Below are positions 1-64,000 of a stretch of DNA of 64,000 nt, one piece after another (within the stretch, counting starts at the first letter, position 1; the number at the start of each line of letters is the position of its first letter). Origin of the DNA: an uncultured Armatimonadota bacterium (GTDB lineage: Bacteria; Armatimonadota; Fimbriimonadia; Fimbriimonadales; Fimbriimonadaceae); contig CAILEM010000109.1 of the NCBI GenBank assembly GCA_903833215.1, forward strand, positions 1 to 64,000. Direction: 5' to 3'. The translations under genes were made by a program, and so were the position numbers. A model generated the notes under the pieces. That model was not told the origin of the DNA. It did not search any database and was given only the letters and a program-made list of their open reading frames with translations.

Positions 1-100
1 CAATTCGACGCCACGTCCAATTCTCACGCCGCCTAGCCCAACATATTCCGCGAAATTCAAGCCGAAGATGTCGGGAGCCTTGACAAAGTCAAATACTATC

Positions 101-445
101 TGGGCTTTGGGGACAAAACACCTTCGGTGTTTGCTGTGATTAACATTGGGATGGTGACATCGCAGAACGGCTTCTGGTCGAACGCTGAAGGCGTACTTTC
201 CACAAAGCCCAGTGTTGCGTCGCGTAGCGAGGCTACGCTGGGTGGCGTGGTCGCAATCCGGTCAACACCGTAAGTGTTGTGTCTGTTACGGGCCTTTGAA
301 ATGGGGTGTTGCTTCGATACAGGTTGTGTTCGGACGTTTCCTGACGCAACACTTTCAGTGTTGACCGGTGCCGTTATTCGAACCCAGGGTAGAGCCGTCG
401 ACGGCTCAACCCTGGGCTTTGGGGACAAAACACCTTCGGTGTTTG
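101..445. repeat. Hairpin-rich intergenic block with a 33-bp direct repeat
   Basis: An identical 33-bp sequence occurs at 101-133 and 413-445; each copy contains the hairpin AACACC-TTC-GGTGTT. Between them lie further inverted repeats built from AACAC/GTGTT (near 265-290 and 347-363) and a long near-perfect palindrome at 383-416 whose arms are CCCAGGGT/ACCCTGGG around GAGCCGTCGACGGCTC. I see no convincing gene: the reading frames that cross it on both strands simply read through the palindromes. The style resembles the other palindromic blocks of this window (near 5.0, 36.2, 43.0 and 49.0 kb), so it is probably a dispersed intergenic repeat. Confidence 0.6.
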
Positions 446-461
446 AGGTATTGCAGAAGGC

Positions 462-686
462 CTAATCGCCGTCCGTGCCGCCGCCGGAGGACAGCCTTGA
501 TATGATCGTCACCTGACTCCCAACACATGTGATGAGGGACGTAGCGAATAGGAGCACGAGTCCCAGCCACCAATAAGGGGAAGTATTGCGCCTAGCGACG
601 ATACGAACAATCAGCCAGGCGAAGAAGATAACTGTCGCCAGGAGACCCAACGCCCCGACTTCCAGCGCTAAATTGCGGTCAATCAT
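462..686 (-). CDS. Small hypothetical membrane protein
   Basis: A 74-residue protein with two predicted membrane segments (roughly residues 10-32 and 39-60) and a short polar Gly/Asp tail. The ATG at 686 overlaps the stop of the upstream gene by 4 bp (ATGA), which indicates translational coupling in a two-gene operon. I do not recognise the family. The frame is supported by the overlap and by strong hydrophobic organisation rather than by any motif. Confidence 0.5.
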   Translation of the reverse strand: MIDRNLALEVGALGLLATVIFFAWLIVRIVARRNTSPYWWLGLVLLFATSLITCVGSQVTIISRLSSGGGTDGD

Positions 687-1084
687 TCAGCACTCCACAT
701 TCCGACGAGACGGCCTGCCTTCCATCGAAGAATGAAAGTGCAGAGCCAAATCATCCCGATCATGAGTGGTGAAACCACGAAATATTCCATTACGGCTTCA
801 ACGAAAGGTAAGCCCAGTGCGGTCAGGATGAGGCCGTAGGCACCCATCATCAAACACACAACGCCACACGCGAGCCACCTGAACTTGGGCGTTGAGTAGA
901 GGCAATAGTTGCACGTAAACACTGGAACCACCAGAAGCGGGCGAGGAAACCACGAATCGATGCTGTGGGTATGTAACATGGTCATCACGACGAGTGACAC
1001 CACCACCACAATCGCAAAGGCGATCGCCAACAGACAACCGAACGCGCCTAAGTTATGTTCAACTGCTTTCTGTTGGATTTCCAT
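683..1084 (-). CDS. Hypothetical multi-pass membrane protein
   Basis: A 133-residue protein from the ATG at 1084 (a TTG start at 1105 would add seven residues). It shows about four hydrophobic segments: residues about 14-37, 50-65, 70-92 and 98-118. It lies directly upstream of, and overlaps by 4 bp, the small membrane protein at 462-686, so the two are probably co-expressed and may interact in the inner membrane. No family motif is recognised. Confidence 0.5.
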   Translation of the reverse strand: MEIQQKAVEHNLGAFGCLLAIAFAIVVVVSLVVMTMLHTHSIDSWFPRPLLVVPVFTCNYCLYSTPKFRWLACGVVCLMMGAYGLILTALGLPFVEAVMEYFVVSPLMIGMIWLCTFILRWKAGRLVGMWSAE

Positions 1085-1156
1085 GACAACTTCAGATTCA
1101 TCCAATCGACTTAGGCTAAAGTATATCCCTTACAACCAAAGGGGATAAAACTTGAC

Positions 1157-1336
1157 CTAAGTCTTTTCTCGAGGGCTTCCGAGGGCAAGAACGGCAGCAA
1201 GGGCAAATGCGGCCGCACTTGCCGCACCTGTCTTGTATCCGTGCCATCCGTGCTCGTCGAATTGAAAGCTATCCGATGCGAGAAACACGCCGAGTACCGT
1301 CAAGAAGACGATGACTGATAATCGAAGGGCTCTCAT
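1157..1336 (-). CDS. Very small hypothetical membrane protein (59 aa)
   Basis: Reading from ATG 1336 gives 59 residues: MRALRLSVIVFLTVLGVFLA at the N-terminus, a short polar loop (SDSFQFDEHGWHGYK) and a second Ala-rich hydrophobic segment (residues about 37-52) before PREKT and a TAG stop. The helix-loop-helix pattern is that of a two-pass small membrane protein or of a signal-anchored peptide. It sits between two other envelope genes on the same strand. No homologue is recognised; the call rests on composition alone. Confidence 0.4.
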   Translation of the reverse strand: MRALRLSVIVFLTVLGVFLASDSFQFDEHGWHGYKTGAASAAAFALAAVLALGSPREKT

Positions 1337-1385
1337 GTTGATACTTTCAATCCTTGGGCATCGCTTTAACGTGGTTTGCTCTGGG

Positions 1386-2009
1386 CTAGGTCTTTCGTTT
1401 GTAGACGATCAGATCCTTTGACGAAAACAGCGCACCGCCGCCTGTGCGCTTAAGATATCTGATCAAACTTTGATCATCCAAATCAATAGATGGCGAGCCC
1501 ATGGCTCCGTTAGGTCTTGTAATTGTTCCTTTGATTCGCTTTGACTCAACTAGTCGCTCTGCACCTTCCGTGTTCGTTGTCCAGAGCTTAAGTGTGTCTC
1601 TGTCTACGAGGTACCGGCAGAATGTCGAACCGCGGCTTTGGCGGACTTGCTTAGGATCGCCGCTGAGGAACACGCTTGCGAAACCATATCCCCGAGTCGC
1701 TGGCGAATCAATTGTGTTTGTAACGAACATGGCGCAATTCTTCAAGGAGAATTTAGAGTTAAGGGCATATGCTCCTTCCCGCGCTGCCAATACACCGGTC
1801 GGAAGTGAGCTTCCCTGACATCGGGTGATGGTCATCAGTTCATCTTTTCCTTTATGTTTCGTCGTCCAGACTCCAATGAGCCTTGCGTCGGCCTTAGCCA
1901 CCTGTGGATCAACCAGAGGGTGAGCTGTCCCGACGCATCCGTACAGCACCAGGATTACCACGGAACAAAGAGCTAGGAGCCTTGACTGTCTACTGATCTG
2001 ACCCTTCAT
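1386..2009 (-). CDS. Hypothetical lipoprotein
   Basis: A 207-residue protein with a classical lipoprotein signal: Arg-containing n-region, hydrophobic core and the lipobox LYGC with the acylated Cys at about residue 25. The remainder is a soluble, extracytoplasmic domain with no motif I can name. It should be lipidated and anchored in the inner or outer membrane. The gene stands in a run of minus-strand envelope genes of unknown role, with no close overlap with its neighbours. Confidence 0.6.
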   Translation of the reverse strand: MKGQISRQSRLLALCSVVILVLYGCVGTAHPLVDPQVAKADARLIGVWTTKHKGKDELMTITRCQGSSLPTGVLAAREGAYALNSKFSLKNCAMFVTNTIDSPATRGYGFASVFLSGDPKQVRQSRGSTFCRYLVDRDTLKLWTTNTEGAERLVESKRIKGTITRPNGAMGSPSIDLDDQSLIRYLKRTGGGALFSSKDLIVYKRKT

Positions 2010-2068
2010 TGAGCTTCCTCACGAATTGACCTCATCATTGTCCGCCACTTTCGCCTAAATTCAATGCA

Positions 2069-3022
2069 CTAACTTTCCAGTCGACTCGCCTGAACCTGTC
2101 GCTTAAGTGCGGGATCCTTGGGCTGGGCACAGATGTTTTTGAACTTAATGATCCAATAGGGGCGAGATTGTATGTCGATCTCGGCGACTTCTTTGGGGTC
2201 ATTGACTTCGATCTCGTTGGGCCGATCGCCAAAGTAGCTGCGGGATAACAGAGGTATTTGATGATGGTGTTTATCAAAGGCAACCATCTGCCGATCGGGC
2301 CTTAATACGGTTTTGAGAAGGCTGTGTGTTATGGGTTGCATCCGTATTTCATTGTGGTTTCTTTCCCATTGAGGCGAAGACCCGGACCACGCCTCCAAGT
2401 GTAATGGCCGATAGTCTACGGCCAGCCCATTTCGGACTTTGATGCGTTGAGTTGTCGTCCAGGGCCCATCGGCTACGACGACCTCTAGCTCAGTCCTGGC
2501 TCCATTCTCAATAACCCATTCGTGCCAAATCGCTTCCCAGGTTCTTGGCTTCATTTCTTGGGGGCCAAAACTCGTCAGGATCACAGTGCTTCCTTTCGTT
2601 GTTGGCGCGCATTCATGTTCGCTGTAGAACGTCGGTCGGCGATCAGAGCTCAATTCGCCCGGTCGTAGTGGAGGAAACTCCCCTTGCGTCAGTCGAACGC
2701 GAAAGGCGAGGGAACCCTTTCCAGGTGATGCAAGCTCCTTGAGGGGCTCTTCATGCGCGTTGGGCGATTGAACGACCAAGTTCGGCTGTCGTTTATCATG
2801 ATCGCTATCGCTTTGCCAGGGGGCACAAGTCTTGCCAGTCGGTGTCCACGCATAACGACATGGACGATCGCTTACTGACACGAGTGCCAACATCGACCCA
2901 CTCGGCAAGGTTCTCGTGAATGAACGAGGAAGACCAAGCAGCAACGCACAAGTCAGGGCGGAAAGCACAAAGAGATCATACAACGGCAGGACTGAATAGC
3001 CAAATCTGTCAGAGAAAGCCAT
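2069..3022 (-). CDS. Hypothetical signal-anchored protein
   Basis: A 317-residue protein starting with MAFSDRF; one hydrophobic segment (residues about 10-33) should act as an uncleaved anchor or signal peptide, leaving a large domain outside the cytoplasm. The rest is rich in Pro, Arg and charged residues, with no recognised motif. Expression from the ATG at 3022 is supported by length and composition only. The divergent vapBC promoter region lies about 40 bp upstream. Confidence 0.5.
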   Translation of the reverse strand: MAFSDRFGYSVLPLYDLFVLSALTCALLLGLPRSFTRTLPSGSMLALVSVSDRPCRYAWTPTGKTCAPWQSDSDHDKRQPNLVVQSPNAHEEPLKELASPGKGSLAFRVRLTQGEFPPLRPGELSSDRRPTFYSEHECAPTTKGSTVILTSFGPQEMKPRTWEAIWHEWVIENGARTELEVVVADGPWTTTQRIKVRNGLAVDYRPLHLEAWSGSSPQWERNHNEIRMQPITHSLLKTVLRPDRQMVAFDKHHHQIPLLSRSYFGDRPNEIEVNDPKEVAEIDIQSRPYWIIKFKNICAQPKDPALKRQVQASRLES

Positions 3023-3063
3023 GAACTCTGCGAATCAAGAACACAAAATTCTCACGCGGAATT

Positions 3064-3110
3064 CAAATATGATATTTGGAAATATGCCTTGACTAAGCTA
3101 AACTAAGTCA
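3064..3110 (+). promoter_or_regulatory. Operator palindrome and candidate promoter of the vapBC-type operon
   Basis: A perfect 15-bp palindrome, CAAATAT-G-ATATTTG, lies at 3064-3078. Overlapping it is a candidate -35 (TTGGAA, 3076-3081), a 17-bp spacer and a candidate -10 (TAAACT, 3099-3104). The predicted start of transcription would be close to the vapB ATG at 3111, and no Shine-Dalgarno sequence is visible, so the message may be leaderless. Autoregulation by the antitoxin through this palindrome is inferred from how Phd/VapB antitoxins usually work. Confidence 0.5.
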
Positions 3111-3350
3111 ATGCGACAGGTCAACGTACATGAGGCGAAGACGCATCTCTCGAAGTTGTTGGACGATGCTGAAGCAGGTGAAGATATCGTCATTGCGCGG
3201 GCAGGGAAGCCGGTAGTACGCCTTGTGCCCGTTGGACGAGAGTTGCCAGGAATCATTGGGCTGCTCAAAGGGAAATACACTCTTTCAGATAAGTTTGATG
3301 ATCCTTTGCCAGATGAGCTTCTTGATCTATTCGAGGGCAAGTCGGATTGA
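3111..3350 (+). CDS. Phd/YefM-family antitoxin (VapB-type)
   Basis: A 79-residue antitoxin. The N-terminal half (MRQVNVHEAKTHLSKLLDDA, then a V(I/V)ARAGKPVVRLVP stretch) is the Phd/YefM DNA-binding fold; the acidic C-terminal tail (residues about 58-79, FDDPLPDELLDLFE) is the expected toxin-binding segment. The protein should neutralise the PIN toxin encoded next and repress the operon at the upstream palindrome. The stop overlaps the toxin start by 4 bp (TTGA), a coupling typical of toxin-antitoxin pairs. Confidence 0.9.
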   Translation: MRQVNVHEAKTHLSKLLDDAEAGEDIVIARAGKPVVRLVPVGRELPGIIGLLKGKYTLSDKFDDPLPDELLDLFEGKSD

Positions 3351-3727
3351 GAATCCTGCTCGACACCCACATTGTAATACGGACGCTGCTCGATGATCCT
3401 CGACTTTCGCTTGATGCTCGACTCCTACTTCGAGCTCATTCGGGAGACGTCCATTACAGCGTTGCCAGCCTCTGGGAGATTGGTATCAAGCATGGGCTGG
3501 GCAGGTTGGAACTTTCGCCTGGTGAAGTTGCCCAAGCGATGAAAGCGAGCAGGTTCGCTCGACTGGAGATCACTGAAGAGCACATCAATCGACTCGTATC
3601 ATTGCCTCATCACCACCGAGACCCTTTTGATCGGATGCTGATTGCACAAGCTGAAGCTGAGCCTTTGCGATTGGTTACGAGCGACCTCCAACTCGCAGCT
3701 TACGGATCTATCGTCGTTACGGTTTAG
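3347..3727 (+). CDS. PIN-domain ribonuclease toxin (VapC-type)
   Basis: A 126-residue PIN-domain protein. The catalytic acidic residues are visible: Asp6 in LLDTH, Glu44 in SLWEIGIK, and the DPFDRMLIAQA motif in the C-terminal third. VapC toxins are Mg-dependent endoribonucleases that cleave tRNA or rRNA when freed from the antitoxin; the target here cannot be told. The start codon is TTG at 3347, inside the antitoxin stop, which should keep the toxin below the antitoxin. The gene appears complete. Confidence 0.9.
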   Translation: MRILLDTHIVIRTLLDDPRLSLDARLLLRAHSGDVHYSVASLWEIGIKHGLGRLELSPGEVAQAMKASRFARLEITEEHINRLVSLPHHHRDPFDRMLIAQAEAEPLRLVTSDLQLAAYGSIVVTV

Positions 3728-3787
3728 GCTCGACGCTCAATTTCCGCAACCTGTAAGGCCCCATCCCCGCAATATACTATTCGAAGC

Positions 3788-4243
3788 ATGGCGAATCGGC
3801 TGGAGCACCACGAGGATGATGAGATGGCGGAGATTTTGCGTCTGGCCATCCAGAAGCAGGGAGCCGAGAATCGGGATTTGCGCCAGCGGCTGCTCGCCGT
3901 CGGCGGCGAACTCGGTCTATCGCCGGAAGCGATTGCTGAGGCCGAACTTGAGTATCGAGTCGCAGCAGCACGTAAGAAAGAGCTCGCACTCTATGACAAA
4001 GATCGGCGAGGTGCCCTGAGGATTCACTTTGGGGTGTACATGATCGTCAACGCCGCGTTTGTTGGCCTCAACATCCTGACTTATCAGGAAGACCGGCAAA
4101 TATGGGCACCCGCGATGTACCTCCTCTGGGGAATCGGCTTGGCGATTCACGCCCTGGTATCCACACGCAAGTTCGATTGGGACGATGAGGAGTTCCAAAA
4201 ATGGCGTGTGGAGCGAGCAGAGAAGCGTGGAGAAATTCTCTAG
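3788..4243 (+). CDS. 2TM-domain protein
   Basis: A 151-residue protein. An N-terminal, charged, probably helical region (residues 1-70) precedes two membrane segments (about residues 79-95 and 105-122), and the protein ends in a short charged tail that includes FDWDDEEFQKWRVER. The RRGALRIHFGVYMIVNAAFV stretch and the Trp-rich second helix match the 2TM domain seen attached to regulators and kinases or standing alone. The function is unknown; it probably sits in the inner membrane with both ends in the cytoplasm. It is convergent with the sirtuin gene, 6 bp away. Confidence 0.6.
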   Translation: MANRLEHHEDDEMAEILRLAIQKQGAENRDLRQRLLAVGGELGLSPEAIAEAELEYRVAAARKKELALYDKDRRGALRIHFGVYMIVNAAFVGLNILTYQEDRQIWAPAMYLLWGIGLAIHALVSTRKFDWDDEEFQKWRVERAEKRGEIL

Positions 4244-4249
4244 CTTTAG

Positions 4250-4972
4250 CTACGAGTCAGCGAGGAGTTCATCCACCACTTTTCGAACGCCTTCCACCGC
4301 GCCAGTCGCATAGACAGTGACGTTTGGGTGCTGCTTGCGGCTCCCGTAGTGCGAATCCGATACTCCAAACGCAGGAGGATCTGGATCGACGACAAAGACA
4401 CGCTTAGCGTTCGTGTGAAACGCACATAAGTTTGCCGGGCCGACTTCAAGGGTTGTGCCAACGACGATGAGGACATCGACGTCTTCCTCAGTTGCGGACG
4501 AGTAGGCGGTGTCAAACTCGGGCAGCCCCTCTCCAAACCACACGATGTGGGGTCGGACTTGGCTACCGTTGTGAAGGTCACCGAGGTTCATGTCACCCGT
4601 CCAGTCGATGATTGTGTCCGGATCGTTGTCAGGCCTAGCCTTCATCAGTTCGCCGTGGACGTGGATGACGTGGCTCGAACCACCCCGCTCGTGAAGGTTG
4701 TCGACATTCTGGGTGATGACGGTTACCGTGTGACCCATTCGCTCAAGTTCGGCAAGGGCAAGGTGGGCTGCATTTGGCTCAACCTCGTGACACTGTTTGC
4801 GGCGGTGATTGTAGAAATTGAGCATCCGAGCCTTGCTCTCGGGGCCTTCCCACCAGCTTTGAATATTCGCAACCTGGGTCACGCTCATTCCATCCCAAAG
4901 TCCGCCTTTCCGGAATGTATCGAGTCCACTCTCCTTCGAGATTCCAGCGCCGGAGAAAACAACGATCTTCAT
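4250..4972 (-). CDS. Sir2-family NAD-dependent protein deacylase, zinc-site residues absent
   Basis: A 240-residue sirtuin starting at ATG 4972 (a GTG at 4981 is also open). NAD-binding GAGISKESGLDTFR is at the N-terminus, TQNVDNLHERGG and the catalytic His in HVHGE follow, and VVGTTLEVGPAN supplies the late Rossmann motif. Sirtuins remove acyl groups from lysines while consuming NAD. In the region between HGE and PHIVWFGE, where the usual four zinc-binding cysteines stand, there is no Cys at all, so this is a zinc-less variant. It is monocistronic and convergent with the 2TM gene. Confidence 0.85.
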   Translation of the reverse strand: MKIVVFSGAGISKESGLDTFRKGGLWDGMSVTQVANIQSWWEGPESKARMLNFYNHRRKQCHEVEPNAAHLALAELERMGHTVTVITQNVDNLHERGGSSHVIHVHGELMKARPDNDPDTIIDWTGDMNLGDLHNGSQVRPHIVWFGEGLPEFDTAYSSATEEDVDVLIVVGTTLEVGPANLCAFHTNAKRVFVVDPDPPAFGVSDSHYGSRKQHPNVTVYATGAVEGVRKVVDELLADS

Positions 4973-4993
4973 ATGCCCCACAGCATTATGGAT

Positions 4994-5023
4994 CGTGTAG
5001 GGGCGAGGCGTGCCTCGCTTCTT
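4994..5023. repeat. Dispersed palindrome copy (GCGAGGCGTGCCTCGC)
   Basis: The 16-bp core GCGAGGCGTGCCTCGC is palindromic apart from its central GT and is preceded by GTAGGG. It is a variant, with compensated C-to-T/G-to-A changes, of the GCAAGGCGTGCCTTGC palindrome found at 5.1-5.3 kb and 36.2 kb. It lies just upstream of the sirtuin start. Confidence 0.65.
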
Positions 5024-5132
5024 GCTGACGATGGGATATGGATCGTTGAGTTACCTGGCACGACGTCGGACGTTGGACACGACGGGCAAAGCGTGGCTGG
5101 CTCATTCAAGATTGAGATAACTGAACATAATT

Positions 5133-5347
5133 CGGTTAGCAAGGCACGCCTTAATTTCAAACAGTTTAGGCAGAATGGCCATGTTCTGTAGCCCCGGCAT
5201 GGTTTGTGGCCGGGCACCCAGTTCCGGCTTGAACCCATTTTGGGTCTTGGCGAACGGTCCGAACGCCGGCACAAGCCATCCGGCGGCTACGGCGGCTGTT
5301 GAAATACTAAAACTGTTTGACATTAAGGCACGCCTTGCCCCTACATG
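5133..5347. mobile_element. MITE-like segment bounded by inverted repeats
   Basis: About 215 bp with matching ends: left end 5137-5165 and the reverse complement of the right end 5309-5340 share a core of the form GCAAGGC-(AC/GT)-GCCTTAAT-(T/G)-TCAAACAGTTT, with only two or three mismatches. The terminal part of each end is itself the dispersed palindrome of this genome. The interior has no credible gene and contains GC-rich inverted segments. The structure fits a non-autonomous miniature element, but I cannot identify a target-site duplication with confidence. Confidence 0.5.
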
Positions 5348-5393
5348 TGAGCCGTGACACACGTCGCTTCAGAAACAGGTTATATTGGTGGCG

Positions 5394-6218
5394 ATGAGCA
5401 CAATGACGTCGCGTCTCAACGCTGAGCAGGTTCGGTTTTATCACGAAGAAGGCTATTTGATCTACAACGAGCCGGTTTTGAAGCCAGACAAGTTTCAAGG
5501 ACTCAAGGGGTTTTTCGAGAAAATCCTGAATGAGCTTGATGAAAACGAGCGGCCAGAGGCGATGGACGTACCGCATTTCATGTACCCGGAGTTGCTGGAG
5601 TGGGTTTTTGACCCAGATATCCTCGCCATGGTAAGCCCCATCGTGGGACCGGATATTGCCCTATTTTCAACGCACTTCATCTGCAAGCCGAAAGGGAACG
5701 GAAAGCGGGTTCCGTGGCACGAGGACTCCAATTACTGGAATGAAATGCTGTCACCGATGGAGGTTTGCACGGTGTGGTTGGCGATTGATCCCTCGCTTAG
5801 GGAGAACGGCTGCATGTACGTCATCCCAAAAACTCATACAAGTGGCTACAAAGGGTTCTCGGAATATGATTCTGTCGACGAGGCACATAACGTCTTTTCC
5901 ACCGAGATCAAACCGATCTTGCGGGATGACTCGAAAAAAGTGGCGATCGAACTCTTGCCGAATGAGTGCTCGCTCCATGATTCCCGAGTGATGCACGGAA
6001 GTGAGGCCAACCTCTCGCAAATCCGACGCTGCGGCTACACCATGCGATTCTGCTCATCGAGCGTTAAGTTCAACCAAGAACGGTTCGCAGGGATGCACCA
6101 GGCCTATCTCGCATGCGGAGTGGATCGCGGCAACAACGTCTACGCGGACCCAACAAAGCGGTACCCGGAAGTTATGGCAAAGCGTGGCGCGAGTTCACGC
6201 TACAAAAACGCACACTAA
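5394..6218 (+). CDS. Phytanoyl-CoA dioxygenase (PhyH) family protein
   Basis: A 274-residue Fe(II)/2-oxoglutarate oxygenase. The metal-binding HxD is in WHEDSNYW, the distal His in the DSRVMHGS stretch, and RRCGYTMRF supplies the basic residues that usually bind 2-oxoglutarate. The cupin-like core spans residues about 30-250. Members hydroxylate small molecules or lipids; the substrate cannot be inferred here. I chose the ATG at 5394; TTG and GTG codons 9 and 6 nt upstream are also open. The 3' end overlaps the convergent DUF1810 gene by 4 bp. Confidence 0.85.
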   Translation: MSTMTSRLNAEQVRFYHEEGYLIYNEPVLKPDKFQGLKGFFEKILNELDENERPEAMDVPHFMYPELLEWVFDPDILAMVSPIVGPDIALFSTHFICKPKGNGKRVPWHEDSNYWNEMLSPMEVCTVWLAIDPSLRENGCMYVIPKTHTSGYKGFSEYDSVDEAHNVFSTEIKPILRDDSKKVAIELLPNECSLHDSRVMHGSEANLSQIRRCGYTMRFCSSSVKFNQERFAGMHQAYLACGVDRGNNVYADPTKRYPEVMAKRGASSRYKNAH

Positions 6219-6646
6219 GGCATCTTGGCCAGCAATCGCTCGGTCAGCACGTCCTGCTGACCGTCAAAATACTGGTCGAGCGCCTTTCGAAAGATATCGC
6301 AATCCGTCTGGATGAGCGCAAAGAGGGTCATCGACGATCGGAACTTCATGTCGTCGGGGCGTCCCAATATCTGAACGATATTCCCATTTGGAACTTGACA
6401 TACCAACTCGACACACTCAATGAGCCTTGGACCCAACGTCGGCTCAGCTAAGTACGCCCGTGCCTCTGCTCGGGATCCAATGCCGTACTTGTCGGCCATC
6501 CAGCTATGCCCCAAACCTTTGAGTTGAGGAAAGATGAACCAAATCCAATGACTGGTCTTTCTCCCGGACCGCAGTTCGGCAACTACGTTTTGGTAAGTCG
6601 ATTTCTGCGCGTCTACGAATCGCTCAAGTTGAAACGGATCAGACAT
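6215..6646 (-). CDS. DUF1810 family protein
   Basis: A 143-residue protein of about full family length. The sequence MSDPFQLERFVDAQ, then SHWIWFIFPQLKGLGHS, the IGSRAEARAYLAEPTLGPRL helix and the late DDMKFRSSMTLFA segment are the hallmarks of DUF1810. The biochemical role of the family is not established. A GAGGTG ribosome-binding site stands about 8 nt upstream of the ATG. It converges on the PhyH gene with a 4-bp overlap. Confidence 0.85.
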   Translation of the reverse strand: MSDPFQLERFVDAQKSTYQNVVAELRSGRKTSHWIWFIFPQLKGLGHSWMADKYGIGSRAEARAYLAEPTLGPRLIECVELVCQVPNGNIVQILGRPDDMKFRSSMTLFALIQTDCDIFRKALDQYFDGQQDVLTERLLAKMP

Positions 6647-6702
6647 TTCTTACACCTCTTCAGACTTCTTGATAAGTGAACTGAAAGCCTCGGGAATTCG
6701 CC

Positions 6703-8052
6703 CTAATCCGCACAGGGCCAGCGGACTTCGAATCGAGCGCCGCCAGAGGGGCTGTCGGTCACCTTTATCGAACCGCCCCGGGCCTCTACGAGTCTTCGGG
6801 AGACGGCAAGCCCGACACCGAAGCCGCCTAGTGATCGGTTTCGGCTTTTCTCAAGCCTTGTAAACCTCTCAAAGATCGCATCCCGTTTGTCCATCGGCAC
6901 TCCAGACCCTTGATCGGATACAACCAGGAGAGCATTCGTGCCCTCTCGAGTGACCCGAACCGTGCAAGTTGTTTCCTTCGGACTGGCACGCAAGGCGTTT
7001 GTTAGGAGATTGTCGACCACGCAATCGACTTCTTCCTCAAGCGCGAGAACAAGGATTGCTTCTGTCTCCATGTCCAGTTGAACGCCAGACTGAATGTATC
7101 GGTCGAGCCAGCGAGCATGCGATCTCTCAAGGACGGGTTCGAGGTCGAGCGGAGTTGTTGCATCCAATACGGGTAGGGCAGACTGAAGCATCGCTTCGAC
7201 GAGACGAGACATCCGTTCCGTCTCACGAAGTACCTGGGTCAGAGCATCACGGTATTCATCACCGCGTCTTTCTGAGAGAAGCGTGGTTTCGATCCTGCCG
7301 CGCAATATCGTAAGGGGGGTTCGGAGTTCATGGGCCGCATCTTCGACGAAGCGCCGTTGTCGCAAGACGGAGTCCTCAATGCGCTGAAGAAAGTGATTTA
7401 GGCGCCCAGCAAACTGGCCAATTTCATCAAGGGACCCGATGCTTAAGCGCCGAGTAAGGTCAGATTCGCTAAAGAGTTCTGCCTGGCGACTCAGAAGTTC
7501 GAGTTCACTGAACGTCCTTGCCGAGGCGATCCAGGTGGCACCTCCCACAAGGCTCACCAGGGGGAACCAGAGGATGATGAGGGCAAGTGTGGCAACTTCC
7601 ATCGTCCGCTCGCGCTCTTTCCACGGTAACACGCCAACGATCAGTCCATCTCGCGTCGTAGTGCTTCCCGCCACGACTCGGGCCGTTCCAACGTCAATAA
7701 TTCCCCACTCAATATGGTCTCTGTTCGTTGGCTTGCCAATCATTGAGTGTGCCCACTGATATGCCGGCAGTAGGGAAATTGTTCCTTCTGCTGCGATCAG
7801 TTTGCCTTTGGTATCGAACGTTCCGAAGCTAAGCTGTGGATTGGATTCGACGACTTCGTCAAGGTCGGGAATAACACCTCCCCGATCCGCGGCTGCGCTC
7901 GTTTGCAGAATCGCGGGGCCCAAAATGTCATGGGCTCGTTGAAGTTCGCTGGTGCGAAAGATGTAGTTGGCTAACCCAAATAGGGCGGCAAGAATGACAC
8001 CACATACGCCCGCCGAGGCAACGGTTAGGCGTGTGCGGTGACTAATCCTCAT
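6703..8052 (-). CDS. Sensor histidine kinase (two-component, HAMP-HisKA-HATPase)
   Basis: A 449-residue kinase. It has TM1 near residues 10-32, a periplasmic sensor domain of about 110 residues, TM2 near 155-178, a HAMP linker, the phospho-acceptor His in AAHELRTPLTILRGR, and an ATPase domain with N box VDNLLTNALRASP, G1 DQGSGVP and G2 GGFGVGLAVSRRL. It should phosphorylate the OmpR-type regulator encoded just upstream. I chose the ATG at 8052, which overlaps the regulator stop by 11 bp; an upstream in-frame start at 8085 lies inside the regulator gene. The signal sensed is unknown. Confidence 0.9.
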   Translation of the reverse strand: MRISHRTRLTVASAGVCGVILAALFGLANYIFRTSELQRAHDILGPAILQTSAAADRGGVIPDLDEVVESNPQLSFGTFDTKGKLIAAEGTISLLPAYQWAHSMIGKPTNRDHIEWGIIDVGTARVVAGSTTTRDGLIVGVLPWKERERTMEVATLALIILWFPLVSLVGGATWIASARTFSELELLSRQAELFSESDLTRRLSIGSLDEIGQFAGRLNHFLQRIEDSVLRQRRFVEDAAHELRTPLTILRGRIETTLLSERRGDEYRDALTQVLRETERMSRLVEAMLQSALPVLDATTPLDLEPVLERSHARWLDRYIQSGVQLDMETEAILVLALEEEVDCVVDNLLTNALRASPKETTCTVRVTREGTNALLVVSDQGSGVPMDKRDAIFERFTRLEKSRNRSLGGFGVGLAVSRRLVEARGGSIKVTDSPSGGARFEVRWPCAD

Positions 8053-8734
8053 CTTGTGGCCGTCCGAGCATATACCCTTGCCCACGCACCGTATGGATCA
8101 ACCGAGTCGTACCACTTCGCTCCAACTTGTGCCGGAGATAGCTTACATATACTTCGACAACATTTGGGTCTCGGTACCCAGTGTCATCCCATACTTTTTC
8201 GAGGATGGTTTGCTTAGAAACCGGCGATTCTGGAGTTCGAAGCAACAACTCGAGCAATGAAAATTCTGTCACCGACAAAAAGATCGCCTTCGAACCTCGC
8301 ATAACTTTGCGCGTCGCCGTATCGACCGTCAAATCACCGTACTGCAGCTTCGAAGTGTCTTTCAGGCTTCGTCGAAGGAGGGCTCGGACTCGCGCCAAAA
8401 ACTCCTCCAACATAAATGGTTTTGGAAGGTAGTCATCGGCACCCGCATCAAGCCCCTTCACTCGGTCTTGGAGCGAGGTGCGTGCGGTTAGCATGAGCAC
8501 CGGGATTTTTGATGTCGTGCGAAGACGGCGCAGAACTTCAAATCCATCGATATCCGGAAGCATCACGTCGAGAACAATCAGGTCAGGTTCCTGCGTCTCG
8601 AGTGATGCTAATGCCGCCTCACCCGTAGAAAACCGCGACGATTCGTATCCCGACTGTTGAAGTGCTTGGGTTAGGAAGTCCAGGACTGCCTGCTCATCTT
8701 CGACAAGCATTACTTGTTGCTTATCTGCGACCAT
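8042..8734 (-). CDS. OmpR/PhoB-family response regulator
   Basis: A 230-residue regulator: receiver domain (acidic pair Glu12/Asp13, phospho-acceptor Asp56 in LIVLDVMLPDIDG, Thr in LMLTARTS, Lys in YLPKPF) followed by a winged-helix DNA-binding domain (residues about 130-225, ending in RGQGYML). The start at ATG 8734 is fixed by GGAGG 5 nt upstream; a longer reading from 8767 has no such site. It is the first gene of the operon and its partner kinase follows with overlap. The divergent deacetylase-like gene is a possible target, by position only. Confidence 0.92.
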   Translation of the reverse strand: MVADKQQVMLVEDEQAVLDFLTQALQQSGYESSRFSTGEAALASLETQEPDLIVLDVMLPDIDGFEVLRRLRTTSKIPVLMLTARTSLQDRVKGLDAGADDYLPKPFMLEEFLARVRALLRRSLKDTSKLQYGDLTVDTATRKVMRGSKAIFLSVTEFSLLELLLRTPESPVSKQTILEKVWDDTGYRDPNVVEVYVSYLRHKLERSGTTRLIHTVRGQGYMLGRPQDED

Positions 8735-8867
8735 AGAACCTCCATTCATGATTAGTGTAGACGTCAAGTTTGCCCCAAAGGGTCAGTATTAGATCGATTG
8801 TGCTAGTTCTTAGGATGTTCTAAGCCCCGGAATATGCTGTGGCCCACATTCGGTCCAGAATAGACCC

Positions 8868-9587
8868 ATGCTGCTCTGTTTGATCGTAAGTTGGGCTTTG
8901 GCACCCGGTTTGCACTCACGCACGCCGATCTTGACTTACCACGACGTCATCCAGACTCGTGATGCAAGTTCGCTTTGGTTTGACTGTGCCGCCAACGAAC
9001 TAGAACAGCAACTTACTTGGCTCGAAAAGCAAGGTGCGCATTTTGTGAGTGTCACTCAAATATACGACCATCTCGCCAAGGGCAAGAAGCTGCCGCCGAA
9101 GTCGATTGCGGTGACCTTTGCCGATGGGTATGAGGGCTTCTACTCGCTAGGGTTGCCAGTTTTGAGACGGCATCGCGTGCCTGTAGCCATGTTTGTCCAC
9201 ACGGATTACGTAGGAGATCAGCACAACCGCCCTAAAATGAACTGGGAGCAGTTGAAGGAGTTGGATAGGGAAGGGTTGGTTACCATCTGTTCGCAAACAC
9301 GAACCCATCCAGCCGACCTTCGAACCCTCAAAACACCTGCGCTCACCGAGGAAATGGCGGGTTCAAAGAAGTCCTTGGAACTGCATCTCGGGCATCAAGT
9401 GCGGTTTCTTGCCTATCCAAACGGGAAATACGATGAACGGGTAGCTCGGGCCGCTGCCAAGGCTGGATACGAAATGGCGTTTACCGAACAGCTAAGGCCA
9501 TGCGAGACCTCGCCCAATCTTTATATGATTTCGCGGTACGTTCACACCAAATATCGGCAGGCGTGGCATGACGCCTACCGACGGTGA
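8868..9587 (+). CDS. Polysaccharide deacetylase-like protein, catalytic motifs degenerate
   Basis: A 239-residue secreted protein with an N-terminal signal (MLLCLIVSWALAPGLHS) and a NodB-type fold: PILTYHDV, then VTFADGYEGFY, VPVAMFVHTDYV, a motif-2 region CSQTRTHPADL and FLAYPNGKYDE. Active members use TFDDG (first Asp as base, second Asp for metal) and HxxxH for metal. Here motif 1 reads TFADG and the first motif-2 His is Gln, so the base and one metal ligand are missing. The protein may be inactive or binding-only. It is divergent from the two-component operon. Confidence 0.75.
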   Translation: MLLCLIVSWALAPGLHSRTPILTYHDVIQTRDASSLWFDCAANELEQQLTWLEKQGAHFVSVTQIYDHLAKGKKLPPKSIAVTFADGYEGFYSLGLPVLRRHRVPVAMFVHTDYVGDQHNRPKMNWEQLKELDREGLVTICSQTRTHPADLRTLKTPALTEEMAGSKKSLELHLGHQVRFLAYPNGKYDERVARAAAKAGYEMAFTEQLRPCETSPNLYMISRYVHTKYRQAWHDAYRR

Positions 9588-9594
9588 TGGCTCA

Positions 9595-10086
9595 CTAGAG
9601 AATGGTCTCTAGAAGCACTTTGCTCCTTTCATCGAGCACAGATGTATCCTGAATTTCGAAGCGATTTCCGTCCACATCGATCAGAAGCAGATGAGTTGGC
9701 GAAAGCCACTGAGCATTCTCCTGCAGACTTTGAGTGACGAAATCACGCTCGCCCCGATCTGATTCGACATGCCAGTAGGTAGCGCCAAACTCGCCCTTGG
9801 CGCTGATGATCGAGGACACGGTAGCCGTAAGGTATCGCTTAGCGATCTCCTGTTGAACTGCCATGAGCGACTCTGGCGTAAGATCCTTTTCTGGATCTTT
9901 GATCGTATCGATCTCCTCGCCTTTCCCATTGAGTAGGGAGAGGAATCGCTTTGGATTGGACAAAGGTGCAGCCCAAGTCGGCTTGACAGTGACGTAGCTC
10001 CTGTCTTCACCGACCGTCATGCGTAGGCGATCCTTCGGGTAGTGGAACAACCGATAGGATTGTTGATTAGGTTTTGTTTCCGTCAT
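9595..10086 (-). CDS. DUF1854 family protein, partner of the ABC transporter
   Basis: A 163-residue protein with no signal peptide. The pattern YVTVKPTWAAPLSNPKRF, SLLNGKGEEI and the aromatic TATVSSI..FGATYWHVESDRGERDFVTQS core match DUF1854, a family that accompanies an ABC transporter gene and was noted in cyanophycin-associated clusters. Here it follows the ABC transporter by 14 bp with its own GGAGG ribosome-binding site, so they form an operon. It might be a regulatory or assembly factor for the exporter. No cyanophycin synthetase is seen in the window. Confidence 0.7.
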   Translation of the reverse strand: MTETKPNQQSYRLFHYPKDRLRMTVGEDRSYVTVKPTWAAPLSNPKRFLSLLNGKGEEIDTIKDPEKDLTPESLMAVQQEIAKRYLTATVSSIISAKGEFGATYWHVESDRGERDFVTQSLQENAQWLSPTHLLLIDVDGNRFEIQDTSVLDERSKVLLETIL

Positions 10087-10100
10087 GTTTCCTCCGGTGA

Positions 10101-12296
10101 TTAACCGCCTGTCCCGACTCCGATGATTTCGTTGATGGCACTTTGCGCTTGTACGAGCTTGTAGAAAACGCCCTGGTTCTCCATGAGTTCGGCATGTGTT
10201 CCGATCTCCGCAATCTCACCCTTTTCAAGCACCACGAGCCTTGAGGCATTTCTCAGTGTCGAAAGCCGGTGAGCGATAGCAAAGGTTGTTCGACCTTGAA
10301 TGAGTCGTCCGATGGCTTCTTGAATCTGCTTTTCCGTTTCGACGTCAACCGATGAAGTTGCCTCGTCCAGAATGAGGATTCGCGGATTGTGCAAGATAGC
10401 GCGCGCAATGGAGATACGCTGCCTTTCGCCACCCGAAAGCTTGGAACCGCGTTCTCCGACCATCGTGTCGTAGCCGTCGGGCTTCGACAGGACGAAGTTA
10501 TGAGCGTTTGCAGCTTTGGCCGCCTCAAGAATCTCCTCGAACGACGCGCCTGGCTTTCCGTAGGCGATGTTCTCCGCGATAGTTCCGTTAAATAAGAACG
10601 GCTCTTGAAGAACGATGCCAATCTGTCCACGCATGTCTTGCAGCGCGATATCGCGATAGTCGCGCCCATCGATCTTGATCGTGCCCGCATCCGGCTCGTA
10701 GAACCGGCAGATCAGGTTGATGGTTGTCGACTTTCCAGCACCCGATTTTCCGACAAGACCGATCATCTCACCAGGCTTCGCCGTGAAGGTGATGCCTTTG
10801 AGAACAGGATTTGATTTGTCGTAACCGAACCGGACGTTGTCAAATTCGACTTCACCGACGATGCCGTGGTGGACGTCGCGATCGGCGTACTTCTCCGATT
10901 CAGTGTCCATGACTTCAAAGATGCGCTCGGCACCCGCCATCGCTCGTGAGAACCATTGGTTAACCGCGGCGAACCACTGCAGTGGCCCGTAAAGCAGCCC
11001 AAGGAACGCGCTGACCTTCCAGAACTCGCCCAGGCTCATCTTCTGGGAGTAGACCAGGTAACCGCCCACCGTCCAGTTGATCAAAGTTCCCAACGAGGTG
11101 AAGAACGTCATCGCCCCGAAGATCGTGTACCACCTACCATCGGCAGCAATACCGGCGTCGCGGAGTTCGTTATTTCTCCCGCGGAACTTGTTGTATTCCA
11201 GATCTTCTTTGGCGAATGCCTTCACGACTCGAATTCCAGATAGCGACTCGTTCAGGTGCATGTGGAAACGAGCCCACTTTTGCCCAACCCGGTGGAACAT
11301 CTGGGACATGGGGCGCCAGAAGAATGCACCGATGCCCAAGACAAATGGAATCGGAGAAAGAATGCACGCGGCGAGTAACGCGTTCGTCCAGAACAGCAAT
11401 GCCGTAATGCCAACGAGCATCAGGCCGTTTAGAAGTAGGTAGGGAACACCTTCAACCAGAAATCCCCAAACGCGATCGGTATCCTGCGTGACGCGTGAAG
11501 CGATTGCACCCACTTGCTTCTTGTCGAAGAATGTGAGCTGGAGGAATTCGATCGCTCGATACACGGCCGATCTCAGATCCGCGGCGATGTTGCCCGCCAA
11601 GAATGCAATGTATCTTCCGCTTAGAATCTGCAGGACTGAGTTGATCACAAGCACACCCAGCCAGCACGCCATCAATTGCCACAAGATGCTGAGATCGTTG
11701 TGGTTCTTGAGGACGGTGTCGATGAGCTTGCCCTGGATCAACGGTGGGCAGAGGTTGAGCAGCGTCGTCACCAGTGACATCAGTGCCAGCATGACGGCAC
11801 GCCCCCGGTAGGGGACCATGAACTTGGCGATGCGCATCATGGTCTTGCCACGATTCACGCACGCTGGGCACACTCCGTCTTTTTCAGGCAGTAAGCGATT
11901 GCATTTGGCGCAACGAAGCCTCTCTTCCTTCAAGTTGATGAGGAGAGGTTCACCTTTTCCGAGCTGTTCAATACCGCGCGCAGCCTCGCTAAACTTGGCC
12001 GACAAGGTGAGTGAGTACGAGATGACAGGAAGTAGTTCGCCTTTCTTCGTAATGATTTCCAGCCGACCACCACCGACGAGTGGCTCGTTTCTGGCGGACT
12101 TGACTTCCGAAATCGGAATGACGAAAGAGGGCGCGTCGCCCGGTTCGAGCACGCGCACGTATTGATTTGTGACTTCTAGAGTTCGGTGGCCAAACGAGCC
12201 GTCTCCGGCAAAGTCGGCCACCAAACGTATAAGTACATCGTCGAGTGGGTTTTCTACCGCGGTAGTAACAACCCCACTGCTAGGTGCGATTTCCAT
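10101..12296 (-). CDS. ABC transporter, fused permease/ATPase with N-terminal extension and zinc ribbon
   Basis: A 731-residue half-transporter. Residues about 1-125 form an extra domain with the VTNQYVRVLEPG stretch, followed by a CxxC-x9-CxxC zinc ribbon (CAKCNRLLPEKDGVCPAC). Six membrane helices span about 165-450, and the ATPase domain has Walker A GKSGAGKST, Q loop, signature LSGGERQR, Walker B ILILDEATSSVD and switch His in IAHRLST. It probably works as a homodimeric exporter; the substrate is unknown. The ATG at 12296 is preceded by GGAGGG, which decides the start. The DUF1854 gene follows in the same operon. Confidence 0.88.
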   Translation of the reverse strand: MEIAPSSGVVTTAVENPLDDVLIRLVADFAGDGSFGHRTLEVTNQYVRVLEPGDAPSFVIPISEVKSARNEPLVGGGRLEIITKKGELLPVISYSLTLSAKFSEAARGIEQLGKGEPLLINLKEERLRCAKCNRLLPEKDGVCPACVNRGKTMMRIAKFMVPYRGRAVMLALMSLVTTLLNLCPPLIQGKLIDTVLKNHNDLSILWQLMACWLGVLVINSVLQILSGRYIAFLAGNIAADLRSAVYRAIEFLQLTFFDKKQVGAIASRVTQDTDRVWGFLVEGVPYLLLNGLMLVGITALLFWTNALLAACILSPIPFVLGIGAFFWRPMSQMFHRVGQKWARFHMHLNESLSGIRVVKAFAKEDLEYNKFRGRNNELRDAGIAADGRWYTIFGAMTFFTSLGTLINWTVGGYLVYSQKMSLGEFWKVSAFLGLLYGPLQWFAAVNQWFSRAMAGAERIFEVMDTESEKYADRDVHHGIVGEVEFDNVRFGYDKSNPVLKGITFTAKPGEMIGLVGKSGAGKSTTINLICRFYEPDAGTIKIDGRDYRDIALQDMRGQIGIVLQEPFLFNGTIAENIAYGKPGASFEEILEAAKAANAHNFVLSKPDGYDTMVGERGSKLSGGERQRISIARAILHNPRILILDEATSSVDVETEKQIQEAIGRLIQGRTTFAIAHRLSTLRNASRLVVLEKGEIAEIGTHAELMENQGVFYKLVQAQSAINEIIGVGTGG

Positions 12297-12695
12297 TTTT
12301 AAGTCCCTCCTCGAAGAGACCACCACAACACCGCTCAAGCGATTCTTGCTTGCTGCGCCCGAAAGGACCGAAAGCGTGGGCGCAGATCAACCAATCATCA
12401 GGTTAATCGGATTCGACTGAGTCAACGGTAAAGACGGGGCGTCAACCCGTCAGACCAGAAATGTGACGTTGTGAGCTCTACCCGTGCAAAGGGAGCCACG
12501 CAATACGGTGATATGAGACGCAGACTAAAAGCCCCGGCTGGCAAGCGCCTCGGGAAGCATCTTACCGCAACAATCAGCAGACTGTATGAATTGGCCGCAA
12601 GTTTTCGTCCAATCTATTTGTCTGGATCAATCTATGCTGGTGCGGCGTTAAGGAATAATGATCTACGCCGACATAGAACTCATTAGAGACGCTGA
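12297..12695. other. Divergent intergenic region, ABC transporter / REC-GGDEF gene
   Basis: About 400 bp with no convincing gene. It should carry the promoters of both divergent genes. One GC-rich hairpin, GACGGG-(7 nt)-CCCGTC, lies at 12433-12451, too far from either start to be an obvious terminator. A short open frame at 12471-12686 has no coding character that I can defend. Confidence 0.4.
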
Positions 12696-13676
12696 ATGGA
12701 AAAAACTGCAGAGGTCGAAAGTAACCCCGTCAAACCAAGAGTATTGCTTGTTGAAGACGACCCCGTATCTGCATATCTGATCCAACAGATGTTTTTGGCG
12801 CAGGACCTACCGCTTGATCACGCGGTTAATGGGGCAATCGCCCTCGACATGCACCGCAGAAATCGATACCGACTGGTGATTTCTGACTGGATGATGCCGG
12901 AAATGAATGGCGTTGATCTTTGCCGCGCATTTCGATCTCTAGGGAACCCCTATGTGTACTTCATCCTTTGCACGGCAAAGGGACAAAAATCGGATCGAGT
13001 CGAAGCATACGACGCTGGTGTCGACGACTTTATGACCAAGCCGCTCGATCGCGGGGAACTCCACATTCGGTTGCGTGTTGCCTTGCGCATCCTGGAGGCT
13101 GAAGAAGTCGTTCAGCGCCAGAAAACGGAGCTTGAAGCGATGAACCTCAAGCTAAATCACCTGGCGGTCACCGACGAGCTTACGGGCCTCTACAACCGCA
13201 GAAGATTCCAGGAGATGTTGAAAGAAGCGGTTGGCGAGCACATGAGGGCTGGCGATCAATTGTCCCTTATCCTGCTGGATATCGACCGCTTCAAAAGCCT
13301 GAATGATCAGTTTGGGCACCAGGCCGGTGATGAGGCCCTTCGACGCGTATCGCAGATACTGCGAGACCAGTCGCGAAGACACGAACTTCCCGCGCGATAC
13401 GGCGGTGAGGAGTTCGCGATCATTCTCCAGCGATGTGGTTTGATGGAAGCCGCGATCGCCGCCGAAAGATTTCGACTCGCATTAGAGTCGGCCGATTGGC
13501 TGGACAGGAAAATCACCGCCAGCTTCGGTGTTGCGACTTGTGGTTCGCAGATTTCGACGCAGTCCGAGTTGGTTGCTGCAGCGGACCAGGCACTTTACGC
13601 GGCAAAACAAAGTGGCCGTAATCGTGTCGAGCTATTCCCAGAAAATACTCCAGTGATGCCAACCGGAAAGGGCTAG
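12696..13676 (+). CDS. Response regulator with GGDEF diguanylate cyclase domain
   Basis: A 326-residue PleD/WspR-like protein: receiver domain at residues 14-135 (acidic Glu20/Asp21/Asp22, phospho-acceptor Asp64 in LVISDWMMPEMNG, Lys in FMTKPLD), a coiled-coil linker (about 135-160) and a GGDEF domain with the active-site motif GGEEF. It should make cyclic di-GMP from two GTP when phosphorylated and dimerised. The inhibitory site that in PleD-like proteins reads RxxD five residues before GGEEF is RRHE here, so product inhibition may be weaker. No kinase gene is adjacent. Confidence 0.92.
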   Translation: MEKTAEVESNPVKPRVLLVEDDPVSAYLIQQMFLAQDLPLDHAVNGAIALDMHRRNRYRLVISDWMMPEMNGVDLCRAFRSLGNPYVYFILCTAKGQKSDRVEAYDAGVDDFMTKPLDRGELHIRLRVALRILEAEEVVQRQKTELEAMNLKLNHLAVTDELTGLYNRRRFQEMLKEAVGEHMRAGDQLSLILLDIDRFKSLNDQFGHQAGDEALRRVSQILRDQSRRHELPARYGGEEFAIILQRCGLMEAAIAAERFRLALESADWLDRKITASFGVATCGSQISTQSELVAAADQALYAAKQSGRNRVELFPENTPVMPTGKG

Positions 13677-13682
13677 CGGGCG

Positions 13683-15449
13683 CTACTTCCTTCCTGATTT
13701 CAAGAAGGTCAGAAACTGGTTTGTATCTCGAGTCGAGGATTCGAACTTCGCAAGGACTTTCCCTTCGGGCGAGAGGCACAGATACACGGGCAGTGCCACG
13801 GTTCCTGTCAATCGCTGTTGTAGTGCCTGGTTTTCCTCATCTTCCTTAGTCTGCTTGTCGGTGTAGAGTTCAACAAGCACGTAATTCTCGAGTTCTGCCT
13901 TCACCAGCGGGTTCGGGAACATGTTCTTTTCCATCATCCGGCAGTTGGTACATGTGACGCCCGTAAAATTGATGAACACGGGCTTGTTGGTGCGCATCGC
14001 GATATCAAGAGCTTTGTTGTAGTTCTCAAGCCATCCGCTCTTGCTGGGCGGGAGGTACGCCTCCATCTCCCCCAACGATCTACCCGTCATTCCGAGAGCG
14101 AAGAACCCAGCTGTCAAAACCGTCAAGACCATGATGACGATGCGTGCCGGGCCAATCTTCTTCGGCATTTCGACAGTTTTGAGCTTAAAGATGCCAGCCA
14201 AGAAAAGCGCTGCCAGAACAAAGATGGCAACCCATACACCCAAAAAGATATTTCGCGAGAGAATTCCTGTTCCCCAGACGAGGTCGGCATTACTGAAGAA
14301 TTTGACGGCCGCGGCGATTTCCAAGAATCCCATGAATCCTTTCACCGCAGCCAGCCATGAGCCCGATTTTGGCAGCTTGGCCAGGTACTGGGGGAACATC
14401 GCGAGGAGAAAGAAGGGAAGCGAGAAAGCGCTGCTGAAGGCAAGCATGCCGAGCAACGGGTAGAGCAACTGTCCCTTTGCCGCGCTTATGAGGATGGTGC
14501 CAACGAACGGTACTGTGCATGTGAAAGACGTTAAGGTGAACGTCAAGCCCATGAGCACAGGCACGATCAACCCAGACTTGCCACGGTAGTTGAACTTGTT
14601 TGTGATTCCTGAAGGCAGTGTGATTTCGTACAGTCCAAAGAGATTGATTGCCAAAACAATGAACAGTGCTGCCAGCAACAAATTTACGACCGGATTGGTG
14701 GCAAATCGCTGGATACCACTCGCACCAAATACGATGGTCACCACGAGGCCAAACCCAGTGAATGCGGAAATGATTCCCAAGCAGTAGGCGAGAGGTTGGG
14801 CTATACCCGCCGAGCCGCCAGCTTTTTCATGCTGCTTTGCGAAGTAACTGACGGTGATAGGCACCATCGGAAACACACACGGTGTTAGCAGGGCTAACAA
14901 ACCAGCTCCGAAAGCAAACGCAATGAAGGCTAAGAGCCCTTGATTTTGTGGCACCGGAGCCTGGGTTGAAGAAGCGTTTGCACCTGGTGGAGAAACTGCT
15001 CCTTCTCCGATCGGAACCGTTAATTTGGTGGGGGGAAGACAGTTTCGATCCGTACAGGTCTGGAAACGAACTTGAAGCGAGCCCTTACCATCGGGACCAA
15101 GTTGAACCGGGACTGTGAATTGGGCAGATTTCTCGAAGAACTCAACTTCCGCTTCAAAGTTTGCATCGTATTTCCGGACCGGTTTGCTTTCTTCAACCGG
15201 CCCTGTTAACTTCGCAGGGCTGACGGCAGTTATTGACGTCGGCTCGTTGCCGGCTTTTGTCTTGGTGATATCGTACAGATGCCATCCGGCATCGATGACT
15301 GCGTCTAGTTCAACCGTGACGATCGCATTTGGCTTTGCATCACCTTTGACGATGTGAGAACTCCATTTGACGACCTGCTGTGCTGAGCACAGGGACACCA
15401 CGCAGAGGAGCCAAAAGAGAAAGAGCGGTTTAACTAGACGAGATTTCAT
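13683..15449 (-). CDS. Thiol:disulfide interchange protein DsbD
   Basis: A 588-residue protein of full DsbD size. A signal peptide (residues 1-23) leads an N-terminal periplasmic domain with the redox pair in CTDRNC. Next is an eight-helix membrane domain (about 170-440) with the conserved Cys residues in LTPCVFPMVP and TSFTCTVPFVG. The C-terminal thioredoxin-like domain carries VTCTNC. It moves electrons from cytoplasmic thioredoxin across the inner membrane to periplasmic partners such as cytochrome c maturation or disulfide isomerases. It is convergent with the GGDEF gene, 6 bp away. Confidence 0.9.
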   Translation of the reverse strand: MKSRLVKPLFLFWLLCVVSLCSAQQVVKWSSHIVKGDAKPNAIVTVELDAVIDAGWHLYDITKTKAGNEPTSITAVSPAKLTGPVEESKPVRKYDANFEAEVEFFEKSAQFTVPVQLGPDGKGSLQVRFQTCTDRNCLPPTKLTVPIGEGAVSPPGANASSTQAPVPQNQGLLAFIAFAFGAGLLALLTPCVFPMVPITVSYFAKQHEKAGGSAGIAQPLAYCLGIISAFTGFGLVVTIVFGASGIQRFATNPVVNLLLAALFIVLAINLFGLYEITLPSGITNKFNYRGKSGLIVPVLMGLTFTLTSFTCTVPFVGTILISAAKGQLLYPLLGMLAFSSAFSLPFFLLAMFPQYLAKLPKSGSWLAAVKGFMGFLEIAAAVKFFSNADLVWGTGILSRNIFLGVWVAIFVLAALFLAGIFKLKTVEMPKKIGPARIVIMVLTVLTAGFFALGMTGRSLGEMEAYLPPSKSGWLENYNKALDIAMRTNKPVFINFTGVTCTNCRMMEKNMFPNPLVKAELENYVLVELYTDKQTKEDEENQALQQRLTGTVALPVYLCLSPEGKVLAKFESSTRDTNQFLTFLKSGRK

Positions 15450-15494
15450 GCGTTTGAATGTGAGATATCTGATTCAAGATAAGGCAGATTCGAC

Positions 15495-16583
15495 CTATAG
15501 AGTTCCTCGGATCTCCTGCTCTCGTTCGATTGCCTCAAACAGAGCTTTAAAGTTGCCCTTTCCGAAGCTACGGGCGCCTTTGCGCTCGATGATTTCGAAG
15601 AATAGGGTTGGTCGATCAGTGATGGGCTTGGAGAATATTTGAAGGAGGTAGCCCTCATCGTCTCGGTCAACGAGCACTCCAAGGTCCTGGAGCTTTTCGA
15701 TATCTTCGTCAATAGCACCAACCCGGGCAGGCAAGTCGTCGTAATACGTCTTCGGGACTCGCAGGAACTGTAGGCCCCTTCGCCTCAATTCCGTGACGGT
15801 CGCTACGATATCTTCCGTTCGAAGAGCGATGTGTTGAACGCCAGGCCCGCCAAAAAACTCCAAGAATTCGTCGATTTGAGATTTCTTCTTGCCTTCGGCG
15901 GGCTCGTTGATTGGGAACTTAACGCGGCCATCGCCACCAGACATAACCTTGGACATGAGGGCGGTGTACTCGGTAGAGATGTCTTTGTCGTCGAAAGAGA
16001 TCAGTTGGTTGAAGCCCAAGACCTCTTCATACCATCGGACCCACTTGTTCATCGCGCCTAGTTCTACGTTCCCGACGCAGTGGTCTACTTCAATGAGCCC
16101 GGCCGGAATTCCTGGCTCCATCCGATCGACAAAGCGGGGAAGGAAGTGCCCTTTGAAGTTGTCGCGGTTGATAAAGGTGTGGAGCGTGTCACCGTAGATC
16201 TTGATGCTCGCGATTCGAACATCTCCGTTTTCATCGCTCAGCGTATATGGCTCTCTCGCAGGAGTTGCACCACGTTGAACGGCGGTATTGAAGGCCCAGT
16301 CGACGTCATCCACTTCGAACGCGATGTCCTGAACGTGATCGCCATGGATCGCGAGTTGCTCGGCGATGGGGTGTCCTGGTCGAACCGGAGCCGAGAACAG
16401 GAAGCGAATCTTGTCCTGTTCGACAAGGTAATCAACCTCATGTTTTAAGCCCGTTTCAAGGCCATGGAATTGAGTCACGCTAAATCCAAGCAGGTGGCGA
16501 TAGAAGAAAGCGGATTGGCGGGCGTTCCCGACATAGAATCGAATGTGATCGATACGGCGAATAGGGAAGGTGTCTTGCGGCAT
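15495..16583 (-). CDS. 4-hydroxyphenylpyruvate dioxygenase
   Basis: A 362-residue protein of typical HppD length with two vicinal-oxygen-chelate halves. The iron ligands are visible: His in VDHCVGN (about residue 168), His in VQHIAL (about 257) and Glu in LFFEIIERKG near the C-terminus, followed by the conserved GNFKALFEAIEREQ helix that closes the active site. It converts 4-hydroxyphenylpyruvate to homogentisate in tyrosine breakdown (or on the way to tocopherol-type quinones). No other tyrosine catabolic gene adjoins it; dsbD lies 45 bp downstream on the same strand. A GAGG sequence precedes the ATG. Confidence 0.93.
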   Translation of the reverse strand: MPQDTFPIRRIDHIRFYVGNARQSAFFYRHLLGFSVTQFHGLETGLKHEVDYLVEQDKIRFLFSAPVRPGHPIAEQLAIHGDHVQDIAFEVDDVDWAFNTAVQRGATPAREPYTLSDENGDVRIASIKIYGDTLHTFINRDNFKGHFLPRFVDRMEPGIPAGLIEVDHCVGNVELGAMNKWVRWYEEVLGFNQLISFDDKDISTEYTALMSKVMSGGDGRVKFPINEPAEGKKKSQIDEFLEFFGGPGVQHIALRTEDIVATVTELRRRGLQFLRVPKTYYDDLPARVGAIDEDIEKLQDLGVLVDRDDEGYLLQIFSKPITDRPTLFFEIIERKGARSFGKGNFKALFEAIEREQEIRGTL

Positions 16584-16678
16584 TGCGGAACCTCGTGGGG
16601 TGAATGAACGAGATTATGAAGCACAGATGCGAAAATGCGGAGGATTAGGGTGGAGGAGACCAATACAGTTCGCGTTGT

Positions 16679-17968
16679 CTACTGGGGATACTGTTGTTGA
16701 AATTCGCTCAGCCAATTAGGCGCTTTAGGTTGCGCATGCAAGACGGGATGCTGGATTAAGGCATTCGCAATCGCCGTAATTCCTTGAGTCCCGAGCTGAC
16801 TAAATCGCACAACCTGCTGCTCACCGTGGGTGTTTTCAACGGTGTAGCCGGATCCGGATGGATCACGAAAGATGGACACTTCAGTGGGTGCGCCATTAAG
16901 TGTCAACGAAATCGGAATCTTGTTGCTTGCGGTGGCGCCATTGACCTCGGAATCCATCCAGAGCTTCATTTGGGCCAAATCGTTGTACGTCAGAGACTGG
17001 TTCTCGGCATCAGGAAGGACCTTGCCTTCTGTCGTCAGGAATAGCGCAACTTGCTCGAACGAAAGCGATTTTTTGAGTGATTCGAGCCTTGCTGTGAGTT
17101 CGGAGACCGTCGGGGTCGTTGCCACTGTTGTGGAGGTTTTGTCCGGATTGGGTGGTGCTTCTGGCTTTTCGCCTTTGTGAAGTCCTTTGGCAAGGATACG
17201 GACGGCCGCATCCTTGTCCATCATCGCTGAGCCCGGCTTTGCCGACGGCGGAATTCCTTTGTTCGCCGCCATTCGAACCAGAAATCCGATCGATGTTAGG
17301 CAGATCAGAGTCGCCACAACCAGGCCAATTGCCTTGTAGCCAGCAACACCTGTCGATTCCTGCTTGTTCTCCAGCGGTGCAGCAATGAGCGCCTGCATCG
17401 CTCTTTGTCGAGCTTCTTCAATCGGCGGTATTTGCCAAATCTCTACCCGCCCAATATTCTTCAGTTGTCGCGGAGCGAGATATTGGGCATCGATTTTGAG
17501 CTTGTTCTTGATAACCTCGTGAACGGTTTTTGAAAAGCAGATTCCGTCGGGTTTTGCTTCGGCTTGAAGTCGAGCCGCGATGTTGACGCCATCGCCAAAG
17601 ACGTTATCGCCACTCATGATAATGTCGCCCAAGTGGACTCCAATTCGGTGATGAAGCACATCGTTGGCGGGCAGCGTCTGAGACTGTGCGTATAGAGTTC
17701 TTTGGATCTCGACTGCACAGGACATGGCGTCCACCGCGCTGGTGAAGCAAAGGAGCATGCCATCACCCATCGTGTTGAGGACCTGGCCACTGTGCGATCG
17801 GCAAAGGCTTGTGATGACGCCCATGTCACGCTGAAGCGACGTGTAGACACGTGCCTCGTTTGTCGCGGCGAGCTTGCTGAAGCCGACGACGTCCGTAAAG
17901 ACGATCGCCGCGAGGATTCGCTGCTCTCTGGGCTGACCATCCGCGGCAATTGGATCCATCGGTTTCAT
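16679..17968 (-). CDS. Class III adenylate/guanylate cyclase domain membrane protein
   Basis: A 429-residue protein. The cyclase homology domain is at the N-terminus (residues about 15-185) with the two metal-binding aspartates in IVFTDVVGFSKL and NTMGDGMLL and the RIGVHLGD segment. A single membrane helix (about 215-238) follows, and then an Ala/Thr/Pro-rich linker and a C-terminal extracytoplasmic domain of about 130 residues that I do not recognise. It should make a cyclic nucleotide in the cytoplasm in response to an outside signal; cAMP against cGMP cannot be decided. ATG 17968 or 17959 may be the start. Confidence 0.8.
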   Translation of the reverse strand: MKPMDPIAADGQPREQRILAAIVFTDVVGFSKLAATNEARVYTSLQRDMGVITSLCRSHSGQVLNTMGDGMLLCFTSAVDAMSCAVEIQRTLYAQSQTLPANDVLHHRIGVHLGDIIMSGDNVFGDGVNIAARLQAEAKPDGICFSKTVHEVIKNKLKIDAQYLAPRQLKNIGRVEIWQIPPIEEARQRAMQALIAAPLENKQESTGVAGYKAIGLVVATLICLTSIGFLVRMAANKGIPPSAKPGSAMMDKDAAVRILAKGLHKGEKPEAPPNPDKTSTTVATTPTVSELTARLESLKKSLSFEQVALFLTTEGKVLPDAENQSLTYNDLAQMKLWMDSEVNGATASNKIPISLTLNGAPTEVSIFRDPSGSGYTVENTHGEQQVVRFSQLGTQGITAIANALIQHPVLHAQPKAPNWLSEFQQQYPQ

Positions 17969-18111
17969 TATTCAAGACGACGCATTCGATCAGTTGGGTT
18001 CCGTGGGATATCGTTGGCGAATTTTATGGGAGATTTGCCGCAACGACGCTCTCCAAGGCTAGATCGGATGGACAAATGAGGTCATTCTCCGGGTATATTT
18101 TTGGCTCGCTT

Positions 18112-18186
18112 GCCGATGTAGCTCAGTGGCAGAGCAGCTGTTTCGTAAACAGCAGGTCGTCCGTTCAAATCGGATCATCGGCTCCA
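18112..18186 (+). tRNA. tRNA-Thr (anticodon CGT)
   Basis: A full cloverleaf can be drawn by hand: acceptor GCCGATG/CATCGGC, D arm GCTC-AGTGGCA-GAGC, anticodon arm GCTGT-TTCGTAA-ACAGC with anticodon CGT (reads ACG, threonine), and T arm GTCCG-TTCAAAT-CGGAT. Discriminator T and an encoded CCA end at 18186. Confidence 0.93.
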
Positions 18187-19186
18187 GCAACCCTTCCTTC
18201 TTTCTGACTCGAGCCGCTGGGCTGTATTTTGTCCTATAGATCTCTTGGCCAAACCAGCTAAATCTCTCGCCCGTCGTTGAGCCTGCTGAAAGCACCTTCT
18301 GCCGGGTTTTTGGGGGTTAAGTGTCAGCAAGCGCAGGAACACATTCCAGTTGACGTCTGGTGACACCCGTCCAAGCGTTGTTCAGTCGTATGCGTTGTTG
18401 ACGGAAGTATGGGAAGCGTAGAAACTCTTCCGGATTGTTTTTCTTTACAGGGCACTACGAACATCAAAAAGTCCATGGATGTCAAGCGATCTCTACAACA
18501 CACTGTAGGTAGTCCAGTATCGTCGTGAGCGTAGCCTGTCAAACGATGGCTTAATACTCCTTAACAATGTGTTACTAGATGCCTAGCCCATGTTGTTAAA
18601 GGATAATCAAATTCGTGAGTGAGGACTAATCAATCTTCGACCGGGTATGGTCGCTGTTGTCCACCGGGTTCATTGACATCAAACGAATTCCAGACATCAC
18701 GCCAACTAAGGTTGTTTGCTTGTTTGGTGACCAAATATCTTGGGCGAGTTCGTGTAAAATACCCTGTTCCAGATTCAATCACCGTATTTTCACTGGGGTG
18801 AGCCATTAGCTTTAGGAATCTTGGATTGCGGTGTCTCGGAATATTCTTGTCAGGCACCTACCGGTCAAGTTTTGAGGGCTCGTTTCTCGAGAGGGAATGA
18901 AGTTTTTGCGCAAATTCCCCGTGTATTAAGACGGTAGATAGCAACTTCGTTCGGTCGCCATACGTCCGCCCTTAGCTCCTGAACTGATAGTCCGAAATAT
19001 TCACATAAAAATCCAGAAAAATTGAGTCATAAGGCCTAGTCAAAGTTGATATAGATTGCCCCCTTTTCAATTGAATGTTGTATAATGGACGATGACTAAA
19101 CGGGCGGGAATATGCCTCAGTCGAGCATAGTCAGCGTCTGGATTGCCATCATCTCACCTCCGCAGAAACCGTAGGAAATTGCCTCC
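18187..19186. other. One-kilobase stretch without a convincing gene
   Basis: Only short, composition-poor reading frames occur on either strand (for example 18630-18857 minus), and none has a ribosome-binding site or a motif I recognise. The DNA is less GC-rich than its surroundings from about 18.5 kb on. A perfect -10-like TATAAT lies at 19081-19086, about 100 bp before the prepilin gene, but without a well-spaced -35. The stretch could hold an eroded gene or a small RNA; I see no decisive sign of either. Confidence 0.4.
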
Positions 19187-20002
19187 ATGAGAAAAGCCTT
19201 TACCCTCATCGAACTTCTCGTTGTGATTGCTATCATCGCGATCCTAGCCGCTATCCTGTTCCCGGTGTTTGCCCAAGCAAAAGCCGCAGCTAAGAAAACG
19301 CAAGCAGTCAGCAACGCCAAGCAAGTTTTGCTTGGTTTCAACATGTACGTCAACGACAACGACGGCGTCTACAACGAGCACGCTCAAGGATTTTCGACTG
19401 GAACGCAAACTGCGCAGTCGTTGATCTGGAACGGTTGGCTCCAGCCGTATATGAAAAATACTCAGCTGGTGAATGACCCAATGGCGAGTAACCCAGTTAC
19501 GAGCTACAACAATGTGAACTACACCGGTCAGTATTACGTGCCAGTTGATTATAAGCAGCTTGCACTCGGATACAACTGGAACTTCACTTCTCAGTTGGAC
19601 TATGCTTGTTCTATCGACTTCTCATTCAGCACGCCGAGCTGCTCAGTCTTTTTCAGCGAAGCACAACTTCAGTTCCCAGCTCAGCAGTTGCTCGTCGCAA
19701 GCAGCGCCCAGCGAACTCCAAGTGCGACGGGAAGCGGTTTCTGGGTTAGCCCAATTCACGACATTAACGCTGACAATGGTATCTCCGACCGACATACCGG
19801 TGGCCTTTCAATCGTCGGATTTGCCGATGGACACTCTAAGGCAGTCAAGGCCCGAACTCTGCTTGTCAGTGATCAGGTTCAAGAGATCGATCCTAACTCA
19901 AGCGGCCAGTGCGTTAACTACGACGTCGCCAATATTTATTGGGATCCAAGCGCTCCACTTCCAACAGACTCACCTCTTTGCGAAGGACACGGCGTCCGCT
20001 AA
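19187..20002 (+). CDS. Prepilin-type N-terminal methylation domain protein
   Basis: A 271-residue protein beginning MRKAFTLIELLVVIAIIAIL: a short basic leader, a type IV prepilin cleavage-like site before FTLIE, and the long hydrophobic helix that drives pilin or pseudopilin assembly. The remainder (residues about 60-271) is a secreted globular domain with a C-terminal DRHTGGLSIVGFADGHSKAV segment resembling the H-x9-DG motif of this prepilin group. It should be processed by prepilin peptidase and reach the envelope or surface. The gene is monocistronic, with a strong terminator 27 bp downstream. Confidence 0.85.
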   Translation: MRKAFTLIELLVVIAIIAILAAILFPVFAQAKAAAKKTQAVSNAKQVLLGFNMYVNDNDGVYNEHAQGFSTGTQTAQSLIWNGWLQPYMKNTQLVNDPMASNPVTSYNNVNYTGQYYVPVDYKQLALGYNWNFTSQLDYACSIDFSFSTPSCSVFFSEAQLQFPAQQLLVASSAQRTPSATGSGFWVSPIHDINADNGISDRHTGGLSIVGFADGHSKAVKARTLLVSDQVQEIDPNSSGQCVNYDVANIYWDPSAPLPTDSPLCEGHGVR

Positions 20003-20028
20003 AACTCAAGCAAGCTAACGCTTCATGA

Positions 20029-20065
20029 GAAGTCGTCCCGAGTATTCGGGACGACTTCTTTTTTT
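20029..20065 (+). terminator. Rho-independent terminator of the prepilin gene
   Basis: A perfect 12-bp stem (GAAGTCGTCCCG / CGGGACGACTTC) with a 6-nt loop is followed by seven T residues. It lies 27 bp after the prepilin stop codon. Confidence 0.93.
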
Positions 20066-20492
20066 GTGCGATTGCAGTCCTGCTAAGGGGACGTAACCTG
20101 ATAGGTTAACTCCGAATTCTGCTGCGGGATATTTCGTTCTGGTGAATCCTAGTAGCCAGGCGTCAAGTGATTTTGTCAGTTTGACTCGGTGGTTTATGCT
20201 AGTTCGGACTGAACGGACTTGATTGGCAACACACCGCAGGTTTATCCCTTAGGCCAGATGCGTCTTCGAACTCAATCACTCTTGTTCATCACCACGCGTC
20301 GACTCAGACCAAAGTGTATTGCAGGTCATTTGATGAAAGGGAAGTTGAACAGAGGGAGTCCGCCCTTCTTTCCATTGTTTTGCGAGCTGCCTACTGGGGC
20401 GGGCTCCCTTCAGGAGCCGGAGTCGACTTTCCCTTTAGAGTGAGGGGAGCCCTTTGGTTCGAGAAGGCATCGAATCCAGAGGAAATTCTGGC
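20066..20492. other. Intergenic region between convergent prepilin and repeat-protein genes
   Basis: About 430 bp bounded by two terminators that face each other. Small frames at 20219-20553 on the plus strand have no ribosome-binding site or motif. GGGAG/CTCCC-type inverted segments occur near 20358-20450. I see no supported gene. Confidence 0.4.
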
Positions 20493-20532
20493 ACAAAAAA
20501 GAGAGCTCCAGCTTTTGACTGGAGCTCTCTTG
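20493..20532 (-). terminator. Rho-independent terminator of the giant repeat protein
   Basis: Read on the minus strand, a 12-bp stem AGAGAGCTCCAG / CTGGAGCTCTCT with a 7-nt loop is followed by six T residues. It is about 40 bp past the stop codon of the repeat-protein gene. A second hairpin (GAATCCACG/CGTGGATTC, 20541-20565) lies between. Confidence 0.9.
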
Positions 20533-20568
20533 AGCTTTGAGAATCCACGCTAAATGCGTGGATTCTGT

Positions 20569-23500
20569 TTAGCCGATTGTGACCGCGAACGGAGTAGTAA
20601 CCGAGACGCCATTAGCTGTCGCCTTGACGTTGACAACTGTTCGGACAGTTACCGTGGTTGTGTTAACCACGAAGGTTACGACTGTGGCGCCTGCAGGAAC
20701 CGTTACCGTTGCTGGTGGGATTCCGTGAGCGTTGTCAGCGGCGAGAGTCACTACGTACCCACCCGTTGGAGCTGGTCCGTTGAGAGTGAGCGTGCCAGTC
20801 GTCGTCTTTCCACCCACTACGTTAAGTGGAGCAAAGGTAAGGCTAACTGGAACTGGGGCAGTGACTGAAACCGGAGCAGTGAGCGTCACGCCGTTCAGAG
20901 TCGCGGAGACTGTTACGGTCGTGTTCGTTTGAACTGCAAAGGTCGTGAGGTTGAACGTAGCGCTGGTTGCACCAGCTGGGACCGTTACCGTTGCGGGTAC
21001 CGTGCCTGCGGCTACTGTATCGGATGCGAGTGTGATCACAAGACCGCCAACTGGAGCTGGGCTGGTGATTGTGACTGTACCGACGGACGGTGTTGCACCG
21101 ACCACGGATGTTGGATTCATAGTCAGCGTGGTGAGGACTGGAGCAGTAACAGTAAGAGCTGCACTACCCGTGGATCCGTATGCCGAAGCGCCGATATTAG
21201 CTGTAGCGTCCTTAGCTACGGCAACTGTCGTAACCATGAAGGTTGCGGAGTTGCTGCCAACTGGGATCGTTACCGATGCTGGGACAGTTACGTTTGCATT
21301 ATCCGACGTCAGATTGACCGTATAGGCTACTGCGGTATTAGCGCTGAGTGTGACGGTACCGGTCGAGGTGTTACCACCGACGACTGACGTTGGGTTGAGT
21401 GTAACTGTTGTGATGCCAGGTGTAGCACCGATGGTCAACGTTGCTGTGGCCGATTGACCGTTCGCCGAAGCGCCGATCGTGGAGGTCAAGTCAGTCAACG
21501 TGATTGCGGTGTTAACCATGAAGGTTGCGGTCGTTGCACCAGCGGCAACTGTAACAGTTGCTGGGACGGTTGCATTGGTTCCGCTCGCTGTGAGAGCAAC
21601 TGCCTGGCCACCGGTTGGGGCTGGGCCGCTGATGGTCACTGTACCGGTAGAGGTGTTGCCACCGAGAACCGATGCTGGATTCAACGAGACGCCTGTAACG
21701 ACTGCGGGGTTAACCGTGAGCGTTGCCGACGCATTGCTTGTTCCAAGAGCAGCCTTGATGGAAGGCGTTGCCGCTGCTGCAACAGCAGTGGTTGTTACTT
21801 GGAAAGTTGTAGTAGCCGATCCAGCCGGTACTGTAACCGTTGCAGGAACAGTTGCCGATGCATCGCTTGATGTAAGCGTCACAGTTGTGCCGCCTGTTGG
21901 GGCGATGCCTGTGAGTGTTACAGTTGCTGTGGATGCTGTTCCACCTGTAACCGTTGTTGGGTTGAGGCTGACCGAAGTCACGGTTGGAGCAAGAACCTTG
22001 AAGTTTGCGTTGGCGGAGCCACCGTTAAACGTCGCAGTTAATGGTCCAGCTGTGTCTGTAGCCACTGCAGATGTTGTGACCTTGAAGGATGTAGCTGTTT
22101 GTCCAGCAGGGACGGTAACCGTCGCTGGAAGGGTTGCAGCTGCATTGTTCGAAGTCAGCGTGATAACTGCACCACCTGCAGGTGCAGGTGCCTTGATCTG
22201 AGCGAAGCCATTGGCTTGGACTCCACCGACAATTGAAGACGGGCTGACCGAAATCGAGACCGTATTCGCGGCTGTGATTGTAAGAGCACCCGACTTGGTG
22301 ACTCCGTTAAGAGTTCCACTAATGTTTGCTGTCGTGTCTGAAGCTACATTTGCGGTCGTAACGTTGAATTGGCCTGTCGTTGCACCGGCAGCAATGGTTA
22401 GCGTCGCGGGGACGGTTGCCTTATTGCTGTCCGAAGCGATGGCTACAGAGAGACCACCGGCTGGGGCAGCGCTGCTGATCGTCACCGTCGCGACTGATGT
22501 CACACCACCACCAACTGACGTTGGATTGAGGGTGAGAGAACTCAATGTCGGAGCAGTAACCTTAAGAGCTGCGGTAGCGGATTGACCGTTAGCCGAAGCG
22601 CCAATATTTGCCGTCACGTCTGCCCCAATCGCTACGGTTGTAACGTTGAAGGTAGCTGAGGTTGCGCCAGCAGCGACAGTTACCGTTGCTGGAACTGTAG
22701 CGGCTGCGTTGTCCGAAGTCAAAGCAACTGCCTGGCCACCGGTTGGTGCTGGGCCGCTGATCGTAATCGTTGCGACTGAAGTTCCGCCGCCCACCACTGT
22801 GGTCGGGTTGAGCGCAAGGCCTGAAGCGACAGCAGGGTTAACCGTGAGAGTTGCCGATGCTGTGCCAGCTTTGATCGTAATCGACTTAGAAGTGGCTGCG
22901 ATCGGAGTCGTTGTGACTGTGAACGTCGCAGTGGAAGCTCCAGCTGCAACTGTGACCGAAGGACCAACTGTTGCCGAAGCATCGCTTGACGAGGTAGCAA
23001 GGGTAAGACCACCGGTTGGCGCTGGGCCAGCGATGGTAACCGTTGCTGTCGATGAAGTACCACCGGTAACGGCTGTTGGATTAAGGGCTACGCCACTGAC
23101 GGTCGGAGCTTTAACCGTGAAGTTCGCATTTACGGAGTTACCGCCGGTGGTGGCCGTAATGGCACCAACGACGTTCGAAGCGACCGGAGTCGTGGTGATC
23201 GTGAAGGCTTTCGCCGTTTGGCCGGCAGCGATTGTAACCGTAGCTGGAACTGTCGCTGCTGCGTTTGCGGAAGTGATTGTAACAACCGTTCCACCAGCAG
23301 GTGCTGGGGTCGACAGCTGAGCTGTTGCGGTTGAGGATGTTCCACCAAAGACTGAGCTTGGGCTGAGGCTAAGGCTGATGCTAACCGTTGTATTGATAGT
23401 CAAGGCGGCTGTTGTCGTCTTGCCGTTCAATGTGCCTGTGATTGTCGCCGTTCTTGATGAAGGGACAGCGGCATTGGTATTGACGGTAAATGTAACTGAA

Positions 23501-26034
23501 GTGGAACCTGCAGGAACCACAGCTGTTGCTGGCACGGTGGCGTATGTGCTGTTGGATGAAATTCCAACGATTAAACCGCCGGCTGGTGCTGCGCTGCTGA
23601 TTGTGAGAGTCGCTGTCGACGAAACGCCACCGTTAACCGTTGTAGGATTAAGCGCGAGCGAGACGAGTGTTGGAGCCTGGACCGTGAGGTTTGCGCTTGC
23701 GGATTGACCGTTAAGCGATGCTCCAATAGCTGCGACGACATCGGCACTGACTGCCGACGTTGTGATAGTGAACGTGCCAGTAGTTGCACCACCAGCAATC
23801 GTTACTGTTGCAGGCACCGTCGCGGCTGCATTACCCGATGTTAGTGGTACCGAGAGGCCGCCAGCTAGTGCTGCGCTGCTAATCGTGACCGTACCCGTGA
23901 CGTTCGTTCCGCCAACCGTCGAGGCTGTGCTGAGGGAAACACCTGTAACTGTTGGGCCGTTAACAGCAAGGCTGGCTGTCTTCGAGATGCCATTAGCCGT
24001 ACCGGTGATCGTGTCTGACTTGTTCGTAGCAACAGCTACGGTCGTGACAGTGAACGTTGTCGTTGTTTGACCAGCCGGAATCGTTACCGTTGCTGGAACG
24101 GTTGCGGAAGCATCGCTCGATGCGAGGCTAACAACAAAGCCGCCAACAGGAGCAGCGGAACTGATCGTTGCTGTGCCAGTTGCAGAGGTGCCGCCATTTA
24201 CAGATACTGGGCTAACGCCAATACCGGTAAGAGTCGGAGCCGTGACCGTGAGGGTAGCAGTTACCGGTGTACCGTTCTTCGTTGCACTAATCGTTGCGGT
24301 TGTGTCGGAGCCGACTGCCACCGTTGTAACGTTGAACGTCGCGGTTGAGACTCCAGCAGCGATCGTTACAGTTGCTGGAACTGTGACAGCCGCCTTATCC
24401 GATGCGAGGTTGATGGTTACGCCGCCAACTGGAGCTGGATCGTTAAGCGTGAGCGTTGCCGTCGATGAGGCGCCACCAACGAGAGATGTTGGGTTAAGCG
24501 TCAGGCTTCCAACGAACTGAGTCTTAACTGTCAAGACAGCAGCTTTTGTAGAAGCATTCAAAGTCGCCGTTATCGTTGAATTAACGGTGTTCGGGACGTT
24601 TGCTGTTGTAATAGTAACAGTGCCTGTTGTAGCGCCAGCTGCGATCGTTGCGGAAGCTGGTCCAGTAACGGCCGTTCCAGTTGCGCTGAGAGGAATCGTC
24701 AAGCCGCCTGCAGGAGCTGCTGACGAAATTGTCAAAGTTCCTGTGGTGGATAGCGTTCCAAAGACGATCGTTGGGTTAAGGGTGAAGGCAGTGAGGACCG
24801 GAGCCTTAACTGTAAGCGTGTCCTGTCCTGACGAAGAGTTCGATGTGCCCGAGACTGTAACAACTGTATCCGTTGTAACCGGAATGGTTGTAACAGTAGC
24901 GGTACCTGTCAGTGCACCAGCTGCAACGGTAACCGTTGCTGGCACTGTGGCTGCGGGTGAATTCGACGAAAGATTAACGACATAGCCGCCAACCGGAGCT
25001 GGGCTTGAGAGCGTAACAGTTACAGTTGTGTTGAGTCCACCAACGATGGATGCAGCAGCAACGGCAACAGTCTTGACCTTAGAACCGAGAACGGACAGAG
25101 GACCAGTGATTGTCGTGTTAACAGCTTTCGCTGAAACGTTTACGGTCGTGTCGGTTGCGATTCGTGTTGTTGTCGCAGTGAAGTTGGCTGAGAGTGCGCC
25201 AGCTGGAATAGTAACTGAACCAGGGACAGTGACTGCCGCGTTATCCGAAGATAAGGTTGCTGCAACGCCGCCTGCTGGTGCCTTACCAGTTAAGGTTACT
25301 GTACCGACTGTCGACAAGCCGCCGACTACAGGGTTCGTCGCAAACGTGACGCTTGTTGGAACCGGTGGGATGATCGGCAGTGCGAAGCGGAAATTAACGC
25401 CCCATGCACTTGCTGAAATGTTCGCAGTGATCTTGCTGGTGACCGGCTGCGCTGTAATAGCGAATGTGCCAGTGTTTGAACCAGAAGGCACTGTAACGAT
25501 CGCAGGGACCGTAACACCTGCCACGTCAGACGCTACTGCTACTCCAAAACCTGCTGGAGGAGCTGCTGCGCTGAGCGTGAGAGTACCGGTGATCGTTCCG
25601 CCGCCAGAAGCCGGGGAAGGAAGAACCGATAAACCGGTTAGGTTGATCGCATTGATCGTGAGAGTCGCGCTTTGCGAACTGGTTCCAACCGTTGCAGTAA
25701 TCGAAGCGGAAGTGTTCGCACCGGATGTCTGTGTTGTAGACACCGTGAACGTTCCCGAGGTCGATCCCGCTGGGATGGAAACCGATGCACCAACCGTGGC
25801 TGAGGCCGAACTGGATGACAGTTTGACAACAGTTGTAGTTCTTTGTGCTGGTGTGATGTTTACCGTGCCAGTTGATGAGTAACCGGCAAAAACCGTGCTT
25901 GGAGCGAGCGAAACGGATGAAACCGTTTGTGCTGACCCTAAGAACGGCACGAGCAAAGCAAGTAACAAGAAGAGGAACCGTATCGGAGATCTTATAATTC
26001 TCCGAAGCTTTGTAATTTGTTCAGTGTGTGGCAT
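20569..26034 (-). CDS. Giant secreted protein of 19 tandem Ig-like repeats
   Basis: A protein of about 1,821 residues. The start at ATG 26034 is set by GGGGAG 5 nt upstream. A signal peptide (RFLFLLLALLVPFLGSAQ) is followed almost directly by 19 repeats of about 93 residues. Each begins like SLTLNPTSVVGG.SSTATVTISS, continues APAGG..V.L.S...A.TVPA.VTVAAG..T..F.VTT and closes with a NG.S.TA.LTV.AP strand, a beta-sandwich pattern of bacterial Ig-like or adhesin domains. The protein is rich in Thr, Ala, Val and Ser and nearly lacks Cys. There is no recognisable C-terminal anchor. A surface, stalk or biofilm role is inferred. Confidence 0.85.
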   Translation of the reverse strand: MPHTEQITKLRRIIRSPIRFLFLLLALLVPFLGSAQTVSSVSLAPSTVFAGYSSTGTVNITPAQRTTTVVKLSSSSASATVGASVSIPAGSTSGTFTVSTTQTSGANTSASITATVGTSSQSATLTINAINLTGLSVLPSPASGGGTITGTLTLSAAAPPAGFGVAVASDVAGVTVPAIVTVPSGSNTGTFAITAQPVTSKITANISASAWGVNFRFALPIIPPVPTSVTFATNPVVGGLSTVGTVTLTGKAPAGGVAATLSSDNAAVTVPGSVTIPAGALSANFTATTTRIATDTTVNVSAKAVNTTITGPLSVLGSKVKTVAVAAASIVGGLNTTVTVTLSSPAPVGGYVVNLSSNSPAATVPATVTVAAGALTGTATVTTIPVTTDTVVTVSGTSNSSSGQDTLTVKAPVLTAFTLNPTIVFGTLSTTGTLTISSAAPAGGLTIPLSATGTAVTGPASATIAAGATTGTVTITTANVPNTVNSTITATLNASTKAAVLTVKTQFVGSLTLNPTSLVGGASSTATLTLNDPAPVGGVTINLASDKAAVTVPATVTIAAGVSTATFNVTTVAVGSDTTATISATKNGTPVTATLTVTAPTLTGIGVSPVSVNGGTSATGTATISSAAPVGGFVVSLASSDASATVPATVTIPAGQTTTTFTVTTVAVATNKSDTITGTANGISKTASLAVNGPTVTGVSLSTASTVGGTNVTGTVTISSAALAGGLSVPLTSGNAAATVPATVTIAGGATTGTFTITTSAVSADVVAAIGASLNGQSASANLTVQAPTLVSLALNPTTVNGGVSSTATLTISSAAPAGGLIVGISSNSTYATVPATAVVPAGSTSVTFTVNTNAAVPSSRTATITGTLNGKTTTAALTINTTVSISLSLSPSSVFGGTSSTATAQLSTPAPAGGTVVTITSANAAATVPATVTIAAGQTAKAFTITTTPVASNVVGAITATTGGNSVNANFTVKAPTVSGVALNPTAVTGGTSSTATVTIAGPAPTGGLTLATSSSDASATVGPSVTVAAGASTATFTVTTTPIAATSKSITIKAGTASATLTVNPAVASGLALNPTTVVGGGTSVATITISGPAPTGGQAVALTSDNAAATVPATVTVAAGATSATFNVTTVAIGADVTANIGASANGQSATAALKVTAPTLSSLTLNPTSVGGGVTSVATVTISSAAPAGGLSVAIASDSNKATVPATLTIAAGATTGQFNVTTANVASDTTANISGTLNGVTKSGALTITAANTVSISVSPSSIVGGVQANGFAQIKAPAPAGGAVITLTSNNAAATLPATVTVPAGQTATSFKVTTSAVATDTAGPLTATFNGGSANANFKVLAPTVTSVSLNPTTVTGGTASTATVTLTGIAPTGGTTVTLTSSDASATVPATVTVPAGSATTTFQVTTTAVAAAATPSIKAALGTSNASATLTVNPAVVTGVSLNPASVLGGNTSTGTVTISGPAPTGGQAVALTASGTNATVPATVTVAAGATTATFMVNTAITLTDLTSTIGASANGQSATATLTIGATPGITTVTLNPTSVVGGNTSTGTVTLSANTAVAYTVNLTSDNANVTVPASVTIPVGSNSATFMVTTVAVAKDATANIGASAYGSTGSAALTVTAPVLTTLTMNPTSVVGATPSVGTVTITSPAPVGGLVITLASDTVAAGTVPATVTVPAGATSATFNLTTFAVQTNTTVTVSATLNGVTLTAPVSVTAPVPVSLTFAPLNVVGGKTTTGTLTLNGPAPTGGYVVTLAADNAHGIPPATVTVPAGATVVTFVVNTTTVTVRTVVNVKATANGVSVTTPFAVTIG

Positions 26035-26556
26035 CGATGCTCCCCAAAACAGGATTCGTATGTCTCTAGAAAAGCTTCCGCTAACGACTTTCAGCAAACT
26101 CTGTTCTCGCGAGTCGGACGCAATACGCCCTCATGAAAAAAACAGCGTTAATCCAGGCCGTCGGCGATGAAGCATACACCTACAGAGCGAAAAATAAAAC
26201 CTAGTGAAAATGCCTATCCTCAGATTCAAAACATGCCGGGATTGGTAGGGCTTTGAACCTAACGCTCTTCGTTCTAGCTTGCTGAATTCCTCGGGGGCCG
26301 GTCTGGCGCTGTTGTTGGATGAAAATTGGGTTCCACATTGGATGATATTTGTCAAACTTCTCGCATGAAATTTAACCGGAGCACTAGGTCAAAAGACCTG
26401 TCCGTGTAACGTAGAGAATATTCCGACGTAGGGAGCCCGCGTTCATCTACGTATTGGGGGTTAGGAAACCAGTTACAGCGACCTTTAAGTTAGGAGTCTC
26501 TAGGGTGGAATGTTGTACCAACGGTGCCAAGATACGTTCGAGGTGAACCTGCAACG
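26035..26556. other. Divergent intergenic region, repeat protein / M61 peptidase
   Basis: About 520 bp between two divergent genes for secreted proteins. It should contain both promoters; no strong consensus pair stands out. Frames on either strand are short and lack ribosome-binding sites. No long palindrome was found. Confidence 0.4.
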
Positions 26557-28407
26557 ATGAAACCAACTTACCAGCGGCAAGCGAACTGCCTTAAGTTCGC
26601 AATTTGGGGTTGCGTCTTGATAACAGGTATCACGACGGCTCATTCGGAAATCAAATACACGGTTGAAGCGAGACCCAAGGAAGGCGTGCTTCATATCACG
26701 ATGCGTATTCCTGGGACGTTGAGCGGTTCCGTTCTGCAGATTCCAAACTGGGGACCGGGCGGATATCGTCTCAATGATAATTACACGCATGTGCAGCAAC
26801 TTTCGGCGGTCGATTCAGAAGGCAAACCCCTCAAAATCCAGACGAAGATCGAGACCTTAGGATTTCGATACGAAGAAGCAGGTTCTTACAAGACAGCCGC
26901 GAACAAAGTGTGCTCGTGGATTCTTCCTCCCGCCGCAGAAACAACCGTTCAATACGATATTCCTTCGCGCCTTTCGGATGGGTCACTTCACTGGAGTGGA
27001 CCTGGGACCTACTTGTACGAAACGAGCCGACTAAAAGAAAAGTGCCTACTCGAGATCAAGGTTCCTGACAAGTGGCCAATCTACACGGGTCTCAATGAAA
27101 CAAGAGCCGGATCCCACGTGTTCGTGGCTAAGGACTACGATGTTTTGGCTGATAACCCTGTAAGCACAGGAGACCTGACGGTAGACAGTTACGTGAGCCG
27201 TGGCAAGAAGCACTGGATCGTGATGCGAGGTGTCCCACGCGCCAAGGTCGATCGAGCAAAACTGCTCAAAGCCTGCAAGTTCGTGAGTGACATGGAGACG
27301 GACTTCTTTGATCGATCCGCTCCGTATGATCATTACGTTTGGCATTTCGCCGTCAACGATGCCCTTGACGGAGCTGGAGGGCTCGAGCACCTATCGAGTA
27401 CTGAGATTTCTTTGGCCCAAGGTGTGGGCCCTCGCGCTGTTGGCGTTCTAGCTCACGAGTTCTTTCACCTTTGGAATGTTAAGCGCATTCGGTCGAAGGT
27501 ACTTGGGCCGTTCGATTACACCAAGCTTCCGCAGACAGGTGCTCTGTGGTGGTTGGAAGGTGTCACCGATTACTATGCGTATACGCTTTTGCATCGCTAC
27601 GGGTGGACAGAAGATCCATCGTTTTTCGATTCGATCGGCTCCAATCTCACGATAGTTCGACGAACCCCTGCCCACAAGGAAATTGGTCCCAACGAAGCCA
27701 GCATGCGTGTCGACGAAGATTCCAGTGGAAGAGGGAACAGTAATGGCTATCACATGAGTTACTACAACCTCGGTTGGCTTGCAGGCATGTGCCTCGACAT
27801 CGAAATGCGTGCTCAGACCAACGGGAAGCGCACGCTAGACGACGTTGAGCACGCACTATGGAGAATGTGTCGCCACGATCAACCTGGATTCGATGAGGAT
27901 GAGATCCGAAACCAGCTTGTTAAGTTGGGTGGAAAGGCGATGGGCTTGGCTTACGATCGTATCGTCATGTGGCCAGACGGTATGCGCATTGAGGAGACTT
28001 TGGCCAAAGCGGGACTCGAGTTGGTTACAAAGCCACAACCTTATGTTGAGCTCGGTTTTACCTTCGGTGGAGGCATGGGCAACTCGGGTGTCCGTGTGAC
28101 GTCGGTTTCTGGTAAGGGCCAGGGACTCCTTGAGGTTGGAGACACCATCATCGGAGTCAACGGGTCAGAACTGGTGGAAGATACCGGACGCGCCGCAGGG
28201 GGAGCAATAGGCAGGGAGCTTCGTGCCGCCGTGGCAGGTAATCCCATCAAGATGGCCATCATCCGAAACGGTAAGAGCCAAACCGTCGAGGTCACCCCAG
28301 TAACGGCATCACGCGGAACATATTCGGTTCAGCGGATAGCCAACGCATCCGCCGAGCAAAAGAAACTCGGCGATGCTTGGTTGGCAAAGAAGGCTTTTAA
28401 GCCTTGA
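26557..28407 (+). CDS. M61-family aminopeptidase with PDZ domain
   Basis: A 616-residue secreted peptidase. After a signal-like segment (AIWGCVLITGITTAHS) comes the M61 N-terminal domain (residues about 25-180), then the catalytic domain with zinc-binding HEFFHLWNVKRIRSK (HExxH plus a downstream Glu), and a C-terminal PDZ-like domain (about 495-590, with LEVGDTIIGVNG and VAGNPIKMAIIRNG). M61 enzymes are glycyl aminopeptidase-like metalloproteases. The ATG at 26557 is preferred, with GAGGTG 11 nt upstream; a GTG at 26524 is the alternative. It is monocistronic. Confidence 0.88.
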   Translation: MKPTYQRQANCLKFAIWGCVLITGITTAHSEIKYTVEARPKEGVLHITMRIPGTLSGSVLQIPNWGPGGYRLNDNYTHVQQLSAVDSEGKPLKIQTKIETLGFRYEEAGSYKTAANKVCSWILPPAAETTVQYDIPSRLSDGSLHWSGPGTYLYETSRLKEKCLLEIKVPDKWPIYTGLNETRAGSHVFVAKDYDVLADNPVSTGDLTVDSYVSRGKKHWIVMRGVPRAKVDRAKLLKACKFVSDMETDFFDRSAPYDHYVWHFAVNDALDGAGGLEHLSSTEISLAQGVGPRAVGVLAHEFFHLWNVKRIRSKVLGPFDYTKLPQTGALWWLEGVTDYYAYTLLHRYGWTEDPSFFDSIGSNLTIVRRTPAHKEIGPNEASMRVDEDSSGRGNSNGYHMSYYNLGWLAGMCLDIEMRAQTNGKRTLDDVEHALWRMCRHDQPGFDEDEIRNQLVKLGGKAMGLAYDRIVMWPDGMRIEETLAKAGLELVTKPQPYVELGFTFGGGMGNSGVRVTSVSGKGQGLLEVGDTIIGVNGSELVEDTGRAAGGAIGRELRAAVAGNPIKMAIIRNGKSQTVEVTPVTASRGTYSVQRIANASAEQKKLGDAWLAKKAFKP

Positions 28408-28440
28408 TAGTAGGCATTCGGCGATCCGTCGATCGAACGC

Positions 28441-28788
28441 TTACGCTTCTTTAAGGTTGGGGTCGGGCGGGATATTCTTCCAGAGCGTCTCGAGGTCATA
28501 GAACTGACGTTGCTCTTCCTTCATTACATGGAAGACAACGTCACCGTAATCCTGCAAGACCCAACCAGATCTTTCGCCCTCGGTTCGCAATGGCTTGACG
28601 CGGCTAATCGCCAATTTCTCTGCGACTCGCTCGGCGATGGATTGAACGTGTCGGTCACTGGTGCCGCTACACACAATGAAATACTCGGCGACCGAGGTTT
28701 TCGCTCGGACGTCAAGTTGTTCGATCTGCTCCGCCTTCATATCATCGGCGGCTTCTATAATTTTTTCTACCTTTTCTTCGGCTGTCAT
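28441..28788 (-). CDS. Ribosome silencing factor RsfS
   Basis: A 115-residue protein of the RsfS/Iojap family: the EKIIEAADDMKAEQIEQLDV start, AEYFIVCSGTSDRHVQSIAERV core and SGWVLQDYGDVVFHVM with the C-terminal FYDLETLW are characteristic. It binds ribosomal protein uL14 and stops the subunits joining under starvation. It is the last gene of the obg-nadD-rsfS operon and overlaps nadD by 4 bp. Confidence 0.95.
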   Translation of the reverse strand: MTAEEKVEKIIEAADDMKAEQIEQLDVRAKTSVAEYFIVCSGTSDRHVQSIAERVAEKLAISRVKPLRTEGERSGWVLQDYGDVVFHVMKEEQRQFYDLETLWKNIPPDPNLKEA

Positions 28789-29378
28789 ACGTTTCTGTAA
28801 AGTTTGTGAGTTTCTATGTATTGCTGGACTTCGGGTGTTATCCAGGAGTTGATGTTTTGGCCGTTGTGCAGCCTATTTCGGATTTCGGTTGATGAGACAT
28901 CAGACGGTGGCATGCTGATGACGTCGACGTTGTCCTTAAATTCCTCAGGGAGTTTGACGAGCACGTCGCTCACGATCAAAGGGGGGCGGATCGCCACCGC
29001 GATGCGACACATGCGTACCAGCCGATGTGGGCTCTTCCATTCGGAAAAATTGCGGAGCGAGTCAGCACCCATGATGAACCAGTACTCTGCCGGTCGAACC
29101 ATCTGCATTTCGGCAAGAGTGTCGACCGTAAAACTTTGACCGCCCCGAGTGATCTCAAGATCCGAATACGCCATATTTGGCCTACCGTTCACCAAGGCTT
29201 CAACCATCCCGAGCCGATGCTTCGCAGGAGTAACCGTCTTGATGGACTTGATTGGATTTCGGTTGGCAGGGATGATGAGCAACTCATCTAGCTCGAACTG
29301 TGCGATGGCGGCTTCGCCGAGCGCCAAGTGCCCTACATGGGGGGGGTCAAATGTACCGCCTAGAATTCCGATTCTCAT
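28785..29378 (-). CDS. Nicotinate-nucleotide adenylyltransferase NadD
   Basis: A 197-residue nucleotidyltransferase with GGTFDPPHVGHL at the N-terminus (HxGH motif) and SSTEIRNRL near the C-terminus (the (S/T)xxR motif). It adenylates nicotinate mononucleotide to deamido-NAD in NAD biosynthesis. It is coupled by 4-bp overlaps (ATGA) to obg upstream and rsfS downstream. The obg-nadD-rsfS order is common in bacteria. Confidence 0.95.
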   Translation of the reverse strand: MRIGILGGTFDPPHVGHLALGEAAIAQFELDELLIIPANRNPIKSIKTVTPAKHRLGMVEALVNGRPNMAYSDLEITRGGQSFTVDTLAEMQMVRPAEYWFIMGADSLRNFSEWKSPHRLVRMCRIAVAIRPPLIVSDVLVKLPEEFKDNVDVISMPPSDVSSTEIRNRLHNGQNINSWITPEVQQYIETHKLYRNV

Positions 29379-30640
29379 GATTCGTCCGTAAATGCGAAGG
29401 ACACCTCTCCGATGGACACGGTGTCGCCTTCTTGAGCACCCAAATCTCGGAGTTTATTGATGACCCCAATGCGCTCAAGTCTTCGGTGAAGGTACCTGAC
29501 AGCTTCATCGTTCTCAAGGTCGGTCATTGCGACCAAGCGCTCAATTCGTTTGCCAGTGACCACGAACCCGTCTTCACATTCCGCGACATCAAACGCCAGA
29601 TCATGCCCTGTTCTGAGTGCGGGCAGGATCATCGGAATATCGGCTTCCGGCTTGGTTGCAACAAGCGTTTCAGCGATTTCTCGAAGCAGGTTTTGCATGC
29701 CCTGGCCTGTGAAACCGGAAATCGGATACATGGGGATGCCAAGTCCCTCAAATCGCTGTCGGAGTGCGTCAAAGTCCCCCGAGGGAATAATGTCAACCTT
29801 GTTGAGAGCAATGATCCTCGGTCGCATCCAAACTTGCTCGGAGTAGAGGCGGAGCTCATCTTCAATCAGTCGGTAGTTTTCAACCGGATCCGATTCGTCG
29901 GCGGGGCAGCAGTCGACAACATGAACCAACACGCGGTTGCGTTCGACATGTTTAAGGAACTGGTGACCGAGCCCAACTCCCATGCTTGCCCCCTGAATAA
30001 GGCCGGGCATATCGGCAACCACAAAGGTCTCGTCCTGGTACTTGACGACTCCCAAGTTGGGAATGATCGTTGTGAAGGCATAGTCAGCAATCTTGGGTTT
30101 GGCGGCGCTGATGCGGGAAATGAGCGTGCTCTTTCCAGCGTTAGGAAGTCCGATCAAACCAACATCCGCCAAGAGCTTCAGTTCGAGTTTGGCAACGATC
30201 CTTTCGGGCGGAGCGCCCTTTTGAGCAAAATTGGGGGCCTGTCGAACACTGCTCGTATAGTGGTTGTTTCCAAACCCACCTTTTCCACCTTTACAGAGGA
30301 CGTACTTCATGCCGTTCGTGGCCATGTCGACGATCATCTCGCCCGTCTCGCTGTCGGTAACCACGGTTCCAACCGGAACTTTTACTTCAACATCTTTAGC
30401 GTCTTTACCACGCTTGTTGCCTACGCCATGCTCACCATCTTTCGCTTCGAGGTGCTGCTGCAGCTTGAGGTCATAAAGGGTACGACGATTCCTGTCCGCG
30501 ATGAGAATGAGGTCTCCACCGCGTCCACCGTCGGCACCGTTAGGCCCGCCGCGAGGTACGTGCTTCTCCCGATGGAAGCTAACCGCACCTGATCCACCGC
30601 GGCCAGAGGCAAACACCACAACCGCTTCATCCAAGAACAT
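29375..30640 (-). CDS. Obg GTPase (ObgE/CgtA)
   Basis: A 421-residue GTPase. The glycine-rich Obg domain (FASGRGGSGAVSFHREKHVPRGG and further Gly-rich loops, residues 1-158) precedes the G domain with GLPNAGKSTLI, the DMPGLIQGAS switch and NKVD, and ends in a C-terminal OCT-type domain (about 340-420). It takes part in late assembly of the large ribosomal subunit and links to stress responses. The ATG at 30640 (MFLDEAVVV) fits family starts better than the TTG two codons upstream. It is the first gene of the operon with nadD and rsfS. Confidence 0.95.
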   Translation of the reverse strand: MFLDEAVVVFASGRGGSGAVSFHREKHVPRGGPNGADGGRGGDLILIADRNRRTLYDLKLQQHLEAKDGEHGVGNKRGKDAKDVEVKVPVGTVVTDSETGEMIVDMATNGMKYVLCKGGKGGFGNNHYTSSVRQAPNFAQKGAPPERIVAKLELKLLADVGLIGLPNAGKSTLISRISAAKPKIADYAFTTIIPNLGVVKYQDETFVVADMPGLIQGASMGVGLGHQFLKHVERNRVLVHVVDCCPADESDPVENYRLIEDELRLYSEQVWMRPRIIALNKVDIIPSGDFDALRQRFEGLGIPMYPISGFTGQGMQNLLREIAETLVATKPEADIPMILPALRTGHDLAFDVAECEDGFVVTGKRIERLVAMTDLENDEAVRYLHRRLERIGVINKLRDLGAQEGDTVSIGEVSFAFTDES

Positions 30641-30688
30641 AGACAACAGTTTACCTGTGACTTGTTTCAGGTTGTCGAATACGTTTGT

Positions 30689-32104
30689 CTAGCGGTGGAG
30701 GGCAAGGGAAATGCCACGATCAAGAACCCTATTTGGCGACCCGCCAATGTTCCCGCCGTCATCGATGAGATTGCTTCCTACAGCGTATACCACGTGATTC
30801 CGGCTGTTGTATCGCATCGGTTTGCCGTCGTAGGGATCCGTTGGCCAGTCGCCTAATATGCTCCGGAGAGCTTCTTTAGATCTCGGCAAAGCGCCACCGT
30901 GCGTGGAACGGTAGATGCGTGTAGCGAGGAGCACACGAGTGGCATCGTGCAGAGATCTTGATCGTGCCGAGACTTCGGTGATATTCCTCGAACCCATCAT
31001 GTCTGAGATCATCACGCGTCCATAGTAATTTGGAGTTCGATACGTGGACAGGCGAAATAGAAAGAAGCTTGTTCGCCGGCGCGAAGAACTCATTTCATCA
31101 AGTGTCGGTGGTTTAGGCAAGCCTTTCGCTTGGTCGACCTGTAATCGTTCTCCCTTGTCGCTGAATTGACTGAGGGGAGTTTTCGCATTTTCCATTGCGG
31201 TCGCTATGAGGTTTCCCGCGAGGCGCGAAGTCGTTATGGCATCGTAGGTCGTTTCGAATTCGGTTCTTGCAGGATCTTGCTTTTGAGTTGCGTCTTCGTC
31301 ATTCTTCGTCGAACTGGGCGACTTTAGGTCCAGAAACGGGTTTGGAAGACGGGGCAAAATCTCTTGTTGAAACTCCGCTCTCCAAGACGCGACGAGGTCA
31401 GTGTCGACCGCAGCTGCAGGTTCGATGGCATCCAAGAGCAACTTGCACTCTTTGGCAGAGCATCGAGGATCGGCGCCAAAAGCAGCGATAGTGTGCATTA
31501 GCAAGCCGTCGATGGCGCTTGCCACCAGATATTGAAGCAAGGGGCCATGCAGCCCTTGCACTCGGTCCTGGAACAGTAGTGCTATAAGGAGACATCGGGC
31601 TGCTGCCTTTTGATCGCCGAATTGGCGATAGACGGAAGCACTCTCCGCCAAAGCTCGTGCCATGACTTTAAGTTGAGAGTACATTTCATACACTGGGCGG
31701 TGGGAGATGATCTCATCCTTCCGCTCTCCAAGCTCCCGGTCTGGAAGCGAAATTGGCCCTTCCGCCAGCAAAGACTGGACGTTCCTTATCCTTTCATCCC
31801 CCCAAAGGTGGTCGGCAAGATACATGCGGTCAAGGGCGGTTGAAGTCTTGTTCGCAAGGCTCGCAAGTTGCTTTTGACTGAAGGAGTCGATGAACCCAAT
31901 AAGCCGTAAGAGCCTTGCCTGAGCGGCAGTGTCTCGGGGCCACTTTTCGAGGAGTTGAGGGGGTACCGTAGATTCCACTTCGCTTAACTTCGCCAGTTGA
32001 ATGTGCGGTTCGAAGCAGTACTTCTCAGTGCAGATGGCAGCAGCGCCGAGGAGGACGAGAGCAAACAGTATCCTCCCAACCCTTGTGCGCACCAGCCATC
32101 GCAT
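30689..32104 (-). CDS. Hypothetical signal-anchored protein
   Basis: A protein of 471 residues from ATG 32104. One hydrophobic segment (GRILFALVLLGAAAICT) acts as signal or anchor; the rest is a large, mostly helical, extracytoplasmic domain. The C-terminal part contains ATRIYRSTHGGALPRSKEAL and a DPYDGKPMRYNSRNHVVYAVG segment, which resembles C-terminal regions of secreted prepilin-like or pseudopilin proteins of this phylum. I do not recognise the family. It lies divergent from the helicase gene. Confidence 0.55.
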   Translation of the reverse strand: MRWLVRTRVGRILFALVLLGAAAICTEKYCFEPHIQLAKLSEVESTVPPQLLEKWPRDTAAQARLLRLIGFIDSFSQKQLASLANKTSTALDRMYLADHLWGDERIRNVQSLLAEGPISLPDRELGERKDEIISHRPVYEMYSQLKVMARALAESASVYRQFGDQKAAARCLLIALLFQDRVQGLHGPLLQYLVASAIDGLLMHTIAAFGADPRCSAKECKLLLDAIEPAAAVDTDLVASWRAEFQQEILPRLPNPFLDLKSPSSTKNDEDATQKQDPARTEFETTYDAITTSRLAGNLIATAMENAKTPLSQFSDKGERLQVDQAKGLPKPPTLDEMSSSRRRTSFFLFRLSTYRTPNYYGRVMISDMMGSRNITEVSARSRSLHDATRVLLATRIYRSTHGGALPRSKEALRSILGDWPTDPYDGKPMRYNSRNHVVYAVGSNLIDDGGNIGGSPNRVLDRGISLALHR

Positions 32105-32179
32105 GGAAACATGGTACATCGGGGTTAGGGGACGACGTATGCCCTTGTGCGCAGATTTGCCAGTTTAAGCCTTTTCACA

Positions 32180-34636
32180 ATGATCGATAAGTTACTGACA
32201 TGGTTCACCGAACAGGACTGGACGCCATTTGAATTTCAGCAGGAAGTCTGGCGCGCCTATCTGAACGGGGAAAACGGTCTGATTCACTCGGCGACGGGTA
32301 CGGGAAAGACCCTCGCCGCGTGGATGGGTCCCCTAGCTGAATGGCTGCATGAAAATCCTCAATCAGCGCCTGGAGCTACGAAGCGCAACGATGCCCCTGG
32401 ACTGCGAGTGCTTTGGATTACGCCACTGAGGGCCTTGGCGGCAGATACTGAGCTTTCATTGAAGGTGCCGCTGGCAGGTCTAGGCATTCCTTGGACCGTG
32501 GAAACCCGGACGGGAGACACCTCGCAGAGCCTTAGGAAAAAGCAGGGTGTCCAACTCCCGACCGCGTTTATTACGACACCGGAAAGCCTGACGCTCATGC
32601 TCACACGCGACGACGCAGCTGAGCTATTTCGGGAGCTGCGTTGCATCGTGGTTGACGAATGGCACGAACTCTTGTCAACCAAACGTGGCGTTCAGACGGA
32701 GCTGGCTTTAGCGAGGGTTCGCGGACTTTGCCCAACGGTTCGCACTTGGGGAGTATCCGCCACCCTCGGCAATCTTGAGGATGCCTCGCAGACCCTCCAA
32801 GGGGTTGGGGCTTCGGCGCGAATCGTTCGAGGACATGTTTCAAAGCAAATCGTCATCGACTCGATCTTGCCTACCAACATCAGTCGATTTCCGTGGTCGG
32901 GTCACTTTGGAACGACCATGATTCCGCCGGTGATCGAGGCCATCGAGGAAGGTGGAACGTGTCTGATCTTTACAAATACGCGGTCACAGGCTGAGATCTG
33001 GCATCAACAGATCACTCAGTCGCGCCCAGATTGGGCCGATCAAGTCGGGCTTCATCACGGCTCACTGGCAAGGGAAGTGCGCGACCAAGTTGAAGCGGAC
33101 CTTAAGCAGGGAAGGCTTCGCGCCGTTGTCACGACTTCGAGCTTGGATCTCGGTGTCGACTTCTCACCTGTTGATCGGGTTCTTCAAGTAGGTAGCCCAA
33201 AAGGAGTCGCCCGGTTACTTCAGCGAGCGGGACGAAGCGGCCACCGCCCAGGTGTGCCCAGCCGAGTCACCTGTGTTCCAACCCATGCGTTTGAGTTAGT
33301 CGATATCGCGGCGGCAAGGCAGGCAGCGTTGGAAGGGAGGATTGAAGATCGCGAGCACCTGTCCAAGCCGCTTGATGTCTTGGCCCAGCATGTCGTCAGC
33401 ATTGCCGCTGGCACTGGTTTCACTTACCAGGCGATGCTGGATGAAGTTCGCACCACGGTAGCTTTCCAAGATTTGACCTTGGAGGAGTGGGAGTGGGTTC
33501 TCGACTTTGTCGTGCGAGGCGGAGAGTCACTTCGTGCATATCCTGAATATCGTCGCGTCGTGATCAGTGCCGACGGTGTGTATCGGGTCGAAGATCAAGA
33601 CATCGCGCGACGCCACCGAATGTCCATCGGGACGATCATGAGCGACATGGCGATGTCCGTCCAATATGTCGGTGGCGGACGATTGGGAACCGTCGAGGAA
33701 TCGTTTCTGGCGAGGCTGAATCCAGGAGATAAGTTCCTGTTTGCTGGAAAACCGCTCCAATTCGTCCGCATCAGCGAAACCGTCGCTTGGGTGAAGAAGG
33801 CTACCAACCTGAAAGGAGCGGTTCCACGCTGGAATGGTGGCCGCCTGCCCTTATCTACGGAGTTGGCGCATGCCATCCGGCAGGAATTGGAAGCGGCAAA
33901 ATACGGCGAATTACGCTCTCCCGAGATGGAATTATTGGCGCCGATTTTGTCGCTACAAGCCGATTGGTCTGCCATCCCCGCCGAACACGAGTTTCTCATT
34001 GAGCAGTTAGAAACAAACGAAGGCCATCACCTGTTTTTCTATCCATTCGAAGGCCGGTTGGTTCACGAAGGGCTCGCCGCGCTATTCGCTTATCGGATTT
34101 CTCAGATTCAACCGATCACTTTCAGCATCGCCTGCAACGATTATGGATTTGAGTTATTAGCCGCCGAGCCAGCCCCCCTTTCTCAAGCTTTGGCGGAAGG
34201 GCTACTTTCACCAGAGAACTTAGCCATTGACATTCCCGCCAGCCTGAACGCGGTGGAGATGGCGAAGCGCCAGTTCCGCGAGATTGCCCGGATTGCAGGA
34301 CTCGTGTTTCAAGGGTATCCGGGAGTGCACAAATCAGCAAAGCAGGTTCAAGCATCGAGCGGTTTGTTTTATGACGTATTCGCACGGTACGACCCCAAGA
34401 ATATGTTATTGCAACAAGCGGAGAGGGAAGTGCTCGAGAGGCAACTTGAGCGGAGTAGGTTGGCAAGGGCGCTTGATCGACTTGAGAAGTCGTCAATTCT
34501 GCGTGCGTACCCGGAGCGCCCGACTCCGATCGCCTTTCCGATCTTGGTGGATCGCCTTCGAGAGACGGTGACGAGTGAGAACATCGCCCAACGAATTCAG
34601 AAGCTTTCGCTCACCTTGGAGAAGGAAGCCGGTTGA
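32180..34636 (+). CDS. Ligase-associated Lhr-type DNA helicase
   Basis: An 818-residue superfamily 2 helicase. Motifs run in order: Q-like WTPFEFQQEVW, Walker A ATGTGKT, Ia WITPLRALA, II DEWHEL (DExH), III SATLGN, IV IFTNTRSQAEIWHQ, V SSLDLGVDFSPVD and VI QRAGRSGHRPG, followed by the large C-terminal Lhr core domains. Ligase-associated family members act in DNA repair together with a ligase, an exonuclease and PdeM. Only PdeM is present here, 25 bp downstream. The start at ATG 32180 (MIDKLLTWF) fits the family best. Confidence 0.9.
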   Translation: MIDKLLTWFTEQDWTPFEFQQEVWRAYLNGENGLIHSATGTGKTLAAWMGPLAEWLHENPQSAPGATKRNDAPGLRVLWITPLRALAADTELSLKVPLAGLGIPWTVETRTGDTSQSLRKKQGVQLPTAFITTPESLTLMLTRDDAAELFRELRCIVVDEWHELLSTKRGVQTELALARVRGLCPTVRTWGVSATLGNLEDASQTLQGVGASARIVRGHVSKQIVIDSILPTNISRFPWSGHFGTTMIPPVIEAIEEGGTCLIFTNTRSQAEIWHQQITQSRPDWADQVGLHHGSLAREVRDQVEADLKQGRLRAVVTTSSLDLGVDFSPVDRVLQVGSPKGVARLLQRAGRSGHRPGVPSRVTCVPTHAFELVDIAAARQAALEGRIEDREHLSKPLDVLAQHVVSIAAGTGFTYQAMLDEVRTTVAFQDLTLEEWEWVLDFVVRGGESLRAYPEYRRVVISADGVYRVEDQDIARRHRMSIGTIMSDMAMSVQYVGGGRLGTVEESFLARLNPGDKFLFAGKPLQFVRISETVAWVKKATNLKGAVPRWNGGRLPLSTELAHAIRQELEAAKYGELRSPEMELLAPILSLQADWSAIPAEHEFLIEQLETNEGHHLFFYPFEGRLVHEGLAALFAYRISQIQPITFSIACNDYGFELLAAEPAPLSQALAEGLLSPENLAIDIPASLNAVEMAKRQFREIARIAGLVFQGYPGVHKSAKQVQASSGLFYDVFARYDPKNMLLQQAEREVLERQLERSRLARALDRLEKSSILRAYPERPTPIAFPILVDRLRETVTSENIAQRIQKLSLTLEKEAG

Positions 34637-34661
34637 TGCGAATGGGAAGGCATAATGAGCC

Positions 34662-35327
34662 GTGAAAGGTAGTTGGGAGTTGGTGGCGGGTGGGGAACAG
34701 ATGCTTGCCCTTCCGCAAAAAGCACTCTTCTGGCCCGACCAATCCACCCTATTCGTTGCGGACGTTCACCTTGGGAAGGATGCCACCATGCAGGCCGCTG
34801 GCATTCCGATTCCCCTTGGTCCGACAAATTCGTCGCTGCATAATCTGACGGATCTCCTGCTACAAGTTCAGCCAAAACGCTTAGTTCTCCTGGGTGATCT
34901 GTGGCATGCCAAAGCGGGAAGAACAGCAGACCTTGTCGCCGACTTTGTAGCTTGGAGACAGCTGCACTGCGAGATTGAGATGCTGTTAGTGGAGGGAAAC
35001 CACGATGCCAAAGCGGGTCCACTTCCCGCAGAGATTGGCGTGAGTGAGGTTAAAGAGCCCCACAAAATGGGGCCATTTTCCCTGTGCCACCATCCAGAAA
35101 CAGTCGCACAGGGATATGTCCTGAGTGGGCATATCCACCCCGGTGTCGTTTTGCATGGAAAGGGACGACAGTCGATGCGCTTACCCTGTTTTTGGTTCGG
35201 AAAGAAGGTCGCTGTCCTCCCCGCGTTCGGCGAATTTACGGGCTGCGGGCGGGTGAGCCCGTGTGAAGGGGACCAGGTTTTACTTATCGCCGAAGGCTCT
35301 GTTTTTCCGGCTCAAATTTCTACCTAA
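34662..35327 (+). CDS. Ligase-associated DNA damage response endonuclease PdeM
   Basis: A 221-residue metallophosphoesterase with the full motif set: DVHLG, LLGDLWH, EGNHD, CHHPE and SGHIHP. Spacing and length are those of PdeM, the predicted nuclease of the Lhr-ligase-exonuclease repair operon. It begins with GTG at 34662 and follows the helicase gene by 25 bp, so the two are probably co-transcribed. The substrate in vivo is not established for the family beyond its association with DNA repair. Confidence 0.88.
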   Translation: MKGSWELVAGGEQMLALPQKALFWPDQSTLFVADVHLGKDATMQAAGIPIPLGPTNSSLHNLTDLLLQVQPKRLVLLGDLWHAKAGRTADLVADFVAWRQLHCEIEMLLVEGNHDAKAGPLPAEIGVSEVKEPHKMGPFSLCHHPETVAQGYVLSGHIHPGVVLHGKGRQSMRLPCFWFGKKVAVLPAFGEFTGCGRVSPCEGDQVLLIAEGSVFPAQIST

Positions 35328-35361
35328 CAAGGTGTCAATTGCGGGGTAACTTGGCTTTGAA

Positions 35362-36117
35362 ATGGCCATTCCGATTGCTCTTCAGCTCTATTCGGTGCGC
35401 GACGACTGCGCACGCGACTTCTTTGGCACGATCGCCCAGGTAGCGGCGATGGGATACGCAGGTGTCGAGTTCGCCGGCTACCATGGCGCCTCCGCCGCGG
35501 ACATCCGCAAAGTGCTCGATGACAACGGCCTCAAAGTCGCCGGGACCCATGCGGGATTCAACACCTTGCAAGACGATGTCCTCGACGCGACCATCGAATT
35601 CCACAACATTCTGGGTTGCACCAACCTGGTGGTGCCCTGGCTCCCTGAGGAAACTCGAGCCACTCCCGACGCTTGCAAAGCGACGGCAGAAAAGCTTAAC
35701 GCCATCAGCGAAAAGCTGAAGCCCCACGACATGCGAACCGGTTTCCACTGCCACGAAGGCGACATGCACGTCCTAGAGGGCGGCAAGAGCGCATGGGATC
35801 TCTTGGGTGCCTACACTACCGATGATTTCATCATGCAGTACGACACCGCCAATGGTATGGCCGGTGGCGCTGATCCTGTCCAACCGATCCTCGATTGGCC
35901 AGGCCGTGGTATTGCCGTTCACCTCAAAGAGTGGTCTGGCGAGCACGGTGCAAAGGTCATCGGCGAAGGCCAGATCCCTTGGGCAAAGGTCTTTGAGGCT
36001 TGCGAAACGGTTGCCGGTACCCAGTGGTACATCGTCGAGCACGAGTCCTACGAAGGCATGACGCCGCTCGAAGCCGCCGACAAATGCCTAAAGAACCTCC
36101 GCGTGATGGGCAAGTAA
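35362..36117 (+). CDS. Sugar phosphate isomerase/epimerase family TIM-barrel protein
   Basis: A 251-residue xylose isomerase-like TIM barrel: ALQLYSVRDD at the first strand, GYAGVEFAGY, GTHAGFNTL, MRTGFHCHEGDM, IMQYDTANG and AVHLKEW along the barrel strands, with Glu, Asp and His residues at the positions of the divalent metal site. Members isomerise or dehydrate small polyols or sugars, and the substrate cannot be told. The lack of a signal peptide suggests a cytoplasmic enzyme. A GC-skewed codon use rich in GCC and ACC differs slightly from the neighbours. Confidence 0.8.
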   Translation: MAIPIALQLYSVRDDCARDFFGTIAQVAAMGYAGVEFAGYHGASAADIRKVLDDNGLKVAGTHAGFNTLQDDVLDATIEFHNILGCTNLVVPWLPEETRATPDACKATAEKLNAISEKLKPHDMRTGFHCHEGDMHVLEGGKSAWDLLGAYTTDDFIMQYDTANGMAGGADPVQPILDWPGRGIAVHLKEWSGEHGAKVIGEGQIPWAKVFEACETVAGTQWYIVEHESYEGMTPLEAADKCLKNLRVMGK

Positions 36118-36160
36118 AACCGTTGGGGCGAGGTGCACTTCGCCCCAAAAATCCGACTCC

Positions 36161-36327
36161 GTTGTATGGGCAAGGCGTGCCTTGCTAACCCAAATTCGGG
36201 AAGCCACAACGCACACAAGAATCGTCACATCTCGCCTCCCATATGTATGGGCAAGGCGTGCCTTGCTTACCCAACGTTGGCCAGTCACAGCAGTAGCAAG
36301 AAGCGAGGCACGCGTCGCCCCTCGTGC
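36161..36327. repeat. Three dispersed palindrome copies
   Basis: Two copies of the 20-bp unit GGGCAAGGCGTGCCTTGCT lie near 36169-36188 and 36249-36268, each preceded by GTAT and followed by AACCC or TACCC. A third, variant copy (GCGAGGCACGCGTCGCC) lies near 36302-36318. They are the same family as the palindromes at 5.0-5.3 kb, in part in the opposite orientation. No gene lies in this 270-bp gap. Confidence 0.75.
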
Positions 36328-36391
36328 TGGGGTACCAAATTAGGCGAAATAACTACATCGTCGGGAACGGTGCCAGATGTAGAATCCGACT

Positions 36392-36709
36392 ATGGCAGAA
36401 GCACGCACCCAATCCCGTGAAGGCTTTGTAACAATTAATGTTTTCGTTGTTGAACCCCACCCAGGCGGAGACGGTTCCTACGAGAACCCGCACTTCCTAA
36501 AGCGCGGAACCATCCCCGTGTTCTTGCTCGAACTCCGCGCTCCGTTGCTCATTGATGAGAATGAGTACGAATGGGTCGACGCTTGTTACGACCTTGCTCA
36601 CCACGAGGTAATGGCGTTCGTGAAGCATGATCCAGGCGAAGAAAAGGTTATCAATGCGGCCAAGGCACTCGTTCCTGATATCGCGCGTTATGGCGTAACT
36701 TCCGGTTAG
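36392..36709 (+). CDS. Hypothetical protein
   Basis: A 105-residue soluble acidic protein without signal peptide or membrane segment. It contains TINVFVVEPHPGGDGSYENP and EWVDACYDLAHHEVMAFVKH. I do not recognise the family. A strong terminator 35 bp downstream shows the transcript ends here, which supports a real, monocistronic gene. Confidence 0.6.
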   Translation: MAEARTQSREGFVTINVFVVEPHPGGDGSYENPHFLKRGTIPVFLLELRAPLLIDENEYEWVDACYDLAHHEVMAFVKHDPGEEKVINAAKALVPDIARYGVTSG

Positions 36710-36743
36710 GAATATATAATCCCCGCGCTAAACGTTGAGTTTC

Positions 36744-36785
36744 GGCGTACCTGATTCTATACTTCAGGTACGCCGTCCTTTTTTT
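36744..36785 (+). terminator. Rho-independent terminator
   Basis: An 11-bp stem GGCGTACCTGA / TCAGGTACGCC with a 9-nt loop is followed by GTCC and then a run of seven T residues (to 36785). It lies 35 bp after the stop of the 36392-36709 gene. Confidence 0.9.
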
Positions 36786-36796
36786 GGCGACAGTAT

Positions 36797-37135
36797 ATGA
36801 TCGACACCTATATCAACCTCGATGGCTCCCCCTGGGGGAAACTGTCGATGTCATTTAAGCCGAATCCGGAGCATATGGTCGACCAGGAGCCGTTCGACGC
36901 CCTCTGCGATTCGATCCAGGCCCTCACACAGGGTGAAATCGAGTTCACCGCAACCCAAAAACCGTGTTTTGTCCATAGAGAAGGGGTGTGGCGAGATCTT
37001 GAATTCCTGCTCGAGCCGGACGGGACTTTGATTGCAAACGTGTATGTTTGCTGCCGCCAATACGCTCCTGTGATCGGTCCGTCAATGCCTCAACTTGAGT
37101 CATTCATCAAACGGAAACTTAAGCTCGTAGTCTGA
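36797..37135 (+). CDS. Hypothetical protein
   Basis: A 112-residue protein with two Cys-containing segments (FDALCDSIQAL and VYVCCRQYAP) and no signal peptide. It is not recognised. Its last 36 bp overlap the convergent 37100-37360 gene. It starts 12 bp after the terminator of the previous gene, so it needs its own promoter or is read from a leaderless start. Confidence 0.5.
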   Translation: MIDTYINLDGSPWGKLSMSFKPNPEHMVDQEPFDALCDSIQALTQGEIEFTATQKPCFVHREGVWRDLEFLLEPDGTLIANVYVCCRQYAPVIGPSMPQLESFIKRKLKLVV

Positions 37136-37360
37136 GATGCCGTTGCGCTCCAGTGTGGCGGCAAATGTAGCCTTAAAACCTGGGGGGAGAGACATGGTTT
37201 GTCGACATTCGTAGCATTTTACGACGACCGTGGGGCAGTTCGGGTCGTTGAGCCGAATGAGAGGCCGCCAGCCATGGATACACCATAAGTCGCTGACGGC
37301 GTCGGTAAGTTTGGTCAGAAGGGCTCGCTCATCAGTCGCCTGCGGAGAGGTCGTATCCAT
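37100..37360 (-). CDS. Small hypothetical protein with a CxxC motif
   Basis: An 86-residue protein with CIHGWRPLIRLND and a CYECRQTM motif, which could bind a metal, perhaps with the upstream Cys and His. Its function is unknown. Its 3' end overlaps the convergent neighbour by 36 bp, so at least one of the two stop positions may be under weak constraint. Confidence 0.5.
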   Translation of the reverse strand: MDTTSPQATDERALLTKLTDAVSDLWCIHGWRPLIRLNDPNCPTVVVKCYECRQTMSLPPGFKATFAATLERNGISDYELKFPFDE

Positions 37361-37393
37361 AGATGCTTTTGAGCCTATTCTAACCGTCGAGTT

Positions 37394-37618
37394 CTAGTAA
37401 AGGCCGATGACTTCTTTGAACAGGACTGTGACGTGTTTTGGGACCGCTGCCTTGCCAACGGTTTGTACACAAGCGTAAGTTTCGGTGAGCGGACTGTGGC
37501 GAATTTGGAAACTTTGGAAGTCAGAGCGCAATCGCACGGCTTCGGAATCCTTGAACTCCGCCTCAATCATGATGTAGGGTTCGCCCTTGCTGTCTTTCGT
37601 GGTGATTGCTATTCGCAT
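37394..37618 (-). CDS. Small hypothetical protein
   Basis: A 74-residue soluble protein (MRIAITTKDSKGEPYIMIEA at the start) with regular alternating beta-type pattern. No motif or homologue is recognised. It is on the same strand as, and downstream in order from, nothing nearby, so it is probably monocistronic. Confidence 0.45.
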   Translation of the reverse strand: MRIAITTKDSKGEPYIMIEAEFKDSEAVRLRSDFQSFQIRHSPLTETYACVQTVGKAAVPKHVTVLFKEVIGLY

Positions 37619-37700
37619 ACCTCAGCATAGCCGCAAAACCCAATGTTATTCGGTTTACCGGCAAAGTGACCACACGGCGGAAGTGAGTAGACTGGAGACC

Positions 37701-37973
37701 ATGCCCCAAACAATCTGGCGAGAGCCAACGGACCTCGAGTCGTCAAACGTGTTCGAGATCGTTCGTCGGGTCGACTTCGTCGATCCCGCAACCAAGATGT
37801 CCATGACTCGAGTCAGTATGTTCCGTGAGGGCGATACCAGAACCCGAATCACCAAAGAGGTCTCCGCCAGCGACCACCAACCGCTCTCCGACTGGGAACT
37901 CATCGTGGTGTCCGACGGCGACATGCGCAAAGCCAAACGAGTCAACGAAGTCCTATTCGTCGACGCCAGCTGA
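37701..37973 (+). CDS. Small hypothetical protein
   Basis: A 90-residue soluble protein starting MPQTIWREPTDLESS. The ATG at 37701 has GGAG 5 nt upstream, which favours it over an upstream in-frame start at 37587. It is rich in charged residues and shows a compact alpha/beta pattern. No family is recognised. Confidence 0.55.
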   Translation: MPQTIWREPTDLESSNVFEIVRRVDFVDPATKMSMTRVSMFREGDTRTRITKEVSASDHQPLSDWELIVVSDGDMRKAKRVNEVLFVDAS

Positions 37974-37993
37974 GGCCGAATTTCACGCCGAAG

Positions 37994-38314
37994 TTATCCT
38001 TTTCCTGGGAATTCGCTCGGAAAGTCTGTATCGAGGGAAAACTCTCGGACCTCAAGATACGCCCGCCGGATGATAGACGGTTTTGACATGGGCACCTCTA
38101 TGTAAGCTCGGATTACTACGAACTTTGGATCTGAGTCGAAGCATGGCCACGAAAGAATCGTACCGGTGGGCGGAAGCGATGGGAACTCAGCCGTGAACAT
38201 TACCTCAGATCGTGCTGAACTACGAACGACTCCTACAAGCCATGAAGTTTCTGACATGGTTGAATTATGGAGAGTGAACTCGTACAACACTCTCCGGATA
38301 CTCTCGCCTTCCAC
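37994..38314 (-). CDS. Doubtful small hypothetical protein
   Basis: A frame of 106 codons (or 87 from ATG 38257) without visible ribosome-binding site or motif. It faces the 37701-37973 gene. It is kept because it is the longest open frame in this stretch and its composition is not absurd, but it could be spurious. Confidence 0.3.
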   Translation of the reverse strand: MEGESIRRVLYEFTLHNSTMSETSWLVGVVRSSARSEVMFTAEFPSLPPTGTILSWPCFDSDPKFVVIRAYIEVPMSKPSIIRRAYLEVREFSLDTDFPSEFPGKG

Positions 38315-38352
38315 ACCCTGAGGGAAGTAGTCGCCATCTACCTAACTCAGTG

Positions 38353-38378
38353 GACAATGACGGTGTGACGTCATTGTC
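38353..38378. promoter_or_regulatory. Perfect 10-bp inverted repeat (operator or hairpin)
   Basis: GACAATGACG and its exact reverse complement CGTCATTGTC are separated by 6 nt. No T tract follows on either strand, so it is not an intrinsic terminator. It lies in the 280-bp gap upstream of the 38594 operon, where a regulator site would be expected. Confidence 0.5.
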
Positions 38379-38593
38379 GAGAATCCGCACGACCAAGCGA
38401 TGAATCCGTGTTCTTTCACGCGAAGCTCAGCCGCATAGGCGGTGAAAGAGTAAAGTGCAATTCAACCGCCTCTGTATAGCATTAATGAGCGATATGGCAT
38501 CTGGCGTCTACAGGCAAACATGTTTACAAGAAACCGTTCCGAATAGTTGACAGTGTGCAAGGCACCCCTACTTAGGCGTAGAATGTTCTTACA

Positions 38594-38911
38594 GTGGACT
38601 TAGTCAACGGTTTGACGCCAGAAGCAAAAACGGCAACAGTAAAGCTAACTGCGACTCGAGAAGAAGTTGCTGCCGCTCCATTTGCGTATGCTAATCATGT
38701 TGAGGTTAGGGCAACGGCGGACGAAGTGTTCTTGACGTTCTACGTTCGACAAGATTACGCCGCCGTAATTGTGGATGGAGTCATGGAAAGCCATGTAAAG
38801 CCTGTCATCACACTGGTCGTCGCACCCGAAGTCGCATCGCGAATTATTGCTGCTGTTGGGACGGTAATTCCTCCAAAGATCGGAGTGCCTGATGCAGTGG
38901 AAACACCTTAA
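38594..38911 (+). CDS. DUF3467-like small protein
   Basis: A 105-residue protein. The AYANHVEVRATADEVFLTFYV strand pair followed by VKPVITLVVAPEVASRII resembles DUF3467, whose members pair a short beta core with a helix that starts (S/A)PE-A. Function is unknown. It begins with GTG at 38594 and its last 20 bp overlap the next gene, which puts it at the head of a three-gene operon with the DUF433/DUF5615-like pair. The family match is by eye only. Confidence 0.5.
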   Translation: MDLVNGLTPEAKTATVKLTATREEVAAAPFAYANHVEVRATADEVFLTFYVRQDYAAVIVDGVMESHVKPVITLVVAPEVASRIIAAVGTVIPPKIGVPDAVETP

Positions 38912-39134
38912 AAGACGCCCGGGGTCAAAATACAGGCAACTATTCATTGCGGGAACACGCATCATGGCGTCTTCCTTGGTTGGAACTATGCGCGCAGAAA
39001 ACATGAGCGTAGAAGAGGCGGCGTCGGATTTCCATGTATCAATTTCTGCTGTTCGTGAAGCTATTCGTTACTGTCACCTTCACAAAAGGTTGATCGACGC
39101 AGAGACAGAAGAAGTGCGTCTGTTGTTTAGCTAA
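38892..39134 (+). CDS. DUF433-like helix-turn-helix antitoxin
   Basis: An 80-residue protein with the DUF433 pattern: a short N-terminal strand segment (FIAGTRIMASSLVGTMRAENM), then the helix-turn-helix VEEAASDFHVSISAVREAIRYC and a C-terminal helix. DUF433 proteins commonly precede DUF5615 PIN-like genes and are regarded as the antitoxin and repressor of that pair. It overlaps the upstream gene by 20 bp and lies 7 bp before its partner. Confidence 0.75.
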   Translation: MQWKHLKRRPGSKYRQLFIAGTRIMASSLVGTMRAENMSVEEAASDFHVSISAVREAIRYCHLHKRLIDAETEEVRLLFS

Positions 39135-39141
39135 CCTCGGC

Positions 39142-39489
39142 ATGTTGAAGTATTTATTAGACGAAAATGAATCTTCACGGCTTGAAGTCGCATTGGCAGC
39201 ATCAGGAAGAGACGTTGTGTCAATAACAGGTCTAAAAATGATGCGCACAAAAGATCCGAAGGTTTTAGAGTTCGCACACCAGGAAGGCAGAGTAGTCATC
39301 ACCCAGAATGCGAAAGATTTCAAAGAGCTTCACGAGGCATCAACCGATCACTCTGGGATCATGGTTCATTACAACCAGAACGGCGCAGCATTGACATCTG
39401 AAGTGTTGACGTTCGCTGTCAAAAGAGCCGAAGAGTTCTATCCCGATATGAGTGGACAATTCGTTAGTTTGAATAACTTCCAGTGGTGA
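39142..39489 (+). CDS. DUF5615 PIN-like protein (probable toxin)
   Basis: A 115-residue protein with the DUF5615 layout: LLDENESSRLEVALAASGRDVV at the N-terminus, KDPKVLEFAHQEGRVVIT and the QNAKDFKEL segment in place of the usual T-x-D-x-DF, so one acidic residue is Asn here. These proteins are related to PIN nucleases and are predicted RNases of DUF433/DUF5615 toxin-antitoxin pairs. It is the last gene of the operon. Whether the Asp-to-Asn change spoils catalysis cannot be judged by eye. Confidence 0.75.
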   Translation: MLKYLLDENESSRLEVALAASGRDVVSITGLKMMRTKDPKVLEFAHQEGRVVITQNAKDFKELHEASTDHSGIMVHYNQNGAALTSEVLTFAVKRAEEFYPDMSGQFVSLNNFQW

Positions 39490-39680
39490 ATAAGAGCAAG
39501 CCGCGTATTAGCGCGGCCTCTCCCGTCGGGTTTCTCTCGACTTTCACCTCCTAGGGAAGAACACCGCCTAACAGATTTGGCATTCAGTCGCGCCTAGCGT
39601 GACTGACTTACCGCTTTGCTGCTGTGCTATCTGAGTCTGGTTCAAGGCAGAGTCCGATCTGTCTTGAGGGCATAGCCTTT

Positions 39681-39737
39681 CATAATTCGCATTATCATTG
39701 AAAGAGGTCCGTACTTTCTGATAATGTGCATTATGAG
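39681..39737. promoter_or_regulatory. Pair of 18-bp palindromes in inverted arrangement
   Basis: TCATAATTCGCATTATCA (39681-39698) and TGATAATGTGCATTATGA (39720-39737) are both near-palindromes of the form TCATAAT-N4-ATTATCA. Together with GAAAG/CTTTC they make a larger inverted repeat (39681-39705 against 39715-39737). The second site covers the start region of the next gene. A third copy is at 41159. They may be operators of one local regulator; half-sites resemble those of Fur boxes, and the ATAA-N6-TTAT core also recalls Xer recombination sites. Confidence 0.5.
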
Positions 39738-40035
39738 AGTCGGCGCTCTTGGGAGGAAACAAACCCCACAAACGGGGCGAAGTCCCGCCGAAATAGCGAG
39801 ACGACTCGCGGGTGAAGTCTACGGGGCGTTCGTGGGGATGGACGCGGATAGCCCCGATACGCTGGACGAAGCAGTGCGCGTAGTCAAACGGCGCAACAAG
39901 AACCGGGAAGACGAACTGATCTATAAACTGCCAGCTCCGGAAGGCAAAGAATATACCCTCGTTCCTCTTTTAACGAAGACAGGCATAATCGGGCTGGTGT
40001 ATGGCGTAGGGGCTAAGGAACACCCAACTATTTAA
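39733..40035 (+). CDS. Small hypothetical protein
   Basis: A 100-residue basic protein (from ATG 39733; an ATG at 39724 is also open) with GRSPAEIARRLAGEVYGAFV and a central VVKRRNKNREDE helix. It is not recognised. Its start codon lies inside the palindromic site at 39720-39737, so a protein bound there would block its expression directly. The next plus-strand gene begins 10 bp downstream. Confidence 0.5.
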   Translation: MRVGALGRKQTPQTGRSPAEIARRLAGEVYGAFVGMDADSPDTLDEAVRVVKRRNKNREDELIYKLPAPEGKEYTLVPLLTKTGIIGLVYGVGAKEHPTI

Positions 40036-40045
40036 TGACGAACAT

Positions 40046-40345
40046 ATGAGAATTACAATAGAGCACAACGACGGGCGGATCGAACAAATTGATACTGCCG
40101 ACGGATGGAAGATGATCCTTGATGAGGACATTGAGACGAGCGATGCCGGAGACCTCTCAGAGGCGGTAGCAATCCATTGCCTGCGAAAGCATTCCGAGAA
40201 ATCAGTGCGGTCATTAGACAAGGTGTATCCCGAACTTGCCAACTCCCTCGCATTTCCAATGCTATGCGCTGGGCCTTACATTAAGTCCGTCGCTGAGGAT
40301 GGCACCATTACGCTCAAGCCCTGTCACCCACTGGTAGTCGGGTAA
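40046..40345 (+). CDS. Small hypothetical protein
   Basis: A 99-residue protein whose N-terminus (MRITIEHNDGRIEQIDTADGWKM) resembles that of the 40581-40781 product (the I..DDES.G....L..SEGWKL pattern), suggesting a shared small fold or duplication. It follows the 39733 gene by 10 bp. Its 3' end overlaps the convergent 40262-40465 frame by 84 bp, so one of these two calls may be wrong. Confidence 0.45.
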   Translation: MRITIEHNDGRIEQIDTADGWKMILDEDIETSDAGDLSEAVAIHCLRKHSEKSVRSLDKVYPELANSLAFPMLCAGPYIKSVAEDGTITLKPCHPLVVG

Positions 40346-40465
40346 CGGCAGACTAAGTTCGTGGTCAATGTTCGGCTGCTTTCCATCGTCGGTACTAAGT
40401 GTTAGAAGTATCCGATCATCACGCTTGCGGATTTTCACAATCCGACAGAGTCTTAGGTATTCCAT
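40262..40465 (-). CDS. Small hypothetical protein with structured leader
   Basis: A 67-residue protein (MEYLRLCRIVKIRKRDDRIL at the start). A GGAG site 8 nt upstream of the ATG, and a leader hairpin nearly identical in its loop to that of the 40814-40972 gene, support expression. Not recognised. It overlaps the plus-strand 40046-40345 frame at the 3' end. Confidence 0.5.
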   Translation of the reverse strand: MEYLRLCRIVKIRKRDDRILLTLSTDDGKQPNIDHELSLPLPDYQWVTGLERNGAILSDGLNVRPSA

Positions 40466-40473
40466 TTTTCTTT

Positions 40474-40532
40474 CTCCTATGGCGCAGGGCTCAAAATTTG
40501 GTAGTGGCGAGCCCTCGCCGTCCTGAATTCTA
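40474..40532 (-). promoter_or_regulatory. Leader: TAGAAT box, hairpin with 16-nt conserved loop, RBS (copy 1)
   Basis: On the minus strand: TAGAAT (40527-40532), then 12 nt, then a hairpin with stem GGGCTC/GAGCCC (40487-40514) around the loop GCCACTACCAAATTTT, then 9 nt, GGAG, 8 nt and the ATG at 40465. An outer GGCG/CGCC stem can extend it. The same order and loop recur at 40980-41036 with a different but equally paired stem. Confidence 0.6.
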
Positions 40533-40580
40533 GCAGCCGTGGCATTCAGTCTCGACTCGGAAGTGTGATAGAATTGTCAC

Positions 40581-40781
40581 ATGACGACGGTGATTATCAG
40601 GGACGACGAAAGCGGCGCAGAGCGAACGCTGAGTGAGTCGGAAGGCTGGAAGTTAACAACCTGGGATTTTTTACTGATCGACGGCACTCACGCGTTGACC
40701 ATCGTGGCATCCGATCATTCGAGCACTTCCAGCGATCCCGATTCGATCAATCGCGCTCGTGATAAATATCTTCCGTCGTAG
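40581..40781 (+). CDS. Small hypothetical protein
   Basis: A 66-residue protein starting MTTVIIRDDESGAERTLSES. Its first 25 residues resemble those of the 40046-40345 product (GWKL/GWKM at the end of the match). It is acidic and soluble with no motif. The gene is divergent from the 40262-40465 gene and shares its intergenic region, including the structured leader. Confidence 0.45.
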   Translation: MTTVIIRDDESGAERTLSESEGWKLTTWDFLLIDGTHALTIVASDHSSTSSDPDSINRARDKYLPS

Positions 40782-40813
40782 ATGACAACATCGATGATCT
40801 GAGCAGGAAGTAG

Positions 40814-40972
40814 TCACGGATGAGCTAATGTGCTGAAGGGGATCACCATCTTCGACGCAGTATTTGGCGAACGAGGCACAAGGGTAATGTCACAAACATC
40901 GGCTTCCTGCTTTCGATTTGTGACAAGCCAGGCATTCTTCGCCTCATCTTCAGTCGCAAGTCTCCAATACAT
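40814..40972 (-). CDS. Very small hypothetical protein with structured leader
   Basis: A 52-residue protein (MYWRLATEDEAKNAWLVTNR at the start). The ATG at 40972 is chosen because GGAG stands 7 nt upstream in the same arrangement as in the 40465 gene. An in-frame longer reading from 41113 passes through the leader and its ECHGC segment without a stop, so a longer protein of 99 residues cannot be excluded. Confidence 0.45.
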   Translation of the reverse strand: MYWRLATEDEAKNAWLVTNRKQEADVCDITLVPRSPNTASKMVIPFSTLAHP

Positions 40973-40979
40973 TTTCTTT

Positions 40980-41036
40980 CTCCAAACGTGAGCCCCCAAA
41001 ATTTGGTAGTGGCGGGGGCCACGTTTCTCCATTCTA
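40980..41036 (-). promoter_or_regulatory. Leader: TAGAAT box, hairpin with 16-nt conserved loop, RBS (copy 2)
   Basis: On the minus strand: TAGAAT (41031-41036), 11 nt, stem GCCCCC/GGGGGC (40992-41019) around the identical loop GCCACTACCAAATTTT, 8 nt, GGAG and the ATG 7 nt later. The stem is extended by GTG/CAC with a one-base bulge. All but a few stem positions differ from copy 1 while pairing is kept. A shared GAATGCCACGGCTGC lies upstream of both copies. Confidence 0.6.
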
Positions 41037-41158
41037 ACCCGAAGGAAGTCGCAGCCGTGGCATTCGATGGCGACTTGTCGTCGTCGATTTACCGCTTGAT
41101 CCACGACGGCCATCTTCCTCTCGGCGCGACTCCTGTCGTGCGAGAGTACTAGCCGACT

Positions 41159-41176
41159 TCATAATAATGATTATCA
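41159..41176. promoter_or_regulatory. Third copy of the TCATAAT-N4-ATTATCA palindrome
   Basis: TCATAATAATGATTATCA, followed by GAAAG as in the 39.7-kb copies. The last 15 bp agree with the Fur-type 7-1-7 pattern TGATAATNATTATCA at 13 of 14 defined positions. It overlaps the start codon region of the next small gene. Confidence 0.5.
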
Positions 41177-41400
41177 GAAAGATAATCAGAATCGATTTGG
41201 ATGGGTCGGAAGGGGCTGTTGGGGTTGGCTCGGTGAGGTCGTTTGAGGCTGGTTTTGGTGGTGCCATGTTGGAATTCGCGTTCTCAACAGGTCACTTATC
41301 ACGTGCTCTCGAATTTTTCGCGTTGTACGGCGATTTGCTGAAAACGAGCAAAGAAATTCAGCGACTTGTCGCGGCTGATTTCAAGTTTCAGCTGGATTGA
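41167..41400 (+). CDS. Small hypothetical protein
   Basis: A 77-residue protein (MIIRKIIRIDLDGSEGAVGV at the start) with a hydrophobic, partly helical C-terminal half. It is not recognised. The ATG lies inside the palindromic site at 41159-41176, the same arrangement as at 39733. No ribosome-binding site is visible, so the start is uncertain. Confidence 0.4.
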   Translation: MIIRKIIRIDLDGSEGAVGVGSVRSFEAGFGGAMLEFAFSTGHLSRALEFFALYGDLLKTSKEIQRLVAADFKFQLD

Positions 41401-41419
41401 CTGTTTGACCCATCGCTGT

Positions 41420-42235
41420 TTACTGAGGCGTTGGCTTCACAACCGCCAGATAGCTCCAGGCTCTCCACAACGGATGATCTGCGGTTACGTCGCTTGATTT
41501 GAAATCGAGCGGTTCACCGTCGACGTAGATCGCCCCGAGGGTCAGACATGTGCCTTCTAGCAGCAATTGAAAATCGGCGGGATTGTAGCAGCGGATTTTT
41601 TGTGTGATCGCCATGGCCTCGTCGCACTGTCCGGTTTCGTCGTCGATCGGACACCAGGTGTCTTTGAAACAGCCATTCACTGGGTCAAATCCGAACCGGC
41701 GTCGCTGGCGAAATCGATGACTGGGATGGTTTCGGTCAAGGTTCCACTCAACGCCAGTTTCCTGGACCCACCGGTAAGGACTGAAAACGTCCATGAGCAG
41801 CAATCCATCACGTTTGAGCCATTCTCGGGAAATTCGCCGCAGGAGGCGGCGTTGGTCGTGATCTGAGCCGACCCCGAATCCATCCCAATAACACACGACA
41901 TCAAACTCACCGCTTATTGCAATGACGTAGACTTCGCCTTCAATGGCGTTTAGTGAGCCCTTTGTGGCGGCCGTGGATAGCAATTTCAGGTTGCGGACTC
42001 GGGGTGTGCTGAATTCTACGGCCACGACATCATGGCCCGCATCCGCCATGACAGCAGCGGCTTCGCCAGTTCCCGCCCCTAGCTCTAAAATGCGTTTTGG
42101 ATTGGCTCCGCAGATGGCTTCGAGGATCCTGAGGCGGTCTAAATGGACCTGTTCGACGCCAGTTGGACCCCAATAATCGCCAGCCTTTGTGTAGTAAGGT
42201 CTCACCCAACCCATCGCTTCAGAGGTGTTTGGCAT
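41420..42235 (-). CDS. Class I SAM-dependent methyltransferase
   Basis: A 271-residue enzyme with the SAM-binding motif ILELGAGTGEAAAVMADAGHDVVAVEFS (motif I and post-I acidic residue), FDVVCYWDGFGVG (motif II region) and WLKRDGLLLMDVFSPYRW (motif III and the post-motif strand). Rossmann core at about residues 35-190; a C-terminal part completes the substrate pocket. The acceptor is unknown. It stands alone at the edge of the small-gene island, convergent with the 41167 gene. Confidence 0.85.
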   Translation of the reverse strand: MPNTSEAMGWVRPYYTKAGDYWGPTGVEQVHLDRLRILEAICGANPKRILELGAGTGEAAAVMADAGHDVVAVEFSTPRVRNLKLLSTAATKGSLNAIEGEVYVIAISGEFDVVCYWDGFGVGSDHDQRRLLRRISREWLKRDGLLLMDVFSPYRWVQETGVEWNLDRNHPSHRFRQRRRFGFDPVNGCFKDTWCPIDDETGQCDEAMAITQKIRCYNPADFQLLLEGTCLTLGAIYVDGEPLDFKSSDVTADHPLWRAWSYLAVVKPTPQ

Positions 42236-42298
42236 TGGGATGTTCCACTATGAGTGGGATTCTCCAGCTATCGATGGTTCAGATGGAGACAGAGCGGA

Positions 42299-42511
42299 CT
42301 AAGCCGAGTGCTGTAATTCTGCGAACTCGAAGTCAGGCGATCGGTGCTCTAACTCGTTCAATACATCGTCGCAACGATGAATCAGTCGACGCGAGCGGTT
42401 CGCGGGCAAACGGGCCCAAATCAATAAAGCGGCTGCCGCCGCGCTCGCGATAAACGCAACTGCGACAACGGATCGAACGACTGCTGAACTGCCTTCACAC
42501 TGCTTCGACAT
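42299..42511 (-). CDS. Small membrane protein (hypothetical)
   Basis: A 70-residue frame with one Ala-rich membrane helix (SVVAVAFIASAAAAALLIWARL, split by a few polar residues) and a charged cytoplasmic tail with HRCDDVLNELEHRSPDFEFAE. It lacks a clear ribosome-binding site and is not recognised. Confidence 0.35.
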   Translation of the reverse strand: MSKQCEGSSAVVRSVVAVAFIASAAAAALLIWARLPANRSRRLIHRCDDVLNELEHRSPDFEFAELQHSA

Positions 42512-42621
42512 GATTTACACTTATAAAGACGACCAAACACGGCGCTTGGTTTTAGTCTTAGGTACAAGTACCTCGCATTTTACCGAGGTAGACGCGTTTT
42601 CGTGTGCAGAGAGAGGAACAG

Positions 42622-42963
42622 ATGAAGATGAAGGCAACCGTTGATTTCAACGACATGCTGCAAACACTCCGCATGGTGAAGAAGATGGGGCCGATGAAAA
42701 ATCTTCTAAAAATGATTCCTGGACTGGCGACTACCATCCCAGAAGCGGCATTCGACGCAATAAATGACAAGGACATCGGTAGGATTCAGGCAATCATCCT
42801 GAGCATGACGCCGGCAGAGAGATCAACCCCGCGATTGATCAGCTATTCGCGGCAACGGCGTATTGCGGCAGGATCGGGCACCTCGGTCGACGAGGTGAAT
42901 AACCTGGTTCAAGACGTTTTGCGAAAGTCGAGGCCGTTTGATTGGACTTTTGGCGGCAAATAG
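42622..42963 (+). CDS. Free-standing duplicate of the Ffh M domain
   Basis: A 113-residue protein whose residues about 6-95 match the C-terminal M domain of Ffh encoded 600 bp downstream. The methionine-rich signal-peptide loop (MLQTLRMVKKMGPMKNLL) and the SRP RNA-binding RRIAAGSGT segment are both kept. The DNA agrees at about nine in ten positions over 170 bp by hand alignment. The last 20 residues (VQDVLRKSRPFDWTFGGK) are new. GAGAGG stands 6 nt before the ATG at 42622, so it could be translated. It lacks the NG GTPase domain; it may be a decaying duplicate or a competitor for SRP RNA or signal peptides. Confidence 0.75.
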   Translation: MKMKATVDFNDMLQTLRMVKKMGPMKNLLKMIPGLATTIPEAAFDAINDKDIGRIQAIILSMTPAERSTPRLISYSRQRRIAAGSGTSVDEVNNLVQDVLRKSRPFDWTFGGK

Positions 42964-42965
42964 AG

Positions 42966-43139
42966 TCCATGGGCGGTGCCCACGGACCAGTTGGGGCGCG
43001 CCGTTGGCGCTTCGGATTTGGCGTGCTCCGAGTTCCTAGGGCGATGCCCTAGGCTATTGTTGGTACGCACCTTTGGTGCTCGGGCTTTTCCTAGGGCGAC
43101 GCCCTAGGCTATTGTTGGGGCGCACCTTTGGGGCTTGGC
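42966..43139. repeat. Palindromic block upstream of ffh, with a 55-bp tandem repeat
   Basis: Two tandem units of period 55 bp start at 43035 and 43090. Each opens with the palindrome CCTAGGGCGA(T/C)GCCCTAGG, then CTATTGTTGG and a CGCACCTTTGG segment. A third hairpin, TCCATGGGC-GGT-GCCCACGGA, lies at 42966-42986. No T tract follows, so these are not typical terminators. The block fills the gap between the M-domain duplicate and ffh. Confidence 0.75.
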
Positions 43140-43189
43140 CTGCCAGGACGCAACGGTTCTTGGGCGGACGGGGTACCTTAACTGTTCCG

Positions 43190-44518
43190 ATGTTGGATTC
43201 CCTCACGCGCCGGTTGGCCGGCATACTTTCGGGCTTAAGGGGCAAGGGCCGCCTTACCGAAGACGACGTTACCGAGATGCTTCGCGAAGTTCGCGTAGCG
43301 TTGCTCGAAGCGGACGTCAATTTCGCAGTCGCCAAGAGCTTTATTGCCAAGGTGAAGGAAAAAGCCGTCGGTGAGGATATCTACGGCAACCTCACTGCCG
43401 ATCAGACGATCATCAAAATCGTCAGGGACGAGCTCACCGAGATGCTCGGCACCGAGGCGCCAAAGTTTAACTACAATCCTTCGCCGCCCACCGTTATCTT
43501 GATGTGCGGGCTCCAAGGTTCGGGAAAGACGACCACCACGGCAAAACTCGCCAAGTGGCTCGTCAGCCAAGGCAAGAAACCGATGCTTGCCGCCTGCGAT
43601 ATTCAACGCCCGGCTGCCGTCAAGCAGCTCGAAGTTTTGGGTGAGCAGGTCGAAGTTCCCGTCTTTGCCAAGCTGGACGGCACTTCCCCGGTCGAAATCG
43701 CCCGTGAAGCGCTCGCTCGCTGCAAGCACTTGATGCTCGACGTCCTGATTGTCGACACTGCCGGCCGCTTGCAGGTCGATGATCTTCTGATGAAGGAACT
43801 TCATCAGATTTCTGACGCGACGAAACCAAGCGAAGTATTTTTGGTGCTGGATTCCACCACCGGACAAGAAGCCGTGCACGTCGCGGAGGCATTCCATAAG
43901 GAAGTCAAGCTGACGGGTGCGATCTTCACCAAGCTCGACGGTGACACACGTGGTGGTGCCATCCTCAGCGTTCGAGCTTCCACCGGAGTACCGGTTCGAT
44001 TTATCGGGGTGGGAGAGCAAGTCGATGCCCTCGACACTTTCTATCCCGATCGTATGGCCCAGCGAATCATCGGTATGGGCGATGTCATGGGAATCATCGA
44101 GAAGGCCCAACAGGTCATCAATCAAGATGAAGCCGAAGACATCGAACAAAAGATGATGCGGGGCAACCTCGACTTCAACGACATGCTGCAAACATTCCGC
44201 ATGATGAAGAAGATGGGGCCGATGAAAAATCTCCTCAAAATGATCCCTGGACTGTCGACTGCCATCCCAGAAGAGGCATTAGACGCAATAAATGACAAGG
44301 ACACGGGTAGGATTGAGGCAATCATCCTGAGCATGACGCCAAAAGAGCGATCAAATCCGGATATAATTAACGGTTCGCGACGAAAGCGTATTGCTGCAGG
44401 CTCGGGTACGACTGTCGAAGAGGTAAATAACCTTCTCAAACAGTTTTACGGGAGTCGACGTGGGATGAAGCAGATGATGCAAGTCCAAAAGAAAATGAGC
44501 AAGCGCGGACGGCGATAA
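43190..44518 (+). CDS. Signal recognition particle GTPase Ffh
   Basis: A 442-residue protein, full length. N domain (residues 1-85), G domain with GLQGSGKTTTTAKLAKWL, DTAGRLQ and TKLDGDTRGGAILS, and a C-terminal M domain with the Met-rich loop and RKRIAAGSGTTVEEVNNLL for 4.5S RNA. It binds signal peptides at the ribosome and delivers the complex to FtsY. The start at ATG 43190 (MLDSLTRRL) agrees with family starts; a longer reading from 43073 runs through the palindromic block. rpsP and khpA follow, a common bacterial arrangement. Confidence 0.97.
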   Translation: MLDSLTRRLAGILSGLRGKGRLTEDDVTEMLREVRVALLEADVNFAVAKSFIAKVKEKAVGEDIYGNLTADQTIIKIVRDELTEMLGTEAPKFNYNPSPPTVILMCGLQGSGKTTTTAKLAKWLVSQGKKPMLAACDIQRPAAVKQLEVLGEQVEVPVFAKLDGTSPVEIAREALARCKHLMLDVLIVDTAGRLQVDDLLMKELHQISDATKPSEVFLVLDSTTGQEAVHVAEAFHKEVKLTGAIFTKLDGDTRGGAILSVRASTGVPVRFIGVGEQVDALDTFYPDRMAQRIIGMGDVMGIIEKAQQVINQDEAEDIEQKMMRGNLDFNDMLQTFRMMKKMGPMKNLLKMIPGLSTAIPEEALDAINDKDTGRIEAIILSMTPKERSNPDIINGSRRKRIAAGSGTTVEEVNNLLKQFYGSRRGMKQMMQVQKKMSKRGRR

Positions 44519-44537
44519 GAAAGGAAAAGAAGATTTA

Positions 44538-44885
44538 ATGGTAAAGATCCGACTTAGGAGAATTGGCACGAAGGGACGACCGTTCTACCGCGTGGTAGTA
44601 GCTGAGAGCACGTCCGGACGGAACGGAAAGTTCGTAGAGACGCTGGGTATTTATGACCCCGTATCCCAGCCCAAGAAGCTCGAAGTCAACGAGGAGCGCG
44701 CGATCCACTGGCTCATGGCAGGCGCACAGCCTTCCGAGACCACGGCTTATTTGCTTAACAAGCTTGGCATCCTGCCCAAGTTTCTTGAGCAGCGCCCAAC
44801 TCAGAAGAAGAATTACACCTTCCTCGACAAGAGAACTGCAGCTATCTCGGTAGCCGCCACCGCTGAAACAACAGAGACCGCCTAA
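44538..44885 (+). CDS. 30S ribosomal protein bS16
   Basis: A 115-residue bS16. The N-terminal VKIRLRRIGTKGRPFYRVVVAES and FVETLGIYDP stretches are diagnostic. It is longer than the usual 80-90 residues because of an Ala/Thr-rich tail. It follows ffh by 19 bp with a purine-rich AAGGAAAAG site upstream of the ATG, and its stop overlaps the khpA start by one base (TAATG). Confidence 0.97.
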   Translation: MVKIRLRRIGTKGRPFYRVVVAESTSGRNGKFVETLGIYDPVSQPKKLEVNEERAIHWLMAGAQPSETTAYLLNKLGILPKFLEQRPTQKKNYTFLDKRTAAISVAATAETTETA

Positions 44886-45124
44886 TGAGCTATCGCCCGT
44901 TCGTTGAAACCCTAGTAAAGTCCGTGGTTGAGAACCCGGATCAGATCGAAATCGACGAAGAGCACGAGATGGGGACCCGAACCTTCTTCGTGCGGGTATC
45001 GCCAGAAGATGTTGGCAAGATCATCGGCAAGAGTGGTCGCGTTGTAAGCGCCATTCGATGTGTGGTGAGTGCCGTCGCTGCAAAGTCGCGCGAAAAGGCT
45101 TTCGTCAAAATCGTTACGGAATAG
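44885..45124 (+). CDS. KH-domain RNA-binding protein KhpA
   Basis: A 79-residue single KH domain protein (VSPEDVGKIIGKSGRVVSAIR contains the GxxG loop as GKSG). KhpA-type proteins bind RNA, often with KhpB, and affect cell division and small-RNA function in some bacteria. The start codon overlaps the rpsP stop, and the ffh-rpsP-khpA order is conserved in many phyla. Confidence 0.93.
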   Translation: MSYRPFVETLVKSVVENPDQIEIDEEHEMGTRTFFVRVSPEDVGKIIGKSGRVVSAIRCVVSAVAAKSREKAFVKIVTE

Positions 45125-45126
45125 TT

Positions 45127-45196
45127 CATCAGCAAAAGCTGATTGCACCCCTTCTCCTTCTTGAGTAATTAAGAGCGAGGAGGGGTCTTATTTTGC
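45127..45196. terminator. Hairpins between convergent khpA and rel
   Basis: A first stem ATCAGC-AAAA-GCTGAT (45128-45143) is followed by an imperfect stem pairing ACCCCTTCTCC with GAGGAGGGGT (to about 45186) and then CTTATTTT. The position between two convergent genes suggests a bidirectional terminator; the T tract is interrupted, so the call is moderate. Confidence 0.5.
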
Positions 45197-45202
45197 CCGA
45201 CT

Positions 45203-47446
45203 CTATCGAGCGCTTCGACCAAACATCCGGGTAATCGCGATGACGTCGCTGAAGTTAGAGATCTTGGTCATCACCTGCGAGAGGTGATCGGTATCGCGGA
45301 CATCGGCGGTCACGTCAATTTCGGCGGTGTGGTTCGCCAGCGTCTTCACTTTCAAGGCGGAGACATTGGTTTTGGATTCTCCAAGGATGGTCGAGATATC
45401 CATCAACAGGCCCGTTCGGTTTACAGACACGATCTTGAGGGCAACCGCATAAACATTTCCATCTGAAGCCCAAGTGAATGGGATGAGTCTTTCTGGCTCG
45501 TTGGCGACGTAGGCAATGGCGTTAGGGCACACTTTGCGATGGATCATGATCCCCCTTCCGCGTGTAACGTAACCCACCACTTCGTCACCGGGTATGGCGC
45601 TACAACACTTTGCTCTCGTCAGCATGACGTTGTCGATGCCACTCGTAACCAGCGTGAGCTTGCCTTCTTTGGTCTTGCTGACCTCGATCCGGTCGACTGG
45701 CGTCCGGTCCGTCACCGTGCCACGAAGGCGAGTGACGACACTGTGCACGGACAGCATCCCGAGACCGACTTTGGCGAGAACATCCATTGCCGTCTCGCAG
45801 GAGTCGATTTGGTCGGCAACTTTGTCGAGCTTATCTTCGCCAAGGAACATCTTGGGATCCAACCCAAGGTACCGGAGCTCCTTTTCGAGAGCCTCCCTTC
45901 CCCGCTGCGCATCTTCGTTTTTTGTAAGTTTGCGGAAGTAAGTCCGCAGTTTGCTCCGCGTGTGAGCCGACTTCACAAATTCAAGCCAATCGAGGCTGGG
46001 GGATGCGTTCGATCGAGTGAGAAGCTCGATCACATCGCCATTCTTGAGCTTCGAGCTGAGCGAGACGATCAGTCCGTTGACCTTGGCGCCAACCAGGGTC
46101 ATGCCCAACTGGGTATGAACCCGGAAGGCAAAATCGACAGGGGTGGAGTCCTTTGGAAGGTCAATCACATCGCCTTTCGGCGTGAATACGAAGGTCTGTT
46201 CCGAGAAGAGATCGGTGGAAACCGTCCGAAGAAAGTCGCTGGAAAGACGTTGATCTGAAGACCAGTCGAAGAGCTGCTCACGTAGAGTTGAAAGCCGCTT
46301 CGTCTCATCCGTGGCTCCGGTTCCCTCTTTATAGGTGTAATGCGCGGCAACGCCATATTCGGCGACCTCGTGCATTGCCTTCGTGCGGATCTGGACTTCC
46401 ATCGGGTCGCCACTGGGGCTGACAACCTTCGTGTGAAGAGACTGGTAGCCGTTGGGCTTGGCGCGCGCGATGTAGTCGTAGAACTTGCCCGGAATCGGCA
46501 TGTAGGTTTCGTGAACAACACCCAGAGCCAGATAGCAGTCTGAGACATTCTCGACAATGATCCTCAACGCCAGAAGGTCGTAGATTTCCTCAAAGCGGGT
46601 GTTCTGCTGTACGATCTTGTTAAAGATGGAGTAGAGGTGTTTTGGACGGCCACGTATCTCGAGAACCTTCATCCCACGATCTTCGAATCTCTGTTTGAGG
46701 GCTAGGATCGATTCTTTGAGCTCCATTTCCCGCAAGGGGCGCGCCTTGGCGACGAGTTCAGAGATCTCCTTGAACTCGCCAGGATGGAGGACCTCGAAGC
46801 TGAGGTCTTCAAGCTGCCACTTGATCTGCCAGATTCCGAGTCTCGCCGCAAGGGGAGCGTAGATATTCAGCGTCTCGTTCGCGATTCGCATCTGCTTTTC
46901 GGGCGGAAGCGACTTGAGCGTCTGCATGTTGTGCAGGCGGTCTGCTAGCTTGATGACCATGACTCGGAAGTCCTTGGCCATGGCCAGAAGCATTTTTCGT
47001 AGCGTCTCGGCGGTGCGAGTCGTTTCCGCCGCAACACGCTGACGATGTGTGAGATCGCCATGTGAAGATGACGTTAGCTTGGTGACACCCTCCACCATCG
47101 CCAATACGTCCTCACCAAACTCTTTCGCGATCAGTTCAGGTTTGACGTCGGGGCAATCTTCGAGGACATCGTGAAGGAGCGTGGCAACGATGGTGTCGTC
47201 ATCCATTCGAAGCTCAACGACGATTTTGGCGACGGCCAGAGGGTGGAGAATGTACGGTTCGCCCGACTTTCTCATCTGGCCGGCATGGGCTCGCTCGGCG
47301 ATGAAGTACGCGTAGCGAATTCTGCGGACGTTTGCGTCGTCGCGCTGCTGCCGTATGATCTGCAACAGGGCGTGTAGATCTTCGGGCTCTTCCCAGTCGT
47401 GGCTAATCTCGTAGGCCGCTACCATAGACGGCATTGCATCGGTCAA
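45203..47446 (-). CDS. RelA/SpoT bifunctional (p)ppGpp synthetase/hydrolase
   Basis: A 747-residue Rel enzyme. HD hydrolase domain (residues about 40-200, with MRKSGEPYILHPLAVA and LLHDVLEDC), synthetase domain (RGRPKHLYSIFNK, YDLLALRI, PNGYQSLHTKV), TGS domain (FVFTPKGDVIDLPKDSTPVDFA), a helical/zinc-finger-like region with CCSAIPGDEV and a C-terminal ACT domain. It makes and degrades the alarmone under starvation. Both active centres look intact. Three ATGs (47446, 47434, 47425) are possible starts. kdsB lies 34 bp upstream on the same strand. Confidence 0.96.
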   Translation of the reverse strand: MTDAMPSMVAAYEISHDWEEPEDLHALLQIIRQQRDDANVRRIRYAYFIAERAHAGQMRKSGEPYILHPLAVAKIVVELRMDDDTIVATLLHDVLEDCPDVKPELIAKEFGEDVLAMVEGVTKLTSSSHGDLTHRQRVAAETTRTAETLRKMLLAMAKDFRVMVIKLADRLHNMQTLKSLPPEKQMRIANETLNIYAPLAARLGIWQIKWQLEDLSFEVLHPGEFKEISELVAKARPLREMELKESILALKQRFEDRGMKVLEIRGRPKHLYSIFNKIVQQNTRFEEIYDLLALRIIVENVSDCYLALGVVHETYMPIPGKFYDYIARAKPNGYQSLHTKVVSPSGDPMEVQIRTKAMHEVAEYGVAAHYTYKEGTGATDETKRLSTLREQLFDWSSDQRLSSDFLRTVSTDLFSEQTFVFTPKGDVIDLPKDSTPVDFAFRVHTQLGMTLVGAKVNGLIVSLSSKLKNGDVIELLTRSNASPSLDWLEFVKSAHTRSKLRTYFRKLTKNEDAQRGREALEKELRYLGLDPKMFLGEDKLDKVADQIDSCETAMDVLAKVGLGMLSVHSVVTRLRGTVTDRTPVDRIEVSKTKEGKLTLVTSGIDNVMLTRAKCCSAIPGDEVVGYVTRGRGIMIHRKVCPNAIAYVANEPERLIPFTWASDGNVYAVALKIVSVNRTGLLMDISTILGESKTNVSALKVKTLANHTAEIDVTADVRDTDHLSQVMTKISNFSDVIAITRMFGRSAR

Positions 47447-47480
47447 GCCACGCTGCTTGAACCGTAGTTCTGCTTCCTTA

Positions 47481-48215
47481 TTAAGAAAGTATACGCCGAG
47501 CAGCGAGAATCTCGCGGACCTGATCGGCCTGTTCTGGCGTATCTACTGCGAGTTCGCTTCCGGCTCCCAGCGACATTTTGATTCGGACCCCGTTTTCCAT
47601 GAACCGAAGTTGCTCCAGACTTTCCGCGACTTCCAGAGGCGACTGTGGCCAAGTCGCAAATGCCTGCACCACTTCCCTACGATAGGCGTAAATTCCCACA
47701 TGCTTTTTCACGGGCACAGGACGTGCGTTACGCGCGAACGGAATTGCGAAGCGGCTAAAGTACAACGCAAAGCCGTGCAGGTCGGTCACAACCTTGACGA
47801 CGGAGGGCTCATCGATTTCGGATTCAGGGCATTCGCTGTAGACGCTCCCCATTATGACGGCAGCATCCTCCAGCAAGGGTTGAGCACAGGCAGCGATGCT
47901 CGCTGGCTGAATGAGGGGTTCGTCGCCTTGAACGTTCACGAAGACGTCTGCGTGAATGGATTTTGAGATTTCGGCAATTCGGTCGGTCCCCGTTGGGTGG
48001 GACGCGCTGGTCAACATCGCTTCTGCGCCGAAACATTTGCACGCTTCAATGATTTCTTGGTCAGGCGTGGCGACGACGATACGATCGGCAACACCAGCCG
48101 AGGTTGCCGCTTCAACAACCCACTGAACCATGGGCTTCCCCATCAAATCGCAAAGTGGCTTCCCAGGAAACCGCGTTGACCCCATTCGAGCGGGGATAAC
48201 AATACAACAGCGCAT
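47481..48215 (-). CDS. 3-deoxy-manno-octulosonate cytidylyltransferase KdsB
   Basis: A 244-residue enzyme with IPARMGSTRFPGKPL (nucleotide-binding), the VATPDQEI and GTDRIAE segments and VNVQGDEPLI (metal-binding Asp). It activates Kdo as CMP-Kdo for lipopolysaccharide synthesis in the cytoplasm. Its presence is direct evidence for an LPS outer membrane. It is upstream of rel on the same strand and may share a transcript. Confidence 0.95.
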   Translation of the reverse strand: MRCCIVIPARMGSTRFPGKPLCDLMGKPMVQWVVEAATSAGVADRIVVATPDQEIIEACKCFGAEAMLTSASHPTGTDRIAEISKSIHADVFVNVQGDEPLIQPASIAACAQPLLEDAAVIMGSVYSECPESEIDEPSVVKVVTDLHGFALYFSRFAIPFARNARPVPVKKHVGIYAYRREVVQAFATWPQSPLEVAESLEQLRFMENGVRIKMSLGAGSELAVDTPEQADQVREILAARRILS

Positions 48216-48252
48216 TGTATGACCGTACCACCTTCCGTATAATCAGTGAGAT

Positions 48253-48633
48253 ATGGCTCGTTGCAATAAGTGTGGAGCGGAACCCAAAGAGATCACAAGT
48301 TTTTGCAGCGCATGCGGAAGCAAGTTCGTTCCACGCCCCGAGCCCATTTCGGTTGAAGGTGAATCCGGTGCCTATTACTGCTTCAAACACAAGAAAGAAG
48401 TCACTCGTGTCACCTGCGGTCGCTGCGAAAAGCCGATCTGCACCAAGTGTTTAGTCGTGAGCGCTGCCGGAGTCCGCTGCAGACAGTGTGCAAGCCACCG
48501 AACCCCCATTCAACTCAGGGGGCTCGTTTACGATATTACAGGTGGCCTCAAAGGTGGAATGAATTACCGCCTGTTTTGGTACGCCTTTCTGCTCTTCTGG
48601 ATTGCCCGGATGTTCATTGGATGTTTGCGGTGA
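48253..48633 (+). CDS. Zinc-ribbon / B-box-like membrane protein
   Basis: A 126-residue protein. An N-terminal zinc ribbon (CNKCGAEP and CSACGSKF), then a B-box-like cluster (CFKHKKEVTRVTCGRCEKPICTKC and CRQCASH), and one membrane helix near the C-terminus (LFWYAFLLFWIARMFIG). Similar short proteins with B-box zinc fingers and membrane tails are frequent in bacteria, but their role is unclear. Divergent from kdsB with 37 bp between. Confidence 0.8.
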   Translation: MARCNKCGAEPKEITSFCSACGSKFVPRPEPISVEGESGAYYCFKHKKEVTRVTCGRCEKPICTKCLVVSAAGVRCRQCASHRTPIQLRGLVYDITGGLKGGMNYRLFWYAFLLFWIARMFIGCLR

Positions 48634-48741
48634 AGCCAACGTCAAACACGTGCCAACTTTAGACTTTCACGGGAGCTAGACGCCCCTGATGCCCTCGCTC
48701 GCGTCAAAGCGGGCGAGGGTCGGGCGAGGGGAAATCCGGTC

Positions 48742-48770
48742 CTAAAAAAGTGTCCCGGCGAAGCCGGGAC
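48742..48770 (-). terminator. Rho-independent terminator on the minus strand
   Basis: Read on the minus strand, an 8-bp stem GTCCCGGC / GCCGGGAC with a 3-nt loop is followed by AC and six T residues. It points downstream of the minus-strand gene at 49252-50631, though almost 500 bp away. A further GC-rich hairpin (CCCTCGC/GCGAGGG) is at 48692-48719. Confidence 0.7.
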
Positions 48771-48804
48771 TCCTTATCTCTAGAAACTTTCGTCGTTACG
48801 GGAT

Positions 48805-49110
48805 TATTTGGTGTCTCGCCTCCGGCTCGCCGCGATTTGCGAACAGGATTACCCTCTCCTGACCTCTACCCGATTGGACGCGGGAGAGGAACCTGTTTGC
48901 ACGCTCTCAACTTGAGCGCAGTTCTCCCTGTGCCTTCAATCGTCGATCTGTGAGCGACGAATACCGTTAAGCACAGGATCTCACAAGAACATTTTGCAGC
49001 GGATTTTTTTGGAGTCTCGACTGCGTCGCGACGCGATTTTGATGACCGGATTTCCCTCTCCTGACCTCTACCCTCTCGGACGCGGGAGAGGAACCTGGTC
49101 AGCATGCTCT
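48805..49110. repeat. Pair of ~100-bp direct repeats with internal hairpin
   Basis: Units at about 48805-48905 and 49007-49110 share GG(T/A)GTCTCG, GCGATTTT-like, TCCCTCTCC, TGACCTCTACCC and GGACGCGGGAGAGGAACCTG segments in the same order and spacing. Within each, CCCTCTCC pairs with GGGAGAGG. No reading frame persists in both. The 610-bp gap between the zinc-ribbon gene and the 49252 gene has no other gene. Confidence 0.7.
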
Positions 49111-49177
49111 TGGATTGGCTGAATGGACTGCAGTTCGCGCTTGTGGGATTAATGAGCCCAGAGGAAGCACATTTCGT

Positions 49178-49216
49178 GTAGCAGGAACCCTCCTAGCCGT
49201 TCAGGGTTCCTGCTAC
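49178..49216. repeat. 14-bp perfect hairpin
   Basis: GTAGCAGGAACCCT and its exact reverse complement AGGGTTCCTGCTAC are separated by 11 nt. No T tract adjoins. It stands 36 bp past the stop of the minus-strand 49252-50631 gene and might shape its 3' end. Confidence 0.6.
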
Positions 49217-49251
49217 AAATGAATTCCGATAGGCAAGGCTCTACGTCTACT

Positions 49252-50631
49252 TCACGGGTTGTTGATCCACTTGCAGTGACCATCGGTATAGGCGACAGCA
49301 CGTCCGCCGGGGCCATCGATGTATCCCAGGATGGTGCTGGCGGGCTCCTCTATTTTGGTCATTTCCCCGCCAGCGAAGGTGTACTTGAACCCGCTGAGAA
49401 GACTGGGATCTTTCAGGTACGGACCGAGCAGTTGATCGAGGTTGCTGCCCTGGAGGGGCAGTTTGTCGTCCATATCTCTCGCGTTCATGATGAAAGCGAG
49501 AGCGACTTGCTTCGCCTGGTTCAGGAGCCTCGTCTTGAGGGCAGATTCCTTTGCCTTGAGGTAGGCCTCAAGTGGAACCTTGACGATGGACCGGACGACG
49601 AGCGAACCTTGATTTAGGTAGCTAACGGCATTGTTCTTGGGTGAAAGCTCTCCTCGATTCCCGTCTGTCGTTAAAACCGAGAGTTCATTCTCCTTGGCAT
49701 CAGGCGCGGAAATGACGACTGATGGAGCGTTTACACCCGTCTTCTTTAGAGAAAGTGTGGCGGACATGTCCTGCACGACAAGATCCGGCGCGTTGCCTTT
49801 TCCAATCGCGGAGATCTCGTCGGGAGGTGCCGGACTCGGCGTCACTTTCATCGCTCTACGGTCAACGACATACCAAGTGCGCTTGGAAGGCTTCTTAGGC
49901 ACCCGTTCAATGTGCAGCACGTACATCTGGAGGTTGGAACTCCAGAAAGGAATACAGGTCTGACCGGGCATCTTGATCGCCTCACTGAGTGCGCCCTCGG
50001 TTCCAAAGAAACGCATCGTTGGAGGATCCATTGGCGCGGGCGCCCCGTCCCTCGTCGAAATGTACGGTGGATGTTCGATCAACGCCACGACGGGTTTGTA
50101 CGGTGAAGGATTGACCTCGAATGGTTTCGAATCGTCAAACTGCCCAATATTGATAGTCTTCCCAGAACTGGACAGGACAAACACCGAGGATGGATTTCGG
50201 GTGGATTCTGGCCCTTCTGTGAACACAGCCTCAACAACTAAAGAGGAGGATCCCGAAATCCACTGCACCGACCGAATCTGACCGCGGTTAGCCTTCATGC
50301 GCATGAGCGTCGTCGTCTTGCGTGTCACCGCGCTCCAAGTGATGATCTGTTGCTCGAAGTCAGGCATGTGGCGTTCATCGGGCTTGCCCGTCAGCACTTC
50401 GGACATCATTGCTGGCGTCAGGTCTGCATACATCCTAATCGCAGCCAATTTCTCCCCGTCCGCTGACCACGCGACTTCTTGTATCGTCGGCCCGCAGACA
50501 AAGTCCTGCGGAAGGAGCATATATGCGTTCTTCCCGCTGAGCACAAAATCGCGTTGAGGGTCCATTTGCCCAACTGACAATGAGGCTATTGCGAGCGCCG
50601 CAATCAGCGAAATCCCACGCACGTTAATCAC
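49252..50631 (-). CDS. Secreted hypothetical protein with prepilin-like C-terminal segment
   Basis: A 459-residue protein starting at GTG 50631 with a signal peptide (MINVRGISLIAALAIASLSVG). The central part alternates short beta-rich segments (EVAWSADGEKLAAIRMYADL and similar), as in PD40/TolB-like propeller proteins. The last 100 residues (LNQAKQVALAFIMNARDMDDKLP to GRAVAYTDGHCKWI) closely resemble the mature part of prepilin-type proteins with their H-x9-DG ending, but without the pilin helix. It looks like a fusion of a propeller-like domain with a pseudopilin-type tail. Its role is unknown. Confidence 0.6.
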   Translation of the reverse strand: MINVRGISLIAALAIASLSVGQMDPQRDFVLSGKNAYMLLPQDFVCGPTIQEVAWSADGEKLAAIRMYADLTPAMMSEVLTGKPDERHMPDFEQQIITWSAVTRKTTTLMRMKANRGQIRSVQWISGSSSLVVEAVFTEGPESTRNPSSVFVLSSSGKTINIGQFDDSKPFEVNPSPYKPVVALIEHPPYISTRDGAPAPMDPPTMRFFGTEGALSEAIKMPGQTCIPFWSSNLQMYVLHIERVPKKPSKRTWYVVDRRAMKVTPSPAPPDEISAIGKGNAPDLVVQDMSATLSLKKTGVNAPSVVISAPDAKENELSVLTTDGNRGELSPKNNAVSYLNQGSLVVRSIVKVPLEAYLKAKESALKTRLLNQAKQVALAFIMNARDMDDKLPLQGSNLDQLLGPYLKDPSLLSGFKYTFAGGEMTKIEEPASTILGYIDGPGGRAVAYTDGHCKWINNP

Positions 50632-50738
50632 AAAAACTTAGACGCGCGGACATGTGTAAATAGTTGCCAGTTTTCTGGCACTTTTATTTTTCCAGTCGAC
50701 ACTTTGGCCGAATGCACCTATTTCCAATCTTTGACCAC

Positions 50739-50880
50739 CCCGTAATCGGCGTCTCCGTGGCGTCGCAGCCGCTGTTGGAATGCCTGTCAATTTGATATAT
50801 CCGACGGCGTTTCGATCGAATGAACTCTCCTGCTCTCAATAACTGATCCCCCCGTAGTCGACGTCTCCGTGGCGTCGCAG
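50739..50880 (-). repeat. Two single REP copies upstream of the transposase gene
   Basis: REP sequences at 50739-50767 and 50850-50880 read CCCGTAGTCGACGTCTCCGT-like on the plus strand: a GTAG (GTAA in the first) tetranucleotide, then a hairpin of CGACG / CGTCG around a 9-nt loop. They are in the opposite orientation to the copies at 51034 and in the tandem array. Confidence 0.8.
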
Positions 50881-51033
50881 CTGACGTTTGGATTCATTGT
50901 GCTGATTGGGTGGTCTGAGAAAATTGCATCGAATGGTCGTGCAGCGACCAACCAATTACACACCAATCGGATGGATTTGCTACCTGGTTCAGGGCCTTCT
51001 GAGAAAATCACAGGATGCAGCCCCACGTTTCCG

Positions 51034-51063
51034 GACGACGCCACGGAGACGTCGACTACGGGG
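51034..51063 (+). repeat. Single REP copy
   Basis: GACGACGCCACGGAGACGTC and the following GACTAC match the array units at 51.7-52.0 kb and are inverted relative to the copy at 50850-50880. The arms CGACG and CGTCG can form a hairpin; the tetranucleotide GTAG appears on the minus strand at its foot. Confidence 0.8.
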
Positions 51064-51204
51064 CTGGTCAGAAGCCTTGTTGCTATATTGTGTGCCACTG
51101 CGTAACGCCACCAGATGTCGATCTGGATGAATCCACGGGCGTTCTCGGTATTAGGGCTTCCGTATCAATGAGGGTTTCTAGTAGCATTTCAGGCTATGTC
51201 AGGA

Positions 51205-51687
51205 ATGCGACAAAGACCACATCGGTTAGCGCCGTCGTCTTATGTGGGACAAATTGCGATTTCGTTCACCGCTTGCGTCGAAGATCGCCGGAGAGCATTC
51301 CTACTCCATTCCGATATCGCACCGCTGCTATCGATAATGACTGAGGAATTTGGGAAATACCAATGTCGGATTCCGATCTACTGCTTCATGCCAGACCACC
51401 TGCACGTCATCTCGATGGGAATGACTCACCAATCGGATGGGAAGCGAGCGATGGATTCATTCAAGTCCAAGAGCGGTCTGTACTTGCGGAACTCAGGGGC
51501 GGAGTATCGATGGCAAACGGATTATTACGACCGCATCATCAGGCGGTCTGAGGAGTGGCGAAAGAAGGTCTTCTACGTATTCCAGAACCCGGTCCGAGCT
51601 GGAATCGTCGAGGACCCCTGGAATTACGCCCTTACTGGATCTATTGGCTACAGCCTAGAAGAGTTGATCCACGACGCTGCATGGTAA
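51205..51687 (+). CDS. REP-associated tyrosine transposase (RAYT, Y1/HUH family)
   Basis: A 160-residue single-domain transposase. The HUH metal motif is in CFMPDHLHVI (His-Leu-His), and the catalytic tyrosine region is YYDRIIRR, followed by VFYVFQNPVRAGIVEDPWNY, all typical of RAYTs. Such enzymes cleave single-stranded REP hairpins at a GTAG/GGAG-type tetranucleotide and are thought to spread REP sequences. REP copies flank it on both sides. The ATG at 51205 (MRQRPHRL) gives the usual N-terminus; one at 51196 is also open. All motifs look intact. Confidence 0.88.
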   Translation: MRQRPHRLAPSSYVGQIAISFTACVEDRRRAFLLHSDIAPLLSIMTEEFGKYQCRIPIYCFMPDHLHVISMGMTHQSDGKRAMDSFKSKSGLYLRNSGAEYRWQTDYYDRIIRRSEEWRKKVFYVFQNPVRAGIVEDPWNYALTGSIGYSLEELIHDAAW

Positions 51688-51743
51688 CGGTATTCGTCTG
51701 ATTTCGGATATGCGCTATCGTCGGTGTCATGTTCTCAAGGGGT

Positions 51744-52047
51744 GATGTCACCAGATATCGATCCGGACGACGCCACGGAGATGTTGACCACGGGTCTGGT
51801 CAGAATGCGTGATGTCAGTAATGTCACCGGATGTTGATCCGGACGACGCCACGGAGACGTCGACTACGGGGCTGGTCACAATGCGTGATGTCAGTGATGT
51901 CACCGGATGTTGATCCGGACGACGCCACGGAGACGTCGACTACGGGGCTGGTCACAATGCGTGATGTCAGTGATGTCACCAGATGTTGATCCGGACGACG
52001 CCACGGAGACGTTGACCACGCGTCTGGTCAGAATGCGTGATGTCAGC
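51744..52047 (+). repeat. Four tandem 76-bp REP units
   Basis: Units start (at GTCACC) at 51747, 51823, 51899 and 51975, an exact period of 76 bp. Each contains GATCCGGACGACGCCACGGA, then GACGTCGACTACGGGGCTGG or a variant with GTTGACCACG, then TCAGAATGCGTGATGTCAGT. The second and third units are nearly identical. The REP hairpin is inside each. There are no variable spacers, so it is not a CRISPR array. It lies between the two RAYT genes. Confidence 0.9.
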
Positions 52048-52090
52048 GTGCCTTGTCCAGAGAACGCATCGGAGGTGCCGGTCACATGGC

Positions 52091-52561
52091 TTAGTCGGGA
52101 GCGCCGGCGACCCAGAGGCCGGCGTATTCCTCGGGGTCGTCGGCTAGCTCTTGCTGGGTGGGAGACTCGAAGATTTCTTCCCAACGGACCTCGAGTTCGG
52201 ATTCATCTCGAATAATTCGGTCGTAGCTCTCCGCATAGAAAGGTGGAAATCGCTCACCGGATTTCTTGATGATCAACTTCCCTGTTTTGGTTTTGGCTTT
52301 CTCAACCACTTCAGAGAGCTCATACGGCTCGCCATTGGGGCTCTCAAGAACCTTGAAGATGAGGTCGGTGCGGTCGGGCAAAACGCACAAGATCAACAAC
52401 TCCCAGCGCCGACCGTCTGGCTTCACCAGGTTTCGAACAAGTAGATGCCGCTCGGCTTCGTCCAGGGACCGTCGATGTCGAAACGTGACAAAGTAGGTGA
52501 CGTCATCTGCGCGCCAATGAGGCAGTCGGCCTCGCCATATCGAGAAGTTCTTGAAGGCCAT
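52091..52561 (-). CDS. RAYT-like protein with degenerate HUH motif
   Basis: A 156-residue homologue of Y1 transposases. It keeps the N-terminal WRGRLPHWRADDVTYFVTFRHR segment, the ESYDRIIRDESEL region with the catalytic-type Tyr, and the late WEEIFESPTQQELADDPEEYAGLW segment. In the metal motif, where active enzymes have MPNHVHLL-like sequence, it has LPDRTDLIF, so both histidines are gone. It is unlikely to cut DNA but may still bind REP hairpins. It lies on the opposite side of the REP array from the intact copy and points toward it. Confidence 0.75.
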   Translation of the reverse strand: MAFKNFSIWRGRLPHWRADDVTYFVTFRHRRSLDEAERHLLVRNLVKPDGRRWELLILCVLPDRTDLIFKVLESPNGEPYELSEVVEKAKTKTGKLIIKKSGERFPPFYAESYDRIIRDESELEVRWEEIFESPTQQELADDPEEYAGLWVAGAPD

Positions 52562-52635
52562 TGGGAGGTGAAGCTGCGAAATGAACCTAGATTGTGAGGA
52601 AACTCACGCTCCCCTCGCAACAGCAAACCTTTGAA

Positions 52636-52977
52636 CTACGAAAGGGCCGCATCGCCGTGTTCGCCCGTCCGAATACGAATCGCATCCAGAATCTCGGTTA
52701 CAAAGATCTTTCCGTCACCAATTTCGCCGGTTTGGGTTGCTTTAATAATCGCGTCGACGGCTTCTTCAAGGTCGTCGTCCTTCACGACGACTTCGACATG
52801 CATCTTTGGGAGGAGATTAACGGCGTAGGTGCTACCCCGATATTTGTCGGTTCGGCCCATTTGCCGACCGTAACCCCTCACCTGACCACAACTCAATCCA
52901 GAAATTCCAGCATCCTCGAGGGCTTGCTTGACATCTTCCAGTTTGTTAACTCGAATAAAGGCTTCGATACGTTTCAT
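52636..52977 (-). CDS. PII nitrogen regulatory protein (GlnB/GlnK)
   Basis: A 113-residue PII protein. The T loop runs about residues 37-55 with the modifiable Tyr51 in GSTYAVN; MHVEVVVKDDDLEEAVDAII and TGEIGDGKIFV are the C-terminal signature. It binds ATP/ADP and 2-oxoglutarate and controls nitrogen metabolism enzymes or transporters. No amtB or glnD is next to it, so the target is unknown. The histidine kinase gene is divergent, 88 bp away. Confidence 0.95.
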   Translation of the reverse strand: MKRIEAFIRVNKLEDVKQALEDAGISGLSCGQVRGYGRQMGRTDKYRGSTYAVNLLPKMHVEVVVKDDDLEEAVDAIIKATQTGEIGDGKIFVTEILDAIRIRTGEHGDAALS

Positions 52978-53065
52978 GCGTTTGATGCGCGCTTCTTTGA
53001 GCGTCAGGTTAACATCGTACCCAGGGATGCGTCAGATTCCCCGTTCTATCCGTCCTCAGTGTTGA

Positions 53066-54313
53066 GTGGCACAACGATACGGTTTCTACGCACTAGGTCT
53101 CTGTTTCGGAGCGGCCGCATTTCTGGCTGTCTTGGCATTCCTGTGCCTGTTTCGTGTGATCGCCATACAACCTGCATTCGCGATGTTTTTTGCTGGCGTT
53201 TTGATGACCATCGTTGGACTGCAGGTCCAAGCGGGCATCAAAGCCGCAAGCGACCTCGCGATTCATCGTCAATCGCAGGCAGAACTGCTCCAGGCACAAC
53301 TTGAAGAGCAAAAAAACGCGGTTGACGCGATGGCAGATGGCCTTGAAATCGCGATTTTCATCTGCGATTCGCGCGCAATCATCCAGTATGCCAACCGGCG
53401 CGCCATTGAATTGTTTCGTTTCGATCAGCCAGTTGGGCGAAACGTCTTAGCGGTGACACTGTCTTACGACCTTGAGCAGTTGGTCCTTACTGGAGGCAAA
53501 ACCCGTAGCCCTCAGAATGCGGAAATCTCGTTCACCTACCCCGACGAGCGGGTGGGGCATGCCAAAGTCTGGTGCTCCGAAGAGAGTGGCGAGCGAGTAT
53601 TTCTTTCGGTCTACGAGATCACGGATCTCCGACGGCTAGAGCGGATTCGGCAGGACTTTGTCGCGAATGTCTCCCACGAGCTTCGAACACCTATGACTAT
53701 CATTCGCTCGATGGCGGAGACGATCGTCGACGACGAGACCGACCTTTCCGAGCGATCGATCAAGTACCTGAACAAGATCACCTCCGAAGTCGATCGTCTT
53801 TCGATGATCTCTCAGGACCTGTTGATCCTAAGCGCTGCCGAATCGAATCCGGTTCGCAAGCAGCGGTGTGACATCGCTGAAGTCTTCCGAACCGCTGTCC
53901 ACAACCTGGAGAAAAAAGCCACCGATAAGGGCCTCACGATGACCTTCGTTGGCCCCGAGCAGTGCATGGTCGAGGCGAATACTTCTCAGATGACTCAGGT
54001 TGCACTGAACCTCGTTGAAAATGCGATTAAGTACACCACCAGTGGAACGGTTAGTGTTGAGGTGACGCCGTCTGAGACAAACATAAATGTTGCGGTCACC
54101 GACACGGGGATTGGAATACCAAGTGATCAGATCAAGCGAGTGTTTGAGCGCTTTTATCGTGTCGATCGAGCCCGAAGCCGAGCGACAGGTGGCACTGGGT
54201 TGGGATTAAGCATCGTCAAGCACATCGTCGAGGCCCACGGCGGCACTGTCGCGGTCGACAGCGCCTTGAACCATGGATCAACGTTTACCGTTGAGTTGCC
54301 GATTGGAGATTGA
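53066..54313 (+). CDS. PhoR-like sensor histidine kinase
   Basis: A 415-residue kinase from GTG 53066. Two membrane helices with a very short periplasmic loop (residues about 8-28 and 31-56), a helical linker, a PAS domain (about 80-180, with ICDSRAIIQYANRRAIELF), HisKA with VANVSHELRTPMTIIRSMAETI and HATPase with NLVENAIKYT, DTGIGIP and GTGLGLSIVKHIVEAHGG. The layout is that of PhoR, the phosphate-sensing kinase, but no phoB or pst gene adjoins, so the signal is uncertain. It overlaps the convergent glycosidase-like gene by 29 bp. Confidence 0.88.
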   Translation: MAQRYGFYALGLCFGAAAFLAVLAFLCLFRVIAIQPAFAMFFAGVLMTIVGLQVQAGIKAASDLAIHRQSQAELLQAQLEEQKNAVDAMADGLEIAIFICDSRAIIQYANRRAIELFRFDQPVGRNVLAVTLSYDLEQLVLTGGKTRSPQNAEISFTYPDERVGHAKVWCSEESGERVFLSVYEITDLRRLERIRQDFVANVSHELRTPMTIIRSMAETIVDDETDLSERSIKYLNKITSEVDRLSMISQDLLILSAAESNPVRKQRCDIAEVFRTAVHNLEKKATDKGLTMTFVGPEQCMVEANTSQMTQVALNLVENAIKYTTSGTVSVEVTPSETNINVAVTDTGIGIPSDQIKRVFERFYRVDRARSRATGGTGLGLSIVKHIVEAHGGTVAVDSALNHGSTFTVELPIGD

Positions 54314-55769
54314 ACGTCTTTGCTTCACTCTGATTTCCAACGCGGTCAACCGCGGTTACTGAAATTTCCTCAGGCTTGATGGACGGATCAAGAGACAGCA
54401 CGAGACTATTGTTCGCTGTGACTCGTGGCTCCAACCAGCGTGTGGTTTTCACCCGAATCGTGTAGAAACGGACTGCCTGGTGATTTCCGGGATGGAGGCT
54501 GAGTTTCCATTTCCCATCTTCTGATTTGGCGATCTTCACATTCGGGACAGCAGGGCCCTGTGAGCCCAGCCAAGGCGATGCCGGGACGAGCGCTCGGTGC
54601 GCATACAATCCGTCGCCGAGTGAGGTCATCACGTGTTGGCGATTATCCAGGAAGACCTTCATGCTGAAATGGACTTCACCGGTGGAACCAGGACGCTCAC
54701 GAGTAAGGCTGATTTGATCCAGAATCTCCTTGAGATTCCAGGTCTTTCCTTCTTCAACTCCAAGCCGACTTGTATAGAGTCCGGGCCAGACGTGCCTACC
54801 CTTTACGTTCTGAGAAATCCACCAATCAAGCAAAACTGGATAACTCTGCGCCTTCTGGGCGATTGGCCAATAGAGCTGTGGCGAGATGTAGTCGCACCAA
54901 CCCTCGTTCAACCACTTTTTGCAGTCGGCATACAGTTCGCCGTATTGGTCGACCCCCGCTTTAATGCTTTCTGGAAAGCCAGGCCGATAGATTCCAAACG
55001 GGCTAATACCGAACTTCACCCAAGATTTTTCTGATTTGATGGTCTTGTACAAGTTCTCGACAAACTCGTCGACGTTATGTCGCCGCCAATCCGATTTGTC
55101 GAGCTTCCCACCGTGCGCCAAGTACCGACGGTAGCTGCCGGCGTCAGGAAACTCCTGGTTCTTCTCTGGATAGGGATAGAAGTAGTCGTCGATGTGAACG
55201 CCATCAATGTCATATCGATGGACAACGTCCCGAACGACGGCGAGGGAATGCTTTTGAACGGCAGGCTCACCGGGATCCAGCCAGAGATATCGGCCGTACT
55301 GCTTGACGATTTCGGGATGCACGTTCTTCAGGTGAGACTTGGCATAGGGTCCCTTCTGGGCAGGGTGCCCTGCTCGATAGGGGTTGAACCAGCAGTGCAA
55401 TTCAAGACCTCGTGCGTGAGCCTCCGTAACCGCAAATTCGAGGGGATCGTAATTCTGGTCAGGTGCCTTCCCTTGCTGACCAGTCAGGTATTCAGACCAT
55501 GGTTCGAGCTTCGAATTGTAAAGGGCGTCGCACGAGGGCCTGACCTGAAAAACGATGGCATTCAACTTGAGGGCCACTGCCGTATCCAGCAGCCGAATCA
55601 TTTCCGCTTTTTGTTGATCGGACGTCAAGTTCCGCCTGCTTGGCCAGTCGATATTGTCGACGGTGGCAACCCAAGCCGCCCGGAATTCACGCGGGATTTC
55701 GGGAGTTTCCTGAACCCGGCCCAAACCTAGAGAACCGATCAACGGCAGTGCGACCATCAGCGGGAGCAT
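54285..55769 (-). CDS. GHL10/DUF187 glycoside hydrolase-like protein
   Basis: A 494-residue secreted protein. A signal peptide (MLPLMVALPLIGSLGLG) is followed by the GHL10 TIM-barrel: EFRAAWVATVDNIDWPSRR, LKLNAIVFQVRPSCDALY, ARGLELHCWFNPYR, VHRYDIDGVHIDDYFYPYP and KFGISPFGIYRP are signature segments. A C-terminal beta domain (about 395-490) completes it. Relatives act on or near cell-wall or exopolysaccharide glycans. The 3' end overlaps the kinase gene by 29 bp, convergently. Confidence 0.88.
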   Translation of the reverse strand: MLPLMVALPLIGSLGLGRVQETPEIPREFRAAWVATVDNIDWPSRRNLTSDQQKAEMIRLLDTAVALKLNAIVFQVRPSCDALYNSKLEPWSEYLTGQQGKAPDQNYDPLEFAVTEAHARGLELHCWFNPYRAGHPAQKGPYAKSHLKNVHPEIVKQYGRYLWLDPGEPAVQKHSLAVVRDVVHRYDIDGVHIDDYFYPYPEKNQEFPDAGSYRRYLAHGGKLDKSDWRRHNVDEFVENLYKTIKSEKSWVKFGISPFGIYRPGFPESIKAGVDQYGELYADCKKWLNEGWCDYISPQLYWPIAQKAQSYPVLLDWWISQNVKGRHVWPGLYTSRLGVEEGKTWNLKEILDQISLTRERPGSTGEVHFSMKVFLDNRQHVMTSLGDGLYAHRALVPASPWLGSQGPAVPNVKIAKSEDGKWKLSLHPGNHQAVRFYTIRVKTTRWLEPRVTANNSLVLSLDPSIKPEEISVTAVDRVGNQSEAKTFNLQSATQR

Positions 55770-55829
55770 TCACGAATAATAGCCGTTTGCCAGCCGAAGT
55801 CGTCGTCCCAGCCTCTTATCAACTAATAA

Positions 55830-55856
55830 GGGCCATATCTGCTACAGATACGGCCC
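55830..55856. terminator. Hairpin between the yceI and glycosidase-like genes
   Basis: GGGCC-A-TATCTG and CAGATA-C-GGCCC pair with one mismatch around a 3-nt loop. The sequence beyond it on the minus strand is TTATTAG, only a weak T tract. It lies 20 bp past the stop of the minus-strand yceI gene, as expected of its terminator. Confidence 0.55.
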
Positions 55857-55876
55857 AAATCTCACCGTGCGTAAGG

Positions 55877-56422
55877 TTACGCAGTGACGGCTTGAATATC
55901 AAAGCTGAATTTGACGTCGTCCGAGATGAGGACGTGTCCGGTGTCCATCACAGAGTTGTACGAAAGGCCCCACTCTTTACGAGAGAGGACTCCAGAGCCG
56001 GTAGCGCCGCTTCGGGTATTGCCCCAAGGATCCTTGACGGGTGGGACTACTTCGACTTCAACGGTAAGCGGCTTAGATGTGCCAGCCAAGAGTAGATCCC
56101 CGGTTACGCTGTACTCTGCATCGCTCTTCTTGACGATAGTAGTGCTCTTGAATTCGATGGTGGGATTAGCTTCGACATTCAGGAAATCCGCAGATTTGAG
56201 GTGACCGTCGCGCTGCTCGTTGTTCGTGCTAATTGCCGAGACGTCGATGCTGAGTGAAAGGGATTCCAGTACGCCATCAGCGGTTTGGGCAGTTCCCGTG
56301 GTGGTTCCAAGAGAACCTTTCACAGTGAAAACTCCCATGTGCTTGACAGAGAAGTCGACGCTGGAGTGACTTGAATCCACATTCCAGGAAATAGGGCCGG
56401 AGTTAGTTGCGATGGTTGACAT
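55877..56422 (-). CDS. YceI family lipocalin-like protein
   Basis: A 181-residue protein with the YceI pattern: WNVDSSHSSVDFSVKHMGVFTVKG at the N-terminus, the AISTNNEQRDGHLKSADFLNVEANPTIEF segment, TGDLLLAGTSKPLTVEVEV and RSGATGSGVLSRKEWGL. The fold is an extended lipocalin that binds isoprenoid-like or other amphiphilic chains. There is no signal peptide, so this member appears cytoplasmic. Monocistronic. Confidence 0.92.
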   Translation of the reverse strand: MSTIATNSGPISWNVDSSHSSVDFSVKHMGVFTVKGSLGTTTGTAQTADGVLESLSLSIDVSAISTNNEQRDGHLKSADFLNVEANPTIEFKSTTIVKKSDAEYSVTGDLLLAGTSKPLTVEVEVVPPVKDPWGNTRSGATGSGVLSRKEWGLSYNSVMDTGHVLISDDVKFSFDIQAVTA

Positions 56423-56557
56423 GGTGTTCCGTATTCTACGCGCGGTATGGCTGGAATTTCCCGCCGAAAGTTCCCCAAATTGCCGACATGATTATCTCTT
56501 AATGTTTTAAGGTGAACCTATTGAGTGTCAATTCTGGTCAGAGAGTCATAATTGCTT

Positions 56558-57622
56558 ATGGCAACCTGGGGAGGATTGATCAATCGGTACGGCTTGAGGA
56601 TGGACATTTCCCATTCCGTTGAACCCGTTACGCTTTTTGAGGGAAATACACCGCTCATTCCCGCACCTCGACTTGGCGCGAAGATTGTCCCCGGCGGACA
56701 TCTGTATCTCAAGTATGAGGGCCTGAATCCGACCGGCTCGTTTAAAGATCGTGGAATGACTACCGCGATGACGCAGGCGGTTGCAGACGGGGCAAAAACG
56801 GTTATCTGTGCGAGCACGGGCAACACCGCAGCGTCAGCCGCTGCCTACGCCGCTCGTGCGGGCCTGAAGTGCGTCGTACTCGTTCCAGACGGCAAGATCG
56901 CTCTCGGAAAGCTTGCGGGTGCCATCGCCTATGGCGCGAACGTCATCACTGTCACGGGGTCTTTTGATGACGGGCTAAGAATGGTGCGAGAAGCCTCCGA
57001 ACGTGCCCCCATTGCCCTCGTGAATTCCGTCAATCCTGCGCGCCTTCAAGGTCAAAAGACGGCGGCTTGGGAAGTTACCGAGCAGCTTGGCAAGGTTCCC
57101 GACTGGCTGTGCCTTCCGGTGGGAAATGCGGGAAATATTACGGCCTATTGGCTAGGATTCTGCGAAGACGGGGAGATTCGGCCTCGTCTTCTTGGGGCTC
57201 AGGCAGCAGGTTCGGCTCCAATTGTTCTCGGCAAACGAGTCGACAACCCCGACACAAGGGCCACCGCCATTCGAATTGGGAATCCGGCACGCTGGGCAGA
57301 GGCGAACACGGCGCTCAAGGAATCAAATGGCACGATCTTGGCGGTCACTGATCATGAGATTTTTGATGCTTATCACATGCTCGCCGAAATCGAGGGAGTC
57401 TTCTGTGAACCCTCGTCAGCAACGGGAGTCGCAGGATTGTACAAGAGCGTCCAATCCGGCACCGTGGAAACCGAAGGCAAGACCTTTGTGTGCGTATTGA
57501 CTGGCCATGGACTGAAAGACCCCGACTCTGCCGTCATGAAGGCGCCTGAGATGGTTACGGTGCCACCGGACACAGATTCTCTTCTCAAGGCATTGGATCT
57601 CGCTACAGGAGCAAATATATGA
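56558..57622 (+). CDS. Threonine synthase
   Basis: A 354-residue PLP enzyme of the shorter threonine-synthase class. The PLP-binding Lys is in NPTGSFKDRGMT, ASTGNTAASAAAYAARAG binds the phosphate/substrate, and PVGNAGNITAYW is the glycine-rich loop. It converts O-phosphohomoserine to threonine. The ATG at 56558 is chosen over a TTG 6 nt upstream. The stop overlaps the thrB start by 4 bp (ATGA). Confidence 0.95.
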   Translation: MATWGGLINRYGLRMDISHSVEPVTLFEGNTPLIPAPRLGAKIVPGGHLYLKYEGLNPTGSFKDRGMTTAMTQAVADGAKTVICASTGNTAASAAAYAARAGLKCVVLVPDGKIALGKLAGAIAYGANVITVTGSFDDGLRMVREASERAPIALVNSVNPARLQGQKTAAWEVTEQLGKVPDWLCLPVGNAGNITAYWLGFCEDGEIRPRLLGAQAAGSAPIVLGKRVDNPDTRATAIRIGNPARWAEANTALKESNGTILAVTDHEIFDAYHMLAEIEGVFCEPSSATGVAGLYKSVQSGTVETEGKTFVCVLTGHGLKDPDSAVMKAPEMVTVPPDTDSLLKALDLATGANI

Positions 57623-58548
57623 TCCGCGTTCGCATTCCGGCTACCACTGCAAATCTCGGCCCTGGCTTTGACTGTATGGGGCTCGCTCTCGACTTGTGGA
57701 ACTCCTTCGAGCTTCACGTTGGCGAGGGTGACGGAATCGAGGTTGAGTCACACGGAGAAGGTGCCGCTCGCCTGCCGAGCGATTCCTCAAACTTGACCGC
57801 TGCCATTTTGCTGTCGGAACTCAAGTCGATGGGTATCCCAGCACCACGGCGATTTCGCATCGTTTGCCACAACACCATCCCATGTGCCAGCGGTCTCGGT
57901 TCCAGTTCCACTGCAACCTTGGCTGGTCTGATGTTTGCCCAAGCCATCGCTTTGGAATCGAAGATCCTCGACCCTGCAGCGATTGACTTCGATGGTGTCC
58001 TGGCTCGTGCTGTCGCCATAGAAGGGCATGGTGACAACGTCGCCCCAGCATTGCTCGGCGGATTCGTAATCGTTGTTCCCGATGAGACCGGTGTGTTGAC
58101 CCAGCGCATTCCTCACGTGCCGATGAAGACGGTCGTGTGTGTGCCGGACTTCGACTATCTCACCACCGACGCACGTAAGGCGCTCCCTCCGACTTACAGC
58201 AAGGCAGACGCGATCTTCAACATCGGTCGCGCAATGTTGGTTGCCGAGGCCCTCAGAATGGGTGATGACGATCTCCTTGCCCGAGCGATGAATGACCGAA
58301 TTCATGAGCCCTATCGAATGCCCTCGATACCTGGCGCCATACAAGCCAAGCAGGCGGCGATGGAATCGGGTGCGATCTGTGTGAGCCTCAGCGGAGCCGG
58401 TCCCGGTGTCATCTCCTTTGCGCGAAACGGATACGACCGAATTGGCAGAGCGATGAAGCAAGCCTTTGCAGACGCCGGTCTGTCATCCCGTTACTGGATC
58501 TTGGATGCAACGGATCAAGGTGCCCATGTAGGGCGCTTGCCGACGTAA
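57619..58548 (+). CDS. Homoserine kinase
   Basis: A 309-residue GHMP kinase. RIPATTANLGPGFDCMGLALDLW is the N-terminal signature, PCASGLGSSSTATLAGLM the ATP-binding loop, and SGAGPGVISFA the C-terminal motif. It phosphorylates homoserine, giving the substrate of threonine synthase encoded just upstream with translational overlap. The aspartokinase and dehydrogenase genes are not in the window. Confidence 0.96.
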   Translation: MIRVRIPATTANLGPGFDCMGLALDLWNSFELHVGEGDGIEVESHGEGAARLPSDSSNLTAAILLSELKSMGIPAPRRFRIVCHNTIPCASGLGSSSTATLAGLMFAQAIALESKILDPAAIDFDGVLARAVAIEGHGDNVAPALLGGFVIVVPDETGVLTQRIPHVPMKTVVCVPDFDYLTTDARKALPPTYSKADAIFNIGRAMLVAEALRMGDDDLLARAMNDRIHEPYRMPSIPGAIQAKQAAMESGAICVSLSGAGPGVISFARNGYDRIGRAMKQAFADAGLSSRYWILDATDQGAHVGRLPT

Positions 58549-58571
58549 CAGATCGCACCAAATTCAAACGT

Positions 58572-58605
58572 AAAAAAGCCGGCTTCGCAACAGCGCGATT
58601 CCGGC
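58572..58605 (-). terminator. Terminator of the tRNA-Gly transcript
   Basis: Read on the minus strand, a GCCGG/CCGGC stem closes a larger partly paired loop and is followed by a run of six T residues. It stands 20 bp past the tRNA 3' end and could also slow read-through from thrB on the other strand. Confidence 0.65.
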
Positions 58606-58625
58606 ATTAATACAATATAGAAACT

Positions 58626-58700
58626 TGGAGCGGGAGACGAGATTCGAACCCGCGACCTTCTCGTTGGCAACGAGAAGCTCTACCACTGAGCTACTCCCGC
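58626..58700 (-). tRNA. tRNA-Gly (anticodon GCC)
   Basis: On the minus strand the cloverleaf is clear: acceptor GCGGGAG/CTCCCGC, D arm GCTC-AGTGGTA-GAGC, anticodon arm TCTCG-TTGCCAA-CGAGA with anticodon GCC (reads GGC and GGU), T arm GCGGG-TTCGAAT-CTCGT (with a wobble), discriminator T and encoded CCA. Confidence 0.95.
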
Positions 58701-58862
58701 GTTACGGGTGATGTTATACCCCGCCTGTACCGTGAATGCAAGGAAAACAGATTCCTTGTCGCTCGATCTAGCGACTTTCGTAAATTTCAGGGTCCTAATG
58801 CAGGGTCAATGCTTTTTGAGCCACAAGCAACCGGTGAAGAATCGATCAGATAGACTCCAACT

Positions 58863-60155
58863 ATGATCCTTGACGCCACGCCATTCAATCTTGCCTCGGA
58901 GTTGGCGTTATCCGTGTATGGCAAAGTCCTTGATGCGGTCCGATCGGACCGCCTTGTCGAGGCGAGTTTGGAGCGGGTGGGGGATGCTCTGTTTGTTCAG
59001 GGCCGTCATATCGACTTAAGCCATTACGAACGGGTGTGGATTGCTGGATCAGGAAAGGCCTCAGTTCAAATGGCGGAGGCTGCGGCCCAGATTCTTGGAG
59101 AGAAGCTCTCTGGAGGGCTGATTATCACCAAGAGTGGTCAAGCGACGTCGATTCCCGCCATTACTGTTCTCGAGGCGTCCCATCCGATCCCCGACCAATC
59201 GTCGCTTGAAGCGGGTGCACAGATGTGGTCCTTTGCTCAGAAACTGGGTGAGCGAGATTTAGTGATCTACCTGCTATCGGGTGGCTCGTCCGCTCTGATG
59301 GAGAGCCTTCATGATTCGCTTTCGCTTGATGACTTGCAGCAGACCAATAGGGCTTTGCTCGCTTCTGGACTGGACATCAAAGCGATGAACCAGATTCGAT
59401 CAAAACTGTCTCGCGTGAAGGCAGGTGGGTTGGCGCGCGCATTTGACCCCGCGACCGTCATTGTAATGGTGCTGTCAGATGTCATCGGCAATGATTTGAA
59501 CGCCATTGGATCGGGACCTTTCATGCCAATTCCATTTTCAGACGTTTCCAACCCGGCTGGCTCGTCCCTCGATTTGCCGGCATCCGTTCGGCAAGCATTG
59601 GAAGCGGGGCAAGTCTTGCCTTCACCGAAACCACCCATAGAGCACTTCGTGATCGGAAGTGTCTCACTCGCCGTACACGCAGCGGCGGAGGCAGCAAGAT
59701 ATTTGGGCTTGACCCCACTTCCCTACGCTGATCCGCTCAAAGGGGAGGCTCGCGAGATGGCAGCCAAGATATGCCGCCACACCAAGGAGGCATCGATGGC
59801 GGAGTCCTGCATGATTTTTGGTGGCGAAACAACCATCAAGCTGCGTGGCAACGGAGTCGGAGGGCGCTGTCAAGAGATGGCAGCGGCAGCGGCTAAGCCT
59901 TTGAGTGGCATGAAGGATGTGTGTTTCTTGGCATGCGGCACCGACGGGTTCGATGGGCCCACCGATGCGGCTGGGGGCATCGTGGATCCGGGTTCGATGC
60001 GTAGAGCTGAATCCATTGGCGTACGCCTGCGGGATTGTTTGGCCAACAACGACTCTAACCGTTTCCTAAACGCTTGTGGTGGCTTGGTAAAAACCGGGCC
60101 AACTCACACCAACGTGAACGACCTGGTTCTGGTCGTCCATGCTGGAAATGAGTAG
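58863..60155 (+). CDS. Glycerate 2-kinase (GckA/MOFRL family)
   Basis: A 430-residue protein: VWIAGSGKASVQMAEAA near the N-terminus, EASHPIPDQSSLEAG, VIYLLSGGSSALME, NQIRSKLSRVKAGGLA and, in the C-terminal MOFRL half, IFGGETTIKLRGNGVGGRCQEMA and CGTDGFDGPTDAAGGIVD. It phosphorylates glycerate at C2 in the cytoplasm, feeding glyoxylate- or sugar-acid-derived carbon into glycolysis. No pathway partner adjoins. The first membrane-protein paralogue is convergent, 6 bp away. Confidence 0.92.
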   Translation: MILDATPFNLASELALSVYGKVLDAVRSDRLVEASLERVGDALFVQGRHIDLSHYERVWIAGSGKASVQMAEAAAQILGEKLSGGLIITKSGQATSIPAITVLEASHPIPDQSSLEAGAQMWSFAQKLGERDLVIYLLSGGSSALMESLHDSLSLDDLQQTNRALLASGLDIKAMNQIRSKLSRVKAGGLARAFDPATVIVMVLSDVIGNDLNAIGSGPFMPIPFSDVSNPAGSSLDLPASVRQALEAGQVLPSPKPPIEHFVIGSVSLAVHAAAEAARYLGLTPLPYADPLKGEAREMAAKICRHTKEASMAESCMIFGGETTIKLRGNGVGGRCQEMAAAAAKPLSGMKDVCFLACGTDGFDGPTDAAGGIVDPGSMRRAESIGVRLRDCLANNDSNRFLNACGGLVKTGPTHTNVNDLVLVVHAGNE

Positions 60156-60160
60156 TGAGG

Positions 60161-60949
60161 TTAGCGTGGCGGTTCCACGCCGATTTGGTACTGGTTGCCA
60201 TAGGCAACTGGAGCACCTGGGAAATAGGTGTTGTAGGTCAGACCCACCGTAACGAAGTACACGGGCAACGTGAACAGAATGCCGATAAAGCACGCGCAGT
60301 AGCCCAACGCAACCACCAGACCCGCCACGAACAGGAGGGCAAACATCGCCCAGGCATCAGCCCGAAGGGTGTTGAAACTCGCCTTCATGGCTTCAATCGG
60401 ATTCATATTCCGGTCAATCACCAGGAGAGGTGTAAAGCTGAGCGCCCCAATAAGGAAGAACCCTGGAATAATGAGGCAAACAAATCCGAGTGCGGTGACT
60501 AGGCTAACGAACAGTGTTGCGATCATGAGCGGTACCGCACATTGGAAACCGATGAAAAGGTCACCGATGTTCAGGGGCTCGCTTCGCGCCTGCTTCAATC
60601 CCATGTAAAGGAGTGAGCCGGAGAATATTCCGACCACCATGTTCGGAATGATTCCCAACGCAGCCGCCGTGAGGTACTTCATCAAGTCAAACGGCCCGGT
60701 ATTGAGAATGCTGCCATAAACGAGCATGTTTATCCCAATGTTGCACCCTCCTGCTACCAGCGCAATGAGGAAGCCGCCCACCAACGTCGTTAAGATCCAG
60801 GTCGACAGGTCCGACTGGACTAACTTCCACGCCGCTCCAATAGCGTCGAAATACACACCTGGCGGGCGTCCGAAGGGATCATTAGCACGAGGGTAATTGG
60901 AATATCCGGGGGGCTGCTGCCAAGAAGGATCGGGTGGGATTTGGGACAT
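60161..60949 (-). CDS. Membrane protein paralogue 1
   Basis: A 262-residue multi-pass protein. The soluble N-terminus (SQIPPDPSWQQPPGYSNYPR) is followed by the signature PFGRPPGVYFDAIGAAWKLVQSDLSTW and about five or six membrane helices. GLKQARSEPLNIGDLFIGF, LIIPGFFLIGALSFTPLLVIDRNMNPIEAMKASF and a Tyr-rich C-terminal segment repeat almost word for word in the two neighbours. The layout resembles DUF975/GPDPase-membrane-type families. The function is unknown. Confidence 0.7.
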   Translation of the reverse strand: MSQIPPDPSWQQPPGYSNYPRANDPFGRPPGVYFDAIGAAWKLVQSDLSTWILTTLVGGFLIALVAGGCNIGINMLVYGSILNTGPFDLMKYLTAAALGIIPNMVVGIFSGSLLYMGLKQARSEPLNIGDLFIGFQCAVPLMIATLFVSLVTALGFVCLIIPGFFLIGALSFTPLLVIDRNMNPIEAMKASFNTLRADAWAMFALLFVAGLVVALGYCACFIGILFTLPVYFVTVGLTYNTYFPGAPVAYGNQYQIGVEPPR

Positions 60950-61004
60950 TATTTACTCACACTCAATGATAGCCGAAGGTTTTGTGCGGCCAGACTTCCT
61001 CTCC

Positions 61005-61763
61005 TCAATATGGCACCTGGTTAAAGACGAAGGGTCGCTCTTTCGGGAAGAAGTAGTTGTATGAGATTCCGATCGTGACGAAATAGATCGGATATGTGAA
61101 AAGCAGACCGATTCCACAAAGGCATCCGCCCAGACTTCCGACTAAACCGGAAAGAAAGACAAGTGCGAAAAGACTCCAGGCGTGGGGTTTTAAGGTGTCG
61201 TAGCTTAGCTGAAGGGCTTCAATTGGAGTGAGGTTCTTATCGGCGATCAATAGTGGCACGAAGGCGAATATCCCGGACAGCCATAACCCAGGAACGATGC
61301 AAAGAAAGATTCCGACGGTGATGATCAGGGATGTCACAAACATGCCGATAACGACCGAAACGGACTGAGGGAAGGCCGAAAATATATCCCCAATACCGAT
61401 CTGCTCATTTCGGGCTTGCTTCAGGCCCATGTGCATCAGTCCCGTTAGAAGAATCTGAAAAACGCAACCGATGACGATGGCAATGGGAAAGATCGCGAGG
61501 GGCAACGCCGTAGCTCTAGATCCTGCCGTAATCATGCCGCCAAAAACAAATAACTCGAGGCAAATGATTGAGCCGTAATACAGTGCGAACACAATCACCA
61601 TCGACAAGACCCATGTTGCAAGATTCGCCTGCACGAGGGTCCAAGCCCGCCCAATCGAATCAAAGTAGACACCCGGCGGCCTGCCGTAGGGATCTTGGTT
61701 ATATTCAAATCTCGGATAGTTGGAGTATCCGCCAGGGCCGTTGTAAGGTGGAATTTCTGCCAT
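61005..61763 (-). CDS. Membrane protein paralogue 2
   Basis: A 252-residue paralogue of the 60161 product. Matching segments are YGRPPGVYFDSIGRAWTLVQANLATW, GLKQARNEQIGIGDIFSAF, CIVPGLWLSGIFAFVPLLIADKNLTPIEALQLSYDTLKPHAWSLFAL (broken by a few changes) and the GISYNYFFP ending. About five or six membrane helices. It lies 55 bp upstream of paralogue 1 on the same strand; the set arose by tandem duplication. Confidence 0.7.
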   Translation of the reverse strand: MAEIPPYNGPGGYSNYPRFEYNQDPYGRPPGVYFDSIGRAWTLVQANLATWVLSMVIVFALYYGSIICLELFVFGGMITAGSRATALPLAIFPIAIVIGCVFQILLTGLMHMGLKQARNEQIGIGDIFSAFPQSVSVVIGMFVTSLIITVGIFLCIVPGLWLSGIFAFVPLLIADKNLTPIEALQLSYDTLKPHAWSLFALVFLSGLVGSLGGCLCGIGLLFTYPIYFVTIGISYNYFFPKERPFVFNQVPY

Positions 61764-61785
61764 GAAAAAAGGTTGCGCTCAAGTA

Positions 61786-62292
61786 CTAGAGACTTGCGCG
61801 GAACTCTATTTGGACTAAGTTTTCAAACCAACTAAGCGTTCGTTTGGACCATTTGGATGAACCCGAGTCAACAATACGGTAGCTCTTTGCATTCGTGTTG
61901 GCAGCAGCGTTCCACCAGGCGAGGATAAAGGCGACATTGAGTATTGCGACGAAGATGTACACGACGCAAGCCCCTCCCACCGCATAGTCGTGTTGCGACA
62001 ATAGAGAAACCGAACGAATCAGGCTTAGCGTCGACCGAAAAGACAGGTAGAAGCCAAAAATCGCCATAAACCACTTCGGCGTTGCTAACTTCAGTGTAGA
62101 CAACAGAACTAGGGCCATCCAGAACGAGTCGTTTAGGAGAATCATGTCCAGTATTGGCCGATGGTCAGATAGCGATTGCCAAGAGATGCCGATCACAGCC
62201 TGCACCGCGTCAACGACAGCGCACACGATGCCGAGTTTTCGGAGTGAGGCATTTGTCATTGGCGTGTTCGGTCCCATTTGAGCCTGAGGCAT
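61786..62292 (-). CDS. Hypothetical membrane protein within the paralogue cluster
   Basis: A protein of about 168 residues from ATG 62292 (a start at 62340 would overlap the upstream gene by 44 bp) with about four membrane helices (LGIVCAVVDAVQAVIGI, FWMALVLLSTL, WFMAIFGFYLSF and VYIFVAILNVAFILAWW). It is unlike the three neighbouring paralogues in sequence. It lies between paralogues 2 and 3 and is probably co-transcribed. Not recognised. Confidence 0.55.
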   Translation of the reverse strand: MPQAQMGPNTPMTNASLRKLGIVCAVVDAVQAVIGISWQSLSDHRPILDMILLNDSFWMALVLLSTLKLATPKWFMAIFGFYLSFRSTLSLIRSVSLLSQHDYAVGGACVVYIFVAILNVAFILAWWNAAANTNAKSYRIVDSGSSKWSKRTLSWFENLVQIEFRASL

Positions 62293-62296
62293 TCGG

Positions 62297-63019
62297 TTAG
62301 GTAGAGCCGTGCGGGAAGAATTCATTGTAGGCGATACCAATCGTTACCAAGAAGATCGGAAGAGTAAAAAGGACCCCTACCCCGATCACGAAGAAGCCGC
62401 CGACCAAGACGATGCTTGCAACGGCGAGGAGACCAAACATCGACCATGCATATGGGCGCATGGTGTTGTAGGAAGTCTTGATCGCGGCAAGGGGTCTCAT
62501 TTTCTGGTCGATTACAAGGATGGGCACGAAGCAAAGGCATCCGCACAAGTAAAGACCTGGCACGATTAGGATCACTGACCCAAGAGCGATAAAGCCCACA
62601 ACCGCGATTCCAGCGATGAGCAGTGGCAGAAGGCACTGAAAGCCAGCAAACAAACTCCGAAACTGAACTTGCTCGTGCCGAGCCTGCTTTGCACCCATGT
62701 ACATCAGCGAGCTCGCAAAGATACCAACGAGCAGCAACGGAATCAAACCGAGCAACGACTCTTCGATCTGCTGGAGTTGGGTCGAACCGTCAGTGTTAAA
62801 GACAGTTCCGTAGATGGCGGACTCAATTATGAAGTCGCCGATCAAAAGAATCCCTCCGGTCAAGAAGAGCGCGGCCGTGGCGAGTGGAATCCAAGTTGGC
62901 AGGTCCGATTTGACCAGATCCCACGCTTCACCAATCGAATTGAGATCTAGCCCCTTGGGTTTGCGACCCATCGTTCGGCCAAAACTCGTCGAAATACGTG
63001 GAGGTGCAACTTCAGACAT
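62297..63019 (-). CDS. Membrane protein paralogue 3
   Basis: A 240-residue paralogue with GRKPKGLDLNSIGEAWDLVKSDLPTW at the N-terminus, MYMGAKQARHEQVQFRSLFAGF in the middle and VPGLYLCGCLCFVPILVIDQKMRPLAAIKTSY before the last helices. It is the most diverged of the three and lacks the long Pro/Tyr-rich N-terminal tail. It is the first gene of the presumed four-gene operon. Confidence 0.7.
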   Translation of the reverse strand: MSEVAPPRISTSFGRTMGRKPKGLDLNSIGEAWDLVKSDLPTWIPLATAALFLTGGILLIGDFIIESAIYGTVFNTDGSTQLQQIEESLLGLIPLLLVGIFASSLMYMGAKQARHEQVQFRSLFAGFQCLLPLLIAGIAVVGFIALGSVILIVPGLYLCGCLCFVPILVIDQKMRPLAAIKTSYNTMRPYAWSMFGLLAVASIVLVGGFFVIGVGVLFTLPIFLVTIGIAYNEFFPHGST

Positions 63020-63369
63020 GGAATTGGGTTGCTCTTTTCCTCAAACAGCGACCCTTATTTAACCATGACTCTAGTGAAATGCCTAGGCGTACTTTTGGAT
63101 CACTTCGAAGGGCCGGTTTTCCCGACGCGAACGAGCGAATTAGGTCTGGATATAGCCGAACTGGTCAATTGAGTCAGAGAAGATATCCGGAGATTCGAAA
63201 GGTAGCGATTCGTTCGTAATATTCCTGATTTGAACGACAGCCTTCAGTGCTACGCAAATAGGACGAGGTTGTGCTGACCACATGGCAGTTGTTCGAATCA
63301 TTTTTGGGAATTGCTGCTGTTCCAATGAAAAGTTTTGCTATTTGTAGGATTCTCGGTTATCATAACGTT
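63020..63369. other. Intergenic region upstream of the last gene
   Basis: About 350 bp between divergent genes. No convincing frame, repeat or terminator was found. The 40 bp before the ATG at 63370 are AT-rich and include TTATCATAACGTT, a plausible promoter or operator area. Confidence 0.4.
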
Positions 63370-64000
63370 ATGAAGCAAGTTTATGTTAAGATCCTGTTTG
63401 GTATGATCGCCATTTCCCTTTCATACTTCGAGGCAGAAGCTCAGACGAAAAGCATCGGCCTAAATCCTACAAGTTTCGCGTCAGCTGGTACGGGGGTCGT
63501 CTTTCCTAGTACCACATCCTTCTCGTCATCGAGCACGCTCGCCGCAAGCGCGGTCGCAGGGTCCCACCCCAGCTCTGGCTCAGCGTCTGTGACTGGAACG
63601 TGGCGGTTCTTTGTCACGAATGTAGGCTCATCATCTTTGCCACCTGACATATCGGGCTATTTTCAATGGGGATTTACCGAGGAATCTGCCGCCTACGCCC
63701 ATAATAACCAGTCTGGAGCTTCGGCGTCTGGATCCTCCGACACACTCAACACCTCCAATACTGCGGCGGTTGGAGTTGGAACAGACAATCCACTGGACGA
63801 TTACTACTATTCGGCAACACCAGACCCTACAGTAAATATACCTACAGGAGCAAAGATGTCTGGTTCGGGCTCATCGTGGAGTTATGGTCAAGACCTCATC
63901 GGCATGGAGGCTCATGCCGAAGGGTACCTAACGGGCACGCCGCCTCCAGGGCACGACACGGGCAGTGGTAGCGCTAGCGCTTACGCTTCGCTCTCATATG
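63370..64000 (+). CDS. Secreted Ser/Gly/Thr-rich protein (partial, cut by window end)
   Basis: From ATG 63370 the frame stays open to the last base, giving at least 210 residues. A signal peptide (KILFGMIAISLSYFEAEAQ) leads a low-complexity extracellular region rich in Ser, Gly, Thr and Ala, with FFVTNVGSSSLPPDISGYFQ and YYYSATPDPTVNIPTGA segments. It could be a surface or matrix protein with beta-sandwich domains. The C-terminus is outside the window, so no family can be assigned. Confidence 0.6.
   Translation, partial: MKQVYVKILFGMIAISLSYFEAEAQTKSIGLNPTSFASAGTGVVFPSTTSFSSSSTLAASAVAGSHPSSGSASVTGTWRFFVTNVGSSSLPPDISGYFQWGFTEESAAYAHNNQSGASASGSSDTLNTSNTAAVGVGTDNPLDDYYYSATPDPTVNIPTGAKMSGSGSSWSYGQDLIGMEAHAEGYLTGTPPPGHDTGSGSASAYASLSY

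Follow-up and report, generated by a model that had tools for sequence, protein, structure and literature searches.

Leader hairpins with a common 16-nt loop in an Armatimonadota bacterium and in a phage probably of its lineage as candidate targets of pT181-type antisense RNA

Two leader hairpins with one loop

The 64,000-nt stretch of DNA analyzed here (the window; contig CAILEM010000109.1 of an uncultured Armatimonadota bacterium) contains two small genes, A and B, each preceded by a hairpin with the same 16-nt loop on a different but still paired stem, and a hairpin of the same kind heads a gene in a tailed-phage contig (L046). On balance, we favor the explanation that the three hairpins are the sense (target) half of an antisense control of the pT181 type, a block of translation being the probable outcome. 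Recognition hairpins of the pT181 kind serve plasmid copy control.

Both copies lie on the minus strand. The order is TAGAAT-12 nt-GGGCTC-loop-GAGCCC-9 nt-GGAG-8 nt-ATG in copy A and TAGAAT-11 nt-GCCCCC-loop-GGGGGC-8 nt-GGAG-7 nt-ATG in copy B, and thus the layout described in a preceding sequence-only reading of this DNA (TAGAAT, hairpin, GGAG, and ATG in both copies) is confirmed. The hairpin of copy A (GGCGAGGGCTC-loop-GAGCCCTGCGCC, 40481..40519) carries the loop GCCACTACCAAATTTT (40493..40508; AAAATTTGGTAGTGGC on the plus strand, with the U-turn UUGG), the -10 box TAGAAT (40527..40532) being located 18 nt upstream of the loop within a promoter-like TCGAGA-17-TAGAAT arrangement (9/12 matches), and the Shine-Dalgarno sequence GGAG at 40474..40477. 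The hairpin of copy B (AAACGTGGCCCCC-loop-GGGGGCTCACGTTT, 40984..41026) has an identical loop (40998..41013), a TAGAAT box 17 nt upstream of it (41031..41036), and GGAG at 40980..40983. With the closing C and G, 18 nt are identical between A and B, and the inner stems are re-paired, as had been claimed. The earlier description of the hairpin holds for the inner stem, but it missed the outer stem (GGCG/CGCC in A, AAACGTG/CACGTTT in B), which is set off from the inner one by a bulge on the 3' side (G in A, T in B). The predicted folding energies are -20.5 kcal/mol (z -2.9) for A and -22.2 kcal/mol (z -3.0) for B, and the ATG follows approximately 11-16 nt past the hairpin. The distance from loop to ATG is 43, 41, and 40 nt in A, B, and L046 (phases 1, 2, and 1); as the phase differs, the peptide RHYQIL, once considered as a possible cause of loop conservation, is not kept in one frame. 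TAGAAT is also found close upstream of other small-gene starts (36380, 38579, and 40569 on the plus strand; 37382 on the minus strand).

An upstream box (GCAGCCGTGGCATTC on the plus strand), also listed in the preceding reading as shared, is indeed present at both copies. Since it adjoins the -10 box in A (GAATGCCACGGCTGC, 40533..40547, minus strand) and lies 14 nt from it in B (41051..41065, minus strand), it does not qualify as a promoter element of fixed position. It was also dropped as a family marker, as matches with one mismatch outside the window fell in apparent coding sequence (L009-L012, L014). A diverged third box without a hairpin (39571-39595) aligns with the B region over about 45 nt.

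Genes A and B and their neighborhood

Gene A (40262..40465, minus strand) encodes 67 aa with no Pfam or PHROG match, and gene B (40814..40972, minus strand) encodes 52 aa, counted from the ATG that follows the Shine-Dalgarno sequence. Neither has a family match, the two proteins do not resemble each other, and among 291 genomes of the phylum (290 others) homologs were found in their own genome only. Across 36392-41400, small genes follow one another on either strand; most have no Pfam or PHROG match, and several have TAGAAT immediately before the start, as if leaderless. Genes encoding DUF433 and DUF5615 (PIN-like) proteins, a typical toxin-antitoxin type pair, stand side by side at 38892-39489. 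Palindromes of the form TCATAAT...ATTATCA, which we take to be Fur-box-like, are located at 39688-39738 and 41157-41181, upstream of the genes at 39724 and 41167. According to the translations, a diverged, partial duplicate of the ffh 3' region (42604-42963) lies beside the full gene (43073-44518). A plasmid search with the region gave no match.

Distribution in the phylum

The leader motif is present in two copies in this genome, and no third was found. A covariance model made from A and B (R2), as the sequence-only reading had proposed in order to find more copies, detected no further true copy in 20 genomes of the genus, 113 of the order, and 291 of the phylum, the genome itself being counted in each set. 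In the near-misses inspected (G142, G239, G036, G019, and G013), the loop was absent or the context was different; G142 is an rplK leader sharing a common Shine-Dalgarno stretch with the motif. An rplK leader of a phylum member other than the genome under study (L298, 1501-1545) contains GGAGAAAGAAAAATG together with a hairpin of its own; therefore, this stretch is not specific for the motif. A third loop match in the genome (C117, two mismatches) has no hairpin, nor is there a flanking one at L004-L006, three of the four one-mismatch matches in relatives. In all 24 loop matches on genome contigs, at most three pairs stand beside the loop.

Phage hairpins

In 2.9 million viral contigs, the S-loop-S pattern matched four. 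The tailed-phage contig L046/L296 was the sole contig from a loop-only scan with the full layout of -10 box, hairpin, Shine-Dalgarno sequence, and ATG: TAAAAT, 18 nt, the loop on an inner stem of eight pairs, a bulge, an outer stem of five pairs, and then AAGGAAGAAAATG. As it was located by the loop alone, with no part played by the stem, the recurrence of the full layout in one phage contig argues that the layout is beyond chance. The preceding reading had set pairing in further copies against random stem changes, and the inner stem of L046 again has different letters with the pairing kept. Searches with half-loop patterns combined with Shine-Dalgarno sequence and ATG gave 20 and 11 rows, L046 alone being real.

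The hairpin of L046 heads a 135-aa moron-like gene on the strand opposite to the late genes of the phage, whose major capsid protein has matches in 266 phage records. In tetranucleotide usage, compared over 185 sequence pieces, pieces of the window occupy ranks 0-3 and 7 by closeness to this phage. A relative of its capsid protein is encoded in 9 of 291 genomes of the phylum, five of them of the same family, and not in the genome under study (G000) itself. The tetranucleotide closeness and the capsid relatives indicate that the phage probably infects this lineage.

Loop variants with one to four changed positions were found in hairpins of eight Streptococcus phages, one Acinetobacter-like phage, and one AT-rich phage contig. 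Two of the viral loop scans gave at least 120 rows each; among the matches listed, 211 distinct viral sites were checked, and L046, L131 (9 pairs), and L145 (12 pairs) alone stand out. The latter two have strong stems and a loop starting with T, and were selected by stem; the background expectation over the 211 sites is 0.05 with at least 9 pairs and 0.0035 with at least 12. Their hairpins have neither the bulge nor an adjacent Shine-Dalgarno sequence. The membership of L131 is weakened by Acinetobacter phage Ab11510-phi, which has the same ATGAAATCAACAG start followed by a different hairpin. A further site, L085 with 6 pairs, was discarded because it read like coding sequence.

Comparison of leader A with named phages yielded five records, one of them intergenic by annotation: Streptococcus phage MissE1, with the loop TCCACGACCAAATTTT. 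A search with the MissE1 hairpin gave 24 records (13 Streptococcus, 10 Streptomyces, and 1 Bacteroides). A hairpin with a 16-nt loop is present in all eight of the 13 Streptococcus records that were read, MissE1 included, and was not seen in the Bacteroides record or in the one Streptomyces record of ten that was read. In seven of the eight Streptococcus phages (all but MissE1), it lies approximately 100-190 nt upstream of an integrase, recombinase, or invertase gene. By sequence reading, the MissE1 and L131 hairpins are downstream of a ribbon-helix-helix-like gene. In the eight Streptococcus loci (L339, L341-L346, L348), a pT181-type antisense RNA is likely, placed before an integrase or recombinase gene in seven; the Rfam family Spy779816 overlaps, below its cut-off, this likely RNA.

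Covariation of the stem

A, B, and L046 were aligned with the 10 other phage hairpins (13 rows). In this alignment, L046 and the Streptococcus phages (the latter close relatives of each other) form the unbiased part, since A and B had been chosen by the hairpin of the sequence-only reading and L131 and L145 by stem. Double-sided changes occur in 11 of 11 pairs (33 cells; shuffled alignments average 8.6), and pairing holds in 83.5% of cells, compared with 56.0 on average after shuffling; sliding of the partners lowers every measure, with 23-52% of cells pairing. A covariance model (R3) was trained on those 10 phage hairpins and on none of A, B, and L046; run over 83 kb with an E limit of 10, it reported exactly B (32.9 bits), L046 (30.6), and A (26.8). 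On 90 of approximately 340 loop-bearing and other loci (706 kb), sites without a real stem reached 27.5 bits; hence, B and L046 are clear of the background and A is not. Independent copies back the idea that the hairpin functions as RNA, with its loop fixed and its stem compensating.

The opposite strand

On the other strand, the loop reads AAAATTTGGTAGTGGC, again 16 nt with the U-turn UUGG. The YUNR motif (UUGG) is present in this antisense loop and absent from the sense loop; in loop-loop antisense systems, a YUNR U-turn occurs in one of the recognition loops (PMC4485353). The consensus hairpin of the Rfam family RF00242 (ctRNA_pT181) has a 16-nt loop, AAACUUUGGUcaGGGa. Opposite B, a weak RF00242 match was obtained (40967..41038, plus strand; 20.4 bits, E 5.8), below the gathering cut-off of 56, and A was unlisted; the three Streptococcus phages submitted all scored 29.9-33 bits, below the same cut-off. 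The earlier statement that no described motif has this loop is therefore right for the strand that was shown; read from the other side, the element resembles RF00242, at sub-cut-off scores. At gathering cut-offs, Rfam finds two tRNAs in the window and no riboswitch. In our literature search, which does not prove absence, neither this leader nor a pT181-type RNA at phage integrases turned up, and the loop sequence was absent from 5.39 million papers.

In other phages the antisense strand carries recognizable signals. In MissE1 it has TTGACA-17-TATAAT and, approximately 60 nt on, the hairpin with a T-run; in L145, a promoter is present on either strand (11/12 matches each) with the hairpin in between. 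In both, the antisense strand has a promoter and then, at the end, the hairpin with a T-rich tail. A two-hairpin antisense RNA is clear in these two, and folding of the plus strand of A allows a weak first hairpin. Counting against the antisense interpretation, no promoter or terminator was found on the plus strand at A and B, and no T-run follows the hairpin on the antisense strand in A, B, or L046. By estimate, cognate hairpins would pair at -90 to -102 kcal/mol, A with B at -42 to -43, and B with L046 at -67 to -68.

The leaders share several traits with that of pT181 repC: the antisense-strand 16-nt loop of the form AAA.UUUGGU...GG with the UUGG U-turn, also seen in RF00242, the sense hairpin at the mRNA 5' end, and variable paired stems. 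The pT181 leader makes a kissing contact with its antisense RNA through its first hairpin, and attenuators can be orthogonal even when their loops are identical (PMC3753616). Unlike pT181, A and B head small genes without a family match instead of rep, their leader is too short for attenuation (ATG approximately 11-16 nt after the hairpin), the antisense promoter and terminator are not seen, and the scores are under the Rfam cut-off. The pMV158 RNAII/copG-repB system is similar in that a counter-transcript upstream of the translation signals inhibits translation and in the ribbon-helix-helix-like gene preceding the MissE1 and L131 hairpins; it differs in that the pMV158 loops are without a U-turn (PMC4485353), and no CopG-like gene was found at A or B. 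Spy779816 (RF02589) matches the antisense-strand RNA of phage phiNJ2 (31.2 bits, cut-off 67), but has no match in the window.

Mechanism and alternatives

In the antisense model that we favor, the transcripts of A, of B, and of the phage gene in L046 would begin at or beside the 5' hairpin, the 16-nt loop being the docking target. The RNA of the opposite strand would expose the U-turn loop AAAAUUUGGUAGUGGC and kiss the sense loop; it would then pair along the stem and, as the Shine-Dalgarno sequence lies a few nucleotides past the hairpin in A, B, and L046, cover both this sequence and the start codon and so block translation. A translation block is preferred to attenuation, because an attenuator would not fit into the leader. 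Loops would stay fixed since pairing starts there, and stems would drift in paired steps; the stems could keep each sense/antisense pair specific, which fits the common loop and different stems of A and B. We infer the action of an antisense RNA on A, B, and L046, its origin in cis or in trans, and translation as the step affected. What weakens this model is the lack of a visible antisense promoter or terminator in the window; in place of an antisense RNA encoded there, the partner may be trans-encoded, or it may be a protein. The candidate targets are also not replication genes, which counts against the pT181 likeness.

An unlikely alternative is a protein-binding translational operator, in which a host or phage RNA-binding protein reads the loop on the helix and represses or stabilizes the mRNA. 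Such a protein would conserve loop and pairing equally well, and the fixed loop, the drifting paired stems, the 3'-side bulge kept in A, B, and L046, and the Shine-Dalgarno sequence adjoining the hairpin all agree with it; however, it leaves the opposite-strand U-turn loop and, in other phages, the promoter and terminator unexplained, and no candidate protein is known. The protein-binding leader of the preceding reading thus has no better support than an RNA partner, because the complementary strand shows a 16-nt loop with a U-turn, as is typical of pT181-type antisense RNA. It is improbable that the element is a partnerless 5'-terminal stabilizing or antitermination hairpin acting in cis: it starts at about the expected transcription start, but mere stability does not need a fixed 16-nt loop, and in other members the hairpin is the 3'-terminal element of a likely antisense transcript. 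No more credible is a recent duplication of promoter and leader with chance likeness elsewhere; the 505-bp spacing of A and B and the alignments (82% over 44 nt, 100% over 15 nt) speak for it, but a recent copy should retain the stem beyond the loop as well, the pattern recurs independently in L046, and the result with R3 also disfavors it. A compact pseudoknot riboswitch for a small molecule, with AUUUU of the loop pairing with AAAAU at the start codon, is very improbable: by reading, the 5-nt complement is present in A, B, and L046, but this match is of low complexity, L145 and L131 retain the loop without such a tail, and both copies in the window (L001), L072, L131, and L145 have no Rfam riboswitch match at E up to 5.

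Two known elements were rejected as identities. The C4 antisense RNA of phages P1/P7, considered for L131, had no Rfam match in the same four loci at E up to 5, and an integron attC site has GTTRRRY cores, which were not seen by eye, and would not have its fixed part in the loop instead of the stem ends.

Implications

Under the antisense model, a pT181-like recognition hairpin would stand before small accessory genes of a lineage that is remote from the staphylococcal and streptococcal hosts, and also in a phage probably of that lineage. A more speculative and rather doubtful extension is that the docking loop is common to phage and host, being carried by an accessory gene of the phage and by two ORFan genes of the chromosome, with the antisense RNA of one partner acting on the genes of the other and the stems tuned for partial cross-talk; if true, the common loop would be a plasmid-type RNA circuit between phage and host. 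A second outcome is a set of Streptococcus prophages in which an apparent antisense RNA lies upstream of the integrase. Finally, the covariation separates the part of the hairpin that is kept, the loop, from a part that may confer specificity, the stem.

What the first reader, a model, noticed from the sequence alone, without database searches (positions are those of the whole stretch)
51034..52561. REP/RAYT locus: intact and HUH-less transposases flanking a REP array
Seen: REP-like units (GTAG tetranucleotide plus a CGACG/CGTCG hairpin) in both orientations, four of them in exact 76-bp tandem, with an intact Y1 RAYT (HLH motif, YYDRIIRR) on one side and a RAYT homologue in which both metal-binding His are replaced (LPDRTDLIF) on the other. 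Known: RAYTs are single-copy, domesticated IS200-like enzymes that mobilise REPs. Inference: the degenerate copy may be a REP-binding regulator or inhibitor of the active one. A paired active/inactive RAYT arrangement in this type of bacterium would be worth describing.
Basis: partly seen in the sequence, partly recalled or inferred. Interest (0 to 1): 0.8.

Follow-up and report, generated by a model that had tools for sequence, protein, structure and literature searches.

The report
Dead REP transposase became core gene
Next to an ordinary REP element system sits a transposase relative that has lost its whole cutting site, yet every well-sequenced member of one bacterial family (Fimbriimonadaceae) keeps exactly one copy, so a mobile-element enzyme has become a universally kept, non-cutting host protein whose task is still unknown.

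Summary
The window holds a GTAG-REPtron: an intact RAYT, seven REPs (four at an exact 76-bp period), and a RAYT homologue without HUH. The interpretation as a matched active/inactive pair does not hold. The HUH-less gene is found in 70 of 70 good Fimbriimonadaceae genomes (32 of 32 genera), one orthologue each, and in no sister family. It is one clade (support 100/100) with dN/dS of 0.02-0.10. All 74 orthologues aligned lack both HUH histidines together, the catalytic tyrosine and the metal-binding asparagine. At least 23 good genomes keep it with no other RAYT match at all, two of them only 1.5 Mb. The active RAYT and its REPs are lineage-specific; the nearest relatives have at most about 80 bp where the window has 1,459 bp. 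So this is an old, complete exaptation: a catalytically dead TnpA_REP fixed as a host gene, often directly behind glnB (PII), beside which a REPtron later landed. The blocks kept most strictly are those that in E. coli TnpA_REP touch the GTAG tetranucleotide; the C-terminal half has turned strongly acidic. I think it binds without cutting, most likely a folded nucleic acid, possibly a protein. The target is unknown.

The parts
51196..51687 (+). Intact Y1 RAYT (TnpA_REP), 163 aa; HUH codons 51397-51405, catalytic Tyr127 codon 51574-51576, Asn131 codon 51586-51588
52091..52561 (-). HUH-less, Tyr-less RAYT-derived protein, 156 aa; core gene of Fimbriimonadaceae. Former HUH codons 52364-52372 (R64, D66); former Tyr codon 52175-52177 (E129); former Asn codon 52163-52165 (S133); retained K90, D114, R118
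50742..50765 (+). GTAG-REP unit (2 mismatches)
50854..50877 (+). GTAG-REP unit (exact)
51036..51059 (-). GTAG-REP unit (exact)
51742..52045 (-). Tandem array of four REP-bearing 76-bp units; REPs at 51768-51791, 51844-51867, 51920-51943, 51996-52019
50632..52090 (.). REPtron segment (RAYT plus 7 REPs), 1,459 bp; the matching place in the nearest relatives is at most about 80 bp without RAYT or REP
52636..52977 (-). glnB (PII protein), immediate upstream co-directional neighbour of the dead gene; this order is widely conserved and overlaps by 4 bp in four genomes

Best explanation
The HUH-less gene is a finished domestication. An ancestor of Fimbriimonadaceae took over a TnpA_REP/RAYT protein, lost its entire active site (both HUH His, the nucleophilic Tyr, the metal-binding Asn) and fixed it as a single-copy host gene, commonly the gene behind glnB (shown by comparison). 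It works by binding, not cutting (inferred from the loss of all catalytic residues). Its strictly kept surface is the N-terminal arm with beta-1 and the YDRIIRD strand (beta-4), the regions with which E. coli TnpA_REP holds the single-stranded GTAG beside the hairpin. I therefore think it most likely recognises a short single-stranded motif beside a hairpin in RNA or ssDNA and acts as a non-cleaving regulator (inferred, about 0.45 among mechanisms). The intact RAYT and its REPs beside it in this genome are a separate, ordinary REPtron that came to lie there later.
For: Universality and vertical descent: 70/70 good family genomes, 32/32 genera, one orthologue each, none in the 28 other genomes of the order; one clade, 100/100, stem 1.9; pairwise identities follow those of glnB (rho 0.43, 0/999 permutations). 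Function: dN/dS 0.018-0.096 in close pairs; kept in two 1.5-Mb genomes. Catalysis gone: 0/74 with HxH, 0/74 with Tyr, 0/74 with Asn at the catalytic columns, against H 37/37, H 36/37, Y 37/37, N 36/37 in intact RAYTs. Binding elements kept: K90 73/74, D114 73/74, R118 74/74, which align with E. coli K81 and with the GTAG-contact positions 100 and 104 (PMC8266576); conservation peaks in N-arm, beta-1 and beta-4 and is lower in the former HUH and Tyr elements. Independence from the REPtron.
Against: The protein is acidic (median pI 5.4 against 9.0 for intact RAYTs; C-terminal half about -10), which speaks against simple retention of hairpin-DNA binding. The third GTAG contact, Q95, is replaced by Tyr in 58/74. 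Beta-1 and beta-4 are core strands, so conservation there may be structural. No nucleic-acid target was found; upstream regions show no obvious shared motif by eye. No usable fold model: AlphaFold2 with the three admissible sequences gave pLDDT 36. Absence of RAYT in the 27 genomes rests on one profile and partly on draft assemblies.
Confidence: 0.72

Rival explanations
1. The dead RAYT is a protein-partner module (adaptor) that no longer binds nucleic acid, working with PII (GlnB) or another host protein.
For: Directly behind glnB on the same strand in 30 of 74 loci, with 4-bp stop/start overlap in four (L058, L064, L066, L068), and in further loci with one gene-sized gap; acidic C-terminal half.
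Against: glnB is not adjacent in about half of the loci, yet the dead gene is kept there too; the deep-branching 1.5-Mb genomes have it away from glnB; adjacency may be inherited synteny only.
Confidence: 0.33
2. It is a REP-binding regulator or dominant-negative inhibitor of the neighbouring active RAYT.
For: Shared ancestry and retained GTAG-contact positions D114 and R118; adjacency in this genome.
Against: 23 of 27 re-searched good genomes keep the dead gene without any other RAYT match and the other four have only scraps; adjacency seen only in this genome; this REP family absent from nearest relatives; the two proteins are distant.
Confidence: 0.06
3. A new enzyme: the fold has acquired a different active site.
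For: Invariant polar residues H15, Y23, E111, R118 and near-invariant K90, D114, E87, E81, E122.
Against: H15 and the LPHW motif are also present in HUH-intact relatives, so they are inherited; Y113 alternates with Phe (24/74), so it is not a substitute nucleophile; no motif resembling a known catalytic set was recognised.
Confidence: 0.1
4. A decaying pseudogene of a RAYT, or a hitch-hiker.
For: Active site gone; the literature treats motif-less members as non-functional (PMC6006769).
Against: Open frame in essentially all orthologues, dN/dS 0.02-0.10, 70/70 genomes.
Confidence: 0.01

Closest known systems
TnpA_REP / RAYT (REP-associated tyrosine transposase; E. coli TnpA_REP, PDB 4ER8)
   Same: Homologous over nearly the full length (NF047646 E 8e-8; profile-profile 99.3%, E 1e-20); retains positions equivalent to E. 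coli K81, E100 and R104.
   Different: Both HUH His, the Tyr and the Asn lost in 74/74; mostly acidic instead of basic; family-wide core gene in place of the patchy distribution of RAYTs; persists without intact RAYTs.
REPtron with GTAG-REPs (Di Nocera et al. 2013, PMC3733652)
   Same: The window RAYT with seven GTAG-REPs in both orientations is an ordinary REPtron.
   Different: Host phylum Armatimonadota is not among the phyla listed for GTAG repeats in that paper; four units in exact 76-bp head-to-tail array; three RAYTs of one clade in one genome, each with a different flanking GTAG repeat.
TldR (TnpB-like nuclease-dead repressors; PMC13418256 and its reference 5)
   Same: A mobile-element enzyme that lost catalysis and is kept as a binder.
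   Different: TldR derives from TnpB (RuvC nuclease, RNA-guided); this derives from the TnpA/HUH side, no guide RNA is known for it, and it is fixed across a whole bacterial family.
Prp8 (reverse transcriptase inactivated and recruited to the spliceosome; PMC8987985)
   Same: Inactivated mobile-element enzyme as a core host component.
   Different: Unrelated fold and lineage; function known for Prp8, unknown here.

Membership tests
TnpA_REP / RAYT (catalytic family), applied to 52091-52561 | Homology over the core domain | tested here: met
   NF047646 E 8e-8; hhalign 99.3%, E 1e-20
TnpA_REP / RAYT (catalytic family), applied to 52091-52561 | HUH motif | tested here: not met
   No orthologue of 74 has His at both positions
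TnpA_REP / RAYT (catalytic family), applied to 52091-52561 | Catalytic Tyr and Asn in Y...NP | tested here: not met
   0/74 Tyr, 0/74 Asn
TnpA_REP / RAYT (catalytic family), applied to 52091-52561 | Score above the curated family cut-off | tested here: not met
   32.3 bits against 80
TnpA_REP / RAYT (catalytic family), applied to 52091-52561 | Association with cognate REPs | tested here: inconclusive
   REPs of this locus absent from the nearest relatives; other REP types were not searched genome-wide in every relative
TnpA_REP / RAYT (catalytic family), applied to 52091-52561 | Cleavage and rejoining of single-stranded REP DNA | not testable with these tools
   needs purified protein
TnpA_REP / RAYT, applied to 51196-51687 | HUH, Tyr, Asn present | tested here: met
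   H68, H70, Y127, N131
TnpA_REP / RAYT, applied to 51196-51687 | Score above the curated family cut-offs | tested here: inconclusive
   Pfam Y1_Tnp above cut-off; NCBIfam 79.2 bits, just under 80
REPtron (RAYT flanked by GTAG-REPs) | RAYT gene flanked by GTAG-tagged palindromes that recur in the genome | tested here: met
   Seven flanking units; 46 in genome, 0 control
Exapted, catalytically dead mobile-element protein (TldR-like in kind) | Catalytic residues lost, purifying selection, vertical descent | tested here: met
Exapted, catalytically dead mobile-element protein (TldR-like in kind) | Retained nucleic-acid binding with regulatory effect | not testable with these tools
   Only indirect: retained contact positions, with acidic pI speaking against

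The most novel reading that the evidence does not exclude
A TnpA-side counterpart of TldR: a HUH-dead TnpA_REP that has become a family-wide core regulator, recognising a tetranucleotide-plus-hairpin in cellular RNA or ssDNA and coupled to PII nitrogen/energy signalling through its glnB gene neighbourhood.
Probability: 0.2. Interest if true: 0.85.

Novelty: new variant of a known kind. Interest (0 to 1): 0.62.

Why it matters
RAYTs are called domesticated, but what they do for the host is an open question (PMC6006769 says their host function is uncharacterised), and members without HUH and Tyr were set aside there as non-functional (722 of 924 sequences kept). Here is a RAYT descendant in which catalysis is gone and selection is strong, in a whole bacterial family, in genomes with no RAYT, down to 1.5 Mb. 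It separates whatever the fold does by binding from transposition, and gives a clean system to ask what that is good for. It also warns that surveys filtering on HUH discard real host genes.

Tried and rejected
(1) Pair of active and inactive RAYT as a conserved unit: rejected by synteny, distribution and tree. (2) Pseudogene: rejected. (3) dnaK as operon partner: dnaK lies downstream on the same strand in 17 of 56 long loci, but the spacers carry a TTGAGT-N7-ACTCAAG-like repeat that I read as a HAIR/HspR site (from memory), so dnaK probably has its own promoter; no convincing CIRCE element. (4) Shared motif upstream of the dead gene: none seen by eye. (5) AlphaFold2 with the three admissible sequences: pLDDT 36, not used, no fold search made. 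(6) Relatives in viral contigs to deepen the alignment: none. (8) One search used the antisense translation of glnB by mistake; replaced. (9) PDB sequence search with the dead protein: nothing. (10) The ORF clustering hid the dead ORF in 20 loci; neighbours were recounted by tblastn.

Full report
WHAT IS THERE. Between a gene at 49252-50631 (-; no Pfam family) and glnB at 52636-52977 (-; Pfam P-II) lie two RAYT-related genes and seven REPs. The REP unit is GTAG-T-CGACGTCTCCGTGGCGTCG: the tetranucleotide, then a 7-bp hairpin with a 5-nt loop. Two units are on the + strand, five on the - strand, and the last four repeat at exactly 76 bp. With up to three mismatches the 24-mer occurs 46 times in the 6.2-Mb genome and its reversed control never. 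The RAYT at 51196-51687 has HUH (H68, H70) and the Y...NP motif with Tyr127 and Asn131. This half of the locus is an ordinary REPtron. GTAG repeats were listed for Proteobacteria, Cyanobacteria, Chloroflexi and the PVC group in 2013 (PMC3733652), not for Armatimonadota, so the taxonomic record may be new; I did not search later literature exhaustively.

HOST. Close relatives found in named genome records are an uncultured Armatimonadetes bacterium (75% identity) and a Fimbriimonadaceae bacterium (60%). I use Fimbriimonadaceae for the group the tools call f1.

THE HUH-LESS PROTEIN IS A CORE GENE. Searching whole genomes with the 156-aa protein gives 80 of 85 family genomes; all five without it are under 90% complete. 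Among genomes at least 90% complete and at most 5% contaminated it is 70 of 70, in 32 of 32 genera, with one orthologue per genome; the one second match at this threshold, in G032, is a separate HUH-intact RAYT (L119). None of the 28 other genomes of the order has it at E 1e-10. Two 1.5-Mb genomes (G047, G065) keep it. Close pairs give dN/dS of 0.018 to 0.096 (Nei-Gojobori). Pairwise identities follow those of the neighbouring glnB (rho 0.43, 0 of 999 permutations reach it; weaker for dnaK, 10 of 999; a few genomes enter twice).

IT IS A RAYT DESCENDANT WITHOUT AN ACTIVE SITE. Profile-profile comparison of 74 orthologues with 37 intact RAYTs gives 99.3% and E 1e-20 over 140 columns. In a tree of 111 proteins the 74 form one side of a branch with 100/100 support and a stem of 1.9 changes per column; the HUH-intact L119 joins next with weak support, and the window RAYT sits elsewhere with its two own-genome paralogues. 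At the four catalytic columns intact RAYTs read H 37/37, H 36/37, Y 37/37, N 36/37; no dead orthologue has both His, and none has the Tyr or the Asn. The tyrosine in ESYDRI that might look like a nucleophile is Phe in 24 of 74. Retained are K90 (73/74), D114 (73/74) and R118 (74/74), which align with E. coli K81, E100 and R104. The paper on REP recognition names Q95, D100 and R104 among the residues that contact GTAG, and places these contacts around beta-1, beta-4 and the C-terminus (PMC8266576; it writes D100 where the chain printed has E). Mean frequency of the commonest residue in the dead family is highest in the N-arm (0.80), beta-1 (0.82) and beta-4 (0.79), lower in the former HUH strand (0.64) and the former Tyr helix (0.53) (strand names taken over from the E. 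coli protein by alignment).

IT DOES NOT DEPEND ON THE REPTRON. Of 27 good family genomes re-searched with the RAYT profile at E up to 1, none has a match over the cut-off. In 21 the best match is the dead gene itself, and six have no match although they carry the dead gene by protein search. Only four show anything else: stop-containing remnants in G079 and G082, a 21-residue piece in G063, and a weak partial match inside an 827-aa frame in G020. So 23 genomes have no sign of another RAYT. The REP family of the window is absent from the nearest relatives G004, G012 and G019, and RAYTs of the window type occur in 11 of 85 genomes, in G012 and G019 on contigs other than that of the dead gene. 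In L123, L124 and L127 (the same three genomes G019, G004, G012) the dead gene is followed after at most about 80 bp by the 49252-type gene, where the window has 1,459 bp with RAYT and REPs. The simplest history is a REPtron arriving beside an old resident gene.

NEIGHBOURHOOD. glnB lies directly upstream on the same strand in 30 of 74 loci (gap -4 to 237 bp; 4-bp overlaps in L058, L064, L066, L068), and in further loci 580 to 1,024 bp upstream. dnaK lies downstream on the same strand in 17 of 56 long loci, behind what looks like its own heat-shock repeat. The order glnB - dead gene - dnaK may be ancestral, but glnB is missing from the neighbourhood in about half of the loci, so the link is suggestive only.

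HOW IT MOST LIKELY WORKS. Shown: homology, loss of all catalytic residues, universality, selection, independence from intact RAYTs. Inferred: it acts by binding. For a nucleic-acid target speak the retained contact positions and the conserved beta-1/beta-4 region; against it speak the acidic charge (median pI 5.4 against 9.0; C-terminal part about -10 against -1; N-terminal 35 residues about +4) and the loss of Q95. I put nucleic acid at about 0.45, a protein partner such as PII at about 0.33, a new enzyme at about 0.1, and an inhibitor of the RAYT at about 0.06.

WHAT IS KNOWN. RAYTs are described as vertically inherited at the subgenus level and more like housekeeping genes than insertion sequences, with host function uncharacterised, and members without HUH and Y were excluded as non-functional (PMC6006769). 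Nuclease-dead TnpB proteins exapted as RNA-guided repressors are known (PMC13418256). I found no description of a HUH-dead RAYT fixed as a core gene in the papers searched; the library lacks most subscription journals, so this is not proof of novelty.

Noticed in passing
L035 (G000:C99:31486-31974) and L036 (G000:C59:8145-8618) against window 50742-52045: The same genome holds three RAYTs of one clade (78% and 41% identical to the window's), with different GTAG-tagged repeats: GTAGTCGGCGGTGATCGTACCGACG in a 74-76-bp-period array beside the C99 copy, and an inverted pair with TGTAGCCGCCGGATGTTTCGTGCCGGCG beside the C59 copy. A natural set for RAYT/REP co-divergence.
   Followed up: partly
L082, L083, L089, L095, L104, L118, L125 and others, spacer before dnaK: dnaK in these genomes is preceded by a TTGAGT-N7-ACTCAAG-like inverted repeat, which looks like a HAIR (HspR) site; no convincing CIRCE was found in the loci scanned.
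   Followed up: partly
L122 (G006:C5:19244-19660) and L041 (G000:C134:55611-56087): Two other RAYT-like proteins with single active-site changes: H.Q in place of HUH, and Y...SP in place of Y...NP.
   Followed up: no
G010:C1:291273-291296 and 291456-291941: A relative carries a related REP family (GTAGCCGACGCCTCCGTGGCGTCG) next to a RAYT 39% identical to the window's.
   Followed up: no
window 51102-51138: A decayed relative of the 76-bp tandem unit lies upstream of the RAYT gene (76-78% alike).
   Followed up: no
L123 and L127, next to the dead gene: The 49252-type gene (no Pfam family, window 49252-50631) is tandemly duplicated in two relatives.
   Followed up: no
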